A stretch of DNA of 64,000 nucleotides from a virus. Both the position numbers and the translations under genes were made by a program. Under the pieces are notes generated by a model that was not told where the DNA came from, did no database searches, and saw only the letters and a program-made list of their open reading frames with translations. The DNA lies in IMG/VR virus record IMGVR_UViG_3300037247_001890, positions 62,001-126,000 of that record. The stretch is one strand, 5' to 3'. Positions 1-64,000 of the stretch are shown in pieces; the stretch's first letter is position 1; each line of letters opens with the position of its first letter.

Positions 1-7
1 CTTAGTT

Positions 8-361
8 ATGGGAGGAATGTGGGTTTTTGGAATATACATTAAGGATAAAGGGATTGAAGATTATTGGGAATGGAGAAATTCAGAAGTTATTTTAGCTGAT
101 AGAATCTTATACCTACGTAAATTCTCGGTTGAATGTATCCACGATAGCGAAAATGAATTAGAAAAAATCAACATCATAAATCATAAAGAAGAATATGGAG
201 ATCAAATAATTCATTGTAACCATTGTAAGGGTAGGGGTCAAACGAGTCCAGCCAACTTATATGGTGGGTGGCAAACATCGAAACTTATTGTATGTGAAAA
301 ATGCGGAGGTTTTGGATGCACTCAACTAAATGGAAAATATATTAATGACACAAATGAATAA
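8..361 (+). CDS. Hypothetical protein with two CxxCxGxG motifs; 5' end may lie outside the window
   Basis: The function is not recognised. The protein carries CNHCKGRG near residues 70-77 and CEKCGGFG near 96-103, the paired CxxCxGxG motifs seen in DnaJ-type zinc-binding modules, so one small zinc domain in the C-terminal half is likely. No J-domain is present. The reading frame stays open to the left edge, so the true start may be upstream of base 1. The ATG at 8 is the first in view, and the ATG at 17 has its purine stretch too close to act as a ribosome site. It heads a run of short plus-strand accessory genes. Confidence 0.6.
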   Translation: MGGMWVFGIYIKDKGIEDYWEWRNSEVILADRILYLRKFSVECIHDSENELEKINIINHKEEYGDQIIHCNHCKGRGQTSPANLYGGWQTSKLIVCEKCGGFGCTQLNGKYINDTNE

Positions 362-665
362 ACTTAGTTGGAATTTTACAAAGGAAATTCCCAAAGATGA
401 GAGAATCGCAGCATTAAGAATACGTTTCATGAACATTATAGATCTTGACGCAAGTAATGAAATGTATATCAGAATTCCCAACGGAGGTCGATGTGAATAT
501 TCTCCTTTAGAAAGAATGTTTCATTTATATGACTCCGATGGTGATATGATTAGAAATGTGCAGGCCCCAGAAAACACCGCAGTAGATATTTCTTACATTG
601 ATATAGAATATTTAGAATTATTAGATTCAACAAACCCCGAATTCCATCGAGATTTACTAAATTAA
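330..665 (+). CDS. Hypothetical small protein
   Basis: This 111-residue protein has no recognised family. It is soluble, rich in acidic and aromatic residues, with no membrane segment or cysteine motif. The longest start (330) overlaps the preceding gene by 32 bases. In-frame ATGs at 345 and 354 would shorten the overlap, and none has a clear Shine-Dalgarno site, so the start is uncertain. Its stop codon shares bases with the next start (TAATG at 663), which indicates translational coupling in one operon. Confidence 0.55.
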   Translation: MENILMTQMNKLSWNFTKEIPKDERIAALRIRFMNIIDLDASNEMYIRIPNGGRCEYSPLERMFHLYDSDGDMIRNVQAPENTAVDISYIDIEYLELLDSTNPEFHRDLLN

Positions 666-994
666 TGACAAAAAAATTATATTTGGATGACATACGCAAT
701 GCCCCAAAAGGGTGGGATCGTGTGCATACGGCAAAAGAATGTGTTGAAGCTTTAGCAACACAACAATATGATACAATATCACTAGATCACGATCTGGGTG
801 AAGACCAGGCTACTGGTTATGATGTTCTAGCTTGGCTAGAAGAAACAGTACAACAACATAAAGATTTCAGAATACCGACGATTTTTATCCACACGGATAA
901 TCCTGTTGGAAGAATACGTATGGTGCAAGCATTACAAAGTATATGGAGGATACGGGATGATAAAAATGCAAATAATGTCGGACCTGCACAATGA
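665..994 (+). CDS. Cyclic-phosphate-processing receiver-domain protein (cPPR-like)
   Basis: The protein resembles the receiver-like domain family predicted to act on cyclic phosphates. The hallmarks visible are KLYLDDIR at the N-terminus (D8, D9), ISLDHDLG around residues 38-45, and a C-terminal IFIHTDNPVGRIRM at about 73-86. It is a single-domain protein of about 110 residues, which is usual for phage copies. Family members are often found near RNA or nucleotide repair genes; here the next gene is a metallophosphoesterase overlapping it by 38 bases. The biochemical substrate is inferred and not shown by the sequence. Confidence 0.7.
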   Translation: MTKKLYLDDIRNAPKGWDRVHTAKECVEALATQQYDTISLDHDLGEDQATGYDVLAWLEETVQQHKDFRIPTIFIHTDNPVGRIRMVQALQSIWRIRDDKNANNVGPAQ

Positions 995-1712
995 GTTTGG
1001 CCTTAAATCAATAGTACGAACTGACGCTGATGTTATTATATTAGCAGGAGATATAGATACCAAAGCATCCGCAGTACCATGGATAATAGATGTCTATAAA
1101 GATACACCTGTTGTTTATATTGCAGGAAATCATGAATATTATTATTCTGACATTTGGGAGATAGATGACCATCTAGAAAAATCATGTAGTAAAACAAATA
1201 TACGATTTTTACAAAATAAAATGAAAGTAATTAACGGTACAAGATTTCTGGGAACAACCTTATGGACAGATTTTCATTATAATGGGCCTGAAATGAGGGA
1301 TTATTATATGAAATACGCGAAAAGAAATATGACTGATTTCTCAGTTATCAAAAATGGTAATAAAAGATTTACTCCTGAGGATAGTTTTGAATTGCATGTA
1401 GATGCCAGAAATTTTTTGAGAGAGCATCTTGCAAAAATGTTTGATGGAAAAACGGTAGTCGTTACACACCATGGTCCATTCCCCCAGGCAATAAGCAGAG
1501 ATTTTGCAAACAGCCCTCTCAACCCTGCTTTTGTTGTGGACATGCAGGATTTGATGTACGACTATGAGCCTGATTTATGGATCTATGGACATACACATGG
1601 GCAATCTATGGACACATTTATAGGAAAAACAAGAGTAGTTTCCAACCCAAGAGGCTATCCACAAGAAAGCGATAGCAGCCCCTTTTTACCAGATTTTACC
1701 GTATCTATATAA
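957..1712 (+). CDS. Calcineurin-like metallophosphoesterase
   Basis: This is a metal-dependent phosphoesterase. The metal-ligand motifs appear in the expected order: SDLH (D9, H11), AGDID (D32), GNHE (N58, H59), THHG near residue 170 and GHTHG near 211. The length of 251 residues fits a stand-alone catalytic domain. I chose the ATG at 957 because a GGAGGA ribosome site precedes it and the protein then begins directly with the first beta strand. A longer in-frame start at 906 would add an unlikely N-terminus deep inside the preceding gene. The substrate could be a cyclic nucleotide, a protein phosphate or a nucleic acid end. Confidence 0.88.
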   Translation: MIKMQIMSDLHNEFGLKSIVRTDADVIILAGDIDTKASAVPWIIDVYKDTPVVYIAGNHEYYYSDIWEIDDHLEKSCSKTNIRFLQNKMKVINGTRFLGTTLWTDFHYNGPEMRDYYMKYAKRNMTDFSVIKNGNKRFTPEDSFELHVDARNFLREHLAKMFDGKTVVVTHHGPFPQAISRDFANSPLNPAFVVDMQDLMYDYEPDLWIYGHTHGQSMDTFIGKTRVVSNPRGYPQESDSSPFLPDFTVSI

Positions 1713-1723
1713 TAAGGAATATA

Positions 1724-1993
1724 ATGGAACCACTAATGAATGCTCCCCAATGGTTTTTGGAGAGGGAAGATTCAGTAGAATTGATAGGCTTATTAAAAGA
1801 TAATTATAATGACCCTATTGTAATATTAAACAAATATACCTATAGAAATGGAAGAAGATATCTGGTTATACTTGAAGGTTCTATAGGTGCTTGTATTCGT
1901 ACTTATGATTATCCACAAAAAATAAATAAAGGTAAATTTGTACGAATAAGGTGTATATACGATACACAAAATGATCAATACATATCAATTTAG
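1724..1993 (+). CDS. Hypothetical small protein
   Basis: No family is recognised for this 89-residue protein. It looks like a small beta-rich fold, with alternating hydrophobic and charged residues and several tyrosines, and has no cysteine or membrane signature. An AAGGAA ribosome site sits 7 bases before the ATG. It follows the phosphoesterase by 11 bases and is probably in the same transcript. Confidence 0.6.
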   Translation: MEPLMNAPQWFLEREDSVELIGLLKDNYNDPIVILNKYTYRNGRRYLVILEGSIGACIRTYDYPQKINKGKFVRIRCIYDTQNDQYISI

Positions 1994-2005
1994 ATAGGAG
2001 AAAAA

Positions 2006-2287
2006 ATGGACCATGACGATAGACAACTTATAGTAGAATGCTTGTTATTCTCAGCATCAGTTCAAGTATGTGCGAATTGGGATGCTGAAAAGCAAGAAAG
2101 GATGGTAGAATTAGCCAAAACACTAGGCATCAATCCGTCAGAAGATATTGAATTTTGGAAAGATGATATGGAATACGAAGAACCTTGGGCAGCACAAATA
2201 CCAGAAAAATTTGAAATAAAACAAACTGGTGTAGATTCGAAACAAGATGAACCGACAAAAGAACAACCAGAAGAAGAAGGGGATTAA
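2006..2287 (+). CDS. Hypothetical acidic protein
   Basis: This 93-residue protein has a helical N-terminal half with one CLLFSASVQVC stretch. The C-terminal tail is strongly acidic and Gln/Glu-rich and is probably disordered. A TAGGAG ribosome site precedes the ATG. Its stop codon lies inside the terminator hairpin that closes this plus-strand operon. The composition suggests a protein-binding or DNA-mimic role, but that is only a guess. Confidence 0.6.
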   Translation: MDHDDRQLIVECLLFSASVQVCANWDAEKQERMVELAKTLGINPSEDIEFWKDDMEYEEPWAAQIPEKFEIKQTGVDSKQDEPTKEQPEEEGD

Positions 2288-2302
2288 TCTCCTTCTTTTT
2301 TT
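2274..2302 (+). terminator. Rho-independent terminator overlapping a stop codon
   Basis: A 10-bp stem (2274-2283 with 2288-2297, one G-T pair) closes a TTAA loop and runs into a T-tract. The loop and stem contain the TAA of the preceding gene. It works for the plus-strand transcript and also separates it from the convergent minus-strand gene. Confidence 0.75.
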
Positions 2303-3074
2303 ATTTCTTAAACACTTCTTTAAAGCCTTCGAGCAATTCTAGAAGTTTATTTCTCTCCAAATATTTATAAATAAAATTTACGCCTGATGTTTTTGGCACG
2401 CCCCACCTATACCTGTATTGAAGTTTTCTAGCCTTATCAACATCTTTGTAAGTACGAACTAGTTCGTATATATCTCGTTCTATTTCTTTTAGCTTAGAAA
2501 GTAATTGTTTCCCTTCTAAGTAAGTAATATCATGCAAATCAGACGTAAGCTCCGTCAATTTACTTCGAACTACTTGGGCATACAGACGGGCATATGGCTT
2601 ATTTATCTCATAACGTTCTTCTGGATCTCGTATGTCCTCATAAGGAACAAAAGGTTTTTCCCAGATATCTTCTTCTCCGGTATCATAATTCTTTATTAGA
2701 TAAACTGATGTTGTTTCATCTCCCCAATTAGGCTCCATTTCATGCTGAATAAAGTAAGTTATAGGATGAGTTGTCCCAGTGAGAAAATTCAACTGTTTAT
2801 TATAAAATTTGAAATGTTGATGCCATTCTTCGAATTCGTCATCGTATTCTCTTCCCCAAGGAATACGAGACACCACGTTAATATCAATATCTGAAAATTT
2901 ATTATATTGTAAACCAGCACTGCTACCAATAAACCACACAGATTTTATCAGGTTTCTTGGAATAAGAATATTAAGTTTATTAAGAATCTCGTCTTTCACA
3001 GGAGGGATAAGAGTATTATCTTCATTCCAAAGCAATGGATTTAAGCTTAGTTTTGGTTTATCTAATAGGCCCAT
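2301..3074 (-). CDS. Nucleotidyltransferase-superfamily protein
   Basis: This is a predicted DNA-polymerase-beta-type nucleotidyltransferase. The signature GSSAGLQYNKFSDIDI appears at about residues 50-65, matching the family pattern G-S followed by D-x-D with both metal-binding aspartates kept. The C-terminal half is helical and charged, and I cannot assign it. The ATG at 3074 was chosen; an upstream TTG at 3095 is possible. It is the only minus-strand gene among plus-strand accessory genes and has no clear Shine-Dalgarno. Nucleotide or protein nucleotidylation could be its role. Confidence 0.7.
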   Translation of the reverse strand: MGLLDKPKLSLNPLLWNEDNTLIPPVKDEILNKLNILIPRNLIKSVWFIGSSAGLQYNKFSDIDINVVSRIPWGREYDDEFEEWHQHFKFYNKQLNFLTGTTHPITYFIQHEMEPNWGDETTSVYLIKNYDTGEEDIWEKPFVPYEDIRDPEERYEINKPYARLYAQVVRSKLTELTSDLHDITYLEGKQLLSKLKEIERDIYELVRTYKDVDKARKLQYRYRWGVPKTSGVNFIYKYLERNKLLELLEGFKEVFKK

Positions 3075-3121
3075 GAAGAAATATAAAATATACAAGAACT
3101 AAAGTCAAGGAAAAAAAATAG

Positions 3122-3661
3122 ATGGAATTAAGCCGGTTTTTCGAGAAGTTTCGACCACAAAAGGATTGGAAGCTTATACCTTCCGAAATGATACCATTGG
3201 AAATAGAACGATGGGAAACTTATAAAAAATTGATCACTAAAAGATCACGAAAGTATCTTAAAAAAGATAAAGCAAACCTACAAAAATATTTGGTAGGCAA
3301 TACTTTCCCATTAGGAGAGGTTTATGAAAATAACCCAAATAGGCTGGCAGAGTTGAATCCTTTATTTGATAAAGACACGAGAAGCTTTCCATTATGGGAA
3401 AAAATAAAAATTGCAGTAGATTGTATCGGTATAGATAATGAAAAGGGAAAAGAAATCCCAACTGTAAAAACTGTAATAAATGAAGCATTAAGAAATATGA
3501 TTGAAAAATTAAAGTCGCTCGATGTAGATGTATTAGATGCAGAAATAACTACGTTTGACTATCGTTTGGAAAAAGCAAGAAAAGACGCTGTAAGATCTGT
3601 AATTTCCAAAAAAATATTATTACCTTTTTACCCCCAACCGAAAGATATATATGTGGATTGA
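3122..3661 (+). CDS. Hypothetical protein
   Basis: This 179-residue protein is lysine-rich and mostly helical, with no motif I recognise. An AAGGAAAA stretch precedes the ATG. The 3' end overlaps the dUTPase gene by 11 bases, so the two are probably co-translated. It starts a second plus-strand operon, diverging from the nucleotidyltransferase-like gene. Confidence 0.6.
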   Translation: MELSRFFEKFRPQKDWKLIPSEMIPLEIERWETYKKLITKRSRKYLKKDKANLQKYLVGNTFPLGEVYENNPNRLAELNPLFDKDTRSFPLWEKIKIAVDCIGIDNEKGKEIPTVKTVINEALRNMIEKLKSLDVDVLDAEITTFDYRLEKARKDAVRSVISKKILLPFYPQPKDIYVD

Positions 3662-4250
3662 TATTTGGGAAAAAATGAAAAAATTAAATTCACGGATTCT
3701 TCGTGAAAGGCGTTACCTTAGTTATGACCAAATATGCGATGATACAAAACAAACGCCAACCAAAATTGATTGGACTTTGAATTATACTCGAGCACTTATT
3801 CATGAGGTAGCTGAGTATTTTGATGAAACAGATTCTCATAAAGAAAAAATTGAATTAATTGATATTTTATTTTTTCTGGTGAGTGTATTACAAGTCGCTG
3901 GCTGGGATGTGTTTACCTTCGAACAATTAATGCAAGAAGAACATACCCCTTATAAAAATTATGAATTCTACCCGGAAAACATGATATTTACTGCGATCGA
4001 AATTGAAAATTCAATTGCCTGGAAACATTGGAAATCTTACACATTTGGTATTCATCCGAATAAATTTCATGATGCAATATTAGATTTTGTGGAAGATTGG
4101 AAAGAGCATACATTTATAGTACACAAAATGACTCCAACACAAATACACCAGGCATTTTTAGATAAATTAGATGTGAACCACAAACGGCAAGATGGTGGTT
4201 ACACAAAGAAGAAAAAAGATGACGATATACATGTAAGGACATCGCAATGA
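3651..4250 (+). CDS. Dimeric all-alpha dUTPase / MazG-superfamily nucleotide pyrophosphohydrolase
   Basis: The protein is predicted to hydrolyse dUTP (or a related NTP) to the monophosphate, keeping uracil out of phage DNA. Metal-binding helices are visible: HEVAEYFDE near residues 51-59 and ELIDILFF near 68-75. A C-terminal NHKRQDGGY near 176-184 matches the substrate-binding segment of the dimeric dUTPase_2 family. The length of 199 residues is normal for the family. It sits within an overlapping run of genes (ATGA overlap with the next gene). The exact nucleotide preference is inferred. Confidence 0.8.
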   Translation: MWIDIWEKMKKLNSRILRERRYLSYDQICDDTKQTPTKIDWTLNYTRALIHEVAEYFDETDSHKEKIELIDILFFLVSVLQVAGWDVFTFEQLMQEEHTPYKNYEFYPENMIFTAIEIENSIAWKHWKSYTFGIHPNKFHDAILDFVEDWKEHTFIVHKMTPTQIHQAFLDKLDVNHKRQDGGYTKKKKDDDIHVRTSQ

Positions 4251-4633
4251 AACTTACAAAGAATTATAGTGATGCATGCAATACCTTGATCGGAAAAATA
4301 TATTATTTATATAATCCGTTCGAATCTACAATATATGAGGTTTATATTCAGAGTATAATAGAGAATATGTTCGGAGAGCCAGATGAAATATATGTCAAAC
4401 TTCGACTATACGCTGATGAACAAGGCATAAAAGATATAAGTCGATCCTGGGATGACGTGAAATCAGTGGCATCATTTCCATATCTAGCAAATGAATTAAT
4501 AGAAAAGAAATTAGCAATAATTGCTTTTCATGCTGATTTAGTAATGAAACAGAGCAAGTTAGAGGAGGAATCGAAATCAATCGGAAACGCCCTGCAACAA
4601 CTACGCTCAGAGCTAACAGCGATATCTTCTTAA
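4247..4633 (+). CDS. Hypothetical protein with C-terminal coiled coil
   Basis: No family is recognised for this 128-residue protein. The last third is a predicted coiled coil (about residues 93-125, rich in K, E, L and Q). The start is well supported by a TAAGGA site and an ATGA overlap with the dUTPase stop. Its 3' end overlaps an open frame in the -1 register, which carries a strong internal ribosome site. Confidence 0.6.
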   Translation: MKLTKNYSDACNTLIGKIYYLYNPFESTIYEVYIQSIIENMFGEPDEIYVKLRLYADEQGIKDISRSWDDVKSVASFPYLANELIEKKLAIIAFHADLVMKQSKLEEESKSIGNALQQLRSELTAISS

Positions 4634-4968
4634 AAGATATAAATAAAAAATATAAAGTTAGAGTTAATAGATTAGTACGTATCAAAACACTGAGGAAATA
4701 TTCAGATAATTGGGGAAATGATCATATTCGTAAATTGATAATATACAATTTAACAGATTTGAGCTTTATAGTAAGAGATGCCATAGAGCATAATATTACT
4801 CATTTATACATACCCGATATTTTTCCTTTATGTAACCATAAAAAATATGGTTATTTTTTAAAACAATACGAAGGGCTTGTATTGGGAATATTAGCACAAT
4901 TAAAAGGAACAAAATTAGAGATAATTTGGCATCCTAATAATGCGGATCGAATAGCAAAAATGGCATAA
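4576..4968 (+). CDS. Hypothetical protein, probable non-ATG start
   Basis: The frame is open from 4537 to the stop at 4966-4968, but it contains no ATG or GTG at a useful place. The only conventional candidate is a TTG at 4735, which has no ribosome site and would give 77 residues. A very strong AGAGGAGGA at 4561-4569 lies 7 bases before an ATC at 4576, which would give about 130 residues. A frameshift from the preceding gene, or a sequence error, are alternatives. The protein is basic at the N-terminus, with no recognised family. Confidence 0.45.
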   Translation: MNRKRPATTTLRANSDIFLKDINKKYKVRVNRLVRIKTLRKYSDNWGNDHIRKLIIYNLTDLSFIVRDAIEHNITHLYIPDIFPLCNHKKYGYFLKQYEGLVLGILAQLKGTKLEIIWHPNNADRIAKMA

Positions 4969-5003
4969 GAAAAATGTAATAACTCCACTTACCCGGAGAG
5001 AAG

Positions 5004-5039
5004 AAAAAAGTCGCGTGGAGAAATCCCGTGGCTTTTTTT
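5004..5039 (+). terminator. Rho-independent terminator
   Basis: AAAAAAG at 5004-5010 pairs with CTTTTTT at 5032-5038. The stem continues inward as a GC-rich hairpin with one mismatch and a short A-rich loop. It closes the operon ending at 4968. Confidence 0.65.
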
Positions 5040-5108
5040 ACATTTAAAACAGGCATAAGAGAAATGATAATAAACAATAATCTTTAAATTTTGAGAGGAT
5101 GGCATCTA

Positions 5109-5267
5109 ATGGCTAGAGTTAAAGTCTATCCTCTGGGTAAGAAAGGACCGAGAGAAATCAGTCCAGGAGAAATAAACGCTGAGCTTGCTAAGCGTTCCGA
5201 AATCACACTAAAATTTTTGCAAAGAAAAGGCAGGATAAAGAAAAGAGAATCAAATTTGGATGATTAA
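5109..5267 (+). CDS. Small basic hypothetical protein (52 aa)
   Basis: An ATG at 5109 preceded by GAGAGGA opens a 52-residue frame, beginning MARVKVYPLG, that is rich in lysine and arginine with an acidic last few residues. It has no recognised family. It is flanked by terminators on both sides (5004-5039 and 5296-5325), so it would form a one-gene transcript. Good ribosome spacing and full use of the gap support it as real. Confidence 0.5.
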   Translation: MARVKVYPLGKKGPREISPGEINAELAKRSEITLKFLQRKGRIKKRESNLDD

Positions 5268-5295
5268 AGGAGCAGACAAAGATGACATAATTATA

Positions 5296-5325
5296 AAAGA
5301 GGCCAGGAATCCAGCCTCTTTTTTT
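5296..5325. terminator. Bidirectional terminator between convergent genes
   Basis: AAAGAGGC (5296-5303) pairs with GCCTCTTT (5314-5321), followed by T-runs on the plus strand and preceded by A-runs. It can stop both the plus-strand small gene and the minus-strand polymerase gene, whose stop is at 5329-5331. Confidence 0.75.
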
Positions 5326-5328
5326 AGC

Positions 5329-8300
5329 TTAATAAGTATATCTGGGATCCTTAGCAAATTCCAAACCATACATATATGCTGGGAGTGGATTGTGACCATG
5401 TATATTTGATGCCATTCTAGTAGATGCCATATCTTTGATAGTGTTTTTTAAATGAACATTAGACAATCTATCTAACCAATCTTGCCCGTCGTCGGTAAGC
5501 ATCTCTATTGATTTGAAATATTCGTTGAATTGTGCAGGTGTTTTATTATCTCTGATCAATGCTTTATTTTTTTTCTTGATGTAGCTCGCTGATATTTTGT
5601 CTCCTATAAGCAAATCTGTATCCCCAGGATCTAAAATTTCAGCATTGTCTGTCACACCACGAATTGCTGTTTCAAAAGTTTTTTGGAAAAATTTATTTTC
5701 ATAAATATTATCCAGTTCTTTAACCATTTCTCGTTGGGCATATTTAAAACTCTTTAATTCAGCTAACTCTTGTGGCTTAATAACTCCTGTTGATATTTTG
5801 TCACCTTTAATTACTGATTGATACCTTTTTACTGTGGGTTCTAAATTTAATGGAACATAATGTGTTATTCCATTTATGAGTATATCTTTTCCACCAATAG
5901 GACTTTCTTTTATACTTTCAATTTGACCGTCAGTTTGTGCCAAGGTTGCTTTATTTGGCACAGTTTCAGGAACTTTGAATATTTGTTCTAATCTTTTAAA
6001 ACCGGCTAAAGCACTTCCACCTGAATCGACTGCCCCGCCTGTATGAAAAGTACGCATTGTAAGTTGAGTACTTCTTTCTGATATTGCTTGCCCATCTAAA
6101 ACCCCAACATTGGTACCAATAGGTGCAAAATCGCCACCTGGCATCAAACCATAGCATTTTTGACAAACACCCTGTGGAGTTTCACATGTCAAAGGACTTC
6201 TGACCACCACAATATTCATTTTAGCTTTTTTTAGCTTCTGTTGAATGTCTAGAGTTATAAGTTGTGCTGCTTCTACAATACCTTCTATATCGAGAGCAGA
6301 TGTGCGATCAAGAATATTTTTATCTGTAATATCAAATTCTATACCATCATTAGTGCCGCAATCTTCTTCTATTACTAATAATTTCCTTGTATTTGCAAGA
6401 AGTCTTTTATTCAATTCACCCGATTCTTGTGTGTTAACTGCACGATCAATAGTACCTTTTCGTACCCCATAAATACTGTTCCAATAATCAAAACTGTCCA
6501 AACCCTCACCATAACTTTTTGTTATAGGAATTGGTATTTCGTTTCCTTTAGTATCTTGAAGAATTCCAGGCATTCCTATCATTTGAATGACGCCTTCTTC
6601 ACTTTTAAGTGCACCTGATTTTAGCCATTCATAAAATTTGTTGGAATCTGAATATTTTTTATAAAGTTCTTTTTTTAATTCCACCTTAGCATTTTTATAA
6701 GCTTCGATTTTTTTCTCGTCAGACGAGTTTGGACCTAGTGTTGATTTCCATTTTTCTAGTATGTTTTCTCTTATAGAATGATCTACCTGCAAATCATTGA
6801 TGGAGACAGTACTCCCGCGAAGATGACCATAACGATTGCCAAGATCTTTTAATCCTGAAATAACCTGGTCAAAGTTTTCTGGAGTTTCATATGCTATTTT
6901 TTCTAATATAGAATTCACTTTTCTACTATCAAATAAGTTATCATAATCTCGAAATTGTTTTGGCAATATAGAATTCACTAGTTGAATACCTATAGTTGTT
7001 TTTTTACCATTTAAACTGAAAACATCTGTCATGCCAATACCAGCATTTTCTGCATCTACTACAGTCTTAAATCTTTTTTTGGTATCTTTACCAGGAACAG
7101 TTAAATAATATAAGCCTAGTTGATAATCTTTACTTATTGCGTGTACTACGGAGTTATCACCAGCTTTAAATACATTTTTAGATGGTAGCATACCCCATGC
7201 CTCATCTACAGCTTCATTTGTTACGGGAACATGGACGGCCATAGCATCGCCATCATAATCCAAATTAAAACCCGCATTGATTAATGGATTTGTTTTAATA
7301 TCTTTACCATCTACTAATATGGGCTTGAAGGCTTGTATTCCGTGTTTATGTAGAGTTGGTGCCCTGTTTAGCAATACGGGACGATTTTCCATTACTTTTA
7401 AGAGTGCTTTTCTTGAACCTATACCATTATCTTTTATATTTTCTAGAGCTTCCAAAGGTTTAAATCCCATTTGAAGCATTTCTTTGATAATAAAAGGTCT
7501 GTAAATAACTTTTGCCATTTCTACGGGAATTCCGGCTTGGTCCAGACCCAATGATGGGTCTACAGTAACAGTAGATCTTCCAGACACATCTTGCCTCTTA
7601 GTCCATACACTTCTTTGTGCAAAACCTTCTTTTGGAACAGATCCTGCAATTGTTTTTACTATACCTGCACTTCTTTTCATTTGTTGATGAAGTGGTTCTT
7701 GTAATCCAACAGCTTCTTTCAAAATACGGTACATATCTTTTCTAGCGGTTCTAGAGAGTTCTTCATCGAATCCCAAATCTTTATTTGTTTTTATGGCGTA
7801 TGCTGTTTGTGCAATTCTAGTGTAATGATGATTAATAGGACTTACTTGTAAATCTCCTGACGGTAATGGGTAAATGGGTCTAAATTTTGCTGGCATTACA
7901 GGAAATTTACTTATCATCAAATCAGTAGGTTTAAAACCAAAAGTTTTTAATGCTTCAAGATGCTTATACTTTTTGTTCAATAGATTACGTTTTGATTTTG
8001 GAGCTTCTTTTAATTCTGCTTTTGTTTTTTTAATTTCGCTTTTCAGATTTATTTCGTTTAATTTTTTTTGTATTAACTTATTACCAGTGACGCCATCCTC
8101 TGAATACGTTTCATTCATTATTTCATCAAATTTTGGACGGGTTAATCCTGTTATTTTTATTATAGCATCCTCAAATATTGGATGTGGCATTTTGGTGTTT
8201 AAATTAATATGTGACCACTTGCTGCCTTGCATACCTCCTACGACATCGGGATCGAACAAACCACCTTTGATTGGTGCTAGATTTTTACCACGTAATACAT

Positions 8301-11300
8301 CCCTGGCGTCTTTTATTTCCCCACCAGACAGTTTAGCAAGCTGCTTATCAGTAAATGGTGATGTAAGTAGATAATTACCGTTTTTAGTTACGTTTACACC
8401 AGCATTTTGTAAATGAGCTACAAGCTTATCAAATACAAAATTTGTTTTAGGAGTTGGCAATGGAAGTCCAACTTGTAATGCTTGCCATATTTCGTCATTC
8501 TTTTGACCTTTTATCAATGTTGCATCACGTAGATTTTTTGTAGCTCCATGTGCTATCATAGCATACATTGTCATTGGATCAATACTTTGACCACCAGTTT
8601 TTCCGGCTGCAGGCTGTAAATTCAAATCATACGAACTACGTTCTCGGGCTTTGTGTTTTTTTTCAACATCATGCATTAAACGTAAGATATATTGATTACC
8701 CGTGAAGATTTTATTTTCGAATGGTTTCCCATCTTTTCCGTCAAAAAGCTGTTCTTCTACCTCAATTTTCTCTTGTTTTAATTTAGCAGTTATATCGGCT
8801 AAAGAATTCTCTCCACTAAAATTTTTTACTATATATTTTTTACCAACTTTTTTGGCCCATTTACCAGCAGCAGTTTCAAGCAACTGACTGGGATTAATAC
8901 GGCCGGGCACACCGGCTGGGCTCATAATAAGATCTATACGTTTTCCGTCTTTATTATGTGGAGCATCACTATTAGGAATTATTTTTGTGATAATACCTTT
9001 ATTACCATATCTTCCAGATATTTTATCACCGACTACCATTGGATTTTCAACGACAATCCAGATATTTATACTTTTTCCTACACTTCTGACATATTTTACT
9101 ACACCTGTTTTATCTTGTGGCCACTCTAAACTTTTGTCGATGTGAGCAAGAAATGATGCTTTACCCATCTTTTTTACCATCATTTCAGTTAAAGTCATAT
9201 CACGTGGTTCCATATAAGAAATGAGGATATCACCTGATTCAACTTTTTCGCCTTCCTTTATAATTCCGTTTTCATCTAATTTAGAGAAATTTTTAGGGGT
9301 CAATTTATCAGGAAATATAATTCTAAATTTAGTTTTATCAGTCATACCATTTTTTGCTTGATACAAACTTTTTTTGACCATACTTGAAGAAGTGAATTTC
9401 TTAGCAAATGATTCAGTAACTACCACGCCATCTTCGAAATTAAAACCTTTCCATGGCATGTATGCCACATTGACATTTGATCCAACAGCCAGAATTGAGT
9501 TTCTTGAAAAATTATGATCAGCTAGGACTTGCCCCTTTGTAACTTTGTCCCCAACTTTTACCGAAGGTGTGGAGTGTAAGTAGGAATTTTGATTCAAAGG
9601 AAAATAATCATATAAACCAATTTTGACACTTTTTCCATTATTATTTTTTAATACTATATAATCTTTATCTATATATGTTATTTCGCCTGCTTGTTCTGCG
9701 TATGGTTGTAAATAAGAACCTGTGATGCCTTCCCACGTATTTTTATCATTAAAATGTGATTGAACAAGGGGTTCTTCACGATTAACAAGACTAACGGCTT
9801 GTGTCAACATTCGGGATCCCATACTAGCTCTGTTACCTTGGGTATTGGCTAAAAATGGAACTAGGTTGGATGTATAAGAGTATATACTGGCAGGATCGAT
9901 TAAAAAATATTCTACTTCACTTGGTTTGAATAGGGTTTGTTTTCCCTGATAATAACCTTTTACTACTCTGCCTTTTGGTTTTATGATTCCATTTACTATT
10001 TTATACTGATCAGGAAAACCTAATTTTATATTCCACACTTCCGCAGCCATCTTATCTTCATAGGACTTTGCTAAATGTTTTTCATCAACACTGGCACCAC
10101 TTTTCAATAAAGGTGTTAAAATATTTTTTTTCTTTTTTATAACTTCTGTAGCCAGTGGAAGTGTGATACCTACTTTGAAACTATCTGGTGTTGCAATCGG
10201 ATCTAAAAAACCTATGTGTGATGGATGAAGGTCACGTGCTTCGTTGGTGATTGCGTGTCTACTTTGAATACCTCCTGTACCCATGATAGTAGTCTTACGC
10301 CATTCATTTAACATTTCTAGGGGATTAGTTTGCGGCGTAGTCGAAGATAAATCAGCCTGTGGTCCAACAAAGAAATTTCTTATAGCATCACCATAATCGC
10401 TTGAACTAATTATTTCTCTTAATTTGTCTTTATTTTCTGAACTTCTGGCAATTCTGGCCACTATTTTTGGTGTATTTTTTTCAAAATATGCATTAAGTAG
10501 ATCATCGACTCCATACAGATCTTTAAAAGTTAAAGAATCTCTTTGATCTGGCTCCTCTTGACCTCTTCTTACTTTCAGAATTTTCTCTGAGGTTGCTAAT
10601 AAGGCTTCAGGTGTTACGCTTTCAAAACTTTTACCAAGGGTTAATTTGGTTGTGAATGGGCTAACTTTAGTATTATCAAAATATTCTTTTAAACCTTCTG
10701 CGGCTTTGTCGTAAGAAACTTCTTGATGTGTCAATTGCTTATAAAGATCAATTACTATTCTTTCTTGTTTTCCTATGGAGGTTCCTACATTTAATCTATA
10801 AACCTCTTCTCCCCAAGCCTTTTTCATTTCATTATCAGAAATGCCAAGAGCTTTCAAAATACCATATAGCTCATAATGTTTATTTTTTCTAGTAAGGAAA
10901 AAAATTCTTTTTTCTGGATCTAAATCCATTTCAAAGTTATAACCCTTTTCCAAATTAAATTGAGATACTATTTGTCCATTGTTTTTTACTCTTGTATAAA
11001 TTCCAGGTTTTAAGCGAAATTGATTCATTGTATGATATTCATTGCCATCTATGATAGTAGAAAATCTATTAGTCATCATTGGTATCGAACCAATTTTTAA
11101 TCTCGCAGAATCCAGAGTTTTGCCAGTCTCATTATCTATTAAACGCATAGTTGCATGTACAGGATAATCCCATGACTTGCCTGCTAGTTTTGCTTTTTTT
11201 TGATCTGGAAAATCGTCGGGAGTTATAGACTTATCAGCTACTTCTAGACTTTCTAATTCTATGGTTTTTTTGGAACCTTTAATTGGAAACTGAGATTTGA

Positions 11301-11376
11301 TCGAATTAGTAATAGAATTTCTAATTTCTTCATTTCTAATTTTAATGCTAAAAGCGTCTCTTACGCTATTTGCCAT
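5329..11376 (-). CDS. Fused beta-beta-prime DNA-directed RNA polymerase (2015 aa)
   Basis: This one polypeptide carries both large subunits of a multisubunit RNA polymerase. The beta half (about residues 1-1005) shows the protrusion (IDGNEYHTMNQFRLKPG), the fork region HPSHIGFLDPIATPDS (about 380-395), MPWKGFNFEDG, and catalytic VGDKISGRYGNKG (about 780) with both lysines. The beta-prime half shows PVMPAKFRPIYPL, VSGRSTVTVDP, RPVLLNRAPTLH and the catalytic NLDYDGD (about 1370), which keeps all three aspartates. It also has a trigger-loop segment GVRKG and the second zinc site CETPQGVCQKCYG (about 1730). It is far shorter than bacterial beta plus beta-prime (about 2750 residues): the join is direct, and the N-terminal beta-prime zinc finger is gone. 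No alpha or omega gene is visible in the window. Confidence 0.96.
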   Translation of the reverse strand: MANSVRDAFSIKIRNEEIRNSITNSIKSQFPIKGSKKTIELESLEVADKSITPDDFPDQKKAKLAGKSWDYPVHATMRLIDNETGKTLDSARLKIGSIPMMTNRFSTIIDGNEYHTMNQFRLKPGIYTRVKNNGQIVSQFNLEKGYNFEMDLDPEKRIFFLTRKNKHYELYGILKALGISDNEMKKAWGEEVYRLNVGTSIGKQERIVIDLYKQLTHQEVSYDKAAEGLKEYFDNTKVSPFTTKLTLGKSFESVTPEALLATSEKILKVRRGQEEPDQRDSLTFKDLYGVDDLLNAYFEKNTPKIVARIARSSENKDKLREIISSSDYGDAIRNFFVGPQADLSSTTPQTNPLEMLNEWRKTTIMGTGGIQSRHAITNEARDLHPSHIGFLDPIATPDSFKVGITLPLATEVIKKKKNILTPLLKSGASVDEKHLAKSYEDKMAAEVWNIKLGFPDQYKIVNGIIKPKGRVVKGYYQGKQTLFKPSEVEYFLIDPASIYSYTSNLVPFLANTQGNRASMGSRMLTQAVSLVNREEPLVQSHFNDKNTWEGITGSYLQPYAEQAGEITYIDKDYIVLKNNNGKSVKIGLYDYFPLNQNSYLHSTPSVKVGDKVTKGQVLADHNFSRNSILAVGSNVNVAYMPWKGFNFEDGVVVTESFAKKFTSSSMVKKSLYQAKNGMTDKTKFRIIFPDKLTPKNFSKLDENGIIKEGEKVESGDILISYMEPRDMTLTEMMVKKMGKASFLAHIDKSLEWPQDKTGVVKYVRSVGKSINIWIVVENPMVVGDKISGRYGNKGIITKIIPNSDAPHNKDGKRIDLIMSPAGVPGRINPSQLLETAAGKWAKKVGKKYIVKNFSGENSLADITAKLKQEKIEVEEQLFDGKDGKPFENKIFTGNQYILRLMHDVEKKHKARERSSYDLNLQPAAGKTGGQSIDPMTMYAMIAHGATKNLRDATLIKGQKNDEIWQALQVGLPLPTPKTNFVFDKLVAHLQNAGVNVTKNGNYLLTSPFTDKQLAKLSGGEIKDARDVLRGKNLAPIKGGLFDPDVVGGMQGSKWSHINLNTKMPHPIFEDAIIKITGLTRPKFDEIMNETYSEDGVTGNKLIQKKLNEINLKSEIKKTKAELKEAPKSKRNLLNKKYKHLEALKTFGFKPTDLMISKFPVMPAKFRPIYPLPSGDLQVSPINHHYTRIAQTAYAIKTNKDLGFDEELSRTARKDMYRILKEAVGLQEPLHQQMKRSAGIVKTIAGSVPKEGFAQRSVWTKRQDVSGRSTVTVDPSLGLDQAGIPVEMAKVIYRPFIIKEMLQMGFKPLEALENIKDNGIGSRKALLKVMENRPVLLNRAPTLHKHGIQAFKPILVDGKDIKTNPLINAGFNLDYDGDAMAVHVPVTNEAVDEAWGMLPSKNVFKAGDNSVVHAISKDYQLGLYYLTVPGKDTKKRFKTVVDAENAGIGMTDVFSLNGKKTTIGIQLVNSILPKQFRDYDNLFDSRKVNSILEKIAYETPENFDQVISGLKDLGNRYGHLRGSTVSINDLQVDHSIRENILEKWKSTLGPNSSDEKKIEAYKNAKVELKKELYKKYSDSNKFYEWLKSGALKSEEGVIQMIGMPGILQDTKGNEIPIPITKSYGEGLDSFDYWNSIYGVRKGTIDRAVNTQESGELNKRLLANTRKLLVIEEDCGTNDGIEFDITDKNILDRTSALDIEGIVEAAQLITLDIQQKLKKAKMNIVVVRSPLTCETPQGVCQKCYGLMPGGDFAPIGTNVGVLDGQAISERSTQLTMRTFHTGGAVDSGGSALAGFKRLEQIFKVPETVPNKATLAQTDGQIESIKESPIGGKDILINGITHYVPLNLEPTVKRYQSVIKGDKISTGVIKPQELAELKSFKYAQREMVKELDNIYENKFFQKTFETAIRGVTDNAEILDPGDTDLLIGDKISASYIKKKNKALIRDNKTPAQFNEYFKSIEMLTDDGQDWLDRLSNVHLKNTIKDMASTRMASNIHGHNPLPAYMYGLEFAKDPRYTY

Positions 11377-11424
11377 CTACATTTATCCTTATTTTTTGGA
11401 ATAAGATGATTGTGTACTATTCTA

Positions 11425-11453
11425 AATATACTGAAGAAGGTACATGAAATCAA
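11425..11453 (-). promoter_or_regulatory. Sigma70-like promoter for the RNA polymerase gene
   Basis: Read on the minus strand there is TTGATT (11448-11453), a 17-base spacer and TATATT (11425-11430). This would place the start of transcription about 40 bases before the ATG at 11376. An AAGGA ribosome site follows near 11386-11392. The spacing and hexamers are close to the host sigma70 consensus, which suits early expression by the host enzyme. Confidence 0.5.
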
Positions 11454-11504
11454 GTATTATCTACTTTTACCCTCCTAACAATGGAATATATTGCCTAACA
11501 AAAT

Positions 11505-11690
11505 ATTCGCCCCAAGGAAACAAACAGATAATGCTATAACGGGGAGTGAAAACCGTAGAAGGTCTTCAAAGAAGACCGTACCAAAAAATATAAACTGCCA
11601 AAGTTCCGTTAATCACAAGGTGCTGACCAAAAGATAAAAACAGTTTAATGGGGTCTTTTGATAATCAAAAGACCCTTTTATTTTTTTATT
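11505..11690 (+). ncRNA. Candidate structured RNA or leader upstream of the MoxR operon
   Basis: The 340-base gap between the polymerase gene and the next plus-strand gene has no ORF but contains several pairings. GGTCTTC/GAAGACC at 11561-11577 has a 3-base loop. AAACTG (11592-11597) pairs with CAGTTT (11641-11646). AACGG (about 11539) can pair with CCGTT (about 11606). The series ends in a perfect terminator at 11651. A terminator here, 28 bases ahead of an ATG, implies either a separate small RNA or an attenuating leader. I do not recognise a known RNA family. Confidence 0.4.
11651..11688 (+). terminator. Strong rho-independent terminator
   Basis: GGGTCTTTTGA (11651-11661) and its exact complement (11665-11675) form an 11-bp perfect stem with a TAA loop, followed by a long T-tract. 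It lies between the intergenic RNA and the gene at 11716. Confidence 0.85.
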
Positions 11691-11715
11691 AAAAGTAGGA
11701 GTTGATAATCTAAAA

Positions 11716-12312
11716 ATGTTATGTAGCTATTGTCAGCAAGTAGAGCTGACTCTCGAAGAAGCCAAGTCCGCAAAAAAAGGATGCATGTTTTGTGCAATAG
11801 ACACATCAATAACAATGGCGCGGGCAACTGGACTTAAGGTAGCAATGCCAAAACCGATCGAATATGGACGTACACAACAAGAATATGACGACTATATGCG
11901 AAGAATAAGTAAAAAGGCATCTCATACCGATTTGAAACAAAAGATGCAAGATGCAGCTGATACTCTTGAGCCACCCGGCCAAGATACAGACACAGATACA
12001 AAACAAAAACAATACGTACAAAGACCCGGACAACCATATGACTTTTCGAATGATCACATAGGGCAATTATTAAAAGATTTTGATCCAAATGATCCTCCTC
12101 ACGAATATGAAGAAATGCTAAGTGATGATTTTTTTATTAAAGCATCAGTGCCAGGTCCATTAAATGATAAAATGGATGCAATGATCGCTAAAGAGATCAA
12201 AAGATTATTTACAACAATTGTTTATTTAAAAACTCAAGGATCAGCGTGGGAAAGATATTTCCGTGATCCTGAGGAACCAACTGGACCACAAGGCGTGTTT
12301 CCACCGACGTAA
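11716..12312 (+). CDS. Hypothetical protein with N-terminal CxxC zinc motif, MoxR-operon partner
   Basis: The 198-residue protein opens with CSYC near residues 3-6 and CMFC near 23-26, a probable treble-clef or ribbon-type zinc site. The centre is acidic, Thr/Asp/Gln-rich and likely disordered, and the C-terminal third is helical. A TAGGAG ribosome site precedes the ATG. It lies 11 bases before the MoxR ATPase gene and so is probably a co-expressed third component of that pair. No function can be assigned from sequence alone. Confidence 0.65.
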   Translation: MLCSYCQQVELTLEEAKSAKKGCMFCAIDTSITMARATGLKVAMPKPIEYGRTQQEYDDYMRRISKKASHTDLKQKMQDAADTLEPPGQDTDTDTKQKQYVQRPGQPYDFSNDHIGQLLKDFDPNDPPHEYEEMLSDDFFIKASVPGPLNDKMDAMIAKEIKRLFTTIVYLKTQGSAWERYFRDPEEPTGPQGVFPPT

Positions 12313-12323
12313 AGGAGAATTAA

Positions 12324-13481
12324 TTGAACGAATTACGCGACAGAATTCTGTCTGTTCGCCAAGAACTCAACGGAATCACCGTTGAAAGAACCGAAGAAAC
12401 ACACGGGCTTATTACTGCTGTATTAACTAACCTTAATATTTTATTTTTAGGTCCTCCTGGGGTAGCAAAATCATTGCTTGCTTCCAGATTTATCAAACAC
12501 ATACAGGGTGGAAAATATTTCCATCGACTTTTGACAGCTTATTCTACTCCAGAAGAGTTGTTTGGACCGTTCTCTATGAGAGAGCTTAAGAATGATAAAT
12601 ACTTAAGGGTAATTGAAGGAATGCTTCCTGAAGCTCACATTGCTGTAATCGACGAGGTTTTTAAAGCAAACGCAGGTATTTTAAACAGTTTGCTTGAATT
12701 ATTGAATGAGCGAGAATTTTCGAATGGCAGGGAAAGAATCAAAGTTCCTTTGCTTACAGTGATTGGCGCGTCGAATGAAATACCAGAAAATGATGAGGGT
12801 TTAGGAGCAGTATACGACAGATTTCATTTGAAGTATCTTACCGAACCTATTCGTGAGCCAGGAAATTTCATGAAGATGCTCGAAATGCCTAATCCTGAAG
12901 ATTTACCTGATCCTGAAGTTACCATAACATTAGATGAACTAGCAGAAACACGAAAATTGGTAAAACAGGTGGCAATTCCAGATGGTGTAATACAAAAATT
13001 GACAAAACTTCGCCATGAACTTACGATTGGCGGCTATATAGTCACTGACAGAACATATAAAGCTTCCATGAAGGTATTAAAAGCAGAAGCATGGCTAAAA
13101 GGTAGAGATATCATTGAAGAAGATGACATGGACGTTTTACGTCATATGTTCTGGGCTGATCCTACGAAAGCACGCGGCGTATATCTGAAAATTTTGGAAA
13201 TGGTTAATCCTGAGAAAAACCTTATCTTGGAAAAATACGAAGAATGTATGCGTATTACGAAAGATGTTTTTGCAGAAAAAGATCCAAAAGTTCAGATGGA
13301 AAATGGTATCGAAGCTGCATCAAAACTAAAGCAGGCTAAATCCGATATCAATAAGCTGATGAAAGAAATGATGAAGAAACAAAAAAACGTCGATGAAATA
13401 AAAACTATGCTTGTCGATATAGATGAGCAAGTTAAAAAGATTTTCGTTGACGCATGCAATATTAAATTGGATGAGGTTTAA
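12324..13481 (+). CDS. MoxR-family AAA+ ATPase (RavA-like)
   Basis: This AAA+ ATPase is expected to form a hexamer that remodels a partner using ATP. Walker A is GPPGVAKS (residues 43-50), Walker B is AVIDE (107-111), sensor 1 is GASN (148-151), and an arginine finger candidate is R166 in YDRFHLKYL. The C-terminal helical lid and a coiled coil (about 300-360) follow. The start is TTG at 12324, supported by AAAGGAG 7 bases upstream. The downstream VWA gene overlaps it (TAATG), the classic MoxR-VWA arrangement as in RavA-ViaA. The phage role is unknown; assembly, metal loading or conflict functions are all possible. Confidence 0.9.
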   Translation: MNELRDRILSVRQELNGITVERTEETHGLITAVLTNLNILFLGPPGVAKSLLASRFIKHIQGGKYFHRLLTAYSTPEELFGPFSMRELKNDKYLRVIEGMLPEAHIAVIDEVFKANAGILNSLLELLNEREFSNGRERIKVPLLTVIGASNEIPENDEGLGAVYDRFHLKYLTEPIREPGNFMKMLEMPNPEDLPDPEVTITLDELAETRKLVKQVAIPDGVIQKLTKLRHELTIGGYIVTDRTYKASMKVLKAEAWLKGRDIIEEDDMDVLRHMFWADPTKARGVYLKILEMVNPEKNLILEKYEECMRITKDVFAEKDPKVQMENGIEAASKLKQAKSDINKLMKEMMKKQKNVDEIKTMLVDIDEQVKKIFVDACNIKLDEV

Positions 13482-15049
13482 TGTCTTACAGACAAATAGG
13501 GAAGACTCCCCTTAGTAATAGAAAGAAAGTCACAGACGACATTCATAATTCTAAGCATTCGATAAAGCATGATAAGTTTGATTTGGAAGCTTTTGAGAGA
13601 ACATTAACACAAAGCAAAGTACTTACAGAAAACCGGCGTGCTGGTAAAAAAGAATACAAAGAATTCGCAGAACTCTTACAAGACACATTCTCAGCCTTAT
13701 TCAAATATAATCCGGAACTTTTAAAAGATTACATGATGAATCCGGAATTTTTGCTAAATCGAGAAATAATGAAACAAGTGTTTGAAGCTCCAAAATACAA
13801 GGAGCTTCGAGCACTGACAAGACTTGATGAAGTAAATGCAACTATAGGTACTGAGATTCTTTCTGATGAATTAAAAGAATTTGTAAAGCAGATAAAAGAA
13901 CAACAAGCAGCTTTACAAAAACTTATGGAAGCGATGGAGAAAGAAGCACAAGCACAAGCTGCTGAAAAGAAAGACGAAGAAGGAGAAGGGGAAGAGGTTG
14001 GATCAGCTAAGATATCTGAGCGTTTGTCTCTTAAAGAAGCAAAAAAGAGATTGGAAGAAGCGCGAAAAGATTTCCAAGATTCAGTAGAGAAAAAAGAATT
14101 TCAGCAAAATGTGCATGGTCTGGTAAGTCAAGCACAAAATGTTACTCAAGAAACGAATGACTTTATTGAGGCGTGGGGTTTGGGCAGTGATAATAACTAT
14201 AATAAAAGATCTTATAAAGAAAAGATGGATCTTTTGCACAGATTGCGTAATTCTCCCAAACTTCGTATGATAGCCAAGTTGGCAGGCCGCTATAAAAAGA
14301 TAGCGATGCAACGGCAACACCAAAAAATAAAGAAGGGAACAAACGAGATTTATTCCATTAAACAAGGGAAAGATCTTGGCAAAGTACTACCTTCTGAGTT
14401 AATGAAGCTCAGTGATCCTGTGACTGAAACATTATTTTTTAAAGATTACGTTGAAGGAAAAATTCTTCAATATGAAACAAGAAGTAAAGCTAAGCAAGTC
14501 AAAGGCCCCATTGTAGTAGCAATGGATGAATCATATTCAATGGATGGTCAACCAGAAATATGGGCTAAGGCCGTAGCATTGGGTATACTTGAAATAGCGA
14601 TTGCACAAAAGCGAGATTTCGCAGCAATTCACTTTTCAGGTGATGACAACCCAAAGAGACTGAAAGTAGATTACTTCTACAAAGAACAACCATACAACAT
14701 CGAAAAGATTCTCGAGTTCGCCGAATATTTTGACGGCGGGGGAACTTTTTTCGAAGCACCTCTTGCGAGAGCAAGGACGATAATCAGCGAACACGCGAAA
14801 TTTACGACCGCTGACTTGATATTTATTACGGATGGTGAAGCCCCTATTGGGGATAAATTCCGTGATAAATTCAATGAATGGGTGAAAGAGAGTAAAGTTT
14901 CCATATATTCGATCTTGATCAACCAGGGAGGATATTCTTCGACAGCATCACTTAAAGAATTCACAAAGAAAGAGAATATCTTCAAATTAACAGAGTTATC
15001 GCAAGACGATCAAGATACTCTCGCGATCACCATATTCGATTCGATATAA
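13481..15049 (+). CDS. VWA-domain protein, ViaA-like partner of MoxR
   Basis: The 522-residue protein has a long helical, charged N-terminal part (coiled coil about residues 130-230, very rich in E, K and A). A C-terminal von Willebrand factor A domain follows, starting near residue 340. The MIDAS motif DESYS (DxSxS) at about 348-352 is intact, with a later FITDGEAP strand that fits the metal-site aspartate. The domain order and size match ViaA-type proteins coupled to RavA. Translation is coupled to the MoxR gene through a TAATG overlap with GAGGT before it. It is followed by the structured RNA and reverse transcriptase. Confidence 0.88.
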   Translation: MSYRQIGKTPLSNRKKVTDDIHNSKHSIKHDKFDLEAFERTLTQSKVLTENRRAGKKEYKEFAELLQDTFSALFKYNPELLKDYMMNPEFLLNREIMKQVFEAPKYKELRALTRLDEVNATIGTEILSDELKEFVKQIKEQQAALQKLMEAMEKEAQAQAAEKKDEEGEGEEVGSAKISERLSLKEAKKRLEEARKDFQDSVEKKEFQQNVHGLVSQAQNVTQETNDFIEAWGLGSDNNYNKRSYKEKMDLLHRLRNSPKLRMIAKLAGRYKKIAMQRQHQKIKKGTNEIYSIKQGKDLGKVLPSELMKLSDPVTETLFFKDYVEGKILQYETRSKAKQVKGPIVVAMDESYSMDGQPEIWAKAVALGILEIAIAQKRDFAAIHFSGDDNPKRLKVDYFYKEQPYNIEKILEFAEYFDGGGTFFEAPLARARTIISEHAKFTTADLIFITDGEAPIGDKFRDKFNEWVKESKVSIYSILINQGGYSSTASLKEFTKKENIFKLTELSQDDQDTLAITIFDSI

Positions 15050-15085
15050 CAACTGTTATTCGATAAATGATGATAGCAGAAAATT

Positions 15086-15460
15086 CAGAATTAGGGAGGG
15101 CGTTTGAGTCCTCCTTATTTCTGTAAGTTTGTTGCAACGACAAATAATCTGACGTATGTAAGTGGCACAATGATACTGACTGATCTCTACCTTGAGACAA
15201 GTGCTATTATAAAAAAAATTAACTATAGATTCCTGCCTCCACGCGTTTGATGCAACGTCAAACACTTATGATGAAATTAGGACGCATAACGAGCAGAAGG
15301 CGTCATTGTATAGGAAATTTTAGCCTTTCCAGTAGGTCCCTTCGGGGACTGAATGATGAAGCGTCATTCGCTTTACAATAAAAAATAAGAGGGCAGCAAG
15401 TTTTCCCTCTTATAGTGGAAAGCACCCCGTGTCCTTTTATAAGGCGCGGGGTTTTATTTA
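15086..15460 (+). ncRNA. Candidate retron-type structured RNA (msr/msd region)
   Basis: The 436-base space before the reverse transcriptase has no ORF but is packed with hairpins. There is a 13-bp stem at 15086-15123. Two hairpins share the same 7-base loop TGCAACG (15128-15144 and 15245-15263). GACGC/GCGTC pairs at 15281-15304. A three-hairpin cluster closed by ATTGTA (15305) and TACAAT (15374) contains a UUCG tetraloop at 15336-15349 and GAATGA/TCATTC at 15351-15369. A 9-bp stem lies at 15385-15413, and a terminator at 15424 ends the block. Retron RNAs lie just upstream of their reverse transcriptase, so this is the best candidate. I could not fix the a1/a2 repeats or the branching G. Confidence 0.5.
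15424..15460 (+). terminator. Terminator at the end of the structured RNA
   Basis: ACCCCG (15424-15429) pairs with CGGGGT (15447-15452). The stem continues through a CCTT/AAGG segment with one bulged T, capped by a TTAT loop and followed by TTTTATTTATT. It lies 25 bases before the reverse transcriptase start, so the enzyme needs read-through or its own initiation. Confidence 0.75.
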
Positions 15461-15485
15461 TTCAATTAGTATATAAAAGAAAAAA

Positions 15486-16415
15486 ATGACTATTTACGAA
15501 TTATTAAACGAAGATCCGGATACGGTAAAGCATATTATAGAAAATATTGATAGATATTATCTGTCTTACGGAATCAAAAAAAGACGCGGACGATCTCGAA
15601 GAATAGATGCGCCCCAAGACAAACTAATCGAAATACAAAGAAAAATATTATATAAAATTTTATATAGGTATAAACCCCATCCAATTGCACATGGCTTTGT
15701 GAAAAAAAGGGGACCAAAAACAAATGCAGAAGAACATGTAGGCGCTGATCTTCTTATTACAATAGATATAAAGAATTTTTTCAATTCAATTACTGAGAAA
15801 CAAGTTTATTCTACTTTTGAGTATCTTTTTGATAGAAGATTGCCGTACGAAAAAGCAACTTCTAACGATATTAATATCATAGTCAAACTATTGACATATA
15901 GAGGCCGAGTACCACAGGGAGCAATTACAAGTCCAGCAGTCTCTAACTTATTCATGCTTCCATATGATAAAAAATTAAAAAAACTCCAACCAAAATATAA
16001 AATTAAAATAACACGATATTGTGATGATATTGCAATAAGCTCAAAAAAGAGTAAGGGATTAAAAGTACATGATATTCTAGATGATGTCAGAGAGATTTTA
16101 AGACCTGCAGGATTAAGAATGAATAAAACAAAAACAAAAGTAAGAAAACGATATCACAGAATGAAAGTTACAGGTATAATAGTAAACGAAAAGACTAATA
16201 TACCAAGAGAGAATTGGAGAAATTTCAGAGCATGCCTACACAATATCAAAGTAAAACAACCTATGGAAGAAGTTTCAGAGCTAGATCTGCAAAAGATGAG
16301 AGGGTACATAGAGTGGGTCAAGGTAATAAACCCTATACGTGGGAAACAGTTCTTGACAGAATTCGAGGAAATCTTAAATATGCAAAAGAAATTTTTCACA
16401 ATCATATTGACGTAA
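15486..16415 (+). CDS. Retron-type reverse transcriptase
   Basis: This RNA-directed DNA polymerase of 309 residues has the normal retron RT length. Motifs in order are HGFVKKRGPKTNAEEH, with the retron NAxxH box at 80-84, and TIDIKNFFNSI with the first catalytic aspartate D94. Next come PQGAITSP at 143-150 and the YCDD active site at 178-181. VTGIIVNEKTNIPR holds the retron VTG box at 228-230. It lacks the SQ signature of diversity-generating retroelement RTs and the maturase domain of group II introns. The ATG has only a weak A-rich leader. It sits between a structured RNA and an overlapping ORF, as expected for a retron with an accessory gene. Confidence 0.9.
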   Translation: MTIYELLNEDPDTVKHIIENIDRYYLSYGIKKRRGRSRRIDAPQDKLIEIQRKILYKILYRYKPHPIAHGFVKKRGPKTNAEEHVGADLLITIDIKNFFNSITEKQVYSTFEYLFDRRLPYEKATSNDINIIVKLLTYRGRVPQGAITSPAVSNLFMLPYDKKLKKLQPKYKIKITRYCDDIAISSKKSKGLKVHDILDDVREILRPAGLRMNKTKTKVRKRYHRMKVTGIIVNEKTNIPRENWRNFRACLHNIKVKQPMEEVSELDLQKMRGYIEWVKVINPIRGKQFLTEFEEILNMQKKFFTIILT

Positions 16416-16762
16416 AAAACATAGAAATAAACGTGCCTATAGGGATTGTTCGAGGAAATCGGATAAATAAAGTAGGCTGGGTCAATGAAGGAACAGAAGG
16501 AATATACATTTATCCTTTGGCAAGGATAATAATTAGGAATAAAATGCAAGGAAGGCAACCCAGAACTACCCAAACACTTGAACTTCGAGTTGGAACTCTT
16601 ATAGAAGATCGATTCCGACGTAAAAAGAAATTCAAGTACTACATTGATAACAAAAAACGAGTTGTGGTTTGTTATCAGATAATCTCCGATAACCACCTAG
16701 AACGGCAAATAAAAGATTACATAAAGGAATGCAATAACATTAAATTCCTCTACTGTGATTAA
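16214..16762 (+). CDS. Hypothetical basic protein overlapping the reverse transcriptase gene
   Basis: This frame overlaps the 3' part of the reverse transcriptase gene in another register. The longest start (ATG 16214) gives 182 residues. A GTG at 16313 with AGAGGG about 9 bases upstream would give about 150 and shorten the overlap to roughly 100 bases, which I find more believable. The unique part (from about 16415) is basic, with alternating beta strands such as GIYIYPLARIIIRN and a KKKFKYYIDNKKRVVVCYQI stretch. No family is recognised. Its position makes it the candidate retron accessory or effector. Confidence 0.6.
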   Translation: MEKFQSMPTQYQSKTTYGRSFRARSAKDERVHRVGQGNKPYTWETVLDRIRGNLKYAKEIFHNHIDVKNIEINVPIGIVRGNRINKVGWVNEGTEGIYIYPLARIIIRNKMQGRQPRTTQTLELRVGTLIEDRFRRKKKFKYYIDNKKRVVVCYQIISDNHLERQIKDYIKECNNIKFLYCD

Positions 16763-16782
16763 GTCTAGACCATCTATTTTCA

Positions 16783-16938
16783 ATGACGAAAATAAAAGAA
16801 TCTGCTAAGAAAGTATACAACCGTATACCGCAGAAATACAAAGATGACGTGAAGGAAGTCTGTAGATCAACTTTTAAATATGCTAGAACAGCAGCTATTG
16901 TTAAAGTTGTAGAAAGACTTGCCGAATTGAAAAAATAG
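16783..16938 (+). CDS. Small basic helical protein (51 aa)
   Basis: An ATG at 16783 opens a 51-residue frame beginning MTKIKESAKKVYNR and ending in a helical, Lys/Arg-rich segment with one cysteine. It has no recognised family. It lies 20 bases after the preceding gene and before the next small gene, in an otherwise gene-dense operon. There is no good ribosome site, so confidence is moderate. Confidence 0.4.
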   Translation: MTKIKESAKKVYNRIPQKYKDDVKEVCRSTFKYARTAAIVKVVERLAELKK

Positions 16939-16974
16939 AAACTGGCAGACAAAAAGTAAAGAATTGAAAATTAA

Positions 16975-17160
16975 TTGAAAAACTATAAAGCAAACGTAAT
17001 AATAAAGAAAGGGAAAAAAGAAGAGGAAAGGATCCTATGGATACGACGTGATCATATCGTAGATGCCCTTAATGTTACACATAAAGTTAAAGCGATAAAG
17101 ATAAATTATATACAACAAATTTCTGAAGAAGAATACATGAAAGGGGTTGCTCATGCTTAG
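16975..17160 (+). CDS. Hypothetical small protein (61 aa), TTG start
   Basis: This 61-residue frame begins with TTG and has no strong ribosome site. It ends in a TAGTG overlap with the next gene, which supports its being expressed. The first half is lysine-rich, and the second forms two beta strands followed by an acidic ISEEEY tail. No family is recognised. Confidence 0.5.
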   Translation: MKNYKANVIIKKGKKEEERILWIRRDHIVDALNVTHKVKAIKINYIQQISEEEYMKGVAHA

Positions 17161-17753
17161 TGGATATCATAAGCATCAGCAAGGGAAACAAAAAACTTAA
17201 AGATATAGCAAGTTTTAGTTTACCACCAATTTTTTCTTGTCCATTTCATAAATATTGTTCAGATAAATGTTACGCTAGAAAATCATATAGAGCATATCCG
17301 AATACAAAAAATGCATATGACAGAAATTTTAGAATAGCAAAAGAAAATCCTGAAAACTTGAAAGAACAATTGATGGAAAATTTACGCTCTTATGAGAGTG
17401 AATATTTTCGTATCCATGTTTCGGGCGATTTCTATTCACAAGAATATTTAAATATGTGGATAGAAACTTGCAAACAATTCCCCGATAAACATTTCATGGC
17501 ATTCACGAAGTGTTACAGTTCCGATTACGAAGAAAAACCTGATAACATGGAAGTTATATTTAGTACTTTCGACAACATGCCAGCGGGAACATCAGACAAA
17601 ATACGAAATAAATACAATCGACCGATAGCACATGCAGGAGAATCCAATCCTGATAAATCCTATTATAACGATTGTCCTGATGATTGCTCGCAATGCAAAG
17701 TTTGTTGGCATTTGAGCGATGAAAGTAAGGGCGTATTTTTCCACTATCACTAG
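17160..17753 (+). CDS. GP88-family phage protein
   Basis: The protein matches the phage gene-product-88 family by pattern. It has an N-terminal ISKGNKKLKDIASFSLPP, a cysteine cluster SCPFHKYCSDKCYARK near residues 26-41, and FRIHVSGDFYSQEYLNMW near 83-100. A MAFTKCYSS segment is followed by a C-terminal second cysteine cluster (CPDDCSQCKVC). The cysteines suggest bound zinc or an iron-sulfur cluster, and the enzymatic activity is not known. Translation starts at GTG 17160, overlapping the previous stop. A terminator follows. Confidence 0.75.
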   Translation: MDIISISKGNKKLKDIASFSLPPIFSCPFHKYCSDKCYARKSYRAYPNTKNAYDRNFRIAKENPENLKEQLMENLRSYESEYFRIHVSGDFYSQEYLNMWIETCKQFPDKHFMAFTKCYSSDYEEKPDNMEVIFSTFDNMPAGTSDKIRNKYNRPIAHAGESNPDKSYYNDCPDDCSQCKVCWHLSDESKGVFFHYH

Positions 17754-17774
17754 CCTCTTTCTATAGGGGGCATT

Positions 17775-17806
17775 AAAGGGGCAATATATTTGCCCCTTTA
17801 TTTTTA
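17775..17806 (+). terminator. Rho-independent terminator
   Basis: AAAGGGGCAA (17775-17784) and TTGCCCCTTT (17790-17799) form a perfect 10-bp stem with a TATAT loop, followed by ATTTTTAT. It separates the GP88 gene from the ligase gene. Confidence 0.85.
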
Positions 17807-17819
17807 TATAGGAGGTACA

Positions 17820-19130
17820 ATGCATTTAGAACGACAATTATATCGTGAGTCTCGAACAGGAGCTATACTCTCGTGGAGAATAACAGTAGAAGACAGCGAT
17901 AACAAAATCAAAAGAACATTTGGACACAAAGAAGGCAAACAGCAGCACACAGAAGAAATTGTTGAGGGAAAAAACATTGGAAAATCCAACGAAACCACTC
18001 CTCATGAGCAAGCTGTAAAAGAAGCACAATCTATCATAGTTAAAAAACTAAAAGAAGGTTTCAGAGACAAGCTTACGACGCAAATTTTTACATTTGACCC
18101 CCTCCCAGAAGGATTTACTCCTAGTAAACCAATTTCGGCACCGCCAGAGGGAACATCAATGAGTGTGGGGTTGGAAAAGTTTTACGCTGAAAGGAAATAC
18201 AATGGAGTCAACCTACTTTTGGTTGTGGATCTTAAGAATGCGAAGCACCTATACACCAGAGGCATCGAAGAAATAACGCACTTAATTGCAGACATACCAG
18301 AGATAAAAAAACTGTGTGAATACGAAGTTCCGGCCGGCAGTATCACCAGTTTTGAATTTATTTACTTTAACTCTGATGGTGTGGAAATGCCCAAGGATTT
18401 GAGAGCATTTACTGAAGTTAGATCCACCAAGGAAAAAACAGAAGCAAGATATCTTCACCTAAAAGAAGTCGGCGGACACCTGGAAATTAAAATTTTTGAT
18501 ATGCTTTTCTATGACAAAACGGATATTACAAAAACAGATTTTTCTGATAGAAGAGCGATTATTAAGAAGACATATTACGATAAAGATGCCACATATGAAC
18601 CATGGTCTATACAGTTGCTGACAAAAGAACACGTTGACATGGCACTTGAACAAGGATGGGAAGGTTTTGTCTTAAGACATTTGACAGGTGAGTCCAGTTA
18701 TATTGAGTATACGATGAACGGAAAAGCATATCGAAAGGGCTCCTGGAAATTAAAATTCCAATGGACGGAAGATTTCTATATTTTTGAGTTCATGACTAGC
18801 AATGCTGGAAAATTAAAAGGACTTCCTGCAAGATTCCATCTTGGAAAACTAGATGCTTTTGGAGAAAGGGTTGAGTGCGGGTGGTGTGGTCCGGGAACGC
18901 TAGGAATGGATGGTGTGAAAGTAATGGCAAAGAAATTGGGTTGGAGCAGTGTGGAAAAACTTCCATACAAAACTGCTTTTCCAGTTTCGAATCCACTCAC
19001 AGTAGAGATAAAATACCGTTCCAGGCAGCCAGATAGTAATGCACTGGAGCATCCAGTAATATTGGAAACACGTGAGGATAAGCCATGGAAAGAATGCCTG
19101 ATAAGCGATGAGCCTGTGCTATTCGAATGA
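17820..19130 (+). CDS. ATP-dependent DNA ligase with WGR-like N-terminal domain
   Basis: This enzyme is predicted to seal DNA nicks using ATP. An N-terminal WGR-like domain (about residues 1-80, with KNIGKSNETTP) precedes the nucleotidyltransferase domain. The adenylated lysine is K126 in AERKYNG. Other core motifs are SFEFIYF, EGFVLRH and the paired lysines of SWKLKF. An OB-like C-terminal region contains CGWCGPGT. The catalytic motif is KxNG in place of the usual KxDG, a notable substitution. I chose the ATG at 17820 because AGGAGGT precedes it; a longer in-frame start at 17790 lies inside the terminator. Confidence 0.88.
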   Translation: MHLERQLYRESRTGAILSWRITVEDSDNKIKRTFGHKEGKQQHTEEIVEGKNIGKSNETTPHEQAVKEAQSIIVKKLKEGFRDKLTTQIFTFDPLPEGFTPSKPISAPPEGTSMSVGLEKFYAERKYNGVNLLLVVDLKNAKHLYTRGIEEITHLIADIPEIKKLCEYEVPAGSITSFEFIYFNSDGVEMPKDLRAFTEVRSTKEKTEARYLHLKEVGGHLEIKIFDMLFYDKTDITKTDFSDRRAIIKKTYYDKDATYEPWSIQLLTKEHVDMALEQGWEGFVLRHLTGESSYIEYTMNGKAYRKGSWKLKFQWTEDFYIFEFMTSNAGKLKGLPARFHLGKLDAFGERVECGWCGPGTLGMDGVKVMAKKLGWSSVEKLPYKTAFPVSNPLTVEIKYRSRQPDSNALEHPVILETREDKPWKECLISDEPVLFE

Positions 19131-19315
19131 AAGTAAATATCATTAATGGTTCTTTTGTTGAATTCAGAATGGTAGTAAAACTAATGCATACACATGGAGA
19201 ATCCAAGATAGTTAGGATAGAAACCATGAAGGAACTTACTGCAGAAGTAAGAAAGTTTAAAGCAGTAAAAGTAGAAACACAAGAGTATGCTTGTGTATTC
19301 AAAGAGGGTATATAA
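19127..19315 (+). CDS. Hypothetical small protein (62 aa)
   Basis: It starts at an ATGA overlap with the ligase stop and is thus translationally coupled to it. The 62-residue protein looks like a small alpha/beta fold with no cysteine motif or membrane segment. Its stop is part of the following terminator hairpin. No family is recognised. Confidence 0.6.
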   Translation: MKVNIINGSFVEFRMVVKLMHTHGESKIVRIETMKELTAEVRKFKAVKVETQEYACVFKEGI

Positions 19316-19329
19316 TATACCCTCTTTTT
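19301..19329 (+). terminator. Rho-independent terminator containing a stop codon
   Basis: A perfect 12-bp stem (19301-19312 with 19316-19327) has a TAA loop and is followed by T residues. The stop codon of the 62-residue gene lies within it. It closes the ligase transcript. Confidence 0.85.
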
Positions 19330-19385
19330 ATTTGCATTAGACGCTAAAATTTTTTAAATTAAGGTATACTTAACCAAAAAAATAA

Positions 19386-20696
19386 ATGGACAAACCAAAA
19401 TTACTCATCTGGTGTGACGCGCCAGTTGTTCCGACCGGATTTGGAAACGTTGCCAAGAACCTATTTTGTGAGCTTTACAAAGATTTCGATGTAGATATTG
19501 TCGGAATAAATTACACGGGCCTAACGAAATACGATCGCAATCTTTGGTACATTTATCCTGTTCAACAGACAGCACCGCTGGGGGATAACGTTTTGCGTAC
19601 TGTGCTAATGCAGGAGAAATTTGATATCATGTTTATGTTTCAAGATGTGTTTCATATAAGCCAAATGCTTGCTCCGATCAAACAAAAATTTCCTGATATG
19701 AAATACATTTGCTATTTCCCTATTGATGGGGGTCCCTTATATGGTGACTGGCGTAATGTCTTTGAGTTATCTGATAAAGCGATTACTTACACAAAATTTG
19801 CAAAGAACATGATTGCCGAAGCTTATCCAAGTGTAGATATTAATAAAGTAGACTACTTGTATCATGGAGTTGAACCAGTTTTTGCACTATTAAGCAGGCA
19901 AGAAAGAAAAAGAATTAAGGCAGAACTAAAGTGGGTTGACAAGTTCGTCGCGGTAAACATTAACAGATATCAGCCTAGAAAAAACATATCCGCCACAATT
20001 AGATCCTGGTCATTGTTCTCTATTGGATATAAATTGTGTGAATGTGGAAATGCATATCCCAAATATTTAAATTTCTGTGACGCAAATCGATGCCCGGCAT
20101 CTAAAGTAGTTAAAGAAACAGAAGGGCACGATGATGTGACATTATATTTGCACATGAGGCCTTACGAAAAAGTTAATGGTCCGGGAGCAGGAAATGCTTT
20201 GCAAGCCTTAATAAAACAAGCAGGATTTGATGACGGAGATATCAGATCTGGAAAAATAATGCTTCAAGAGAGAGACCTCTATGCACAACCTTATACCGTG
20301 GAGCAAATGAATCAAGTGTATAACGGAGCTGATATTAATATTTCCACAGCGGTCGGAGAAGGTGTTGGACTATCTCTTATAGAAGCATGTGGAAGTGGAA
20401 CAACATCTATAGCTCCAAGAAACTCGGCTATTTTAGAAATGCTGGAAGGACACGGAATTATTGTTGACAATGTTCCGAACGGAATGTATACACAACCTTT
20501 GGATAATAGTTTTAAAAGACCTAACGTTGACACATTAAAATTTGCTGAGGCAATAGAGGAACAATATCAACTGTGGGTTGAAAATGGACGTAGAAAAATA
20601 ATAAATCAAGCTGCCATGGATGCTGTTAAAACAAAGTTCGACTGGGACGAAAAAAGAAGTTATATAAGAGACCAGTTGTTAAAATTGCTTGCATGA
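19386..20696 (+). CDS. GT-B glycosyltransferase (GT4-like) with a cysteine-ribbon insertion
   Basis: This sugar transferase of the GT-B fold has an N-terminal WCDAPVVPTGFGNVAKNL with the glycine-rich acceptor-side loop, and NRYQPRKNI (193-201) starts the nucleotide-sugar domain. VGEGVGLSLIEACGSGT near 333-350 is the typical E-x7-E donor-binding segment. An unusual CxC-x10-C-x4-C element (C218, C220, C231, C236) is inserted after the first strand of the second domain and probably binds zinc. Phage glycosyltransferases modify DNA bases or virion proteins; the target here is unknown. The gene overlaps the next by four bases (ATGA). Confidence 0.82.
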   Translation: MDKPKLLIWCDAPVVPTGFGNVAKNLFCELYKDFDVDIVGINYTGLTKYDRNLWYIYPVQQTAPLGDNVLRTVLMQEKFDIMFMFQDVFHISQMLAPIKQKFPDMKYICYFPIDGGPLYGDWRNVFELSDKAITYTKFAKNMIAEAYPSVDINKVDYLYHGVEPVFALLSRQERKRIKAELKWVDKFVAVNINRYQPRKNISATIRSWSLFSIGYKLCECGNAYPKYLNFCDANRCPASKVVKETEGHDDVTLYLHMRPYEKVNGPGAGNALQALIKQAGFDDGDIRSGKIMLQERDLYAQPYTVEQMNQVYNGADINISTAVGEGVGLSLIEACGSGTTSIAPRNSAILEMLEGHGIIVDNVPNGMYTQPLDNSFKRPNVDTLKFAEAIEEQYQLWVENGRRKIINQAAMDAVKTKFDWDEKRSYIRDQLLKLLA

Positions 20697-21034
20697 GAAT
20701 AAGACTAACTAATGGTATTTGGATAGGATCAGCAGTGAGCATACTAAAAGGAAGCATCATTTTTGGTATGCTTATTGCGGCCACTATCGAAGTAATAACA
20801 GTATTTTTAATAAATATTCTTTGGTTTGCAAAAGGATATAAACCGTTGGTTCCTGGAAGTTTTATGGCATCAATAATTTTACCAAACACTTCTCCAAAAA
20901 AAGATAGTTTTTCATATCAAGAAGTTTTATTTAGAATATATCTAAGAGCAATTGCTCTTATTTTTATGGCCTTATGGCCAAGTGCTTGGCCAATCTTTTT
21001 AATTATTTTTACCTTAACCTTATTATATAAATGA
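20693..21034 (+). CDS. Integral membrane protein
   Basis: The 113-residue protein has a strong hydrophobic segment at about residues 14-46 (probably two helices or one long helix) and another at about 84-111. A polar loop containing SPKKDSFSYQE lies between them. It is coupled to the glycosyltransferase by an ATGA overlap, so it may work with it at the membrane. There is no known family and no holin-like charged tail. Confidence 0.6.
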   Translation: MRIRLTNGIWIGSAVSILKGSIIFGMLIAATIEVITVFLINILWFAKGYKPLVPGSFMASIILPNTSPKKDSFSYQEVLFRIYLRAIALIFMALWPSAWPIFLIIFTLTLLYK

Positions 21035-21210
21035 TGGATATAGACGGAACAAAAAAAGTAGATGTATTTGATTTAAAATTAGATAAAGAGAAAAAACAAT
21101 ACGAGGACCTGTTAAATAACCCGAGTGTTAATATTGTACGAGAAGAGTTTAGTTATGTTAGAACGGGCAATCCAGCCATAACAGTTTGGTATATTTTGGA
21201 CGAAATATAA
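21031..21210 (+). CDS. Small acidic hypothetical protein (59 aa)
   Basis: It starts at ATG 21031, sharing bases with the previous stop (ATGA), and ends at 21210. The product begins MMDIDGTKKVDVF and is rich in Asp, Glu and Lys with a C-terminal beta strand (AITVWYILDEI). It is the last plus-strand gene before the convergent structural block, from which it is separated by only two bases. Confidence 0.5.
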   Translation: MMDIDGTKKVDVFDLKLDKEKKQYEDLLNNPSVNIVREEFSYVRTGNPAITVWYILDEI

Positions 21211-21212
21211 GA

Positions 21213-21392
21213 TTACATGGTTGGCACGACCTCTGCCAGGGGATCTTTTACAATTCCTTCTTCTTTCTCCATAGATATTCTTCGTATCCAGGTATGACCT
21301 TCCGGTAGGATGTCTCTATTGTGAAGTGGTAATCTATAGATAGCCTCGCATTTCTCACATTTATAAATCTCATAGGTGTTATATTTTTTCAT
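21213..21392 (-). CDS. Small CxxC protein at the end of the head operon (59 aa)
   Basis: The ATG at 21392 overlaps the portal stop (TAATG), and the frame runs to 21213. The 59-residue product contains YKCEKCEAIY near residues 10-19, half of a zinc ribbon, followed by a short basic part (HTWIRRIS) and an acidic tail. A homodimer could share one zinc ion. No family is recognised. It is the last gene of the long minus-strand transcript. Confidence 0.55.
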   Translation of the reverse strand: MKKYNTYEIYKCEKCEAIYRLPLHNRDILPEGHTWIRRISMEKEEGIVKDPLAEVVPTM

Positions 21393-23290
21393 TACTTCGG
21401 ACCTGCTTTTGGATGTCCGGCTTTTTTCTTTGCACCCTCGTCTTTTGTTCCATCCGCTTTCGTGCCAGCCTTTTTACTCGTTTGTGATTTTTTTGCAGGT
21501 GTAGTAGGTTCTTCTGGTTCTTCTGGCATTGCCATCTCTTGCAGCATAATTTTCTCTTCTATTCTTTTAGCTACAAGTGCTGCATGATAAGGCATCTTAC
21601 TTTCTAATTTAGTTAAGGCTGCTACTTGTCCCGCAGGATCCATGAGCATTATTTCTTCTGCATATTTATCTATCGCGGCGGATAAGTCCATTTCACTAGG
21701 ATCGCCTTGAGTTTCTTCTGTAAGCTCTTCTTTAAATTTAGCTTCTCTAATTCTTGCTTGCTCATCTATAGCTGCTTGTTGGGCACGAACTTGATATTTA
21801 GCAGATATTTCGAGAGCTTGTCCTTGAGCTTCCGCTTCCTTCATAGCAGTATCTAAAGCCAAGCTAACCTCAAATTCTTTAGACATCTTAATGTTCTCTT
21901 TTTCTTCTTCGAAGGAAATACCAAACTCTTCAAGAACTTTGGATAGACTTATTTTGTTTGTAGCCGCTAATTCAAGTATCAGTCGTTTAGTTTCTGAATC
22001 GTCGGCCATTCTCAGACGTTTGAAGTGAACTGTTACAGAAGGAAATTTTATTAATTCAGTTGCCTTCCTAATAATAAAATGATTAACAAAATCTTCTAGT
22101 TGTCCTCTGTATGTCAAGAAATGATTCTCTACTATACGCAAAGAAATAGATGAACCTGTCCATGTTGCCCCACCTTTTATAAATTCTATAGGAACTCCCA
22201 AAGAATTTATAATAGTTTCCTCTAAAAATTTTAGCTCGGCAGTAACAAGCAACATCTTAGCATCCCCACCAATATTTTCTGACCCTATGGCTATAGGGAA
22301 GATACCAATGTGATTAGGATCTATTTTCCACGCTCTTACATCTTCTTCTAATTTGCTTCGCCATGTACGAAGGTTCATTTGAGAAAACGGATCTATTGCG
22401 TTGGTAGGAGCAGGAAACAAAGTTCTGAATGGAATAATGTGCTCTGCGGCGATTGCCTCATTACCACGTCTAAGAGTCTGCATGTACCAGATGTCTGCCA
22501 GAGCACTTAAAATAATAGGTTTTCCCCAACCCATGTCTTCTTCTGCTAAAGTATTTCTTTTGAAATGGTACAGATTACCAGAATCTAATTCTATTTTTTT
22601 CTTTTCTCTTAGAGCAGTAATAAATAATTCGGGCGTAGTTTTTAATGTCTTTTTATTGCCTTTAATTATTTTGGCTTTTATTGAGGCTGGCATGGAGTAA
22701 TAATAAATGGTATCGCCAGTTAAAGGATCGTATTCAAGGTCTATATTTTCAGGACTCCATCTAACGAACCTCAAATAGTGAGGATTTCCCAGATATCTGT
22801 CATCTATGTCATAAATCCCGTGTGCATTGCATTTGGGACATTGACCATGGTATTGGAAATTTCGCCATTGGTATTTTACCTCGTCTATTGGAATCGATTG
22901 CTTACAGGATTTGCATTTTAAATATCTGTCGAACTTCATGTTCGCTGAAATGAAACTATTACCGTAAGTAAAATAATCCAGACCCACCTGAATTAGCATG
23001 GCCTTTATTTTTATATCAAAATTAAAAAATCTCTTATAAAGCTTTCTAACTTTGAGGTCTGTATCTCTGTCAAATAAAATATCTGTAATCGGGTATTCAG
23101 TTAGTTTAGTTATAACAGAATTAATAAAACCGTTTCTGTAAAAAAAGGTCCGGCAATGCTTAAACAGCATCTTGATTGATCTAGGCATGTAGGACCTAGA
23201 AATGTCGAACCAGGGAGATGGATAGTCAAGCCTAGTCAGGTTCTTACTTTTAACATAATATTTATCGCTGTACGGAGGAATATTGACCAT
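21392..23290 (-). CDS. Portal protein
   Basis: This is the probable head-tail portal subunit that forms the dodecameric DNA gate. The N-terminal two-thirds carry portal-like features: FFYRNGFINSVITKL, LDYFTYGNSFISANM (about 104-118), LRFVRWSPENIDLEYD, and a LGVPIEFIKGGATWTGSS loop before a long helical stem. An insertion with C126, C129, C151 and C154 (CxxC-x21-CxxC) looks like a zinc ribbon, which is not typical of portals. The C-terminal tail (about 585-632) is Lys/Ala/Pro-rich and disordered. The length of 632 residues is normal for large phages. No terminase gene is in the window. Confidence 0.8.
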   Translation of the reverse strand: MVNIPPYSDKYYVKSKNLTRLDYPSPWFDISRSYMPRSIKMLFKHCRTFFYRNGFINSVITKLTEYPITDILFDRDTDLKVRKLYKRFFNFDIKIKAMLIQVGLDYFTYGNSFISANMKFDRYLKCKSCKQSIPIDEVKYQWRNFQYHGQCPKCNAHGIYDIDDRYLGNPHYLRFVRWSPENIDLEYDPLTGDTIYYYSMPASIKAKIIKGNKKTLKTTPELFITALREKKKIELDSGNLYHFKRNTLAEEDMGWGKPIILSALADIWYMQTLRRGNEAIAAEHIIPFRTLFPAPTNAIDPFSQMNLRTWRSKLEEDVRAWKIDPNHIGIFPIAIGSENIGGDAKMLLVTAELKFLEETIINSLGVPIEFIKGGATWTGSSISLRIVENHFLTYRGQLEDFVNHFIIRKATELIKFPSVTVHFKRLRMADDSETKRLILELAATNKISLSKVLEEFGISFEEEKENIKMSKEFEVSLALDTAMKEAEAQGQALEISAKYQVRAQQAAIDEQARIREAKFKEELTEETQGDPSEMDLSAAIDKYAEEIMLMDPAGQVAALTKLESKMPYHAALVAKRIEEKIMLQEMAMPEEPEEPTTPAKKSQTSKKAGTKADGTKDEGAKKKAGHPKAGPK

Positions 23291-23293
23291 AAT

Positions 23294-23896
23294 TTATATT
23301 GTTGTTATTATTTCTTTGTGGTTTTGAGTTCTATAATCGATCTGGTTAGTATGCTTAGAACTATTACAAGATCTACATAATGCTTGTATGTTTTCTTTGA
23401 TAAAATCTCCGCCTTTGCTTGCAGGGTAGATATGATCACGTGCAGGCTTTAATTCATCAGTAAAAGTTTCACCACAGCATGCACATTTGTTATTTTGCAA
23501 AAGTATAATATAGTTAAATTCTTTTTCATCTAAAGTATTTAGAGTCTTAGATTTCCAATATCTGCTGTTGTGATGTCCTCGAGCTATTGCCGCTCTACCT
23601 TTTTCAGATTTTCTATATTGGGCTTGTGCTGCTTTACCTTTATCAGTTTTTCTATATTCAACATCTGCTAATTTACCTTTATCAGACTTATTATATCTAG
23701 CTATTGTTGCTTTACCTTTATCGGATTTAATGTATTCAGCTCGTATTAATTTACCTTTTTCAGACTTATTATATTCTTTTTGTCTAGCATTACGACAACT
23801 TTTGCACTCCGATCGTTTTCCATCTTTGTGTCTATTATTGTTATAATATTCTTCTAAAGCTTTATTCATTCCGCATTTAGTGCATATCTTATTCAT
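23294..23896 (-). CDS. HNH endonuclease with 13-residue repeats
   Basis: This is a free-standing HNH nuclease, probably a homing-type mobile gene inserted between head genes. The N-terminus has a zinc pair (CTKCG and CKSC). Five 13-residue repeats of the type KSDKGKxxxAxYx follow, and then the HNH core CACCGETF, RDHIYPASKGG, IQALCRSCNSSK. The ATG at 23896 is preferred over an upstream TTG at 23914 that would overlap the preceding gene's end. Such enzymes cut phage-neighbour genomes to spread their own gene; the charged repeats may bind DNA. Confidence 0.9.
   Translation of the reverse strand: MNKICTKCGMNKALEEYYNNNRHKDGKRSECKSCRNARQKEYNKSEKGKLIRAEYIKSDKGKATIARYNKSDKGKLADVEYRKTDKGKAAQAQYRKSEKGRAAIARGHHNSRYWKSKTLNTLDEKEFNYIILLQNNKCACCGETFTDELKPARDHIYPASKGGDFIKENIQALCRSCNSSKHTNQIDYRTQNHKEIITTI
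23573..23767 (-). repeat. Five tandem 39-bp (13-aa) repeats inside the HNH gene
   Basis: The units read KSEKGKLIRAEYI, KSDKGKATIARYN, KSDKGKLADVEYR, KTDKGKAAQAQYR and KSEKGRAAIARGH. They form a regular lysine-rich, helix-like spacer between the zinc pair and the catalytic domain. Confidence 0.85.
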
Positions 23897-23906
23897 AATC
23901 AACAAT

Positions 23907-24452
23907 TTACACAATTTCTAACTGTTTAGCAAGAAAATCAACATTTTTTCCGGATTCGATATCATGATATAATTCTATTGCCATCAAATGAGATGCTTGT
24001 ATATCAAGGATGCTGTCATCTCTCAAAGGAAAAGGTCCGGATTCCATTTTGTCTCTAACCTCTTTTAACATGGCTTTGTTATCTTCTGTGTTATCAATTA
24101 CTTCAGGATAAATATATACACCGCCATCATTAAACACTCTCTTTGCATAAATTCTAACCTCAAAACTAAACGGGAGCCTCGGCATTATCTTAGCCATCAA
24201 TAAAATTCCGTGCCATAACTGCTCTGCATTTGGTGGTTCCAGCACGGTGAAATCAGGGACTTCATAATTTAAAGCGGTAATTATATTCTCAAAAATATAA
24301 AAATCCTCATAAGGCCGAGGATCCTTTTTTAAAGTTAAGATTGATTGTATAAAACTCCAACGGCCCTCATCTATATCTGCAAAGTCTTCTCGGAGTATTT
24401 CCGTATCCGGATATTCTATTCGATCCAAAGTGATTATATCTTTAATCTGCAT
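23907..24452 (-). CDS. Hypothetical head-module protein
   Basis: No family is recognised for this 181-residue protein. It has an acidic N-terminus (IEYPDTEILREDFADIDEG), a mixed alpha/beta middle with FSFEVRIYAKRVF, and a helical C-terminus. It overlaps the preceding gene's 3' end by 11 bases, and the portal lies shortly downstream beyond the HNH insertion. Its position suggests a portal-adjacent structural or chaperone role, but that is inference. Confidence 0.6.
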   Translation of the reverse strand: MQIKDIITLDRIEYPDTEILREDFADIDEGRWSFIQSILTLKKDPRPYEDFYIFENIITALNYEVPDFTVLEPPNAEQLWHGILLMAKIMPRLPFSFEVRIYAKRVFNDGGVYIYPEVIDNTEDNKAMLKEVRDKMESGPFPLRDDSILDIQASHLMAIELYHDIESGKNVDFLAKQLEIV

Positions 24453-24747
24453 CTAGCATCTTTTTGATTTGCCCATAAGTAGCAAAGCTAATACCAGCAG
24501 CAAGACTGCCTTTTAGAGCTCTCCAACCGCTGCCTTTCCATTTATGTAGGAATCTTTTTAGAGTCGTTGAATTGGCAGGTAATGGTTCTATTATTTTTTT
24601 AGTGGCTATCTGCTCTAATGGGTGGGTTCCAAAAACCGCAGTAGCGCCGGCAACACCACCGGCTAACAAGTCATCGAAACCTTTTTCTCTAGAGACCTTT
24701 TCAAAATATTTCATTTGACTCTCCACAGTCCTATCAAAATATTTCAT
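24442..24747 (-). CDS. Small protein resembling one mitochondrial-carrier repeat
   Basis: The 101-residue protein contains LLAGGVAGATAVFGTHPLEQ at about residues 27-46 and GWRALKGSLAAGISFATYGQ at about 74-93. These follow the order and spacing of one Solcar repeat: a glycine-rich first helix, PxE signature, GW-R-x-GL turn, and a second helix ending FATY-x-x-K. The signature lysine is replaced by alanine (PLEQIAT). Two amphipathic or membrane helices are expected. It lies in the head operon with TAATG-like coupling to its neighbours. It may be convergent; no transport function should be assumed from one repeat. Confidence 0.6.
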   Translation of the reverse strand: MKYFDRTVESQMKYFEKVSREKGFDDLLAGGVAGATAVFGTHPLEQIATKKIIEPLPANSTTLKRFLHKWKGSGWRALKGSLAAGISFATYGQIKKMLDAD

Positions 24748-25829
24748 TACTGCTCGAGTTCGCTAAGAATGCCTTCTCTAATTGGGGATGGTAAACTTCT
24801 GAATATGTCTGGGCCATCATCGGTCTTTAGTGCTTCCTGAGTTTCCTTGTCAATCCAATCTGATAAATCTCCGCCAACTAATGTATTGTATTCTGTCTCA
24901 GAGAGAATTCTATCATCTATTTCATACAGAGCTTCTTTTTTCATACCAAGTGTAGCACTTACTGGTTCTTCGATTTTTCTGTCATAATGATAGTGTAAAT
25001 TGGCATTTTTATCTATTTTATTTAACGCACTGGCCACTTCTATCGGTGTCCACTCTGCAGTCTTTTCTAATAAAGCTTTATAAGCAGAGCGTGTTGGCTC
25101 ATCGTGAGTCATTGTAGCGCGACTTCTTATGTGATGTACGAAGTCAGGATTGAACGACTTAGCATCAATATGTGCCAATTTATCAATTAGTGCTGTTGGT
25201 TCTATCTTGAACTGGCCCAATTTAGGAAACAGATTTTTAGCATATTCTATTCTGTCCTGAACCTCTAATTCTCGTGCATAATTTTTGAAATATGCGAAAG
25301 CTTTTTTAGTCAGTTCTTCTGTGTGAATAGGATACTTTTCCTCTTTCGGAAGTGCGTATTCTATTTCAGTTGGTTTCTCTTTGTTCTTTTCCAATTTCTG
25401 ATAAAATGCTTTTTTATCAACTCCATTGTTGACATCTATAATATTTGAATCGACAAAGTCATTAACAAAAGGTTCCAGGTCTTCTGGGAAGTCTACTTTA
25501 AAATGTACTGCAGCTTTTTTCAAATGTGTAGCTGCAATCTTAATCAATTCATCAGGAATTTCTTTAATTTTTTGTGAGAGCAATTGTGTATTTAAAGCCG
25601 TCAATTCCTTATTGTAGTATGCATATTTATGTCTAAACCCATTTCTTTTATCAAAAAGAACAAGGGCGAAGTCATCTTCATTCCTTTCGGCTGCCTCTTC
25701 AATCGAAGGTACGAAAGCTTGTTTGATTGAGTCATCCATGGAAGAAACTAATTCGGCAACCTTCTCCACATTTCCAGAAGTCACTTCATCAGTTATATCG
25801 TAGTTTTTGGTTAATAATTTAAAGCTCAT
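24747..25829 (-). CDS. Hypothetical head-module protein (360 aa)
   Basis: The protein is soluble, charged and helical, with motifs such as HKYAYYNKELTALNTQLL and an acidic C-terminus. I do not recognise it. It directly precedes the carrier-like gene and, three genes later, the portal, with a good AAAGGA ribosome site. The gene order suits a prohead core, protease or portal-associated component, but no protease triad or scaffold signature can be seen. A candidate promoter motif lies 23 bases upstream of the ATG. Confidence 0.6.
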   Translation of the reverse strand: MSFKLLTKNYDITDEVTSGNVEKVAELVSSMDDSIKQAFVPSIEEAAERNEDDFALVLFDKRNGFRHKYAYYNKELTALNTQLLSQKIKEIPDELIKIAATHLKKAAVHFKVDFPEDLEPFVNDFVDSNIIDVNNGVDKKAFYQKLEKNKEKPTEIEYALPKEEKYPIHTEELTKKAFAYFKNYARELEVQDRIEYAKNLFPKLGQFKIEPTALIDKLAHIDAKSFNPDFVHHIRSRATMTHDEPTRSAYKALLEKTAEWTPIEVASALNKIDKNANLHYHYDRKIEEPVSATLGMKKEALYEIDDRILSETEYNTLVGGDLSDWIDKETQEALKTDDGPDIFRSLPSPIREGILSELEQ

Positions 25830-25878
25830 TGCTTGTCCTTTAATATTTAAATAAATATAAGAAAATTTTCGTACAGGA

Positions 25879-26451
25879 TCAAGCCCTATACGCGTTTTTG
25901 ATTGTGTTCATTATGTCTGTTCCGGGACATGATTTTTTACGACCTGATTTCACTTCGCAGTGTCCTATAACATTTTTTTCTTGGATGTCCCATATATTAG
26001 AAACCATTAAATGGTCTGTTAATTCTATTAAAGCTTTTAGTTGTGCTTTGGTTGGTTTCTCTTTACCTTCATGATCAGGTCCGGAGAAATCGCCCAAAAT
26101 ACAAATACCTAAGCTTTTTTTATTCATACGATTTGAACCAGCATGCCAAACGATATCCCAGTGATAATTGCACTTGTATATAGTCCCGCTACGCTCGATG
26201 GTGTAATGGTATGCTATCGCGGGTGCTCCTTTAGCTGATAAATGATTCCTCTCCCAGTCCTCAACTATACCATCCATATTTCTGTCACCAGTAGGAGTAA
26301 CATGATACTTGGCAATACCACGTGTGGTACAACCTTTGCAAGCAGCTTGATGGACAACTATAGTAGTTATCTTATGACTCTTACGAAATTTCCAGATTCG
26401 ATTGACATCCGGATTCCTAGGCAGTTCTTCTGCAACATCAACTATTTTCAT
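25879..26451 (-). CDS. N-acetylmuramoyl-L-alanine amidase endolysin (Amidase_2/PGRP type)
   Basis: This endolysin is predicted to cut the amide bond between muramic acid and the stem peptide. The zinc ligands match T7-lysozyme-type enzymes: H34 (VVHQ), H164 (GHCEVKSG) and C175 (KSCPG). Y81 (AYHYTI) and K173 sit at the catalytic positions, and VWHAGSN and GICILGDF are typical core strands. Inserted near residues 56-67 is DRNMDGIVEDWE, a canonical EF-hand loop (D-x-N-x-DG-x-V-x3-E). There is no signal peptide, so release depends on the neighbouring holin-like gene, which it overlaps by 14 bases. Confidence 0.92.
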   Translation of the reverse strand: MKIVDVAEELPRNPDVNRIWKFRKSHKITTIVVHQAACKGCTTRGIAKYHVTPTGDRNMDGIVEDWERNHLSAKGAPAIAYHYTIERSGTIYKCNYHWDIVWHAGSNRMNKKSLGICILGDFSGPDHEGKEKPTKAQLKALIELTDHLMVSNIWDIQEKNVIGHCEVKSGRKKSCPGTDIMNTIKNAYRA

Positions 26452-26689
26452 TGTTTTCGTTATCTCTTCTTGCTGTTACGACCTTTATATCTGCTTTTTT
26501 AAATAATTCTTTTCCGAAGTACGCAGCGAAAACACCACCGATAATCATGTATTGAGTTGGATCCAGAGCACCACTAGTTGTAATCATAGTGTAAATACAA
26601 CTAGCAAAAAATACAACTCCGGAACCATATGCTAAAAATCTTCTTACAGATTTCGTTGTCTCTCCACCTAAAAATTTTAAAAACTCCAT
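26438..26689 (-). CDS. Holin-like two-helix membrane protein
   Basis: The 83-residue protein has two hydrophobic helices (about 18-37 and 46-58) and a charged, Asn/Glu-rich C-terminus, as in class II holins. I chose the ATG at 26689 because AAAGGA precedes it; the longer frame to 26734 starts inside the neighbouring gene. It overlaps the amidase gene, which is the usual holin-endolysin order. Confidence 0.7.
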   Translation of the reverse strand: MEFLKFLGGETTKSVRRFLAYGSGVVFFASCIYTMITTSGALDPTQYMIIGGVFAAYFGKELFKKADIKVVTARRDNENNENS

Positions 26690-26699
26690 AATAAATCCT

Positions 26700-27176
26700 T
26701 TATTTTCCCAGCAGTTGTCCAGCTGCATACACAAGGGCTAAAGTTCCAACAGTGCCTATTATGATACCCGTTGTCCTAGTCTCATACCAGGCAGGTTTAA
26801 TTACTACAGTCTTAATTTTCTCTATAGTGATAATCTCTTTTTCAATAATTACTTTCATTGGTTTTATATTCAATAACTCAACTTCAAATAATTCAACAGC
26901 ACATTCTGCCCAAGCTTCCACACGTACATCGAAGTTTTCCATCTCAAATGTCTTTGTGGATTTTATTAAACCAGAATCAACTGTCTCAACAACATCTGGT
27001 GCCGATTCCATTACCACCGGTTTTATTGGATCAATCCATATTGTATCTGGTACGAAGACAGTATCTATACCTACTGTGGTTGTTTCCTCAATTATATCTG
27101 GCGAAGGTGATAGTAAGTATCCTAAGATAGCTCCTACTACTAATGCTACTATTAATAGCGTTGCGTTAATCTTCAT
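26700..27176 (-). CDS. Membrane protein of the lysis cassette (spanin-like or accessory)
   Basis: The 158-residue protein has one N-terminal transmembrane helix (about 5-22) and a second hydrophobic helix near the C-terminus (about 137-154). Between them is a valine-, threonine- and glutamate-rich beta-type ectodomain. The ATG at 27176 has AAGGA upstream and is preferred over a start at 27233. It sits directly upstream of the holin-like and amidase genes, so a role in disrupting the outer cell envelope is plausible. It lacks the lipobox or coiled coil that would confirm a classic spanin. Confidence 0.55.
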   Translation of the reverse strand: MKINATLLIVALVVGAILGYLLSPSPDIIEETTTVGIDTVFVPDTIWIDPIKPVVMESAPDVVETVDSGLIKSTKTFEMENFDVRVEAWAECAVELFEVELLNIKPMKVIIEKEIITIEKIKTVVIKPAWYETRTTGIIIGTVGTLALVYAAGQLLGK

Positions 27177-27248
27177 AATATTTTTTTCCTTAATACCAAA
27201 ATATAAGAATAAAAAAACCAAAAGTCCAGTCATAAGTCACTCAATAAA

Positions 27249-30200
27249 TTATACATCTATACGATAAATAGTTCCTGTTGAAGAATAAGCTATTCCTGCG
27301 CCGATTCTAACGTGAAAATACATAGCGGTTTCACCGTCATTATTATCAGTACTAGAAGTTACAACTACTCTACCATTAACATCTGTTGTAGCAACATTTC
27401 GTGCTGTTTCATCTACAACACCATGTCCAGTTCCAGTTGATACTGAAAAAGTTATTGTTCGTTCACCAGTTATATCTGTTGGTGCACCAAATTGGGTTTC
27501 ACTTACCCACCATTCTACAACACCACGAGTATTAGCACCGTCAATACCATCACCATTACCAATCCTATCAGTAACTACTCCATTCATATCACAAACATCA
27601 ACTGTAAAAGTTCTTGCTGAATCACTACCACCGACAGTTATTTCGGGATATAAAATATCTTTATGTATTAGATTTCCATCATGCGTAAGTTCCATTTTAA
27701 CGCTTCTAGTATCGTCTTCTGTATAAAAACCTATGCCTTGTTGGTTGCTTGCTGCCCCATTAATACCAAATATACCAGCGTATGCAGACGGAGAACTAAA
27801 ATGTATTCCACATTGAGTACCAGTAGTCGTAGAAGCGTTATGAATTCTCATCCCAGGTAAATTAGATAAAGTTGTGCCAGCATATACTGTGTCATCATCA
27901 AATTGAATGAGAAACATACTTGAGCCTAGTGCTCCACGCATTGATATACTACCACCATCAGCAGAATTCGGAGTTATAGTTAGATAACTATCATCCCCTA
28001 TAGTATTTACTTTAAAGTCTGCATAATGAGTTGCATCATATTCCAGTCTAACTGCAATATCTGTTGATTCAAATCTACCACCAATTGCTATACCATTTCC
28101 TTCATTAGTTCCCCAACCATGAATACCTATTGCATCCAATCTAGTATTTGAAATATTTACATCAGACCACGCTCTAAGGGCAACTCGTTCACCAGTATAG
28201 TCATAATTCGGATCATCTTTTATATATACATCCAATGCTAGACCATCTATAGTATCTGCAAATATTGGAAAGTCATGTTGTACATTAAGTAATTGAATTA
28301 TACTTGGAGTGGTAGTGGTGTAATTATTAACAGATAATCTATTATGTTTTAATGATGATGAATCAAAACCATCAGGATTACTTGCGAAAAAAATACCATT
28401 AAAGACTTTTATACCAGCAAGTTCCCCTGAAATACTATCATCTATAAAAACCCTGAGATCATTTGATGAGTCATAAAAACTTATAGTGTTTTCAATACCA
28501 TCAATTTCTAATCTTTGTCCAGATTCAGACGATTTTATACTAACTGAACCAGTGAGTGAATCTATTAAAAATGTATTAACGTTATTACCAAATGCACGAA
28601 GCCCATATGCATCCATTTGAACATAGTTACCACCAGCGTAATTACCACCACGAATAGTAGGGGAACTTAGAAGATATCTACTAATACTAGTAGTATGTTC
28701 TACATTCCAGGCCATGTTTAGGGAATTTCCAAGTACAGCAGACAGTGAAGGCTCACTGCCGTCTACAACATGCACGGCAGGAGAATATAAAAGTAGTTTA
28801 TTTTCCTCCTCATCATTGGAATTCTTTTGAAAACATCTAAAACCTTGGACTGTAGTAGCATCTAAACTTTTATAATCTATGCCGGAATAAGTAGGAGGAG
28901 AGTACCCCGATTTGTAGTGATATAAACCGCCCCAGCTATCTGTCCCCACATAATCATCTGGGTGAACAAAACCAGTTAATAAATACCAAGGAGTTTCTTG
29001 AAATTCTACGTCGTCAATATATATAGCTGCACTTCCACTAACACTGATATTAGTAACTGATAAATATCCTTCTTCGGTATTATTTTCTGCTTCGAAATCT
29101 AGCATGTAATTGGTCCAAATGCCACTTGGAACTAATACAGGTGTATTGTCTGTTTCTAAAAAGTCATAATCTGAAATACCGTCACTTACTTTAGCTTCCC
29201 ATTCTGTTACAGCATCACCATATAGCCATATTGATGCTCTATATTGGTATCCTGCCATTATTTTTAGATAACTTTTGTTGCTATTTATTAAATAACCATT
29301 AAAATCTTCAAATATATCATCATAAACAGAAAGTTCTGTTTCGGTATTAACTGCTGTTACATAAGTTCCTTCTCCTTTTGACATATTGTATACTAAATCA
29401 TTTATGGCAACTCCGGCACTAATAAAATTAGCACCAGAATCTACTAATTTTCCAGCTAAAGTTTCTGTACAACCACCTCTAGCAGTAGTATATTTATCTG
29501 TTTTTAGACCGTCACCGGAAGCCTCTGCTACAACTTTTCTTGAATACGTACCACTATGTGCTTGTTCACTAGAAGTATCATGAGAAGAAGGATTACCAAC
29601 ATAAGTCCATCCGGTAAGACGTGTGCCAGTAAAGGCTCCGTCATCCATACTACCATTAACAATTAATTGAGTACTAACTTCTACAGCATCTATATACACT
29701 CCAGCTGATGTATCCACTTCAGAGGCAATTACATAAATTCTATTAGTTGTAGATCTTTCAGCGGTTTGAAAAGTTACAACATGGTTAGTCCAGTCATCAT
29801 ATGTTATATAAGAATTTTCATAACCAAGTTCTTTAATCCAATATCTTTGTTCGCCATTATCTATATAAATTTGCCATTTTGTTGTTTTACTAACTGAATC
29901 TAGCCAAATAGAAAATCTATATGTTTGATAACCTTCCAACGTGAATTCATCACTCTTAACACCCGACCCAACATCCGCTTCCCATAAATCACAATACCAC
30001 GAATAAGTACCATCAAGTTTAGAGGCCGCAGATCTTTGAGAAGAGATAGGGTTACCATAAGCATTCCAGTTTGCGTCTAACTCCATGCTAGGATTTGCTA
30101 CAGGATTATCATTAAAATGAATTGCATTAGGTAGTTCTAATCCAGATGCAAAATACGGATTATTATTAACAGAATCAGAATCATCAAAGGTTAAATCAGA

Positions 30201-30893
30201 GGTATGTCCTGTATTTCCACAACCAAAGAACATATCTCGCCCAATACCTCCTATAAACTTCGCCCAAATAGTGTGTCTATATCTTAAAGTCTTGTCTATA
30301 TCATAGGTATTATATGCCCAGCCTCCTGCTTCTTCACCACCTGATACTACATTGCATTCCCATACCAAATCTTGGTAACCGAAAGGATTTAGAGTACTAA
30401 TAATAGAATTATTCTCTTCACCAGACCCATATGGATCATACCCATATGGATTAGAACCCTCAGTCCAGTATCCTATGCCGCTAGGGACTGTTGTTTCATG
30501 CCACAATCTCACATCGGGAGATAGAATATTTGCTCCAGGAATTATTCGTGTACCGAATATTAATTGTGAATCGCCTCCTATAAGAAGTGTAGAACCATTC
30601 CATTGGATTGCCCCGTCTACACCGCCCAGATAAAAATGTCCGTCGATACTCATGTAAGACATCCACTCAGCACCATTGTAATATCCTAAATAAGTCTGCG
30701 TTAAGTTAAGGCCTGATTGAACAGATGGATCTGCTCCAGGCAAAACAGATGTTATAATAGTACTGTTGGCATCAAAACCAGTATAAGCTCTCGCAGCACC
30801 GGTTTTTTCGTCCTGTGTGGTTTTATAAAATGTATCACCGTCTTGTACAATATCCAAGGTTCTTACTTGGACGCCCGAATGGGTTATACTCAT
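27249..30893 (-). CDS. Tail fibre / receptor-binding protein with jelly-roll modules (1214 aa)
   Basis: The N-terminus (residues 1-120) has features common in phage fibres: YLGYYNGAEWMSYMSIDG then FYLGGVDGAIQWNGS. The central part repeats carbohydrate-binding-like beta-sandwich units (YSRKVVAEASGDGLKTDKY, YRFSIWLDS, YRASIWLYG, each followed by IYIDDVEF-type strands). The C-terminal part is beta-rich with repeated Gly/Ser/Asp turns. A short DSG...YVTAVNTETELSVYDDIF element is shared with the 2559-residue fibre. It is probably a trimeric host-recognition protein. It lies between the other fibres and the lysis genes. Confidence 0.8.
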   Translation of the reverse strand: MSITHSGVQVRTLDIVQDGDTFYKTTQDEKTGAARAYTGFDANSTIITSVLPGADPSVQSGLNLTQTYLGYYNGAEWMSYMSIDGHFYLGGVDGAIQWNGSTLLIGGDSQLIFGTRIIPGANILSPDVRLWHETTVPSGIGYWTEGSNPYGYDPYGSGEENNSIISTLNPFGYQDLVWECNVVSGGEEAGGWAYNTYDIDKTLRYRHTIWAKFIGGIGRDMFFGCGNTGHTSDLTFDDSDSVNNNPYFASGLELPNAIHFNDNPVANPSMELDANWNAYGNPISSQRSAASKLDGTYSWYCDLWEADVGSGVKSDEFTLEGYQTYRFSIWLDSVSKTTKWQIYIDNGEQRYWIKELGYENSYITYDDWTNHVVTFQTAERSTTNRIYVIASEVDTSAGVYIDAVEVSTQLIVNGSMDDGAFTGTRLTGWTYVGNPSSHDTSSEQAHSGTYSRKVVAEASGDGLKTDKYTTARGGCTETLAGKLVDSGANFISAGVAINDLVYNMSKGEGTYVTAVNTETELSVYDDIFEDFNGYLINSNKSYLKIMAGYQYRASIWLYGDAVTEWEAKVSDGISDYDFLETDNTPVLVPSGIWTNYMLDFEAENNTEEGYLSVTNISVSGSAAIYIDDVEFQETPWYLLTGFVHPDDYVGTDSWGGLYHYKSGYSPPTYSGIDYKSLDATTVQGFRCFQKNSNDEEENKLLLYSPAVHVVDGSEPSLSAVLGNSLNMAWNVEHTTSISRYLLSSPTIRGGNYAGGNYVQMDAYGLRAFGNNVNTFLIDSLTGSVSIKSSESGQRLEIDGIENTISFYDSSNDLRVFIDDSISGELAGIKVFNGIFFASNPDGFDSSSLKHNRLSVNNYTTTTPSIIQLLNVQHDFPIFADTIDGLALDVYIKDDPNYDYTGERVALRAWSDVNISNTRLDAIGIHGWGTNEGNGIAIGGRFESTDIAVRLEYDATHYADFKVNTIGDDSYLTITPNSADGGSISMRGALGSSMFLIQFDDDTVYAGTTLSNLPGMRIHNASTTTGTQCGIHFSSPSAYAGIFGINGAASNQQGIGFYTEDDTRSVKMELTHDGNLIHKDILYPEITVGGSDSARTFTVDVCDMNGVVTDRIGNGDGIDGANTRGVVEWWVSETQFGAPTDITGERTITFSVSTGTGHGVVDETARNVATTDVNGRVVVTSSTDNNDGETAMYFHVRIGAGIAYSSTGTIYRIDV

Positions 30894-30926
30894 GGTATTA
30901 TCTTTATCCTTTTAATTTTGCCATAG

Positions 30927-32405
30927 TTATATTATCCTAGTCACACTTGATATCCAGAATTGGTGCCATTTAACTATCTCGTCTTCCGGTACCTCATAAG
31001 TGAATGCTCCAGCAGTCCCACTAAATAATTCGATGCCGCTACCTTCCATCAAGTCCCCAAGATTATTGGCAGCATGATGAACTATGCTGACCCCAGCCAA
31101 TATTCGACTAATATCATTAGTCCAAGATAATGATATTTGATTTAATGCAACAGATGTGTCCAAATTAGTAGGATCGGGAACGGAATATGTTAAAGCAATT
31201 CCACTTTCTATAGGATCACTATAATGGCCCACTGATTTGTGATAAATCTTATAATATATAGTACCTATTGCATCATAACTTTTGTCAACAATAGTAACAC
31301 TCTCTGAGCCGCTAGGAATTTCTACATTGCTAATAGTTGCTATAAGATTATAATTATTCTGATCTCCTATTGAGGACCATATTTCATACTCAGATGATTG
31401 TCCAGATGAAACCACATTCCATGTAATTTCAACGGTGTCTCCCACTTCTATAAAATCTGCTCCGGTAATAGGGTCTGGATACAAAGGCTGCCAGAACAAT
31501 CCTATAAAGCCTGGAGTTCCTGGGAATCTCTCAAAAACATTAGGATCAAACCCACTGGCTACTACCGTAATAGGAGAAGGAGTGGCAGTAGTCGATCCAA
31601 AGAAGAGAGTAGGATCTACTCCATCGGATACTACCGTAATAGGAGGAGGAGTAAAGTTAATATCCCCAAAGGGTATTACAAAAGGATCTACTCCACTTGC
31701 CACTACCGTAATAGGAGAAGGAGTAAGACTAAGTGCTCCCTCAATTACAATAGGATCCACTCCGCTAGCAACCACAGTGATAGCAGAAGGCGTGTATATA
31801 ATATCCTGACCTACTACAAAAGGATCTACTCCGCTAGCTACTACAGTAATAGGGGAAGGAGTAAATTCTATTCCAGAAAGAATTACAGTAGGATCTATTC
31901 CTTCAGCTACTACTGTAATAGGGGAAGGGGTGAAAGTAAGTGCCCCTTCTACTACTATAGGATCTATTCCACTAGATACTACCGTTATCTCAACGGGCGT
32001 AAAACTAATCGACGCAAGGACTACACCAGGATCTACTCCACTTGCCACTACCGTAATAGGAGAAGGAGTAAATTCTATTCCAGAAAGAATTACAGTAGGA
32101 TCTATTCCTTCAGATACTACAGTAATAGGGGAAGGAGTAAAACTAATTCCCCCCTCAATTACAAAAGGATCTACTCCACTAGCTACTACAGTAATAGGGG
32201 AAGGAGTAAATTCTATTCCAGAAAGAATTACAGTAGGATCTATTCCTTCAGATACTACAGTAATAGGGGAAGGCGTGAATTCTATTCCAGATTGGATTAC
32301 AAAAGGATCTATTCCACTAGATACTACAGTAATAGGGGAAGGAGTAAATTCTATTCCAGAAAATGCCTCTTCAAAATATTCATGGGCACCTACATCCCAA
32401 GCCAT
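30927..32405 (-). CDS. Repetitive tail fibre with twelve 23-residue repeats (492 aa)
   Basis: After a short N-terminus, twelve copies of a unit like FTPSPITVVASGVDP plus an 8-residue linker run to about residue 297. Each forms two short beta strands, which would stack as a shaft. The C-terminal third contains a fibronectin-III-like domain (EITWNVVSSGQSSEYEIWSS, and later DPTNLDTSVALNQISLSW). Start and stop abut neighbouring fibre genes (shared base at 32405). It is a virion surface component whose length can readily change by repeat slippage. Confidence 0.8.
   Translation of the reverse strand: MAWDVGAHEYFEEAFSGIEFTPSPITVVSSGIDPFVIQSGIEFTPSPITVVSEGIDPTVILSGIEFTPSPITVVASGVDPFVIEGGISFTPSPITVVSEGIDPTVILSGIEFTPSPITVVASGVDPGVVLASISFTPVEITVVSSGIDPIVVEGALTFTPSPITVVAEGIDPTVILSGIEFTPSPITVVASGVDPFVVGQDIIYTPSAITVVASGVDPIVIEGALSLTPSPITVVASGVDPFVIPFGDINFTPPPITVVSDGVDPTLFFGSTTATPSPITVVASGFDPNVFERFPGTPGFIGLFWQPLYPDPITGADFIEVGDTVEITWNVVSSGQSSEYEIWSSIGDQNNYNLIATISNVEIPSGSESVTIVDKSYDAIGTIYYKIYHKSVGHYSDPIESGIALTYSVPDPTNLDTSVALNQISLSWTNDISRILAGVSIVHHAANNLGDLMEGSGIELFSGTAGAFTYEVPEDEIVKWHQFWISSVTRII
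31515..32348 (-). repeat. Twelve tandem 69-bp repeats in a fibre gene
   Basis: The period is 69 bases (23 codons), with one unit longer by a codon. Several neighbouring units are nearly identical at the DNA level, alternating between an ASGVDP and an SEGIDP type, which points to duplication in pairs. The periodicity also leaves long spurious open frames on the opposite strand. Confidence 0.9.
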
Positions 32406-35400
32406 TACGACCTCGTTGTTCCAATTATATCATCATCATATAACCCAGAGCCTGGATTTGTCAAACCACTTTCTCTTAAATCAGAATCTGTGGATTTTAA
32501 TCTATAATCATTACTCGTCCAATCTTCAAAGACATCAGCCCAGTTGGCTGGGGTGATTGGATTATCGCCATCGCCATCATCAGTTGCACAAGTATCAATC
32601 GTTGAGCTAGAAGCAGCACCAACATCAATATCATCATTATTGTTCCATATTGCACAATTCTTAATAATAATATCACCGGAATTAGCAAAGACTCCATCTA
32701 CAGTATTTGATCCTTCGATAGTACAATTATATAAATCTAAAATTGACCCATTAAACTCAATCCCTCGCCGTGGACAACCATATATAATTGTATTCCAAAC
32801 TGTTAAATTTGTATCATCATCACCAATATCAATACCCATATATCTTACAGTTGCTCCGGGGACACACCTAATAATACTATTTGATATTCTAATGTCATTA
32901 CTACTAGTAGTTTGGCCATTAATACCCAAACAAGCAGAAAATGTATCTAATGAGGAATAAATTTTGCTGAATTGAACAGCATCTAACCGGACATAATCTT
33001 CACTAATATCAAATGGATCATCATCAGTTATTTCTATTCTCCATTTGGATGAATCCCAAGATGCACCAGTAGGTCTTTCTCCCTGAACTTTGACATAATT
33101 AACAGACTCTGTTGTCCATCCATTAATATTAACCTTACTACTATCATTGCCACCGCTACTAGATCTGCAAACAGCAACACATGCTTTTCCAATTGTCGCA
33201 GTTGTTAAATCGCCCTGCTCAGTTGATTCCCACGTATTAAGAGAAGTATAATCAAACCCTGCACCACTATCAGGATCGACTACCTTACCGTATTCTAAGC
33301 TGTGATGTGCTCCTACATCATAAGAGTCAGTCGCTGCAGAACCCCTTGAATTTCCTAATACGTCGTCAGTAACAGGAAGATCAGAGTCTGCATAAAGATT
33401 TGTTCCTTTAAATATTGCTACTTCATCAAAATAATTAAGAGTAAAATCATCGCTTCCCTCATCTTGAAAAGTTACTGATCCGAACATATTTGTCTTAACT
33501 GTATAAGTTTCATTGCCAGTATCAAATATATCATCGTTCAAAGTCAATTGCGTATCGCTGTCAACCACCGTAACATAAGAATATGTACTGTCAGTATCAT
33601 TCTCAACTATAGAGCCTACCTGTGCCGCAGATAGTCCACCACCCGAGTCATTAAGCTTATTAGCCCCATAGGATGTCGCAGTACCAGTTGCGTGATTTGC
33701 ACCAAATATAATGAAAGAAGCAGGTGTTGTATCTGTTATATTGTGAGTCGAAGCCGAATCAAACGTTCCATCATAATCTGTAATACAATCATTCACTATA
33801 TTATTTTTAGCAACCATAGTACCTGAACCCCGCCTTATTCCAATATCACAATTATGAACAGTATTATTATATAAATAAGTAGATTCATTTGACTCAATTC
33901 CTCTAGAAGTAGTTCCAGTGAAATCATAAACTATATTATTCCATATATAAGCGGTAGGATTCGCATTAGGGCCGACAAAAATTCCAGTATTATTATCAGC
34001 TGGATTGCTATTTCTTACTATACAATAAGAGATAAAAATCTCACTGGCCTCTGTATTACTCCACGGTATGGTAATAGGTTCCCTAAATGTTGCTGAACTG
34101 CTTGGAGATGAATCTATTTGCAATCCTTCAATTCTAATACATGCTTCCAAAATATTTATTACATCACTATTTGCCTCTATTCTAAATTTATTTCCAGTTT
34201 GCCATGTGCCATTATGTCGATAAGATTCAGTAGGGTCAGTCCACATTTTTATGTAATTAGTAGTAGTAGATGTCCATCCGTCCAAAGTAAATGCAGTAGA
34301 ATCAGCCGTCCCACCAGTACATCTACAAGTTGCAATTGAAGCTTTATATAAACCAGTAGCATCTAAATCAGCTTGCTCAGTTGATTCCCATGTATTTAAA
34401 TCAGTATAATCATAGCCTGCTCCTGAATCCGGATCAATAACATGTGCTACAGAATCTGAATAGAAAGCACCGATATCAAAATTATCAGTAGTAGACGCTC
34501 CTCTCGATACACCCTTGACATCATCTGTAATAGCTATATTAGAATCAGTATAAAGATTTGTCCCATACAAAAGACCACCATCATCCTTCGGGTCTAGCTC
34601 ATAATTTTCAATACCAGAATCAACAAATGTAAAAGTCTGGCTTGCCCTATTTCCAGTTCCACCATGAGCAGTGGCGGTTGTATCTTCAGACGCACAATAA
34701 TTTAAATCTAAAGTACCAGCAGTTTCAACAAAAGCAGTTCCAGAATTTTGATCATTACATAATATATTTTTACAATAAGTAGTTCCCGTACCAATCGCTC
34801 TACGAATACCATAATAGCTTCCTATAATAGTAGTATTATGAATATACCACGATTCATCTGATTCGACTCTAATGGCAACATTTTGATTACTAGCATTTTT
34901 ATGTCCATCAAAAAATAAACAATTACTAACATAAGCCTTGGAATCAAGATCCATTGATCTAAGTGAATATTGCCAATAAGAAATATTTGAATTACATTTA
35001 AATACACAATTTTTTATTTCTATTTTATTGTCACTATTTACAGTCCGAATTTCTATAAGTCCTTTTCCATTAGATACAGGAATATTACTTAATTGTATTC
35101 CATCAAACACAATATAATCCTCATCAGTAGTTAAAGCATGTGCATCTCCAGATATTCTTCTATAATAATCAGTATTCCAAATCCCTGAATGTCTATAACT
35201 TTCAGCCGGATCTGTCCAAATTTTAATATAATTTGCAGAGGATGTCGTCCATCCCTGAATTACAGTTCCAGTAGAAGTATCATCAGCCCCGCCACTCGTT
35301 GCTCTACAACAAGCAACTGAAGCTTTATATAAACCAGTGGTACCTAAATCGCCTTGTTCAGTTGATTCCCATGTATTTAAATCAGTATAGTCATAACCAG

Positions 35401-38400
35401 CTCCTGAATCGGGATCGACTACCTTACCATATTCTAAAGAGTGATGTGCTCCTACATCATAAAAGTCAGTCGTTGATGCTCCTCTTGAATTACTAAGAAT
35501 ATCGTCTATAATTGGATGGTTACTATCTGTATAAAGATTAGTACCTTCAAATATTGCTACTTCATCTAGATAATTAAGAAGGTATGTACTCCCTTCAAAA
35601 TCTACAGTACCCACTTTATTTGTAAAAATAGAATAATCCTCAGTTCCAGCAAATATATTATCATTCAAGGATAATTGGATATCACTATCAACTGCTGTTA
35701 CATAAGAATAAGCAGTGTCTGATGTATCTTTGACAACTGAACCAATCGGAATTGATGATAACCCTCCCCCAGAATCAATTAATTTATCAGTGGCACCTGA
35801 AGTTACAGTTCCAGTTTTCCATGTTGAACCATAAGCAGTTCTAGTATCTGCCTCTTCAACAATATTAAAACCGGTATTAGAGGTTGTTTGTCCAAAAAAA
35901 CTTCTGGTTCCAGCACCATCACATATATTATTTATAAGAGTTGAAGAAGATGTTCCACGAATAGTATATAGTCCACCTATACATGTATTATTATAAATAT
36001 AACCCGACCCATCATCCAAAATACAATAATTTGCGACAGTCCCATTTATATCATAAATAATATTATTCCCAATTTTTACAATAGCATCTGCATCAGCAAC
36101 ACTTATTCCATTTTGAGTATAAGTACCATTATTAGCACCTCTAATAATACATTTTTCAATCCTTATATCATTACTAACATCAATAATAGCAACTCGAATA
36201 ACATGATCGCTATTATCATTAATAGATGGTGTTCTTATTTGTAACCCTTTTAATCTAACATAATTTTCTCTAATATTTAAACCAGCTATACCAGCATCAG
36301 TTATTTCATATCTATAATAATTTCCAGTTAGCCACGTTCCATTATGTCTATAGCTTTCAGTAGGATCAGTCCAGATTTTTATATAATTTGCTGCCTCGGT
36401 AGTCCATCCATCAACACTTGTAACAGTTGTATCTGCTGTACCGCCCGTACATCTGCATACTGCAACAGAAGCTTTATTTAATGCTGAAACCTGTAAATCA
36501 GCTTCCTCGTTTGATTCCCAAGTATTAAGAGAAGTATAATCAAACCCTGCACCACTATCAGGATCAATAACGTTGCCATATTCAAGGGAATGATGTGCTC
36601 CTACATCAAAGTTATCCGTGTCAACAGAACCTCTTGAGTTTCCTAGTATATCATCTGTTATTGGGAGTTCAGTACCTGAGTAAAGATTAGTTCCTTTAAA
36701 AATTGCCACTGTGTCTAAATAATTAAGAGTAAAATCATTACCAGCTTCATCATTGAATACTGGGTTGCCATACATATTTTCTTTTATTGTATATGCTTCA
36801 CTCGTACTAAAATGATCATCATTAATTGATAGTTGAATATCAGAATCAATAGCAGTAACATATGTCCAATCAACACCAGCATTTACTAATGATCCAATTC
36901 TGATTGATGCTAATCCACCGCCAGAATCAATTAATTTATTTGTTGCTTGACCAGTGGTTGTTCCGGTTTTTTGATCTGCTCCAAAATTACCATCACTGGT
37001 AGCATCAGGATCTAAATCAGTAATATTCCAACCTGAAAGAGAATTATATGTACTTCCATAAAAATTATCCGCTCCACCAACCGATATATTATTTATAACA
37101 ATACCCCAATCACCAGTAAGGCGAAATCCCCTTGTACAATCCACCATTGTATTATTATAACATCTTACACTACCAGCATCTCCAGCATTTATTCTAACTC
37201 CATAAAAACAATCATAAGTGATGTTGTTAGAAAAATAGATTTTTTCACCCGCACTTAATGAGTCATTAAACCATGCATAGCATTCTTCTGCTCCACCACC
37301 ATCTTTAAGAATACATTTCTCAATTCTTAAATCAACTGTCCCTGTTAAAGCCATCAGCGACTGAGTAGCGGTATCTAGGGTAGTAGAAAAAGCAATACCC
37401 TCAAAACGAACATGGTCTTCTTGAATTATGACTGACTCAGCAGAACCAGTATACTCAAATCTATACTTATTTCCAGTTGGGTAAACTCCAGCATGTCTGT
37501 AGCTTTCAGTAGGATCAGTCCATATTTTTATGTAATTAGCAGATTCTGTAGTCCAACCAGCTATGCTAAAAGTATCCGTATCTGCAGTACCACCAGTACA
37601 TCTACAAGTAGCAACAGAAGCCTTATACAATCCTACTGCAGTTAAATCAGTTTCCTCGTTTGATTCCCATACATTTAATGAACTATAATCAAATCCTGCA
37701 CCTGAATCAGGATCAACTATTCTATTGTATTCTAGAGAATGATGAGCACCAATATCAAAATTATCAGTAGATGAAGACCCGCGAGAATTTCCTAGAACAT
37801 CATCTGTAACAGGAGAGTTAGCGTCTGCATAAAGATTAGTACCATGGAACATGGCTAAAGTATCTTCAGCAGTTAAAAAATAATTTCCAGGTTGAAAATC
37901 AGGAGTTCCAAAAATATTAGAGGTTACACGATAGGCTTCATTACCTGTATCAAATGCGTCAGAACTTAAAGTTAATTGAGTGTCTGAATCAACCACCGTC
38001 ACATAAGCATAACTTGAATCAGTTGTATTAGCTACAACGGAACCAACTATTGCAGCACTTAACCCACCACCAGAATCATTTAATTGATTTGCACCGTAAG
38101 AAGTTGCTGTACCAGTCGTTAAATCAGTATTAATCCCACCTAAAGAATTTGCAACTAGTGTTCCGTCTTCAATTATATTATAGCCAGTGTCGTCATTTGT
38201 TGAATCAGTTGCTCTATCAGTTTGATCTTGATATATATTATTGATTTGTATTGTAGTTCCGGCATTTCTATCAACTCCAAGATTTCCTCCAATAAGGACA
38301 TTATTATAGACATAAACCGTTCCAGATGAAGTCATATAAATACATAATGCCGATGCATGTGCAGAAATATCATAAAATATATTATTATGTATTTTAACGA

Positions 38401-40084
38401 CTTGATTTGTAAGACCACCACCCTCAATATCAATACCAGTTTGATAATAAGTAGAACCACCGTTTCCTCTAATTAAATTATGGGAAAATATAAACTCACC
38501 AGTATCATCAGCCTGGCTATTCATGTTGATAATATGCCTATTATCCGTAGTTTGATTTCCTAAGAGTTGTATTCCAATAACTCTAAAATGTTCAACGGTA
38601 GTGGCAAGGGTGGAAGAACCAGCAGTTCCCTCAAGCCTGTATTCGTTAGTATCCCATGAACCTCTGTGGCCATAATCTGGATCTAGCAATCCATTGACTT
38701 CAACATAATTATCAGGATCAGTAGTCCATCCATCAAAAGCCATAGTACCATCAGCGGTTCCTGCTGTAGCATAGCATTCTACAATTGCTGTTTTATACAA
38801 TCCTGTAGCAGTTAAATCAGCTTGTTCAGTCGATTCATAACTACTTAAAGAAGTGTAATCATATCCCGGGTATGAAGAATCCGTATCGACTACCTTACCA
38901 TATTCTAGACTGTGATGTGCTCCTACATCAAAGAAATCTGTAGTTGATGCTCCTCTTGAATTTCCTAATACGTCGTCAGTAACAGGAAGATCAGAGTCTG
39001 CATAAAGATTTGTTCCTTTAAATATTGCTACTTCATCAAAATAATTAAGAGTAAAATCATCGCTTTCTTCTGCATTAAAATCAACCGTACCATACATATT
39101 AGTATATACAAAATAATCTTCATTACCGGTATCAAAAATATCATCAGCTAAAGTCAATTGAGTATCTGAATCAACAACAGTTACATAAGAATAAGTTGAA
39201 TCAGTATCATTTTCTACTATACTTCCTACTTGAGCCGCAGATAAACCACCACCCGAATCATTTAATTTGTTAGCACCATAAGATGTTGCAGTTCCCGTAG
39301 CATGGGTAGAACCAAACGTCCCCAAGGCACTAGTTGTATTAATTACATTATATCCTGCTTCAGAACCAAAATTACCATCAAAATCATCAGTACAATTATT
39401 AACTATATTATTTATAGCGATAGTATCACCAGCGGAAGTATCTATTCCCGTGTAACAATTAACTATTGTATTATTATAAAAATAAGCTTTACCACTTGTA
39501 CTATCCTCACCATGCATTCCATTATTATCACCATCATCTCCTATATCATATATTATATTATTAGAAGCATAATTATTACCAGACCCCGTATTATTAGACA
39601 TGTAAATACCCGTCCCACCTCCACCAGCCGTATCATGTCTAACTATACATTTTTCAATTCTATTCTCTCTAGAAGCTCTACATCTAATATTAATAGCACT
39701 TGCTACATTTACCGCAGTAATTTGTAAACCGATTATCCGAGTATAATTTTGTTCAACGGTGACTGTATTAGAGCCTGCATTTATAGAAGTTATCCTATAC
39801 TCACTATCATCCCACTTACCGCGATGTCCATAAGAAGAATCTAATAGACAATTAACTTCAACATAATTTCCGTCCTCTGTTGTCCATCCATCTATAGTTG
39901 TTCCACTACCCTGTGAATCAATAGTACCAGATGTAGCATAACATTCAAAAACTACGTACTCGTCCGAACCAGAAGTGAGAGTTATATCACCCTGTTCAGT
40001 TGATTCAGCGGTAGCAAGATTATTATAATCATATCCCGGGTATGAAGAATCCGTATCAACTATAATTTGTCTTAAAGTTGCCAA
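32405..40084 (-). CDS. Giant tail fibre/spike with seven beta-helix modules (2559 aa)
   Basis: The protein is built from seven modules, most about 385 residues, beginning near nucleotides 40063, 38892, 37720, 36569, 35420, 34440 and 33280. Each opens with VDPDSGAGFDYTSLNTWES or the VDTDSSYPGYDY variant. It continues with GWTTESANYIKIWTDP and a right-handed beta-helix stretch of N-N-x-I-Y type rungs. It passes through GGGLSAAQVGSIV and SYVTVVDSDTQLTL, and ends with DVLGNSRG and FDVGAHHSLEY. The fold suits polysaccharide binding or cleavage, but no catalytic residues can be named. It is one of the largest genes in the window. Confidence 0.85.
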   Translation of the reverse strand: MATLRQIIVDTDSSYPGYDYNNLATAESTEQGDITLTSGSDEYVVFECYATSGTIDSQGSGTTIDGWTTEDGNYVEVNCLLDSSYGHRGKWDDSEYRITSINAGSNTVTVEQNYTRIIGLQITAVNVASAINIRCRASRENRIEKCIVRHDTAGGGGTGIYMSNNTGSGNNYASNNIIYDIGDDGDNNGMHGEDSTSGKAYFYNNTIVNCYTGIDTSAGDTIAINNIVNNCTDDFDGNFGSEAGYNVINTTSALGTFGSTHATGTATSYGANKLNDSGGGLSAAQVGSIVENDTDSTYSYVTVVDSDTQLTLADDIFDTGNEDYFVYTNMYGTVDFNAEESDDFTLNYFDEVAIFKGTNLYADSDLPVTDDVLGNSRGASTTDFFDVGAHHSLEYGKVVDTDSSYPGYDYTSLSSYESTEQADLTATGLYKTAIVECYATAGTADGTMAFDGWTTDPDNYVEVNGLLDPDYGHRGSWDTNEYRLEGTAGSSTLATTVEHFRVIGIQLLGNQTTDNRHIINMNSQADDTGEFIFSHNLIRGNGGSTYYQTGIDIEGGGLTNQVVKIHNNIFYDISAHASALCIYMTSSGTVYVYNNVLIGGNLGVDRNAGTTIQINNIYQDQTDRATDSTNDDTGYNIIEDGTLVANSLGGINTDLTTGTATSYGANQLNDSGGGLSAAIVGSVVANTTDSSYAYVTVVDSDTQLTLSSDAFDTGNEAYRVTSNIFGTPDFQPGNYFLTAEDTLAMFHGTNLYADANSPVTDDVLGNSRGSSSTDNFDIGAHHSLEYNRIVDPDSGAGFDYSSLNVWESNEETDLTAVGLYKASVATCRCTGGTADTDTFSIAGWTTESANYIKIWTDPTESYRHAGVYPTGNKYRFEYTGSAESVIIQEDHVRFEGIAFSTTLDTATQSLMALTGTVDLRIEKCILKDGGGAEECYAWFNDSLSAGEKIYFSNNITYDCFYGVRINAGDAGSVRCYNNTMVDCTRGFRLTGDWGIVINNISVGGADNFYGSTYNSLSGWNITDLDPDATSDGNFGADQKTGTTTGQATNKLIDSGGGLASIRIGSLVNAGVDWTYVTAIDSDIQLSINDDHFSTSEAYTIKENMYGNPVFNDEAGNDFTLNYLDTVAIFKGTNLYSGTELPITDDILGNSRGSVDTDNFDVGAHHSLEYGNVIDPDSGAGFDYTSLNTWESNEEADLQVSALNKASVAVCRCTGGTADTTVTSVDGWTTEAANYIKIWTDPTESYRHNGTWLTGNYYRYEITDAGIAGLNIRENYVRLKGLQIRTPSINDNSDHVIRVAIIDVSNDIRIEKCIIRGANNGTYTQNGISVADADAIVKIGNNIIYDINGTVANYCILDDGSGYIYNNTCIGGLYTIRGTSSSTLINNICDGAGTRSFFGQTTSNTGFNIVEEADTRTAYGSTWKTGTVTSGATDKLIDSGGGLSSIPIGSVVKDTSDTAYSYVTAVDSDIQLSLNDNIFAGTEDYSIFTNKVGTVDFEGSTYLLNYLDEVAIFEGTNLYTDSNHPIIDDILSNSRGASTTDFYDVGAHHSLEYGKVVDPDSGAGYDYTDLNTWESTEQGDLGTTGLYKASVACCRATSGGADDTSTGTVIQGWTTSSANYIKIWTDPAESYRHSGIWNTDYYRRISGDAHALTTDEDYIVFDGIQLSNIPVSNGKGLIEIRTVNSDNKIEIKNCVFKCNSNISYWQYSLRSMDLDSKAYVSNCLFFDGHKNASNQNVAIRVESDESWYIHNTTIIGSYYGIRRAIGTGTTYCKNILCNDQNSGTAFVETAGTLDLNYCASEDTTATAHGGTGNRASQTFTFVDSGIENYELDPKDDGGLLYGTNLYTDSNIAITDDVKGVSRGASTTDNFDIGAFYSDSVAHVIDPDSGAGYDYTDLNTWESTEQADLDATGLYKASIATCRCTGGTADSTAFTLDGWTSTTTNYIKMWTDPTESYRHNGTWQTGNKFRIEANSDVINILEACIRIEGLQIDSSPSSSATFREPITIPWSNTEASEIFISYCIVRNSNPADNNTGIFVGPNANPTAYIWNNIVYDFTGTTSRGIESNESTYLYNNTVHNCDIGIRRGSGTMVAKNNIVNDCITDYDGTFDSASTHNITDTTPASFIIFGANHATGTATSYGANKLNDSGGGLSAAQVGSIVENDTDSTYSYVTVVDSDTQLTLNDDIFDTGNETYTVKTNMFGSVTFQDEGSDDFTLNYFDEVAIFKGTNLYADSDLPVTDDVLGNSRGSAATDSYDVGAHHSLEYGKVVDPDSGAGFDYTSLNTWESTEQGDLTTATIGKACVAVCRSSSGGNDSSKVNINGWTTESVNYVKVQGERPTGASWDSSKWRIEITDDDPFDISEDYVRLDAVQFSKIYSSLDTFSACLGINGQTTSSNDIRISNSIIRCVPGATVRYMGIDIGDDDTNLTVWNTIIYGCPRRGIEFNGSILDLYNCTIEGSNTVDGVFANSGDIIIKNCAIWNNNDDIDVGAASSSTIDTCATDDGDGDNPITPANWADVFEDWTSNDYRLKSTDSDLRESGLTNPGSGLYDDDIIGTTRS
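33345..33455 (-). repeat. 111-bp exact duplicate, copy 1
   Basis: This stretch, in the tail of module 6, is identical base for base with 38955-39065 in the tail of module 1, although the surrounding modules have diverged. Confidence 0.9.
38955..39065 (-). repeat. 111-bp exact duplicate, copy 2
   Basis: This stretch is identical to 33345-33455, at a distance of 5610 bases. It implies recent gene conversion or recombination between non-adjacent modules. Confidence 0.9.
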
Positions 40085-40111
40085 TTACAATCCCCAATTT
40101 ATTGTAGTTGT

Positions 40112-41053
40112 TTATAGAATTTCGTCGAGTCTGTTAATTAAAAAAGCCTCAACTTGTGCTAAAGTTCTGTCTAGAACTCTATATTCAACCTGTCCTCTAA
40201 ATTGAGTTTGTTCGACATCCTTATAATGATCAACTAATATTTGAGTTCCGGTGGAAATTATATTGTCTACAGTAGCTTCAGGAATTCTGAACTGTCTACG
40301 ATACATTGTATTTTCAAGGGCATCTCTTACCTCTCCTTGAAACCATTGAAAAACATCAGTTCTATTTATAGTGAATGTAACTACATCGCCAACATCAGAA
40401 GAAATAGACCCGCCTCGATCTTCAATACGATCAAGAATTTGTTCAGGATCAAACGTAGAAAGTGAATAATCGGCTTCAATAGTATGCACACCAGTTCCTT
40501 CTACATAAGAAGTTTCGTTAAAAGAAACGTCAGTGGGAACAACACCCCAGAAGCCTTCAGATTGTAATGCCCCGGGGACCTGTGATCCATCTTCGTAAAT
40601 AGCAACATCAAAAACAACTTCATTTGTTGTAGTAGAATAAACGTCTCCATTCCACTTAGTCAAATAATTCTCTACCATTACTTGAGTAATGCCAGCAAAA
40701 TTATTGGCTCCAGGATTTGTAGTAAAAACTCTAATTCTCCAGCCATCAATTGATGTATTATTATTAACAGTAGCAAAATCAATTTTCCGATCCCAAGTCT
40801 GATTAAGATCAATTCCAGAAAAAGTAGTAGCAATCATTGCATCTACTTCTGCTACACCAGCATCTGTCACATTTATAGCACATGAATAAGGTAACCCTTC
40901 TTTAAATCCCCTGTGTACTCTGGGGGAATCAAACATACTAACCGGATATCCTTTTTTATACACACCCCTTTTATCCTTTTCAGAATCGGGGTGTGTATAA
41001 TCTACTCTTCCGCCGCTGTGAACGTTAGTTCTTATTAAAATTTCACAAGCCAT
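40112..41053 (-). CDS. Hypothetical virion protein (313 aa)
   Basis: The protein is beta-rich, with segments such as GYPVSMFDSPRVHRGFKEG and a C-terminal helical end. No family is recognised. It lies between the giant fibre and a small fibre-type protein, with 3-base spacing to the latter, so it is most likely a baseplate or fibre-attachment component. Confidence 0.6.
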   Translation of the reverse strand: MACEILIRTNVHSGGRVDYTHPDSEKDKRGVYKKGYPVSMFDSPRVHRGFKEGLPYSCAINVTDAGVAEVDAMIATTFSGIDLNQTWDRKIDFATVNNNTSIDGWRIRVFTTNPGANNFAGITQVMVENYLTKWNGDVYSTTTNEVVFDVAIYEDGSQVPGALQSEGFWGVVPTDVSFNETSYVEGTGVHTIEADYSLSTFDPEQILDRIEDRGGSISSDVGDVVTFTINRTDVFQWFQGEVRDALENTMYRRQFRIPEATVDNIISTGTQILVDHYKDVEQTQFRGQVEYRVLDRTLAQVEAFLINRLDEIL

Positions 41054-41056
41054 CTA

Positions 41057-41515
41057 TTATGTCTCCTGTAATCTTATCTCCAGATCCTGGAGCGTTAAAT
41101 CTTGACCGTTAGACACGGTGCGGTCTGATTCCAGATCCCACCATCCTAGGACTTCACGATCGGCTACTACGCCGTCATCATCTATTAGAACAGCATATCT
41201 GGCGCCATCTCCGGAATCCGGAATACTTCCGCCGGCAGCAGACCATGTAACATCTTTAATCTGCATATCGGCGCGGTCAGATGCATCAACTTCCGTGAGA
41301 ACGTCAAAATCAGTATCGTTTGGTGTTAATTGATAGCCGCCGGTTGTGTAACCATTTCCGGCCGCTATTTCGGTTAATTGACCAAATGTATTTGTATCGG
41401 GATCAGGTGCCACTGCACTAGTAACTAATGCTACATACAAATTAGTAGGCGTACTTGCAGTTCGAAAGCACCAATCTAGGGTATTATATTTACCCTTATT
41501 TGTTAATCCAGCCAT
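41057..41515 (-). CDS. Small phage tail-fibre-type protein of high G+C
   Basis: This 152-residue protein has a sequence style widespread in phage tails: MAGLTNKGKYNTLDWCFR, NLYVALVTSA, LTEIAAGNGYT, GGYQLTPNDTDFDV, GARYAVLIDDDG and LTLQDLEIRL. Many phages carry homologues as tail or neck-fibre proteins. Its G+C is about 53% in the lines I counted (41101-41220), against about one third in the flanks, so it looks recently acquired. Role inferred from the family: adsorption or decoration. Confidence 0.75.
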   Translation of the reverse strand: MAGLTNKGKYNTLDWCFRTASTPTNLYVALVTSAVAPDPDTNTFGQLTEIAAGNGYTTGGYQLTPNDTDFDVLTEVDASDRADMQIKDVTWSAAGGSIPDSGDGARYAVLIDDDGVVADREVLGWWDLESDRTVSNGQDLTLQDLEIRLQET

Positions 41516-41572
41516 TTTTTATTGTCTCCTTATTTTTAGCTGTGTGTTTTATTTTTTAATTATGTTTATTTT

Positions 41573-42502
41573 TTAGCTTTTTGCATATAAATTGTACTTA
41601 GCTTTTTCAATTATGTCAGTATCAGATTCGCCACTAGTAAGCCGAATAACAGCTCCAACCCAAAAACAGATCTTGTCTGCTTTAGGGCAGTCAACTTCTG
41701 AAAAACTATCCTGTGTTTCGCCAACTAAGTACCAAGTACCATTAGCTGGATCTTCATTTGGATCCGGAAATTCACTGTCCGGAATCGACCCAGTAACTGG
41801 TACAGCAATGTACATAAATACTTTGTAACCTACAATATTTTTCCATTGCTCTACTGTAACAGTATCAGTACTTCCATCTGCAAACGGATGGATTGCTATA
41901 TCTACCGCTTGAGTCTTCATATCTTTCCATGACAACCGAATAATACCATTTCCTGGTATTACGGCCGGGCTTGCAAATGTACCTCCTTCCGTAGAGGAAG
42001 CGTTGTCTGCTACCAGATTAAGAACCGAAGGATATTCAGCAAGGTCATCAAATCCATTAAAATCTACAATGGTATCTTCTACAAAGACGTCTATACCAAT
42101 AACTTGATCATCGGAGTCTTGTATCGCTAGTTGCCCATCAGCGTTTTGGAAGTATGCTCTGAAATCATGTTCAATACCACTTATACTCCAAGAGACTGGA
42201 CCGAAAACAAATTTATCAGTATTGTCAAGACCATACCATTGAACATTATAAGAACCAACATTATCATATGCACTCACTGGATCTGTTACTAACCTGTGTT
42301 GAATTACAACCTCTGTAATTGCTGCTCCACTGGTAAGAATATCCACATTACTTATATCTATAATAGCATTAGAAGTTGTACCTGTTGCATTTTGTACAGC
42401 ATCTTCCAATACTTCCATTGTCATATTGGAGGCATCATTGGTGTAAGGAATTATTGCCCCAGCTTCTGGAACTCTAAACATCCCTATATAGCCATCACCC
42501 AT
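41573..42502 (-). CDS. Hypothetical virion protein, paralogue of the 44282 gene
   Basis: The 309-residue protein is beta-rich. Its C-terminal domain (GNGIIRLSWKDM, VTVEQWKNIVGYKVFMYI, TWYLVGETQDSF, ICFWVGAVIRL) aligns by eye with that of the protein encoded at 44282-45424. The N-terminal part differs. It is flanked by AT-rich gaps with AGGAG ribosome sites. It is probably a baseplate-periphery or fibre-network protein. Confidence 0.6.
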   Translation of the reverse strand: MGDGYIGMFRVPEAGAIIPYTNDASNMTMEVLEDAVQNATGTTSNAIIDISNVDILTSGAAITEVVIQHRLVTDPVSAYDNVGSYNVQWYGLDNTDKFVFGPVSWSISGIEHDFRAYFQNADGQLAIQDSDDQVIGIDVFVEDTIVDFNGFDDLAEYPSVLNLVADNASSTEGGTFASPAVIPGNGIIRLSWKDMKTQAVDIAIHPFADGSTDTVTVEQWKNIVGYKVFMYIAVPVTGSIPDSEFPDPNEDPANGTWYLVGETQDSFSEVDCPKADKICFWVGAVIRLTSGESDTDIIEKAKYNLYAKS

Positions 42503-42545
42503 TTTTTATTATCTCCTTGTTAATTTTTTAATTTTGTTTTGGATC

Positions 42546-43445
42546 TTAGCTCTCATCCGAGACCTCTGCTATAATAAATAGATTAATAGTAACCGGATTA
42601 GAAACATCTAAATTAATTATGCGAATATGAAGTTCTGAAGTCCAATCTAAGTCCTCATAGTAAAAACTACTTTGTTCTCGATTTACTGCTACGGCTTTAT
42701 AACTCGTATCATATGTATTTTCCAAGTTATCATAGGCTTCAAGCCTATCTCCTGCCACTATACTTTCTACCATTGCAAATTCGTCTGGACCTGTATCTTC
42801 GTCTGTTATATACACCATCTCTTCAGTTGAAAAACCAACAGTAGAGGTGATATAAATGTTTTTTTGACCAGATCCCGAACTCTGATCCACATCAGATTCC
42901 GTCCCGCTTAATTGTAAAGTTTCAAATAATCGTTCTTTACCTTTAAACAAATTAGTACTATATAATTCTATTTTAAAAGCAGTACTACCATCTGTAGCAA
43001 TGATTCTAAAATCATGAATCAACGCTCTTGATACAAACCCAGTTATATCTTGATTATCGACTGTATCAGCAGCTACCTGAGCACATGATAAACTATATTC
43101 TTTTCTTTTTTTAACGGCTGTCATAAGAGCATTAAATGCACCCGCATTTATACGTTGTTCAACTCCAGCACCGGCATCATGTGAAGCTGCTACGCTATCA
43201 TCTGTTCCACGTGTTACAGGATTTGAACCATCCCCTAATGCTTGTGAACCAGAATCTATAAAATCATAATAAATATGTTCTGTATCAACTGAAATCCAAC
43301 CTTTTTCTGATAATTCATTGACAGAAGCTAAAGAAATAATTTGTGCTCCTGAAGTTATATCACTGGTTAAACTAGTATTCCAATTATTTTTTGCCGTATA
43401 ATAATCTTGGAAATCAGTGGAGTGCGTAAAATCTATGATGGCCAT
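42546..43445 (-). CDS. Hypothetical virion protein (299 aa)
   Basis: The protein has a beta-rich N-terminal region with an ISVDTEHIYYDFIDSGSQAL stretch. This resembles the short turn-rich units that many phage fibres use near their base. A second beta domain ends in INLFIIAEVSD. No enzyme motif is visible. Its place in the fibre/baseplate block suggests a structural role. Confidence 0.6.
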   Translation of the reverse strand: MAIIDFTHSTDFQDYYTAKNNWNTSLTSDITSGAQIISLASVNELSEKGWISVDTEHIYYDFIDSGSQALGDGSNPVTRGTDDSVAASHDAGAGVEQRINAGAFNALMTAVKKRKEYSLSCAQVAADTVDNQDITGFVSRALIHDFRIIATDGSTAFKIELYSTNLFKGKERLFETLQLSGTESDVDQSSGSGQKNIYITSTVGFSTEEMVYITDEDTGPDEFAMVESIVAGDRLEAYDNLENTYDTSYKAVAVNREQSSFYYEDLDWTSELHIRIINLDVSNPVTINLFIIAEVSDES

Positions 43446-43454
43446 CTAGTTTTC

Positions 43455-43673
43455 CTATATTTTTGTTTTATCCCAGGGAATGATGTTATAATCTACAACA
43501 TCGCCTTTCGTTATTCTGTCCACTGCTTTATTATAAGCAGCTATTTTTGCTACATTAGCATCTTTAGCAAAGAAACCGTGAGTTAGAAAACTACGATTTT
43601 CTTTTCTAATAGTATCTATCTCCAAAGGAGATATATCAATTTCTACTTCAAATGTTACTTTAAATTTTTTCAT
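43455..43673 (-). CDS. Hypothetical small protein (72 aa)
   Basis: The 72-residue protein has an N-terminal beta hairpin (KFKVTFEVEIDISPLEID) and a helical middle with KIAAYNKAVDRI. It has no known family. It lies 2 bases from the coiled-coil membrane-anchored gene upstream. Confidence 0.5.
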   Translation of the reverse strand: MKKFKVTFEVEIDISPLEIDTIRKENRSFLTHGFFAKDANVAKIAAYNKAVDRITKGDVVDYNIIPWDKTKI

Positions 43674-43675
43674 TT

Positions 43676-44005
43676 TTATTTATTGGTTAAGTTACTCATA
43701 GCTAAAATAATTAATGCTGAATACGCAGTTAACAACATAAAGATAATTGCAATAGTCCATTTAAGATTATTAGACAATTTTTCTTGAACTTTATCAATGA
43801 AATTGTCAAACTTTTCGCCGAGAGAGTTTATATCATTATTCTGTTGCTCGACTTTATTTTGTACAATCTTCATATCACTGCTAAATTCAATAAGACCTTT
43901 ATCTGCGTGTCTGGCTAAAATTGAAGCCTCACTAGCTATCTTGGTTGTGTCGTCCAACTTCTTCCACAGGGCATCCAGTTGTCTCTGTGTTTCTTTTTGA
44001 TCCAT
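43676..44005 (-). CDS. Coiled-coil protein with C-terminal membrane anchor
   Basis: The first about 80 residues form a heptad-rich coiled coil, and residues about 82-102 are a hydrophobic helix (KWTIAIIFMLLTAYSALIIL). The architecture resembles small phage proteins such as haemolysin-XhlA-type accessories, but the family is not certain. It overlaps the next upstream gene by 74 bases in another frame. Possible roles are membrane association during lysis or tail attachment. Confidence 0.6.
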   Translation of the reverse strand: MDQKETQRQLDALWKKLDDTTKIASEASILARHADKGLIEFSSDMKIVQNKVEQQNNDINSLGEKFDNFIDKVQEKLSNNLKWTIAIIFMLLTAYSALIILAMSNLTNK

Positions 44006-44270
44006 TATTTACTTTATCTGATAAATCGTTCAGATCTCCTCTTAGTATAGTTACGGTGTTGATGAAAAATTGTTCTGCTTTTATTCTTTGGTCCGAAAAC
44101 TTGCTGAATTTTGATTTCAATACATTTTGATTTTGATCTAATTTATCTAAATGACTGTGAATTTCCTTCAAACTAGATTTCATATATCCAGAAGATGTTT
44201 TTAATTCCTCTATAGAGTCTTTTATTGATATTAGGACTGCAAAGCTATCTTCTTCATTTTTTTCTGTCAT
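43932..44270 (-). CDS. Coiled-coil protein (112 aa)
   Basis: This gene encodes a soluble coiled coil over most of its length (SIKDSIEELKTSSGYMKSSL, HSHLDKLDQNQNVLKSKF). It overlaps the next gene by 74 bases in a different register, and both products are coiled coils. They may form a hetero-oligomer. The final residues of this protein are encoded by the overlap and look less constrained. Confidence 0.55.
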   Translation of the reverse strand: MTEKNEEDSFAVLISIKDSIEELKTSSGYMKSSLKEIHSHLDKLDQNQNVLKSKFSKFSDQRIKAEQFFINTVTILRGDLNDLSDKVNNGSKRNTETTGCPVEEVGRHNQDS

Positions 44271-44281
44271 TTTTTTCCTTA

Positions 44282-45424
44282 TTAGTAAACATATTTCTCC
44301 AATGGAATTTGTGAGTTAGTTTTATAAGTCTTGAAGCCGACCCAAAAAGCTACCCAAACATCTCTTGGTAAGGTAAATTCCGAACTACCTGTAGCAAAAT
44401 CACCCATGTAGACCCACTTCTTACCAGCAATTGGTTGTTGTATATCTTTGAAAGCCCATTGTAGAGTTCCAAATGGTATTGCTCCATACAAGGCTGTTAA
44501 TCCTGGATATTGTCTTATAGGCCCATCCTCGGTATCTGACACATACATAAAAACAACATAGGTTATTATACGTTGTGCCATTTCGTACGTAACTGTAATA
44601 TTTCTACCAAAAGCATCCTTACTCTCTATAGGAAATGCCGTTTTACTCAATTCTCTTAAATCAGTCCATGATAATTTTATGATATCCCCTGTTATCACTC
44701 CACTTTCTGGGTTCGGAGTATTCGTGGCTTCAAGATCAATTCCTTCAACATACTCATAAACATCCGGAACACCATCTAATTTAACATTGGTGTCATATGC
44801 AGAATATACTACACCAGCCTCTTTATAAGGAATGCTTAAACCATCAAAAAATATAGCTTGAAAATCAAAATAGTCTGGTTTCGCTTCCAAATCTATTTCT
44901 GCTCTCACATTTAAAGCTGATATTTCATCATCGGCTATGGCTATTGATTTGAAGGGCGCATAATCAACGGCGTCTTCTGTCCTCTTAGAATAAACTTCTA
45001 TACTCCTTAAATCTCCTATATCCGGAGTTAAATTAGAAAATGCTATTTGTATGACCGCTTTTTCAGCTCTATTGATATCTACCTTACTGGTCAATTCATT
45101 GATAGATATAATAGGCTGAATAGAATACTCAAGTGGATTATAATCTGTGCCCGCAGCAGAATATTCCAGATCAATTATATTTATAAAATTTTCTGGAATA
45201 GCCCCGCCACCGTAAAATTTTACAGTGTAAAAACCACTTTCTGTTATACCAAATTCCCAGCTACCATCTTTATCAGTAGTATCATAATCTATCTGAGCAA
45301 GTAAAGTTCCGTTTGCTGCGACTTTCCATAGCACAACACCCATGCCAGCTATTTTGATACCTTTGGTGGAAGCTACCGCCCCATAAAGTTTATTGTCGTT
45401 ATATATCCAAGGAAATATTGCCAT
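44282..45424 (-). CDS. Hypothetical virion protein (380 aa), paralogue of the 41573 gene
   Basis: The N-terminal part contains a carboxypeptidase-regulatory or Ig-like sandwich (GMGVVLWKVAANGTLLAQID, then DGSWEFGI and GFYTVKFYGGG). The C-terminal domain (GDIIKLSWTDL, RIITYVVFMYV, KWVYMGDFATGSSEF, WVAFWVGF) matches the paralogue at 41573-42502. It is probably a baseplate or fibre-connector component. Confidence 0.6.
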   Translation of the reverse strand: MAIFPWIYNDNKLYGAVASTKGIKIAGMGVVLWKVAANGTLLAQIDYDTTDKDGSWEFGITESGFYTVKFYGGGAIPENFINIIDLEYSAAGTDYNPLEYSIQPIISINELTSKVDINRAEKAVIQIAFSNLTPDIGDLRSIEVYSKRTEDAVDYAPFKSIAIADDEISALNVRAEIDLEAKPDYFDFQAIFFDGLSIPYKEAGVVYSAYDTNVKLDGVPDVYEYVEGIDLEATNTPNPESGVITGDIIKLSWTDLRELSKTAFPIESKDAFGRNITVTYEMAQRIITYVVFMYVSDTEDGPIRQYPGLTALYGAIPFGTLQWAFKDIQQPIAGKKWVYMGDFATGSSEFTLPRDVWVAFWVGFKTYKTNSQIPLEKYVY

Positions 45425-45426
45425 TT

Positions 45427-47751
45427 TTAACTGCTTGGTGGATAATAAATATCTCTATAGTGAATTGTTAAAATACCACTTACGTGCTTGAAATTTCCAA
45501 TTCCAGCTGGATCCCAAGTATCTACGACTAATCGTCTTGCACCTCTGGAACTTAAAATAGACAGATTAATTATCTGGTCTGCAAAGAAATAATCAGATGC
45601 TGTTACTTCTACTTCTTTTCCCAAAGACTCATTACTATATTGATAAAATCTTAATATAGCAGGTTCTTGATCTGTGCCGTCAGTAATATCACAGTCGAAA
45701 TCAATACGGGTTATTATTACATCCTGACTAAAATTATGTTGATAAATGAATTTTTGTCGTTTGAGATATTCATCCATAGCAGCTAACTCTGTAATTCCAG
45801 AAACATTAGGTGCAACATTCCCAAGATAAACCGTAGCTGATACATCTATATCGGCTATATCCCAAGTTGTTGAAAGCTGGTAAAGTATAGCCCTATCATC
45901 TTGTGTTCTTATTTCAATCATTTTATATTTATTTCTATTAGGAGAATCCGAATCCAAAATATTTTTTCCCTGTAATCTCATAGGAAATTGCAATCCTGAA
46001 TATGCATAATCCACTACAGCAAAGCCTGGTGCGTCAACATATATTAAATCCATGCCTGTAACAGCTTCACCATAAATATCAACAGTTACATAAGGTAATA
46101 ATTTTTCGTTAGGCAATGCACCACCGGCACCACCAACAATGCTTGTTTCTACATAAGGTACTCCTGATGTAGAAGCAACCCAGCCACCACGTAAAGGTCT
46201 AACTTTTATATTGTATTCACGAATTCCTAAAGCTGATACATTTACAACACGATCATTAGTTACAATTCTTTGGTGATTTGCATTAGTAAAATCCGCTCCA
46301 GTGTTGTCAGTTGTGTAAACAATTTCGAAGTCGGTTGCGTCGTCCATTCCAATAATAGTAATTTTAAAACCAGCATCATCAGCTGTCGCTGTTACAGCAG
46401 CCCCAGTCATATCAATTTCTGGTATTACTACTATAAAAGGCGAAGCATAAGTTTCTTCATTAACACCAAGATCCATATATTTTCCAACAGGCATCGTTAT
46501 TATGGGCGATTTTTCTTCATCATTTGATGCTTGAACTCTGAAGTCGTATTTCCAGCCAAGGTTAAGTAATAATGCAACACTTTGTTCCGGAGGAGTGGCT
46601 CCTAAGCCAACTTCTGTTTGCACGGATCCATATGCTCTCATCATACCACCACCAGCACCTATATGTTGTGCTTTTACTTTATATTTATCTGCATTATGAT
46701 GAAGTTTGGCCGGATTAGATGAATTCGCATCTGGGACAGTTCCGGCACCAGCACCGTTAGGAAGTGTCAAATCAAGTCGCGTATAATTACTACCATCTGT
46801 GACATCATTAGAAACAATCAAATAATCAACGCTGTCTACTCGGAAGTAATAACCTATTAATTCGTCCACACTAAATTGAATAGTATCTGTGTGTACAGTT
46901 GAGTCATAACCTTCCATAGTAAATTCGCTGCTCCCACCAGTTCCTGTTACATAATCAAAACCCCATTCAAATTCTACCTTTGCTTGTGGAACCCTGTAAC
47001 TTTTGCGTAAATAAAAAGGAATATAATTTTGTGCTGAAACTTCTACATCATCCCATAAGCTAACCGGTGATATGTCTTTAATTCTTATTCTTATCGGATC
47101 TAGTGGCGTTTCTGGTACTAGTTTAACTGACAGTCCAAGACCGTTTCCATAATCTTCATGACCTACCCCAACTTTAAAATCTATGTTAGTAGTATACCAA
47201 TCAGTGTTTTGGAAGTGAGATAGTTGGTCATAGAACTCTAATTTATTTTCACCTCTGAGATCAGTTATGTATACGTTTGATCCATCGCGATGCACAGTTG
47301 CCAATTCTATTCCGGAATTTCCTGGATCGTTTACAGTCAAACCATAGTAAGGAAATTGCATACTATCCTCGAATTGTGTTCCGGAAGCTAGCCAGGCAAA
47401 TCCATCCAAAATTTGAACAGGATCTGTTGTAAAAGGAATATATGAAATCCACGCACTACCGCTGTAGCCATCAGTTATTGTTAATCGCCTATCTTGTACA
47501 GGATCATTGCTAGACACCACAATAGGATGGCCAGCTGGTACGATAGCTATTCCAGGACTTACTTCAATACTATCAGTAGAATATTGGGATATTTCCATAT
47601 TCGTGTCAGTTACACCAGAATAGAGAACACCAAACGTTTTGAAGATTGAATCCATAAAGTCCTTTGTATTATTGGAAGCAACGTTTTGTATACTGTCTAT
47701 TAATACAGAGAGATCAACTTTAGATCCTTTTGGAGCTATAATTTTTTCCAT
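45427..47751 (-). CDS. Large baseplate/fibre structural protein (774 aa)
   Basis: The protein starts with a segment resembling baseplate-to-fibre attachment regions (helix, then SPGIAIVPAGHPIVVSSND). It continues through many beta domains, including a fibronectin-III-like part (ATADDAGFKITIIGMDDAT, YNIKVRPLRGGW). A jelly-roll-like C-terminus follows. No enzyme motif is visible. It lies just after the baseplate wedge genes in transcription order, so it is likely the first protein of the fibre network. Confidence 0.65.
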   Translation of the reverse strand: MEKIIAPKGSKVDLSVLIDSIQNVASNNTKDFMDSIFKTFGVLYSGVTDTNMEISQYSTDSIEVSPGIAIVPAGHPIVVSSNDPVQDRRLTITDGYSGSAWISYIPFTTDPVQILDGFAWLASGTQFEDSMQFPYYGLTVNDPGNSGIELATVHRDGSNVYITDLRGENKLEFYDQLSHFQNTDWYTTNIDFKVGVGHEDYGNGLGLSVKLVPETPLDPIRIRIKDISPVSLWDDVEVSAQNYIPFYLRKSYRVPQAKVEFEWGFDYVTGTGGSSEFTMEGYDSTVHTDTIQFSVDELIGYYFRVDSVDYLIVSNDVTDGSNYTRLDLTLPNGAGAGTVPDANSSNPAKLHHNADKYKVKAQHIGAGGGMMRAYGSVQTEVGLGATPPEQSVALLLNLGWKYDFRVQASNDEEKSPIITMPVGKYMDLGVNEETYASPFIVVIPEIDMTGAAVTATADDAGFKITIIGMDDATDFEIVYTTDNTGADFTNANHQRIVTNDRVVNVSALGIREYNIKVRPLRGGWVASTSGVPYVETSIVGGAGGALPNEKLLPYVTVDIYGEAVTGMDLIYVDAPGFAVVDYAYSGLQFPMRLQGKNILDSDSPNRNKYKMIEIRTQDDRAILYQLSTTWDIADIDVSATVYLGNVAPNVSGITELAAMDEYLKRQKFIYQHNFSQDVIITRIDFDCDITDGTDQEPAILRFYQYSNESLGKEVEVTASDYFFADQIINLSILSSRGARRLVVDTWDPAGIGNFKHVSGILTIHYRDIYYPPSS

Positions 47752-47798
47752 CTTTTATTTTTCTTTCAAATTTTAATAAATTTAACGAATTTTTTTGT

Positions 47799-48833
47799 TT
47801 AAAGCAAGGTTGTTGTCTTATTAAATGCTTTATCTATGAAGTCATCTTCATAATTATTTATAAAATCATTGTTATAATTACTTCTAGCAGAAGCAGTAAC
47901 TTCCAATATGAAAGCATTTGCATCCTTTAATGTTCCAAATTCGGTTTCAATATCTGCAGGATCCGTTAGTCTGTCTTTTATTTCTATGCCATCAGTCAAT
48001 GGTTGGAATCTGTTAACCTCAACACCGTCGCCTATACTCCAGTTCTCACCGCCAGGCAAGTAATAAGTATAATCCCCTATCATGCATTCTTGTCCGGAAA
48101 TACTAGAGGTTCCTGCCTCATATGCAAAAGGAAGATTATACAAAATATTGTATAAATATTCTAAATTACCGATAGAGGGCATTTGTATTCTATAATAAAA
48201 TACTCCCCAAGTCATATATTTTAGTAACTTCGCCTGTTCCACTAAATATGTATGATCTGTCTCTAACCCGGAGGCATATACACCATCATAAGTAAACGGA
48301 AAATAAATCTCTTGTCCAGGCACTAATATATCTGTATCTGCCATTGTACGCATTAAATGAAAAGTCATAGGATCTATTCGGTACAAATTATCAGCAAACA
48401 TTGAAACTTTTTTTTGCTCGATGTATCTTGTATCCGGATCTAATCCTGATGAAATGTCATAAACGTATAATTTGTTTGCGTCAACTATTTCAAAATCCGT
48501 TCCCTGTGTCAACACTTGTCCAGTATTGATGCCACTTAGAACGGGTATTGAGAATGCGCCAACATATTCATCTGGTAAAGAGAAATAATTGGTTTCATTT
48601 ATTCTATTATCTTCTACACCAGACCACACCAAATCAATACTAACGTATTGATGATTCCACACATCTGGGCTATGTTCCGGAAATTTTCCTATCGCAACTT
48701 TATATAAATTTTTGTGACTTTCTTTTAAAGCTGTTAGCATTCCATCCCAAAATGCTTCCAAATCTGACCTATTTTCGAAATGCAGCCAGAAACTGCCAAG
48801 TCCTTTCCAAAAATCTTGTGCTGTATTAAACAA
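47799..48833 (-). CDS. Predicted baseplate component (344 aa)
   Basis: The protein follows the J-type baseplate gene and its partner in the transcript, a position often held by the tail protein I/gp6-7-like wedge partners. The N-terminus FWKGLGSFWLHFENRSDLEAF is helical and aromatic, and the rest is mixed alpha/beta with a beta-rich YYLPGGENWSIGDGVEV. It overlaps the upstream gene by 8 bases. The assignment rests on context, not on a recognised motif. Confidence 0.55.
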   Translation of the reverse strand: MFNTAQDFWKGLGSFWLHFENRSDLEAFWDGMLTALKESHKNLYKVAIGKFPEHSPDVWNHQYVSIDLVWSGVEDNRINETNYFSLPDEYVGAFSIPVLSGINTGQVLTQGTDFEIVDANKLYVYDISSGLDPDTRYIEQKKVSMFADNLYRIDPMTFHLMRTMADTDILVPGQEIYFPFTYDGVYASGLETDHTYLVEQAKLLKYMTWGVFYYRIQMPSIGNLEYLYNILYNLPFAYEAGTSSISGQECMIGDYTYYLPGGENWSIGDGVEVNRFQPLTDGIEIKDRLTDPADIETEFGTLKDANAFILEVTASARSNYNNDFINNYEDDFIDKAFNKTTTLL

Positions 48834-50538
48834 CCTTAGTCACTCCAAGTAAGTCGTTGTTATGTGTATAAAAACTTCCAATACCAGAAAAAGAATAAGA
48901 ACTAGACACCGCGATACCACTTCCGCTTGTTCTAATATTTTTATAATTATAAGATCTTATTTTTATATCAAGCGTATTTAAATTGACATAAGTAACACCT
49001 TGCGTATATATGTATGATAGTAGATCAGTTACTTCAAAGACCGAATCTGTTATACTATGAACAAAATCTTTTATATGTTCAATTACTTGAGCTTCCGTTA
49101 ACAATCCCCTAAATTCCAAATTATCTATTTGTATTACATGAGGAGGTTTTATTTTCACAGTATTAACCGCCCCGGGTGCTCTATACTCATTAGAATTTAA
49201 CAAGGTTTGCACAGCAACGCCATCTTGGTAATATCTAGATCTAATGGTGAAGGTTTCACTAACACCGGTATAGGAACCACCTAAAGTTATATATTGCAAC
49301 GGCTCCGTAGAGAAAGCTGACCATACCACAGTAGTCATAGTCCAATCTGAATAATCTAATGAAGAATCTCCGGAATCTACTATTTCTGCTATTTCTTGTA
49401 TTGGTACACTAAAATCAACATCTGTAACATTAATAATACCATCAACTGAGTCTATTTCAAATTCTTCTTCAACTATCTTTTCAGGCGAATCTACCCATAC
49501 ATCAATCATGTTTCCAGTATGAATTCCGGATGGCATTACGTTTTCTAAGGAGGTATAATAACTATTTAAATTCTTTTCACCTACGGTACCATCTGGTCTT
49601 GCCGCAGCATACACGTATCCGTCTGCATTTCTATAAGTACCTATATCCTCTATCTCATACATAATTTCTGTATCTTCTACTTGCGTAGCTCCTGTAGAAG
49701 TATTGGTTCCAGCTACTACCCATTGCTCTCCGGAAGTCAATAAAAAAGAAGTTAAGCCGTAGTTTGTATCTTGATCATAAGCATATCCGTAATATTTAAA
49801 TGTGGCCGGTCCGGTAAATGAACTTGGTGTAGCTTTGAATTTAAATAGCGAATAAGGATATGCGGAATCTATGGCTAATATTTGAAGATCATCAAAGAAC
49901 CATTCCCCACCATTTGTATTATGTACTCCTATTCCAAATTGGTAATCTTCTTCTGTGCCATCTCTAAATGTTCCTGTCATAGCACCACTTTTTACTATAA
50001 CATAAGCCGCGCCAGGCCCATCATCATCACCAGGTTCTCCACTTCCATTGTTCCAAACTTTGACTATAATCGAATTATCACTTTTTATTTTTAATGAAAA
50101 TTCATACCAAGTGTCTATTAAAATTTCCTTTTTACCAGCAGCAATAAATTTATTTATACCTAAATCTTCCCTAACAATACTATTTCCTATATTGATTTCG
50201 TCACTTAACACATCATTGTCCACAATATAAACATTATAGGTATTTTCGTCACCTTTTATCCACGCCATTCCCACACCATCATGAGGAATTGCGTAATTTT
50301 CGCTTCTCCAAAAAGTAGTATAACACATATTTCCGTTGTCACTGGGATCACTTGTTTTAAATTTTCCATTAAATTTGACACCTGTGTGTATCCCCATATA
50401 CCGATGCAATATGGGGGAAAAATTATAAGCTACGTCGGTGCTAATCAAATCTTCGAAAATTGCTCTTACATCATTCAATAATTTATTTTTTAGATTGTAC
50501 CAACTATCAAATACATCACCTTTAAAATTTCTTGCCAT
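48826..50538 (-). CDS. Baseplate protein with lectin-like jelly roll (570 aa)
   Basis: Residues about 60-215 look like a concanavalin/LamG jelly roll (FWRSENYAIPHDGVGMAW, WYEFSLKIKSDNSIIVKVW, GEWFFDDLQILAID). This is flanked by a helical N-terminus and a C-terminal part with repeated beta units ending in VLLSYIYTQGVTYVN-like strands. It abuts the baseplate J gene (shared base at 50538), so it probably joins wedge and fibre. Sugar binding is possible from the fold but not proven. Confidence 0.6.
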   Translation of the reverse strand: MARNFKGDVFDSWYNLKNKLLNDVRAIFEDLISTDVAYNFSPILHRYMGIHTGVKFNGKFKTSDPSDNGNMCYTTFWRSENYAIPHDGVGMAWIKGDENTYNVYIVDNDVLSDEINIGNSIVREDLGINKFIAAGKKEILIDTWYEFSLKIKSDNSIIVKVWNNGSGEPGDDDGPGAAYVIVKSGAMTGTFRDGTEEDYQFGIGVHNTNGGEWFFDDLQILAIDSAYPYSLFKFKATPSSFTGPATFKYYGYAYDQDTNYGLTSFLLTSGEQWVVAGTNTSTGATQVEDTEIMYEIEDIGTYRNADGYVYAAARPDGTVGEKNLNSYYTSLENVMPSGIHTGNMIDVWVDSPEKIVEEEFEIDSVDGIINVTDVDFSVPIQEIAEIVDSGDSSLDYSDWTMTTVVWSAFSTEPLQYITLGGSYTGVSETFTIRSRYYQDGVAVQTLLNSNEYRAPGAVNTVKIKPPHVIQIDNLEFRGLLTEAQVIEHIKDFVHSITDSVFEVTDLLSYIYTQGVTYVNLNTLDIKIRSYNYKNIRTSGSGIAVSSSYSFSGIGSFYTHNNDLLGVTKVV

Positions 50539-51710
50539 TATGAAATTCCTTGTCCTAATGATTGAATAACACGAGTTATCTGAGCTATTATTTCATCAAG
50601 TTTTTTCTGATTTAATACTACTTGAATATCAGGTTCTGTGTCTTCCGCAATTCCAAGCCTAACTGTACTACTTATTACAGTTATTTCTTCCGGAACTTTT
50701 AATTTAGAATACCCGAGTTCTCCATCAGATGTAAGCCAATTACTACTTAACGTTGCTTCACTAAAAGTCTCATTTAACAAATTTGTAGAAACCGTATTAG
50801 CATATAATGCATCATCTAGTCTATATAAACCCTCGTATTGTACATCGTCAAATTCATTCAAAGAAATATTTTGGAAGTCCGGTGGTTGTTGCCCACTCAA
50901 TATAAAAGCACCACCTATATTTCGATTATATGGTAAAGAGTCGTATCCCTGCAATTTGCCAAAAAAATCTAAGATTTTATAATCATCAAAATCGAAACCT
51001 TCATAATTGATATCTCTAACCATTTCCACATCTCCAAAACCTCTTACATCAAGATCTTTGATATCATAATGATCACTAATTATTTTTTTGAAGCTCAGCT
51101 TAGATAATGATGTGTCTGAAGTTACTGAGTTAACTAATCTTTCGTAGAAGTCTTCGTTAGTCTCATCATCCACGCCTCTAGAAAAACTATTAGAATTAAA
51201 AACTTTCAAATAAACAAAGGGAGCATTAACTATTTCATTGATTTCATCAGGACCGATCGTGTAGTCATCGCCAGGTTGCATTGACTCAACAGGAATGGCA
51301 CCAGTAAGAAAATAAGCATTTTCTGGATTTAAACTCATTTGGGAAGAAGTAATTGAGTATTGCCTTGTCGCTTGAAATATTTTGCCGTCACTTGTTTGAA
51401 ATTGTAATCCTTTTTGAATTGTCAAGTTTACAGCGGAAGAAAAGCCTATCTTAACATATCCTGTTGCTAGTGCACCGGATCGCCTAGTTAAAAGGAAAGT
51501 TGATGCGATCGCATCTAAATCTCCCTGAGACAACGCAGTCAAATCAACTACAGATAGAAAATTTTCTAACTCTTGTAAAACAGTCTGATAATATTCTAAT
51601 ACATTACTCAAAGGATTTATTAATATATCAGTCACCCCAGAACCTTCGGATACGTCAACATCCGGATCATTCTGTGTAATTATATTTTTTACTAATTGCT
51701 TAATATCCAT
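50538..51710 (-). CDS. Baseplate J-like protein
   Basis: This baseplate wedge protein is of the P2 gpJ / T4 gp6 class. It shows the family features SGVTDILINPLSNVLEYYQ near residues 24-42, LDAIASTFLLTRRSGALATG near 64-83, and a VKIGFSSAVNLTIQKGLQFQ strand pair. Next come TDEDFYERLVN-like helices and a C-terminal domain ending in VVLNQKKLDEII. It lies directly downstream of the gp25-like gene, the conserved order in contractile systems. It helps form the ring that triggers sheath contraction. Confidence 0.85.
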   Translation of the reverse strand: MDIKQLVKNIITQNDPDVDVSEGSGVTDILINPLSNVLEYYQTVLQELENFLSVVDLTALSQGDLDAIASTFLLTRRSGALATGYVKIGFSSAVNLTIQKGLQFQTSDGKIFQATRQYSITSSQMSLNPENAYFLTGAIPVESMQPGDDYTIGPDEINEIVNAPFVYLKVFNSNSFSRGVDDETNEDFYERLVNSVTSDTSLSKLSFKKIISDHYDIKDLDVRGFGDVEMVRDINYEGFDFDDYKILDFFGKLQGYDSLPYNRNIGGAFILSGQQPPDFQNISLNEFDDVQYEGLYRLDDALYANTVSTNLLNETFSEATLSSNWLTSDGELGYSKLKVPEEITVISSTVRLGIAEDTEPDIQVVLNQKKLDEIIAQITRVIQSLGQGIS

Positions 51711-51711
51711 T

Positions 51712-52128
51712 CTATATCCTTAAAAGATAAGTTTCATTACTTGCCGTCTGAACAAATATTTCTATTTCCCAGTCATTGCCACCAATTTTGTTTACTGATT
51801 GTAACATTAAGTCTATTAACCTTTCTGAATCATCCAAATCTTTATCTAATTGATCTGTAATTATTAAATCTTCTGCTTGACTCACAGCCATGCTTACATA
51901 TGAAGACATCTCCTGCTCATGTTGTGGACCATACGAAAGAAAAACTTGTAAATTACTTCCATAATTTGGATTGTATAAATCACTGCCAAGGACTGTAAAA
52001 AGTATTTTTGATATCTTTTGTAATAAAGTTTCTATTCCTCTTACTATCCCGGAATTTTTCGACCCGAAACCTCTATAGGTTCTGTCATCAAGATCATTGA
52101 CGTACAAAAGTTTTATATCTTTTTTCAT
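51712..52128 (-). CDS. GPW/gp25-like baseplate wedge protein
   Basis: The 138-residue length and the segment KISKILFTVLGSDLYNPNYGSNLQVFLSYG (about residues 37-66, quoted in parts: ILFTVLGSD, NPNYGSNL) match the gp25-like family. That family keeps the I-x-T-x-x-G-x-x-P-x-x-G-S pattern; here the usual arginine/proline positions are partly changed. It connects the inner baseplate to the first sheath ring in contractile tails. The neighbours (J-type downstream, a 584-residue protein one base upstream) support this. Confidence 0.82.
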   Translation of the reverse strand: MKKDIKLLYVNDLDDRTYRGFGSKNSGIVRGIETLLQKISKILFTVLGSDLYNPNYGSNLQVFLSYGPQHEQEMSSYVSMAVSQAEDLIITDQLDKDLDDSERLIDLMLQSVNKIGGNDWEIEIFVQTASNETYLLRI

Positions 52129-53883
52129 TTATGCGCCCAACACGTCTATACCAAAATTATCTTTGATTGCTTTTTTTGGATCTTCTATCACAGCCATTTT
52201 TTTAATTAATGCTTTTGTATAATTTATTTTTCTCTGATTTTGGCTTAGATCCATTTCGGATCTACTTTCTGCTAATTCACCTATTGCCACTTTTCCTGCA
52301 CATCTATCATCAGTTCTTTTTGGCCAGAGAATATCTTTGAGTCCTGTAAAATCTAATCCAATCAAAGCATTCAATGCTGGTGTATTTCCTACTTGCTCAA
52401 GTAAATTGATGACGTTTCCAATATTATTATTATAAATTTTTAAGGCTTCCGAAACAAGAGCATTGTCCCAAACATCAAATTGGTTGCAAATGTCTATTAA
52501 ATATTGATCATTTCGTAAAGCTACATTTATTCTTCTTCTGATGTTCCCTATCTTTATTAGGGCTTGTCTAGATCCGCCTTCAGAAAAGAAACCAAAAATA
52601 ATTGCTTCATAACTTTCCAATATAAGATCTGGAACTGTTTCAGCAGGGTGTTCTCCCGAATCGGGATATTGCCTTGCTTCGGTGACTAGTATTTCTAATC
52701 CTACAAAGTCACTTAAAATATCATCATATTCAGTAACAATCTCTTTTTTTACAAGCAACTTTGTATATAAAGCGCGTAGTTGTATTAAATACATTGCATT
52801 TTTTGCCGCTAATTTAACTTCAGACGGAACAGTTATATAAGCATCGGTTTCCATCTGTTCTTGTATTGTGCTTATTTCATTCAAAGAATCTTCAAGATCT
52901 GTAGATAAAATACCTGCAAATTTTTTCATGCCTTCCCAGGTAGTGTCAAGATCCCTAATTTCTTCAAGACTTTTTCTTATAAGTCTATTTACCGGAATTA
53001 GTTCTTTACCTTTAAATATCCTGTTAATTTCTTTTCTTGCAAAATCTTGCAACCAAGTGGCACTAATTCCTTCATTTGGTTTTTCTGTAATAAAACGCAA
53101 GGACATTAAAGTATATATAGAAACCCACTCAGGAAAAATATCATCCAATATTTTTTTGTCTGCTGGTATTAAACTTAATACATCCAACGAAGTTTCGGCA
53201 AATTTTATCAAATCATCTTCTACCTTATCCCACCATTTTTTCCAGTAAACAAATAAATCAGGACGATTTATGTCTACATATCTGGTCTCTAAAACATCTC
53301 CTGCAGATTTAACATCTTCAGTAGATGCTCTATATGATGTAGAAGAAAAACTTTGAAAAGTTTTAAACATTTTATAAGCTCTTTTCATCTTTGCCTTAGC
53401 TCCTTTCATATATCTTTCTGATGCTCTCAGTTTTCTTAACTCAAAGTTTGCCACTTCATAGTAATCCCATGCGCGTATAAAGATAGTCATGTCTGCAAGT
53501 TTATCATATAATGTGTTTAAAACATTTATTCTGCTTTGTAAATCAGTTTTTAAATTTTGTACCAAAAGATAAGTAACTGCCAATTTCATTTGTGGTGCAC
53601 TGGTCAAAGTTATAGAGATATAATCTTGTGCCCTTTCTATAACTTCTGATACTATATCATTTTCCAATAGACCTTCTACCAAACCAGTACTAAAGAGAGT
53701 AGTAGCAGCACCTAAAATTTGAGAAATACCAGCAGTAATAAGAGGGTTTCCCCAAATTCTACTGTTTTTCAATGTATTGCTGAATTCACCAAGTTCTCGT
53801 TCAAGATCTTTTTCCAACTTACTTATGAGATCTGTAGGATCACAAGGAACATCAACATTTATTTCTGGTAAATATACCGGCAT
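52129..53883 (-). CDS. Large helical baseplate-region protein (584 aa)
   Basis: The protein is almost entirely helical, with a hydrophobic glycine-rich patch near residues 46-72 (NPLITAGISQILGAATTLFS). Long charged helices follow. No family is recognised. It lies between the sigma-like gene, whose stop overlaps its start at 53883, and the gp25-like gene. It could be a baseplate scaffold, a tail-tip protein delivered with DNA, or a central hub accessory. Confidence 0.6.
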   Translation of the reverse strand: MPVYLPEINVDVPCDPTDLISKLEKDLERELGEFSNTLKNSRIWGNPLITAGISQILGAATTLFSTGLVEGLLENDIVSEVIERAQDYISITLTSAPQMKLAVTYLLVQNLKTDLQSRINVLNTLYDKLADMTIFIRAWDYYEVANFELRKLRASERYMKGAKAKMKRAYKMFKTFQSFSSTSYRASTEDVKSAGDVLETRYVDINRPDLFVYWKKWWDKVEDDLIKFAETSLDVLSLIPADKKILDDIFPEWVSIYTLMSLRFITEKPNEGISATWLQDFARKEINRIFKGKELIPVNRLIRKSLEEIRDLDTTWEGMKKFAGILSTDLEDSLNEISTIQEQMETDAYITVPSEVKLAAKNAMYLIQLRALYTKLLVKKEIVTEYDDILSDFVGLEILVTEARQYPDSGEHPAETVPDLILESYEAIIFGFFSEGGSRQALIKIGNIRRRINVALRNDQYLIDICNQFDVWDNALVSEALKIYNNNIGNVINLLEQVGNTPALNALIGLDFTGLKDILWPKRTDDRCAGKVAIGELAESRSEMDLSQNQRKINYTKALIKKMAVIEDPKKAIKDNFGIDVLGA

Positions 53884-54605
53884 TATATAATACCCATTCT
53901 TTTAGCTTTATTTACTTTTTCTGCAAATTTTATTCTTTTCCTGCGTACATAAACTTCCGGTTTTCCTATACGTAATGCTATATCTTTTACATCCAATTTA
54001 GGTTTTCCACCCCAACCAAAAGAATATTCAAAGATTAATTTTTCTTCTTGATCCGCTTCATAATAAGCAAAGAAAAGTATTTCTGATGTGGTATCCGTAC
54101 TGAACATTATGTTTTCAAAGAATGCTTCTTCTTCGCCACCAGTAGTTATTGCTAAATCTTTTCTCAATTCATTTTCCATACGCTCAACTTCTCTTGGAGC
54201 CCATGTCAAAGAGTCTGCTAACTCTACTGTATTAGGTTCCCTACCTAAATCTTCCATTAAATTCTGTTTTATTTTTTGAAATTTTCCAACAGCCAATGCA
54301 CGATTTTCTGGTATTTTTCCTATGTTAACATAATTCAAAACATACCTTTGCAGATGTTTCTGATGATTTGTCACATGTGTCCCAAGTTGTGCTTTGGAGG
54401 GATCATATGTTTTGAAAGCTTCTAAAGCCAGTTTACGAGCCTCTGCTTCCAAAGCAGACCGAGGAATGCTTGGATGTTGATAACGGTTGATTTGACTCTG
54501 TAATAAAGGGTCTAAACTTTTTATAAGTTTATTTTGTGCTACTTTGCTTCCTAATTTCCAGTCTCCCCAAAGCTTTAGTTCCTCTTCTTTTGAATACGTT
54601 TTCAT
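53883..54605 (-). CDS. Sigma-70-like RNA polymerase factor
   Basis: This is a predicted promoter-specificity factor. A sigma region 2-like part spans about residues 22-92: NKLIKSLDPLLQSQINRY, then an AFKTYDPSKAQLGTHV segment that mirrors the FDP-x-x-G-x-F-x-T-Y of bacterial sigmas. A region 3-like GREPNTVELADSL follows (121-133). A region 4-like helix-turn-helix lies at about 205-228 (DVKDIALRIGKPEVYVRRKR). It is cotranscribed with tail genes, and its stop overlaps the next start. It is a natural partner for the fused phage polymerase, or for the host core; which one is unknown. Confidence 0.78.
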   Translation of the reverse strand: MKTYSKEEELKLWGDWKLGSKVAQNKLIKSLDPLLQSQINRYQHPSIPRSALEAEARKLALEAFKTYDPSKAQLGTHVTNHQKHLQRYVLNYVNIGKIPENRALAVGKFQKIKQNLMEDLGREPNTVELADSLTWAPREVERMENELRKDLAITTGGEEEAFFENIMFSTDTTSEILFFAYYEADQEEKLIFEYSFGWGGKPKLDVKDIALRIGKPEVYVRRKRIKFAEKVNKAKRMGII

Positions 54606-54633
54606 ATGTTTTAAATATAAATAAAATTAACAG

Positions 54634-55563
54634 TTATATCAAGCGTGTACTTGTTGGAAATGCTATTGCTGATTGTACTAATTGTAAAACATTTAAATAA
54701 GTAGTTTCTGTATCAGCATATTTTTTGCTTATTTTTGTTTCCAGATCTGCTAAATCATCCTTGCTTAGACCTGAAACAACTCCTTTTTCATACTGATCAT
54801 GTAGTATTTTCAAAGAATTTTCCTGATCTTGAAGAGATTTCATTCCTATATCAAACAATTCTCTTTGTTTTTTGGTCATAAATAATTTAATATTAAGAAA
54901 GGTATTACTTACACCTTCGAGTTTGTGTTTTTTAACAATCATATTAAAAGAAAAGGCGGCTGTAAAAGGTTGACGAGAATCTGTTTGAATTGACAAATTC
55001 ACCGGATAACCATATATAATGGTCTTTTTGAAAGCTATTGCAGCTATCTTATTATTTTCTATTAGCTTCGTACCTCTGATTTCAGTTTCCCATAATTGCC
55101 TAAATTCATTTGCCCAACTGGTTTTATCATCAGGCTCAACTCCTGGACGAGTCTCATCTTTGTGCTCGGAATCAATTAAAAAACCTGAAAAACTGTATAT
55201 AGGAGTTTTTTTGTCGAAAAAAAATAGGGCAGGATCCCCAAAAGTCTCAAATATTTGAAACTTCTCTCTTCGATCTTCCTGAACACTGGTCAATATAAAG
55301 TTAGTAAAAGATTGAGGTATAGCTTTTTCTGTATTACCTTCCGTAATGTTAGGTAATATGAAAATAGTCGCCGGCAATTCATTGTCAAAATCAAAACTGT
55401 GAATTCTATTCCTCTGCAATTTATTGAGTGACACCATACCCAAAAATTCCTGCATTCTTGATGTATGGCTTTCATAGGAAGTGATATCAGTCCCTATTGG
55501 AATATTCGGATTTTTCTCTAAGTCTGCCAGTTCTTCTGGATTTAATTCATTCCCGTTTGGCAT
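54634..55563 (-). CDS. Tail/baseplate hub-associated protein (309 aa)
   Basis: The protein has a disordered acidic N-terminus. It then shows a compact domain with FQIFETFGDPALFFFDKK, YSFSGFLID, ELWETEIRGTKL-like segments and KKTIIYGYPVNLSI. This style is typical of proteins that lie beside the tail hub in large myoviruses. The C-terminus (about 230-300) is helical. It is spaced one base from the hub gene. The exact homologue is not certain. Confidence 0.6.
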   Translation of the reverse strand: MPNGNELNPEELADLEKNPNIPIGTDITSYESHTSRMQEFLGMVSLNKLQRNRIHSFDFDNELPATIFILPNITEGNTEKAIPQSFTNFILTSVQEDRREKFQIFETFGDPALFFFDKKTPIYSFSGFLIDSEHKDETRPGVEPDDKTSWANEFRQLWETEIRGTKLIENNKIAAIAFKKTIIYGYPVNLSIQTDSRQPFTAAFSFNMIVKKHKLEGVSNTFLNIKLFMTKKQRELFDIGMKSLQDQENSLKILHDQYEKGVVSGLSKDDLADLETKISKKYADTETTYLNVLQLVQSAIAFPTSTRLI

Positions 55564-55564
55564 A

Positions 55565-57601
55565 TTATTTAGCCTCTAATACTTTCTGTCTTCTTTCTTT
55601 GACAAATACTTTTGGGATATATGTTAGTTTTCTCTCGATATGGTTATACGTAATATCATCAGTGGTATAAGATTTGTAATCTTTATCTTCAAAATAATTA
55701 GGTTTATCTGAGTCAATTAAAAATTTCCAAAAATCTGTTTCCGTCATCAAATTTCGTCTAGTTTCTTTTTCAATGAATGGATGCTTTTCTTGATACATGT
55801 TATATTTCTTTTTTAAATTATAAATCGATTTAGCTATGATATTTACATTTGTTTTAGAAATATTGGTCTCATCCATTGGAAGATCTCCTGCATGAAAATC
55901 AACTGTGACCTTATCAGTTTTATCTCCCTGGCCTGTGGCTACAGCTTTAACTGCAGGTTTAAGCGTATGACCAATTTGATCTGCTCCATATGTTTCATCT
56001 ATCCAAAAAGGAGTTCCAGGCCATTCATCTACCATTTCATCAAATATGCCCTCTGCTCCCCATGGGTCTACATTTGTTGAGAAATCATATTCCTTATATG
56101 ATCTTGGTGCCATAAACTGTACTGTGGATGTTCCATTACCATTAGCATCTAAACTGGAATTTATGGACACAATTTTCCCAACCACAGAAGGTAGTTCTTT
56201 ATCAAGCACCAAGCCTGGAAATCCAACTAATCTATGTGGTGTATAAGTAGTAGTCACTGAAAAATTTCGCACTGAATATTTCCTTTTCAAGTATTGCCAC
56301 ATATTAACTGCTAAAATATATTGACCCAGCTCATGTGTACGAAACTTATTAAAAAATGCTTTATAAGCCTCATCTGGATTAGTTATATTTCCATTATCAT
56401 TTTTATTAATATATGTACTCCAAAAACTAGTATAAGCTTTTTGTGCATCATTAAATGTATGCATATAAGGATTAATTCCTCGAAGTTTTTCTTCTGGCAT
56501 CATTCCTACAGCAGGAATTAAATTTTTTTCAAACTTTATTTCAAAGAAATCTTTTTGAGGTGCAATAAATTTGGCCTGCATAGTATAAGCAGATACTGAT
56601 TCCGAATGGGGAAGAGCTATTGGTGGAGTACTTGTTACTAATCTTGTAATCTCATTGCTATAATCATGTGAATAACTAGACTGCAAAATCTGATCCGGAA
56701 ATATAGTATTACAACGAAGAGGCATGAAAAACATCGTTTGAGGTACAAACATTATAGAGCGTGGATGATTATTCTCATCCTTAGTAGGGGCTGACGGTTC
56801 TAAATATTCATACTCTATTTTATTCAATAATGTGGCGACTATTTGAGAACCATCTACCGTATTATTTAATTGGTCCAAACTTCTTAATATAATCTCACTA
56901 ACGACTTCGCCTCTTAAAGTAGACAATGCTTTAGTATTATTAAATGCATACATTCTTTCATTTATCCTTAATATATCATGTATCATTCCGTAGTAAGGGT
57001 TAGAATCACTTAAATTATTAACCAATGCTTTAAAAGTTCTGTCTAAAGCCTTGTCTGGCTCATCTCCTAAATCATCTTTTGTAAATATTTGAACAGCTTG
57101 TTTAAGTCTTGCTGTAATATTAGTTCCCGGGAATGTAGATATTAGAAAATTTGCATGATCTTTTGCAGTAGGATCTTCATCATGAACTTGGTATTTCTTT
57201 GATTGTGTCGCTTCTGCACTAGCGCCTACAAGAAGAAAATGCCCTTTCATAAAAGAATCCATGGAAAAATCCACAATACCTTTATAAGTATTTTTCCAAT
57301 TATTTGTTAAACCAACAAACGTTAGTTGACACCCAGCACCAGTTTGACTACGTCCAAAATTAATGGTAGTAAGTTCACCTTCAAAAATTAAATAATAATC
57401 TTCTTCTTCTACTTGTGGTGGTTTCATTTTATAAAATACATGAGCTAAAGTTTTAGGCATCAATCTGCTGAATTCCGCTTTAGGTGGTATGTTTACCATT
57501 GCAATTGGCGCAGAACCTAAACTTTCCTGAATATTTATTGATATAAAATTAACAGGAACGCCTTCTAAATATAATTTTAACTCTATTGATTGGGTTTTCA
57601 T
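55565..57601 (-). CDS. Probable baseplate hub protein (678 aa)
   Basis: The gene position directly after the tape measure, together with the N-terminal beta-barrel style (IELKLYLEGVPVNFISINIQ, YLIFEGELTTINFGRSQTGA), fits the gp27/late-control-D class of hub proteins. Long helical insertions follow, then a second barrel (HRLVGFPGLVLDKELPSVVG). A C-terminal tail of about 130 charged residues may be an extra domain. No lysozyme motif is seen. Function inferred: central ring below the tail tube. Confidence 0.65.
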   Translation of the reverse strand: MKTQSIELKLYLEGVPVNFISINIQESLGSAPIAMVNIPPKAEFSRLMPKTLAHVFYKMKPPQVEEEDYYLIFEGELTTINFGRSQTGAGCQLTFVGLTNNWKNTYKGIVDFSMDSFMKGHFLLVGASAEATQSKKYQVHDEDPTAKDHANFLISTFPGTNITARLKQAVQIFTKDDLGDEPDKALDRTFKALVNNLSDSNPYYGMIHDILRINERMYAFNNTKALSTLRGEVVSEIILRSLDQLNNTVDGSQIVATLLNKIEYEYLEPSAPTKDENNHPRSIMFVPQTMFFMPLRCNTIFPDQILQSSYSHDYSNEITRLVTSTPPIALPHSESVSAYTMQAKFIAPQKDFFEIKFEKNLIPAVGMMPEEKLRGINPYMHTFNDAQKAYTSFWSTYINKNDNGNITNPDEAYKAFFNKFRTHELGQYILAVNMWQYLKRKYSVRNFSVTTTYTPHRLVGFPGLVLDKELPSVVGKIVSINSSLDANGNGTSTVQFMAPRSYKEYDFSTNVDPWGAEGIFDEMVDEWPGTPFWIDETYGADQIGHTLKPAVKAVATGQGDKTDKVTVDFHAGDLPMDETNISKTNVNIIAKSIYNLKKKYNMYQEKHPFIEKETRRNLMTETDFWKFLIDSDKPNYFEDKDYKSYTTDDITYNHIERKLTYIPKVFVKERRQKVLEAK

Positions 57602-57602
57602 T

Positions 57603-60600
57603 TTATCCTACTGATTCACCCTCTTCATTTACTTGAAGTACTCTCATATAGGAATTAGTACCAGCGTTTATAACACTTGTGATTGCTTCCGACATAAGTA
57701 CGATACTCTTGTCAGCGGCTACTCTCATAGATGCTTCGTCAAAAACAGTACCTCCCGCTTCATTTGTTCTTTCGAATCCTTTAAATCTAGTGTCCATACT
57801 TTTGGCAAAAAATTCCCCGTATTTTTGTCCTGCTTTTTGTCGGGCTAGCATTTCTTCTTTAGTAGTTTCTAATAGATAGGCTGTCACATCAGCAGGTCCT
57901 ACATCTGCCAGTTCTAGGTCTCCTTCATCTGCAATTTTTTGCCGCATTGTCTCATAATCTTCTCCTTCTTCTCTTTTCAAGCCCATACCTTGACCAATTA
58001 TTGCAGATATAGCTTCCTCAGGCATACCCATTATCGCCACTTCTAGTTGTTTTTGTCCCTCTTTTCCGTATACTTTTTTCCATGGTTTAGTCCATTCTAA
58101 AACCCTTCTCTTAACGAATACATCTCGAGTTTCTCCGGGTCTTTTCCTTTCTGTATATTCTCCCGCAGCCATATAAGCTAATCTTGCTAAATTAGCTTGA
58201 ACTCCTTCTCTGGTCACATCAGGACCAAGAGCTTGAGCAATTTCTGTTATAGCCCCACTTGCCTCAGATTCAAATCCAAGCCAGTCTAAAATGTTTTTAC
58301 CTGTACCTACAAGAGGAGCTAGTGGTCCTAAAAGAGTCTTTGTAATAAAACTTCCTGGATCAAACATTTCACCTATATCGAATGATTCTCTTCCCATATT
58401 TTCTAAATATTCTTCTACTCGTATCCTTCCTTCCTTAACATCTAATTCGCTAATTCCAACTTGTTCTAATATACGTTTTCTGTCCGCGCCTAAAGATCCT
58501 ATACCACCAGCGGCTAATCCACGTTGTCTCCTTTCTTCTTCAGTACGTGCAATAAATCTATATTTTCCTACTTTTAATTGTGAATCTCCCATGTCTTTAA
58601 TAATTTGTGCATCAACTTGTGCTAATTGTTCCTCATTCATAGTCATCAAAACATTATGTCGTTCGGCATAATCACCACTAAGTTGATATGCAAGTTCTAA
58701 TCCCGCTAATTTAGTAGTTCTCATAGCAAATGCTCCCTGGGTTATATCATATGTGAACCTTCCAAATGCTTCTCCACCAACTCTCATTCCTTGTTCAATT
58801 CCTGTATACAGTTTTTCAGCTCTTCCTGTAATTGGTTTCCATACTTCACTTTCAACCAATGCTCCGACTTCTCGCAGCCACTTACCGGCGGGAGTTTCTC
58901 CTTCTTCTGCCCGTTGGCGTAGTGCCTCTGCTGCTACAGCATTATTTTTATCGGCCATGCTAGTGAGATTATTTGCCCAGTAATCGCGAGTTGCAACTAA
59001 TCCCTTGGCCTCCTGCATACCAAGTCCTTGTGTAATATAAAAATCAAGCAAATCTTCACTACCAATTTTTTGCCCACCTACCATCTGTGCCCGTTGTAAC
59101 CACATTTTTGCTCTCTCTGCATTCAGTAACTCTGGGCCCATTGCATCTACGAAACGTCGTTGTCCCCCAACTAACCGAATAAGATCCATTGGAGTCCTGA
59201 TTGCGCCAGCAGTAGCAGCAAGTTGTTCACCTATTCCCATTCCAGCTACTCCTTCTACTCCCCCACCGCCAAGTTGTGCTGCCATTAATGCCCCATGACC
59301 AACAATACCAATAGGACTACCAGCATAATTCATCGCAGATCGCGCCATATTTAAACTAATATTCTCAGCTCCGCCAAACTGTCTCAAATCTTCATCAGAA
59401 ATAATTCCTGCTCCTGCCATATTCCTAACATCTTGTAGCAGTCTTCCAGCACCATAAGCAAAACCTTTCAATTCATATCCAGTGCCTTTTACCATTTCTG
59501 CAGATTTCATCATAAAACTTGCAGCCTCTGTACGGGTTAATCCGGCACGTTCAGATAGTACCCCCACCTCTGCAGAAAATGCTCTGTAATCTTCTACTCC
59601 GAGATCTCTCGACAATTGACCCATTAATGCTACCGCTTCTTTAGAACTAACGTGCAATGTATGCATCAATTCTCTATGGCCCTCAAAAAGCTGTTTGGTT
59701 TTTTCTTTGTAGTCTTGTGCAGTTCTTACATAATCAAATCCTCCAGCCTCAGTAAATGTGCCCAGCATTTCATCTATTTCTGAACGACCATAGCCTCTAG
59801 CAGCAATATCTGGTTGATCAGGAAGTTCTCTTAAATATTCTCCCAATCCTTCGGCATCTTCTCTATTAAATTGACCGCTCAAGAATCTCCAACTGGTACC
59901 GCGCACATATTTTTCTAAAGCTCTTTGATGTCGTAGTTCAGATGTAAATGGATATAAAGCTGCTTTGGCACCTAATGCTACAGCAGGTATGGCAGCTGCT
60001 GTCCACCCAATCGGGCCAGCTCCAAATGCTGCAGCCGCGGCAAAGCCAAGCGCGACTCCACCAGCCTCACCCCAACTAGGTTCCATGAAATCTTCCATAG
60101 CTTGATTTCTATAAGCCCTGGTATATTCTTTTTTGGACATTGGCATCGTGGGGGAATATCCTACACCCATTCCTCCTGTAATATCGCCTAGCCAATCATC
60201 CTGCTTTATTTGTTGCATGAGTTCGCCATATGCCATAGGTTGTGGAGCCCCACGCATGCCGCCGGTCATAAGACCAGCCATTTCTAAATCACGTGTAAAT
60301 TTAGAATACCCTAATCGGCCTGTTTCACGAATACTATTGAATATATTTTGAACATCACCAAAAGTACTTCGAGCCATCTGCACGCCTTCCCGGGCAGATG
60401 TCATGGCCGTAGTGAGGCTTTCAGGAACTCCAAAGCTTATTGGTGCAGCGCCTGTAAGATTTGTCAAAGCAGAACTTTGAAATAATTCTCTGAAAGGATA
60501 AATATCTGGTCCTGCCGCATTAAAAGCTTGCGCCCCAAATGCCACATCCATTGCGTTTTTTACTTCCGAAAGCTTTTGAGCCACTTCGGAAGTATCAAAC

Positions 60601-60632
60601 GTGACTTTATATTCTAAAGGCTCTGTTGCCAT
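57603..60632 (-). CDS. Tape measure protein (1009 aa)
   Basis: This long, mostly helical protein follows the tail assembly chaperone pair, the conserved position of tape measures. A hydrophobic Ala/Gly-rich stretch at about residues 190-225 (GGVALGFAAAAAFGAGPIGW) could insert into the host membrane during DNA delivery. The rest is coiled-coil-like with Met/Gln/Glu-rich helices and no hydrolase motif. The length predicts a tail of roughly 150 nm at the usual 1.5 angstrom per residue. Confidence 0.82.
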   Translation of the reverse strand: MATEPLEYKVTFDTSEVAQKLSEVKNAMDVAFGAQAFNAAGPDIYPFRELFQSSALTNLTGAAPISFGVPESLTTAMTSAREGVQMARSTFGDVQNIFNSIRETGRLGYSKFTRDLEMAGLMTGGMRGAPQPMAYGELMQQIKQDDWLGDITGGMGVGYSPTMPMSKKEYTRAYRNQAMEDFMEPSWGEAGGVALGFAAAAAFGAGPIGWTAAAIPAVALGAKAALYPFTSELRHQRALEKYVRGTSWRFLSGQFNREDAEGLGEYLRELPDQPDIAARGYGRSEIDEMLGTFTEAGGFDYVRTAQDYKEKTKQLFEGHRELMHTLHVSSKEAVALMGQLSRDLGVEDYRAFSAEVGVLSERAGLTRTEAASFMMKSAEMVKGTGYELKGFAYGAGRLLQDVRNMAGAGIISDEDLRQFGGAENISLNMARSAMNYAGSPIGIVGHGALMAAQLGGGGVEGVAGMGIGEQLAATAGAIRTPMDLIRLVGGQRRFVDAMGPELLNAERAKMWLQRAQMVGGQKIGSEDLLDFYITQGLGMQEAKGLVATRDYWANNLTSMADKNNAVAAEALRQRAEEGETPAGKWLREVGALVESEVWKPITGRAEKLYTGIEQGMRVGGEAFGRFTYDITQGAFAMRTTKLAGLELAYQLSGDYAERHNVLMTMNEEQLAQVDAQIIKDMGDSQLKVGKYRFIARTEEERRQRGLAAGGIGSLGADRKRILEQVGISELDVKEGRIRVEEYLENMGRESFDIGEMFDPGSFITKTLLGPLAPLVGTGKNILDWLGFESEASGAITEIAQALGPDVTREGVQANLARLAYMAAGEYTERKRPGETRDVFVKRRVLEWTKPWKKVYGKEGQKQLEVAIMGMPEEAISAIIGQGMGLKREEGEDYETMRQKIADEGDLELADVGPADVTAYLLETTKEEMLARQKAGQKYGEFFAKSMDTRFKGFERTNEAGGTVFDEASMRVAADKSIVLMSEAITSVINAGTNSYMRVLQVNEEGESVG

Positions 60633-61042
60633 TAATTAATTTTACCCCAGTTTTTTGTTGTAAGTGTTTTGGAGATGTTGTCTTTATATTTTCTTCCAAG
60701 CTGTAATTTTTTACCACCAAGTAAATCATCCATCGTCTTCCCACTCAAATCCTTTGCTTGTTTTTTGAACGAACGTTCAAATTTCTTTCTATCAGCGATT
60801 TTAGTAGGGTTGATGAGGTTTTGGTATTCACCTAAAAGGTTATTGTACTCATTTACCTGGCTTCTTTTATCTTCCGGATTTTCTGTGCTAGAGGCAAACA
60901 AGGCTTTTGAAATAAGAAAAGTTTCCATGGATCGAATTTTATTTGCCCTATCTTTCATAAAAATAAGAGCCATTTCCTTAGCACTTCCAATCTCTACCTC
61001 TCGCGGACTCCCGGGCGACGAGAGATTTATCCCATCCAACAT
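60632..61042 (-). CDS. Tail assembly chaperone, frameshift (GT-type) part
   Basis: The 136-residue helical protein has a C-terminal Lys-rich part and no good ribosome site before its ATG at 61042. Its frame is open upstream through the end of the preceding gene, to and beyond a slippery heptamer at 61078-61084. A -1 slip there would fuse it to the first chaperone, giving about 268 residues, as gpG-GT does in lambda. Independent initiation from the ATG is also possible. It ends by overlapping the tape measure start. Confidence 0.7.
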   Translation of the reverse strand: MLDGINLSSPGSPREVEIGSAKEMALIFMKDRANKIRSMETFLISKALFASSTENPEDKRSQVNEYNNLLGEYQNLINPTKIADRKKFERSFKKQAKDLSGKTMDDLLGGKKLQLGRKYKDNISKTLTTKNWGKIN

Positions 61043-61047
61043 TAATT

Positions 61048-61437
61048 CTAGTCGGAGTCTGCTGACTGGGTCTCCGGTAAATTTTCTAATTCTTCCGGAT
61101 TTACACTATCTTTACACTGTTTGTAAAAATCTTTCTGTGACTCAGCAATGAGATCTATAATAGTTGTATCCAGATTTTCTATAAATTCTAATTTTTCTTC
61201 TGGACTTTTGTCTTTAAATTTGTTATCTTGATATGATACCAAACCATAAGCGAGCATGCGTAGAGTAAAATTATGTACCACAAACACAGGAGTTCCTGTA
61301 ACATCCTGCATCCATTTTTCTATAATAAGTTGTTCTTTTCCACTAAGAGTCTTCAGAGTGAATTTAAGTTTACCTTTCAGCAAGTCAAGATCTTTCTGTG
61401 CCACTCCGTTTAAAATCAGTTGTTCTAATATTTCCAT
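61048..61437 (-). CDS. Tail assembly chaperone (G-type)
   Basis: The 129-residue protein begins with helices and the segment KLKFTLKTLSGKEQLIIEKW (about 23-42), typical of tail chaperones that coat the tape measure during assembly. It lies first in the minus-strand structural transcript, under a sigma70-like promoter. Near its 3' end, codons for E-N-L contain the slip site A AAT TTA, so a fraction of ribosomes may continue into the next gene. Confidence 0.75.
   Translation of the reverse strand: MEILEQLILNGVAQKDLDLLKGKLKFTLKTLSGKEQLIIEKWMQDVTGTPVFVVHNFTLRMLAYGLVSYQDNKFKDKSPEEKLEFIENLDTTIIDLIAESQKDFYKQCKDSVNPEELENLPETQSADSD
61078..61084 (-). promoter_or_regulatory. -1 programmed ribosomal frameshift site, A AAT TTA
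   Basis: Read on the minus strand, the heptamer A-AAT-TTA fits the X-XXY-YYZ rule in the zero frame (GAA AAT TTA). After a -1 slip the frame reads ACC GGA GAC and so on without a stop into the 60632-61042 gene. CGGAG and CTCCG just downstream (61053-61077) could pair as a stimulator. Confidence 0.72.
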
Positions 61438-61462
61438 AATATTCTATTGGTTTTATGTTTAC

Positions 61463-61490
61463 GTTATAACTAAATATACAAATATATCAA
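61463..61490 (-). promoter_or_regulatory. Sigma70-like promoter for the structural block
   Basis: On the minus strand, TTGATA (61485-61490), a 16-base spacer and TATAAC (61463-61468) lie about 25 bases before the chaperone ATG at 61437. The region between the divergent genes (61438-61574) is AT-rich, so chance similarity is possible. Confidence 0.4.
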
Positions 61491-61574
61491 ACACATGTCA
61501 AGATATCACTCTTATTATGGAATAAGAATTCAGGATTATAGATATATCCCCAACATTTTATATAAGGAATAAAA

Positions 61575-61958
61575 ATGATAGTAATATATTCAGATGGTGG
61601 TTCTTATAACAATCAACATGGAGATAAAAGAGACGCATACGGATCTTTTATGGTTGAAACCGAGAAAAAACAACACCGTTTTAAGTACGGCAATAAAACA
61701 AACAACGAGGCAGAATATTTAACTCTGATAAAAGCATTATATTATATAAAGAATAAAAGAACTGAGAAAGAATTTGTATTATTTACGGATTCTCAGTTGA
61801 TAACAAAACAATTAGATGATACGTGGAGATGTAAAAATGAGAAATTACAGCCATTGTATCAAGAAGCGAAAGATTTAATCAATTCTATAAATAGCGGAAA
61901 ACAAATTGTAATTGCTTGGACAAACAATAAAAAAATGAAAAAAATATTAGGTCACTAA
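61575..61958 (+). CDS. RNase H-like protein
   Basis: This is a ribonuclease-H fold protein, predicted to remove RNA from RNA-DNA hybrids. The acidic residues are visible as D7 (YSDGGS), E47 (TNNEAEY) and D72 (FTDSQL), in the correct order. The usual last motif, with N-x-x-A-D-x-L-A, is replaced by NKKMKKILGH, so the fourth aspartate appears absent. The 127-residue length is close to a minimal domain. An AAGGAAT ribosome site precedes the ATG. Its SF2 helicase neighbour two bases downstream fits a replication or repair module. Confidence 0.82.
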   Translation: MIVIYSDGGSYNNQHGDKRDAYGSFMVETEKKQHRFKYGNKTNNEAEYLTLIKALYYIKNKRTEKEFVLFTDSQLITKQLDDTWRCKNEKLQPLYQEAKDLINSINSGKQIVIAWTNNKKMKKILGH

Positions 61959-61960
61959 AG

Positions 61961-63358
61961 ATGCCTTTAATAGTAATAAAAAATCAAGCAACTGTGGCTG
62001 GAATTAACGATACACAAAAAAGCATCATCAAAGAAAAATTGACGATACCAAATCCCAGATATGTACAAGTAATTAATCTTGGGAAATCATCATTTGGCAT
62101 AGCTAAGGACATTACTTTTTATGATAAACGTCCCGATAGTCTAATTGTCCCTGTAGGATTCGTGCCAACGCTTTTAAAATTTATCCCGATAAAACCGGGA
62201 GATTTAATAGATGCTAGATTTGAAGCTCCTCCTATTGTCAATTGGAAGTTTAAAGGTAAATTATTAGCCTATCAAGAAAAAGCTGTGACTGCTATGACTG
62301 ACAAAACTATAGGCGTAATACAAGCGCCGACTGGGTCAGGCAAGACGGTAATGATTGTTAATCATGTCATACGCAGAAAACAACCTACTTTGGTCATGGT
62401 TAACACAATAGAGTTGGCTAATCAAATGATTAAAAATTTCGCCAAGTTTACTAATAAGAAAGAAGACGATATAGGTTTCATCGGGAGCGGAATATGGAAA
62501 ATAAGAGGAGTGACTATCACAATATTGCAAACCATGATTCGCCTTAGTAAAACAGAATTTCGTTTTCTTAATAACAGTTTTGGACAAGTTATAGTTGATG
62601 AAGTTCACATTATACCGGCAGTTACTTTCTATGACGTGATAACGAGATTAGATGCTAAATATAAATTTGGGTTTAGCGCGACGCCCGAAAGAGATGATGG
62701 CCTGACAGATGTGATTCATTTTGCCACAGGACCACAAATACACGAACTTTCATTAAATGATGTAAAAGACAAAATACTTATACCAACAGTAAGAAAAATA
62801 AGTACTAGTTATTATTTCCCCTTATGGAATAGCGATGAATATGCAGCCATGGTGGATGATCTGATAGAAGATGGGCAAAGGAATTCGCTCATACTGGACA
62901 CTGTAAATGAGTACAAAGGAAAACAAATGGTAGTGCTTACAACAAGAGTTAAACATGCTACCTTTCTAACAGAACAACTTAACAAAAGAGGTCACAAAGC
63001 AGAATACCTGGTATCAAGATTACCGCATCCTACAAAGCATGGTAAGTTTAAAGCTATGCCTAAAAAGCAACGAGCGGCCGTAATAGAAAATTTAAACAGC
63101 GGTAAAACAAAAATAGTGGTTTCCACTTTCAGTTTATTTTCAACCGGCATTGATATCATTAATTTAGAAGTATTGTTTCTAGCTGGTCCTACACGGTCCA
63201 AAATTAAACTTAAACAATCAATAGGGCGCATTATGAGAAAGGCAACTATTAAAAAAACCCCAGAGATCGTTGACTTTCAAGACAAGCAAATTGATTTATT
63301 AAAGCATCAAGCCTATGCCAGAAATAAAATTTATAAATATTTGAAGAATGTGGAATAA
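61961..63358 (+). CDS. SF2 DNA helicase (UvsW/XPB-like)
   Basis: This ATP-dependent helicase may resemble UvsW in resolving recombination or R-loop intermediates. The motifs are Walker A APTGSGKT (122-129), DEVH box (213-216), SATPERDDG (239-247) and motif VI QSIGRIMR (419-426). An N-terminal domain of about 100 residues precedes the core, as in UvsW-type proteins. The gene follows the RNase H-like gene by two bases and is probably cotranscribed with it. Confidence 0.88.
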   Translation: MPLIVIKNQATVAGINDTQKSIIKEKLTIPNPRYVQVINLGKSSFGIAKDITFYDKRPDSLIVPVGFVPTLLKFIPIKPGDLIDARFEAPPIVNWKFKGKLLAYQEKAVTAMTDKTIGVIQAPTGSGKTVMIVNHVIRRKQPTLVMVNTIELANQMIKNFAKFTNKKEDDIGFIGSGIWKIRGVTITILQTMIRLSKTEFRFLNNSFGQVIVDEVHIIPAVTFYDVITRLDAKYKFGFSATPERDDGLTDVIHFATGPQIHELSLNDVKDKILIPTVRKISTSYYFPLWNSDEYAAMVDDLIEDGQRNSLILDTVNEYKGKQMVVLTTRVKHATFLTEQLNKRGHKAEYLVSRLPHPTKHGKFKAMPKKQRAAVIENLNSGKTKIVVSTFSLFSTGIDIINLEVLFLAGPTRSKIKLKQSIGRIMRKATIKKTPEIVDFQDKQIDLLKHQAYARNKIYKYLKNVE

Positions 63359-63373
63359 GAGGAGTATAGAAGC

Positions 63374-63832
63374 ATGATTTTAGAATTCAACCAAATTTCG
63401 AATCCCGAAGAGAGGAAAATTTTAAAAACTCCTGCTGTAAACATTGACGAGGTCACATTATTTTTATTAATTATGGAAGATCTTAGACACACAGCAGAAG
63501 CTAACCAGGGTAAATGCGTCGGTATTGCAGCTAATCAAATATGGAAAGAAGATACTCCTCCACCTGCCATTTTTATTGCAGGATTACATCAAGTAGGCGA
63601 ATGGAAAATATTTATTAATCCCAAAATTAGGGGAACTGGTAAAAAAGTAAAAATGTATGAAAGCTGCATGTCTCTGGCTGGGAGAAAACCTAAACTAAAA
63701 AGAAGGGATAAAAATGTAATAATTACATATATCGATCCAGTAGATCAAACGGAAAAAACAGAGAAATATTTTAGTTCTGATGCTAGAATTATTCAACACG
63801 AATGTGATCATTTAAAAGGTATTTTAATATGA
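63374..63832 (+). CDS. Peptide deformylase
   Basis: The enzyme removes the N-formyl group from new proteins. All three motifs are present: GIAANQI (50-56, for GxGLAAxQ), ESCMS (96-100, metal-ligand cysteine C98) and QHECDHLKG (141-149, ligands H142 and H146 with catalytic E143). It ends directly after the third motif, at 152 residues, as in phage-borne deformylases that lack the C-terminal helix. A GAGGAG site precedes the ATG. Confidence 0.93.
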   Translation: MILEFNQISNPEERKILKTPAVNIDEVTLFLLIMEDLRHTAEANQGKCVGIAANQIWKEDTPPPAIFIAGLHQVGEWKIFINPKIRGTGKKVKMYESCMSLAGRKPKLKRRDKNVIITYIDPVDQTEKTEKYFSSDARIIQHECDHLKGILI

Positions 63833-64000
63833 TCGAAGAAGAAAAAAGACTCATGCACAGGCAAGTTAAATGCTGTGGTAATTGCTGGTATTTTAGTTAT
63901 TATAGAGGCAAACAACGTCGCGGTGTTTGTTGGCATGGGGAGAAAAAACCGAAAGTCTTTTATTCAAAGGATCTTTATGAAAAATTAGATCCAACACATG
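63829..64000 (+). CDS. Cysteine-rich hypothetical protein, cut by the window edge
   Basis: The ATG at 63829 overlaps the deformylase stop (ATGA). The visible 57 residues include CCGNCWYF near 15-22 and a later CWHG, a likely zinc-binding cluster, in a Lys/Arg-rich context. The frame runs off the right end, so the product is partial. It has no known family. Confidence 0.55.
   Translation, partial: MIEEEKRLMHRQVKCCGNCWYFSYYRGKQRRGVCWHGEKKPKVFYSKDLYEKLDPTH

What the first reader, a model, noticed from the sequence alone, without database searches (positions are those of the whole stretch)
5329..11376. Single-chain phage RNA polymerase: beta and beta-prime fused and the beta-prime N-terminal zinc finger lost
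The beta C-terminal strands (about residue 1000) run straight into the beta-prime N-terminus (GGEIKDARD then GGLFDPDVVG near 1013-1045) with no linker domain. Bacterial beta-prime has about 40 residues with four cysteines between G-L-F...F-G and M-G-H-I; here GGMQGSKW bridges directly to SHINL. All catalytic elements remain. Most phage multisubunit polymerases I know are split into several genes, so a compact full fusion, with no alpha in view, is unusual and may be the best minimal two-barrel bacterial-like core.
Basis: partly seen in the sequence, partly recalled or inferred. Interest (0 to 1): 0.85.

Follow-up and report, generated by a model that had tools for sequence, protein, structure and literature searches.

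The report
One-piece bacterial-type phage RNA polymerase
This bacterial virus carries its own copying enzyme (RNA polymerase) in which the two big halves that bacteria make separately are joined into one protein and one zinc-binding knob is missing; it belongs to a large, little-described family of such viral enzymes that could show how few parts a bacterial-type RNA polymerase really needs.

Summary
Window 5329-11376 (-) is one intact 2015-aa gene with a complete beta-like half, a six-residue bridge and a complete beta-prime-like half. The N-terminal beta-prime zinc domain (about 37 aa, four Cys) is cleanly deleted. The catalytic Asp triad, both beta lysines, trigger-loop His and second zinc site remain. 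AlphaFold models of both halves are confident (pLDDT 88) and match bacterial beta and beta-prime. No alpha or omega was found.

It is not a one-off. IMG/VR holds at least 521 relatives; of those read, 72 loci encode a whole single-chain enzyme and 65 encode beta plus the beta-prime N-half fused, with the beta-prime C-half separate. The second form includes Salmonella phage Arash and Vibrio phage D69. All 72 aligned members share the zinc-finger-less junction. Trees place the family apart from bacteria, with one fusion and a later re-split nested inside (AU test p = 1e-5).

The phage also carries a sigma-70 factor and a fixed-spacing promoter (TTGAY-N17-TAWATTTA), including upstream of this gene. 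Best reading: a phage-borne, alpha/omega-free, sigma-guided single-chain RNA polymerase.

Overlap with the published 'mReC' phage RNA polymerases could not be settled; I found no paper describing the single-chain form or the zinc-finger loss.

The parts
5329..11376 (-). single-chain beta-beta' RNA polymerase gene, 2015 aa
   Evidence: ORF; Pfam/NCBIfam; AlphaFold + Foldseek
8362..11376 (-). beta-like half, aa 1-1005
   Evidence: NCBIfam rpoB; Foldseek best match cyanobacterial beta 8gzh_C, E 6.9e-77, TMt 0.80
8317..8397 (-). fusion junction, aa 994-1020: two strands (994-999, 1002-1007) then helix 1010-1016
   Evidence: both AlphaFold models confident here; alignment with bacterial subunits
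8191..8271 (-). site of the deleted N-terminal beta' zinc-binding domain (aa 1036-1062, around GGLFDPDVVGGMQGSKWSHINL)
   Evidence: alignment with four-Cys bacterial ZBD; same deletion in all 72 aligned rows
5329..8361 (-). beta'-like half, aa 1006-2015
   Evidence: NCBIfam rpoC; Foldseek of the aa 816-2015 model matches bacterial beta', TM 0.77
8998..9024 (-). beta double-psi-barrel lysines K785 and K793 (GDKISGRYGNKG)
   Evidence: 61 of 61 family rows conserve both
7246..7266 (-). catalytic NLDYDGD motif (D1373, D1375, D1377)
   Evidence: 61 of 61 family rows conserve the three Asp
6562..6639 (-). bridge helix, aa 1580-1605
   Evidence: aligned with bacterial bridge helix
6154..6360 (-). second beta' zinc site, C1673/C1731/C1738/C1741
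   Evidence: invariant in the 37-row alignment A6; each Cys in 60 of 61 rows
5992..6090 (-). trigger loop (..TQLTMRTFHTGG.., H1778)
   Evidence: H1778 in 61 of 61 rows
11423..11454 (-). promoter CTTGATT-N17-TATATTTA, 46 bases upstream of the gene
   Evidence: pattern: 6 in window vs 0.41 expected, 0 of 100 shuffles; fixed spacing and same motif upstream of RNAP in four relatives
12324..13481 (+). RavA-like MoxR ATPase, conserved neighbour (10 loci of the window's clade)
13481..15049 (+). ViaA-like VWA protein, conserved neighbour (10 loci)
15486..16415 (+). retron-type reverse transcriptase (YCDD), conserved neighbour in the clade
21392..23290 (-). portal protein; its homologue lies in the RNAP flanks of 124 family loci but is 10 kb away here

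Best explanation
The gene encodes the phage's own DNA-dependent RNA polymerase, a bacterial-type two-barrel core made as one chain. The beta C-terminal strand runs through a short hairpin into the beta-prime N-terminus, so the covalent link does the assembly work that the alpha dimer and omega do in bacteria. Promoter recognition is most likely by the phage-encoded sigma-70 factor (regions 1.2, 2 and 4; genome 146883-147665), binding the retained beta-prime clamp coiled coil and the beta flap and directing the core to TTGAY-N17-TAWATTTA promoters. Shown by sequence: the single chain, intact active site, zinc-domain loss, absence of detectable alpha/omega, presence of a sigma-70 gene, and a shared promoter. 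Inferred: catalytic activity, alpha-independence, sigma partnership, and which genes it transcribes. Evolution: a bacterial-type polymerase was captured early; beta and beta-prime fused once with loss of the zinc domain; one descendant clade later split beta-prime again after the catalytic barrel.
For: Intact ORF and catalytic residues conserved in 61/61 relatives. Confident models matching bacterial beta and beta'. Alpha 0/33 and omega 0/33 large relatives' records, with cellular controls ringing. Sigma-70 region 2 in 19/33, including 4/4 of the window's clade; this phage's sigma matches RpoS/RpoD models at 1e-61 to 1e-53 over most of its length. Promoter enriched, sharp at one spacing (11 hits vs 0-5) and found upstream of RNAP in four relatives. 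Family separate from bacteria; fully fused forms paraphyletic, split forms nested (AU p 1.1e-5).
Against: No expression or activity data. Alpha and omega were sought by family HMMs only, and the record is a linear contig of unknown completeness. Sigma was not found in 13 of 16 records of the other fully fused clades, so sigma-dependence on a phage sigma cannot hold across the whole family in this form. The promoter looks sigma-70-like and could equally serve host RNA polymerase. The root of the fusion rests partly on L073, a long branch.
Confidence: 0.7

Rival explanations
1. The family, or part of it, is already published as the 'mReC' phage RNA polymerases (Weinheimer and Aylward 2020), and only the single-chain architecture went unremarked.
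For: Their filter (COG0085 and COG0086 matches, 800 aa or more, NADxDGD) would accept many members: 97 of 162 family motif instances are NAD[FY]DGD. They mined IMG/VR, where this family is large.
Against: All mReC capsids found were PF07068; that family is absent from 33 of 33 records here but present in separate-subunit phages RHph_TM3_3_6 and Carin-5. The paper speaks of beta and beta' subunits, mentions fusion only for crAss phages and never zinc or alpha. The window's own motif (NLDYDGD) fails their filter.
Confidence: 0.4
2. It is a virion-packaged polymerase, injected to transcribe early genes, rather than one made after infection.
For: In 124 family loci the portal gene lies in the RNAP flanks, and in Arash the order is portal, small gene, fused RNAP: a structural-gene neighbourhood. 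Virion single-chain RNAPs exist in crAss-like phages and P23-45 (PMC10770324).
Against: In the window's own clade the gene has left the portal and has its own sigma-70-like promoter. A promoter-dependent enzyme with a sigma partner does not need packaging.
Confidence: 0.2
3. The chain is not self-sufficient: it borrows host alpha and omega (or unrecognised phage versions) and works as a modified host-type core.
For: The fold is fully bacterial-like; in bacteria alpha is needed for assembly of beta and beta' (own knowledge).
Against: The beta' C-terminal GRLIPAGTG motif is replaced by AYMYGLEF; no alpha or omega in 33 large phage records; jumbo-phage RNAPs already work without alpha and omega (PMC7598289).
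Confidence: 0.15
4. It is host rpoBC carried on a contaminating bacterial contig, or a recent capture.
For: Sequence is bacterial-type rather than archaeal: rpoB 402 vs 141 bits.
Against: Viral record with portal, tail sheath, DNA polymerase and 27 tRNA genes; only about 26% identity to the best cellular hits; separate from all bacteria sampled with maximal support.
Confidence: 0.02

Closest known systems
Salmonella phage Arash gp206 + gp216; Vibrio phages D69, D181, D148 (GenBank records)
   Same: Homologous, 31-33% identical, same direct beta-beta' junction without the N-terminal zinc domain; no alpha or omega and a sigma-70 gene in the two records searched (Arash, D69)
   Different: beta' is split after the catalytic barrel (about 1525 + 606 aa); annotated only as 'RNA polymerase subunit beta' or 'hypothetical'; no paper found
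mReC phage multi-subunit RNAPs (PMC7481178)
   Same: Phage RNAPs recognisable by both bacterial COGs and branching apart from cellular enzymes
   Different: Described as beta and beta' subunits, capsid family PF07068; single-chain form and zinc-domain loss not reported; membership overlap unresolved
Jumbo-phage (phiKZ/AR9) nvRNAP and vRNAP (PMC7598289, PMC7824862)
   Same: Phage two-barrel RNAPs without alpha/omega; the re-split clade here breaks beta' at a similar place, after the catalytic barrel
   Different: Those are cut into 4-5 polypeptides, far more diverged, and lack recognisable sigma factors
crAss phi14:2 gp66, P23-45 gp64/gp96, YonO, QDE-1 (PMC10770324)
   Same: Two catalytic barrels in one chain
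   Different: That clade has almost no sequence similarity to cellular RNAP outside DxDxD; here the whole chain aligns to bacterial beta and beta'
Yeast virus-like element RNAP K2ORF6p/K2ORF7p (PMC6211774)
   Same: beta fused to part of beta', with beta' C-terminus separate: the same layout as the re-split clade
   Different: Yeast cytoplasmic element, presumed related to the vaccinia RNAP; the paper called the fusion unique in 2018
Fused rpoBC of Helicobacteraceae and Wolbachia (cited in PMC7483510; NCBIfam PRK09603, PRK14844)
   Same: beta and beta' in one chain
   Different: Model lengths 2839-2890 aa; cellular enzymes used with alpha and omega (own knowledge)

Membership tests
Two-barrel (cellular-type) RNA polymerase, bacterial branch | DxDGD triad in the beta' barrel and two Lys in the beta barrel | tested here: met
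   61/61 rows
Two-barrel (cellular-type) RNA polymerase, bacterial branch | Whole-chain similarity and fold of bacterial beta and beta' | tested here: met
Two-barrel (cellular-type) RNA polymerase, bacterial branch | beta' N-terminal four-Cys zinc domain | tested here: not met
   deleted here and in all aligned relatives; note that a Saccharibacteria beta' keeps the length but not the Cys
Bacterial RNAP holoenzyme | alpha dimer and omega | tested here: not met
   no PF01193 or PF01192 match in this record or 32 relatives
mReC RNAPs | beta and beta' matches with NADxDGD | tested here: not met
   window has NLDYDGD; 97 of 162 family motif instances do fit
mReC RNAPs | PF07068 major capsid protein (all 8 mReC capsids found) | tested here: not met
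   0/33 records, T4 control positive; found in two separate-subunit phages
mReC RNAPs | Placement in the published mReC clade | not testable with these tools
   their sequences are in supplements not available here
Jumbo-phage nvRNAP/vRNAP | beta and beta' each split into two or more genes | tested here: not met
   single ORF
crAss/YonO/QDE-1 single-chain clade | No detectable similarity to rpoB/rpoC models beyond the catalytic motif | tested here: not met
   matches over both whole subunits
ZBD-less fused phage RNAP family (Arash, D69 and IMG/VR relatives) | beta' N-terminus joined to beta by the GGLFD..TGG..G.KWSH junction | tested here: met
ZBD-less fused phage RNAP family (Arash, D69 and IMG/VR relatives) | One clade apart from bacteria | tested here: met
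   100 support; the long-branched separate-subunit phage Carin-5 (L005) falls at its base beside L073; not rooted with archaea

The most novel reading that the evidence does not exclude
A large, undescribed phage lineage invented a single-chain, alpha- and omega-free bacterial-type RNA polymerase once. It dropped the N-terminal zinc domain, kept sigma-directed initiation with a phage sigma in several clades, and in one clade re-split the chain near the point where jumbo phages and yeast virus-like elements also split theirs. It would be a natural minimal bacterial core whose assembly needs no platform subunits.
Probability: 0.5. Interest if true: 0.78.

Novelty: new variant of a known kind. 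Interest (0 to 1): 0.62.

Why it matters
Jumbo-phage polymerases show that alpha and omega can be lost, but they are so diverged that they say little about the bacterial enzyme. This family still aligns end to end with bacterial beta and beta-prime, so it offers a nearly bacterial core stripped of assembly subunits and of the zinc knob where some antitermination factors act (own knowledge). It makes three questions directly testable: what alpha, omega and the N-terminal zinc domain are strictly needed for; whether one polypeptide can do sigma-dependent initiation; and in which direction polymerase genes fuse and split. A one-gene bacterial-type polymerase would also be a useful laboratory tool.

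Tried and rejected
Single-sequence scan of IMG/VR: no hits, because patterns were too specific; alignments solved it. Host rpoBC or contamination: rejected by gene content and trees. 'Bacteriophage sp.' MT836236 (L006), with separate beta and beta', first looked like a pre-fusion relative, but it keeps the zinc domain and falls inside bacteria, so it is probably bacterial DNA. Diversity-generating repeats near the reverse transcriptase: none found by blastn, and the protein is retron-type instead. A small Cys-rich neighbour (11716-12312) was considered as a stand-alone replacement for the lost zinc domain; rejected because a homologue was found in only one relative's flank. The promoter spacing test was made after seeing the motif; the independent support is the same motif upstream of RNAP in four relatives.
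Full report
What was checked. The window is bases 62001-126000 of a 169,274-base viral record. ORF 5329..11376(-) is a single 2015-aa reading frame. Pfam and NCBIfam place beta domains at about aa 120-1000 and beta-prime domains at about 1085-1970. Bacterial models score far above archaeal ones (rpoB 402 vs 141 bits, rpoC 501 vs 88), so this is a bacterial-type enzyme.

The junction. With bacterial rpoB and rpoC joined end to end for alignment, the bacterial beta C-terminus falls on aa 976-1000 and the bacterial beta-prime N-terminus on aa 1008-1041, with only about six residues between them. The stretch that in bacteria holds CxCGK..CxxC, about 37 residues, is absent: GLFDPDVVGGMQGSKWSHINL. 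The second zinc site (C1673, C1731, C1738, C1741) is kept. K785, K793, D1373, D1375, D1377 and H1778 are kept in 61 of 61 relatives. The beta-prime C-terminal GRLIPAGTG motif of bacteria is replaced by AYMYGLEF.

Structure. AlphaFold models of aa 1-1200 (pLDDT 87.7, pTM 0.75) and aa 816-2015 (pLDDT 87.7, pTM 0.84) overlap at the junction. Both are confident there (block means mostly above 87 for aa 996-1075) and show strands 994-999 and 1002-1007 followed by helix 1010-1016. Foldseek against the PDB returns bacterial beta (best 8gzh_C, E 6.9e-77) and bacterial beta-prime (TM 0.77). Against predicted viral structures the best matches to the aa 1-1200 model are giant-virus RNAP subunits at TM about 0.57, so this architecture is not represented in that library.

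Relatives. Four annotated phage records are direct relatives: Vibrio D69, D181 and D148 and Salmonella phage Arash. In Arash and D69 beta and the N-half of beta-prime are one gene of about 1525 aa and the C-half is another of about 606-610 aa; in D181 a homing endonuclease gene interrupts the fused gene. An alignment-based scan of IMG/VR with the shared part gave 79 loci. Reading the open frames: 72 loci hold a whole single-chain enzyme (1903-2276 aa, median about 2084), 65 hold the fused beta-beta'N form (55 of them with beta'C on the same locus), and 8 are cut once more at about aa 1090, inside beta-prime and after the junction. Some loci are near-copies of each other, so these are counts of loci, not of independent lineages. 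Several close relatives (L016, L178, L179, L181/L250) have in-frame TGA, in L016 at two positions where the window has Trp. All 72 rows of the first family alignment share the zinc-less junction. The best cellular hits in 84,980 genomes are ordinary separate rpoB/rpoC of Saccharibacteria and relatives at 25-27% identity.

Tree. FastTree on 77 rows and IQ-TREE (LG+C20+F+G4) on 38 and 24 rows separate the family from bacteria with full support. The split forms are one clade nested among fully fused forms. Forcing the fully fused rows into one clade is rejected (AU p 1.1e-5). The simplest history is one fusion with loss of the zinc domain, then one re-split. L073, a fully fused outlier, is a long branch, and no archaeal outgroup was available, so the depth of the split from bacteria is not resolved.

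Partners. Alpha (PF01193) and omega (PF01192) are absent from 33 of 33 records of this family, all over 100 kb, while the same searches ring in cellular controls. Sigma-70 region 2 occurs in 19 of 33: 4 of 4 in the window's clade, 12 of 12 in the split clade, and only 3 of 16 in the other fully fused clades. This phage's sigma is a 260-aa protein with regions 1.2, 2 and 4. The beta-prime coiled coil that binds sigma region 2 in bacteria aligns at aa 1180-1235.

Promoters. Upstream regions suggested CTTGAY-N17-TAWATTTA. The pattern occurs 6 times in the window against 0.41 expected, 0 of 100 shuffles reaching 6, and 3 times in the next 20 kb against 0.13. Genome-wide, TTG-N20-TAWATTTA has 11 hits at spacing 20 against 0-5 at other spacings; many lie 5-50 bases upstream of genes, among them this RNAP gene and the primase gene, and the same motif stands upstream of RNAP in L178, L179, L181 and L016. 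It is sigma-70-like, so it does not by itself say whether host or phage enzyme reads it.

Mechanism. Established: a complete, conserved active site in one chain, and loss of one zinc domain. Inferred: that the covalent link replaces the alpha/omega assembly platform, that the phage sigma directs the enzyme, and that it is made in the cell from its own promoter. Whether it is also packaged is open, since the portal gene lies in the RNAP flanks of 124 family loci and in Arash, though not here.

Known work. mReC (PMC7481178) is the closest published group. Its text mentions fusion only for crAss phages and does not mention zinc or alpha. Its capsid marker PF07068 is absent from 33 records here and present in separate-subunit phages, yet its sequence filter would have accepted many members of this family, so overlap is possible. 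Jumbo-phage RNAPs are split into four or five polypeptides and lack alpha and omega (PMC7598289). Yeast virus-like elements have a beta-beta'N fusion with a separate beta'C (PMC6211774), the same layout as the split clade. Helicobacteraceae and Wolbachia have fused rpoBC (PMC7483510). The P23-45 paper (PMC10770324) mentions, without detail in its main text, derivatives of cellular RNAPs with fused barrels. Ten literature searches found no description of this family's single-chain form; subscription papers and preprints are largely outside that library.

Verdict. It is a member of a broad, poorly described phage RNAP family rather than a singular case: a new variant of the bacterial-type two-barrel polymerase.

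Noticed in passing
window 15486-16415 (+): Retron-type reverse transcriptase (YCDD; retron_St85 model 9.9e-63, PADLOC RT_XIII 1.5e-71) with homologues in the RNAP flanks of 14 loci, including all members of the window's clade examined; its RNA and effector were not sought.
   Followed up: partly
window 12324-15049 (+): RavA-like MoxR ATPase and ViaA-like VWA protein, divergent from the RNAP gene and kept beside it in 10 clade loci.
   Followed up: partly
window 11423-11454 (-) and about ten other genome sites: Phage promoter TTGAY-N17-TAWATTTA with fixed spacing, upstream of RNAP, primase and other genes.
   Followed up: yes
L054, L061, L075, L078, L079, L017 (sites at window aa 398 and 786): Intein-like inserts of about 340-380 aa (Cys start, ..GN then Ser/Cys) at two fixed sites in the RNAP beta half of relatives.
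   Followed up: partly
L082, L066-L069 (site at window aa 580): Extra domains of 130-150 aa inserted in the beta half; the one in L082 reads by eye like a GNAT acetyltransferase (RRQGIARDLM).
   Followed up: no
L016, L178, L179, L181/L250: Close relatives with in-frame TGA codons in the RNAP gene (Trp at two positions in L016), suggesting hosts with TGA reassigned.
   Followed up: partly
L155 (Saccharibacteria rpoC): Saccharibacterial beta-prime keeps the length of both zinc regions but has lost the cysteines of both.
   Followed up: no
L004 4755-5372; L072 near 9491-10421: A homing endonuclease gene (Vibrio phage D181) sits in the RNAP gene at about window aa 509-516; L072 has a gene break at the same place.
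   Followed up: no
genome 37-57 kb (L010, L011): Cluster of 27 tRNA genes in the phage record.
   Followed up: no
window 17790-19130 (+) and L014 16555-17901 (-): DNA-ligase domains in two separate genes: adenylation domain in one, LigD_N plus ligase OB domain in the other.
   Followed up: no
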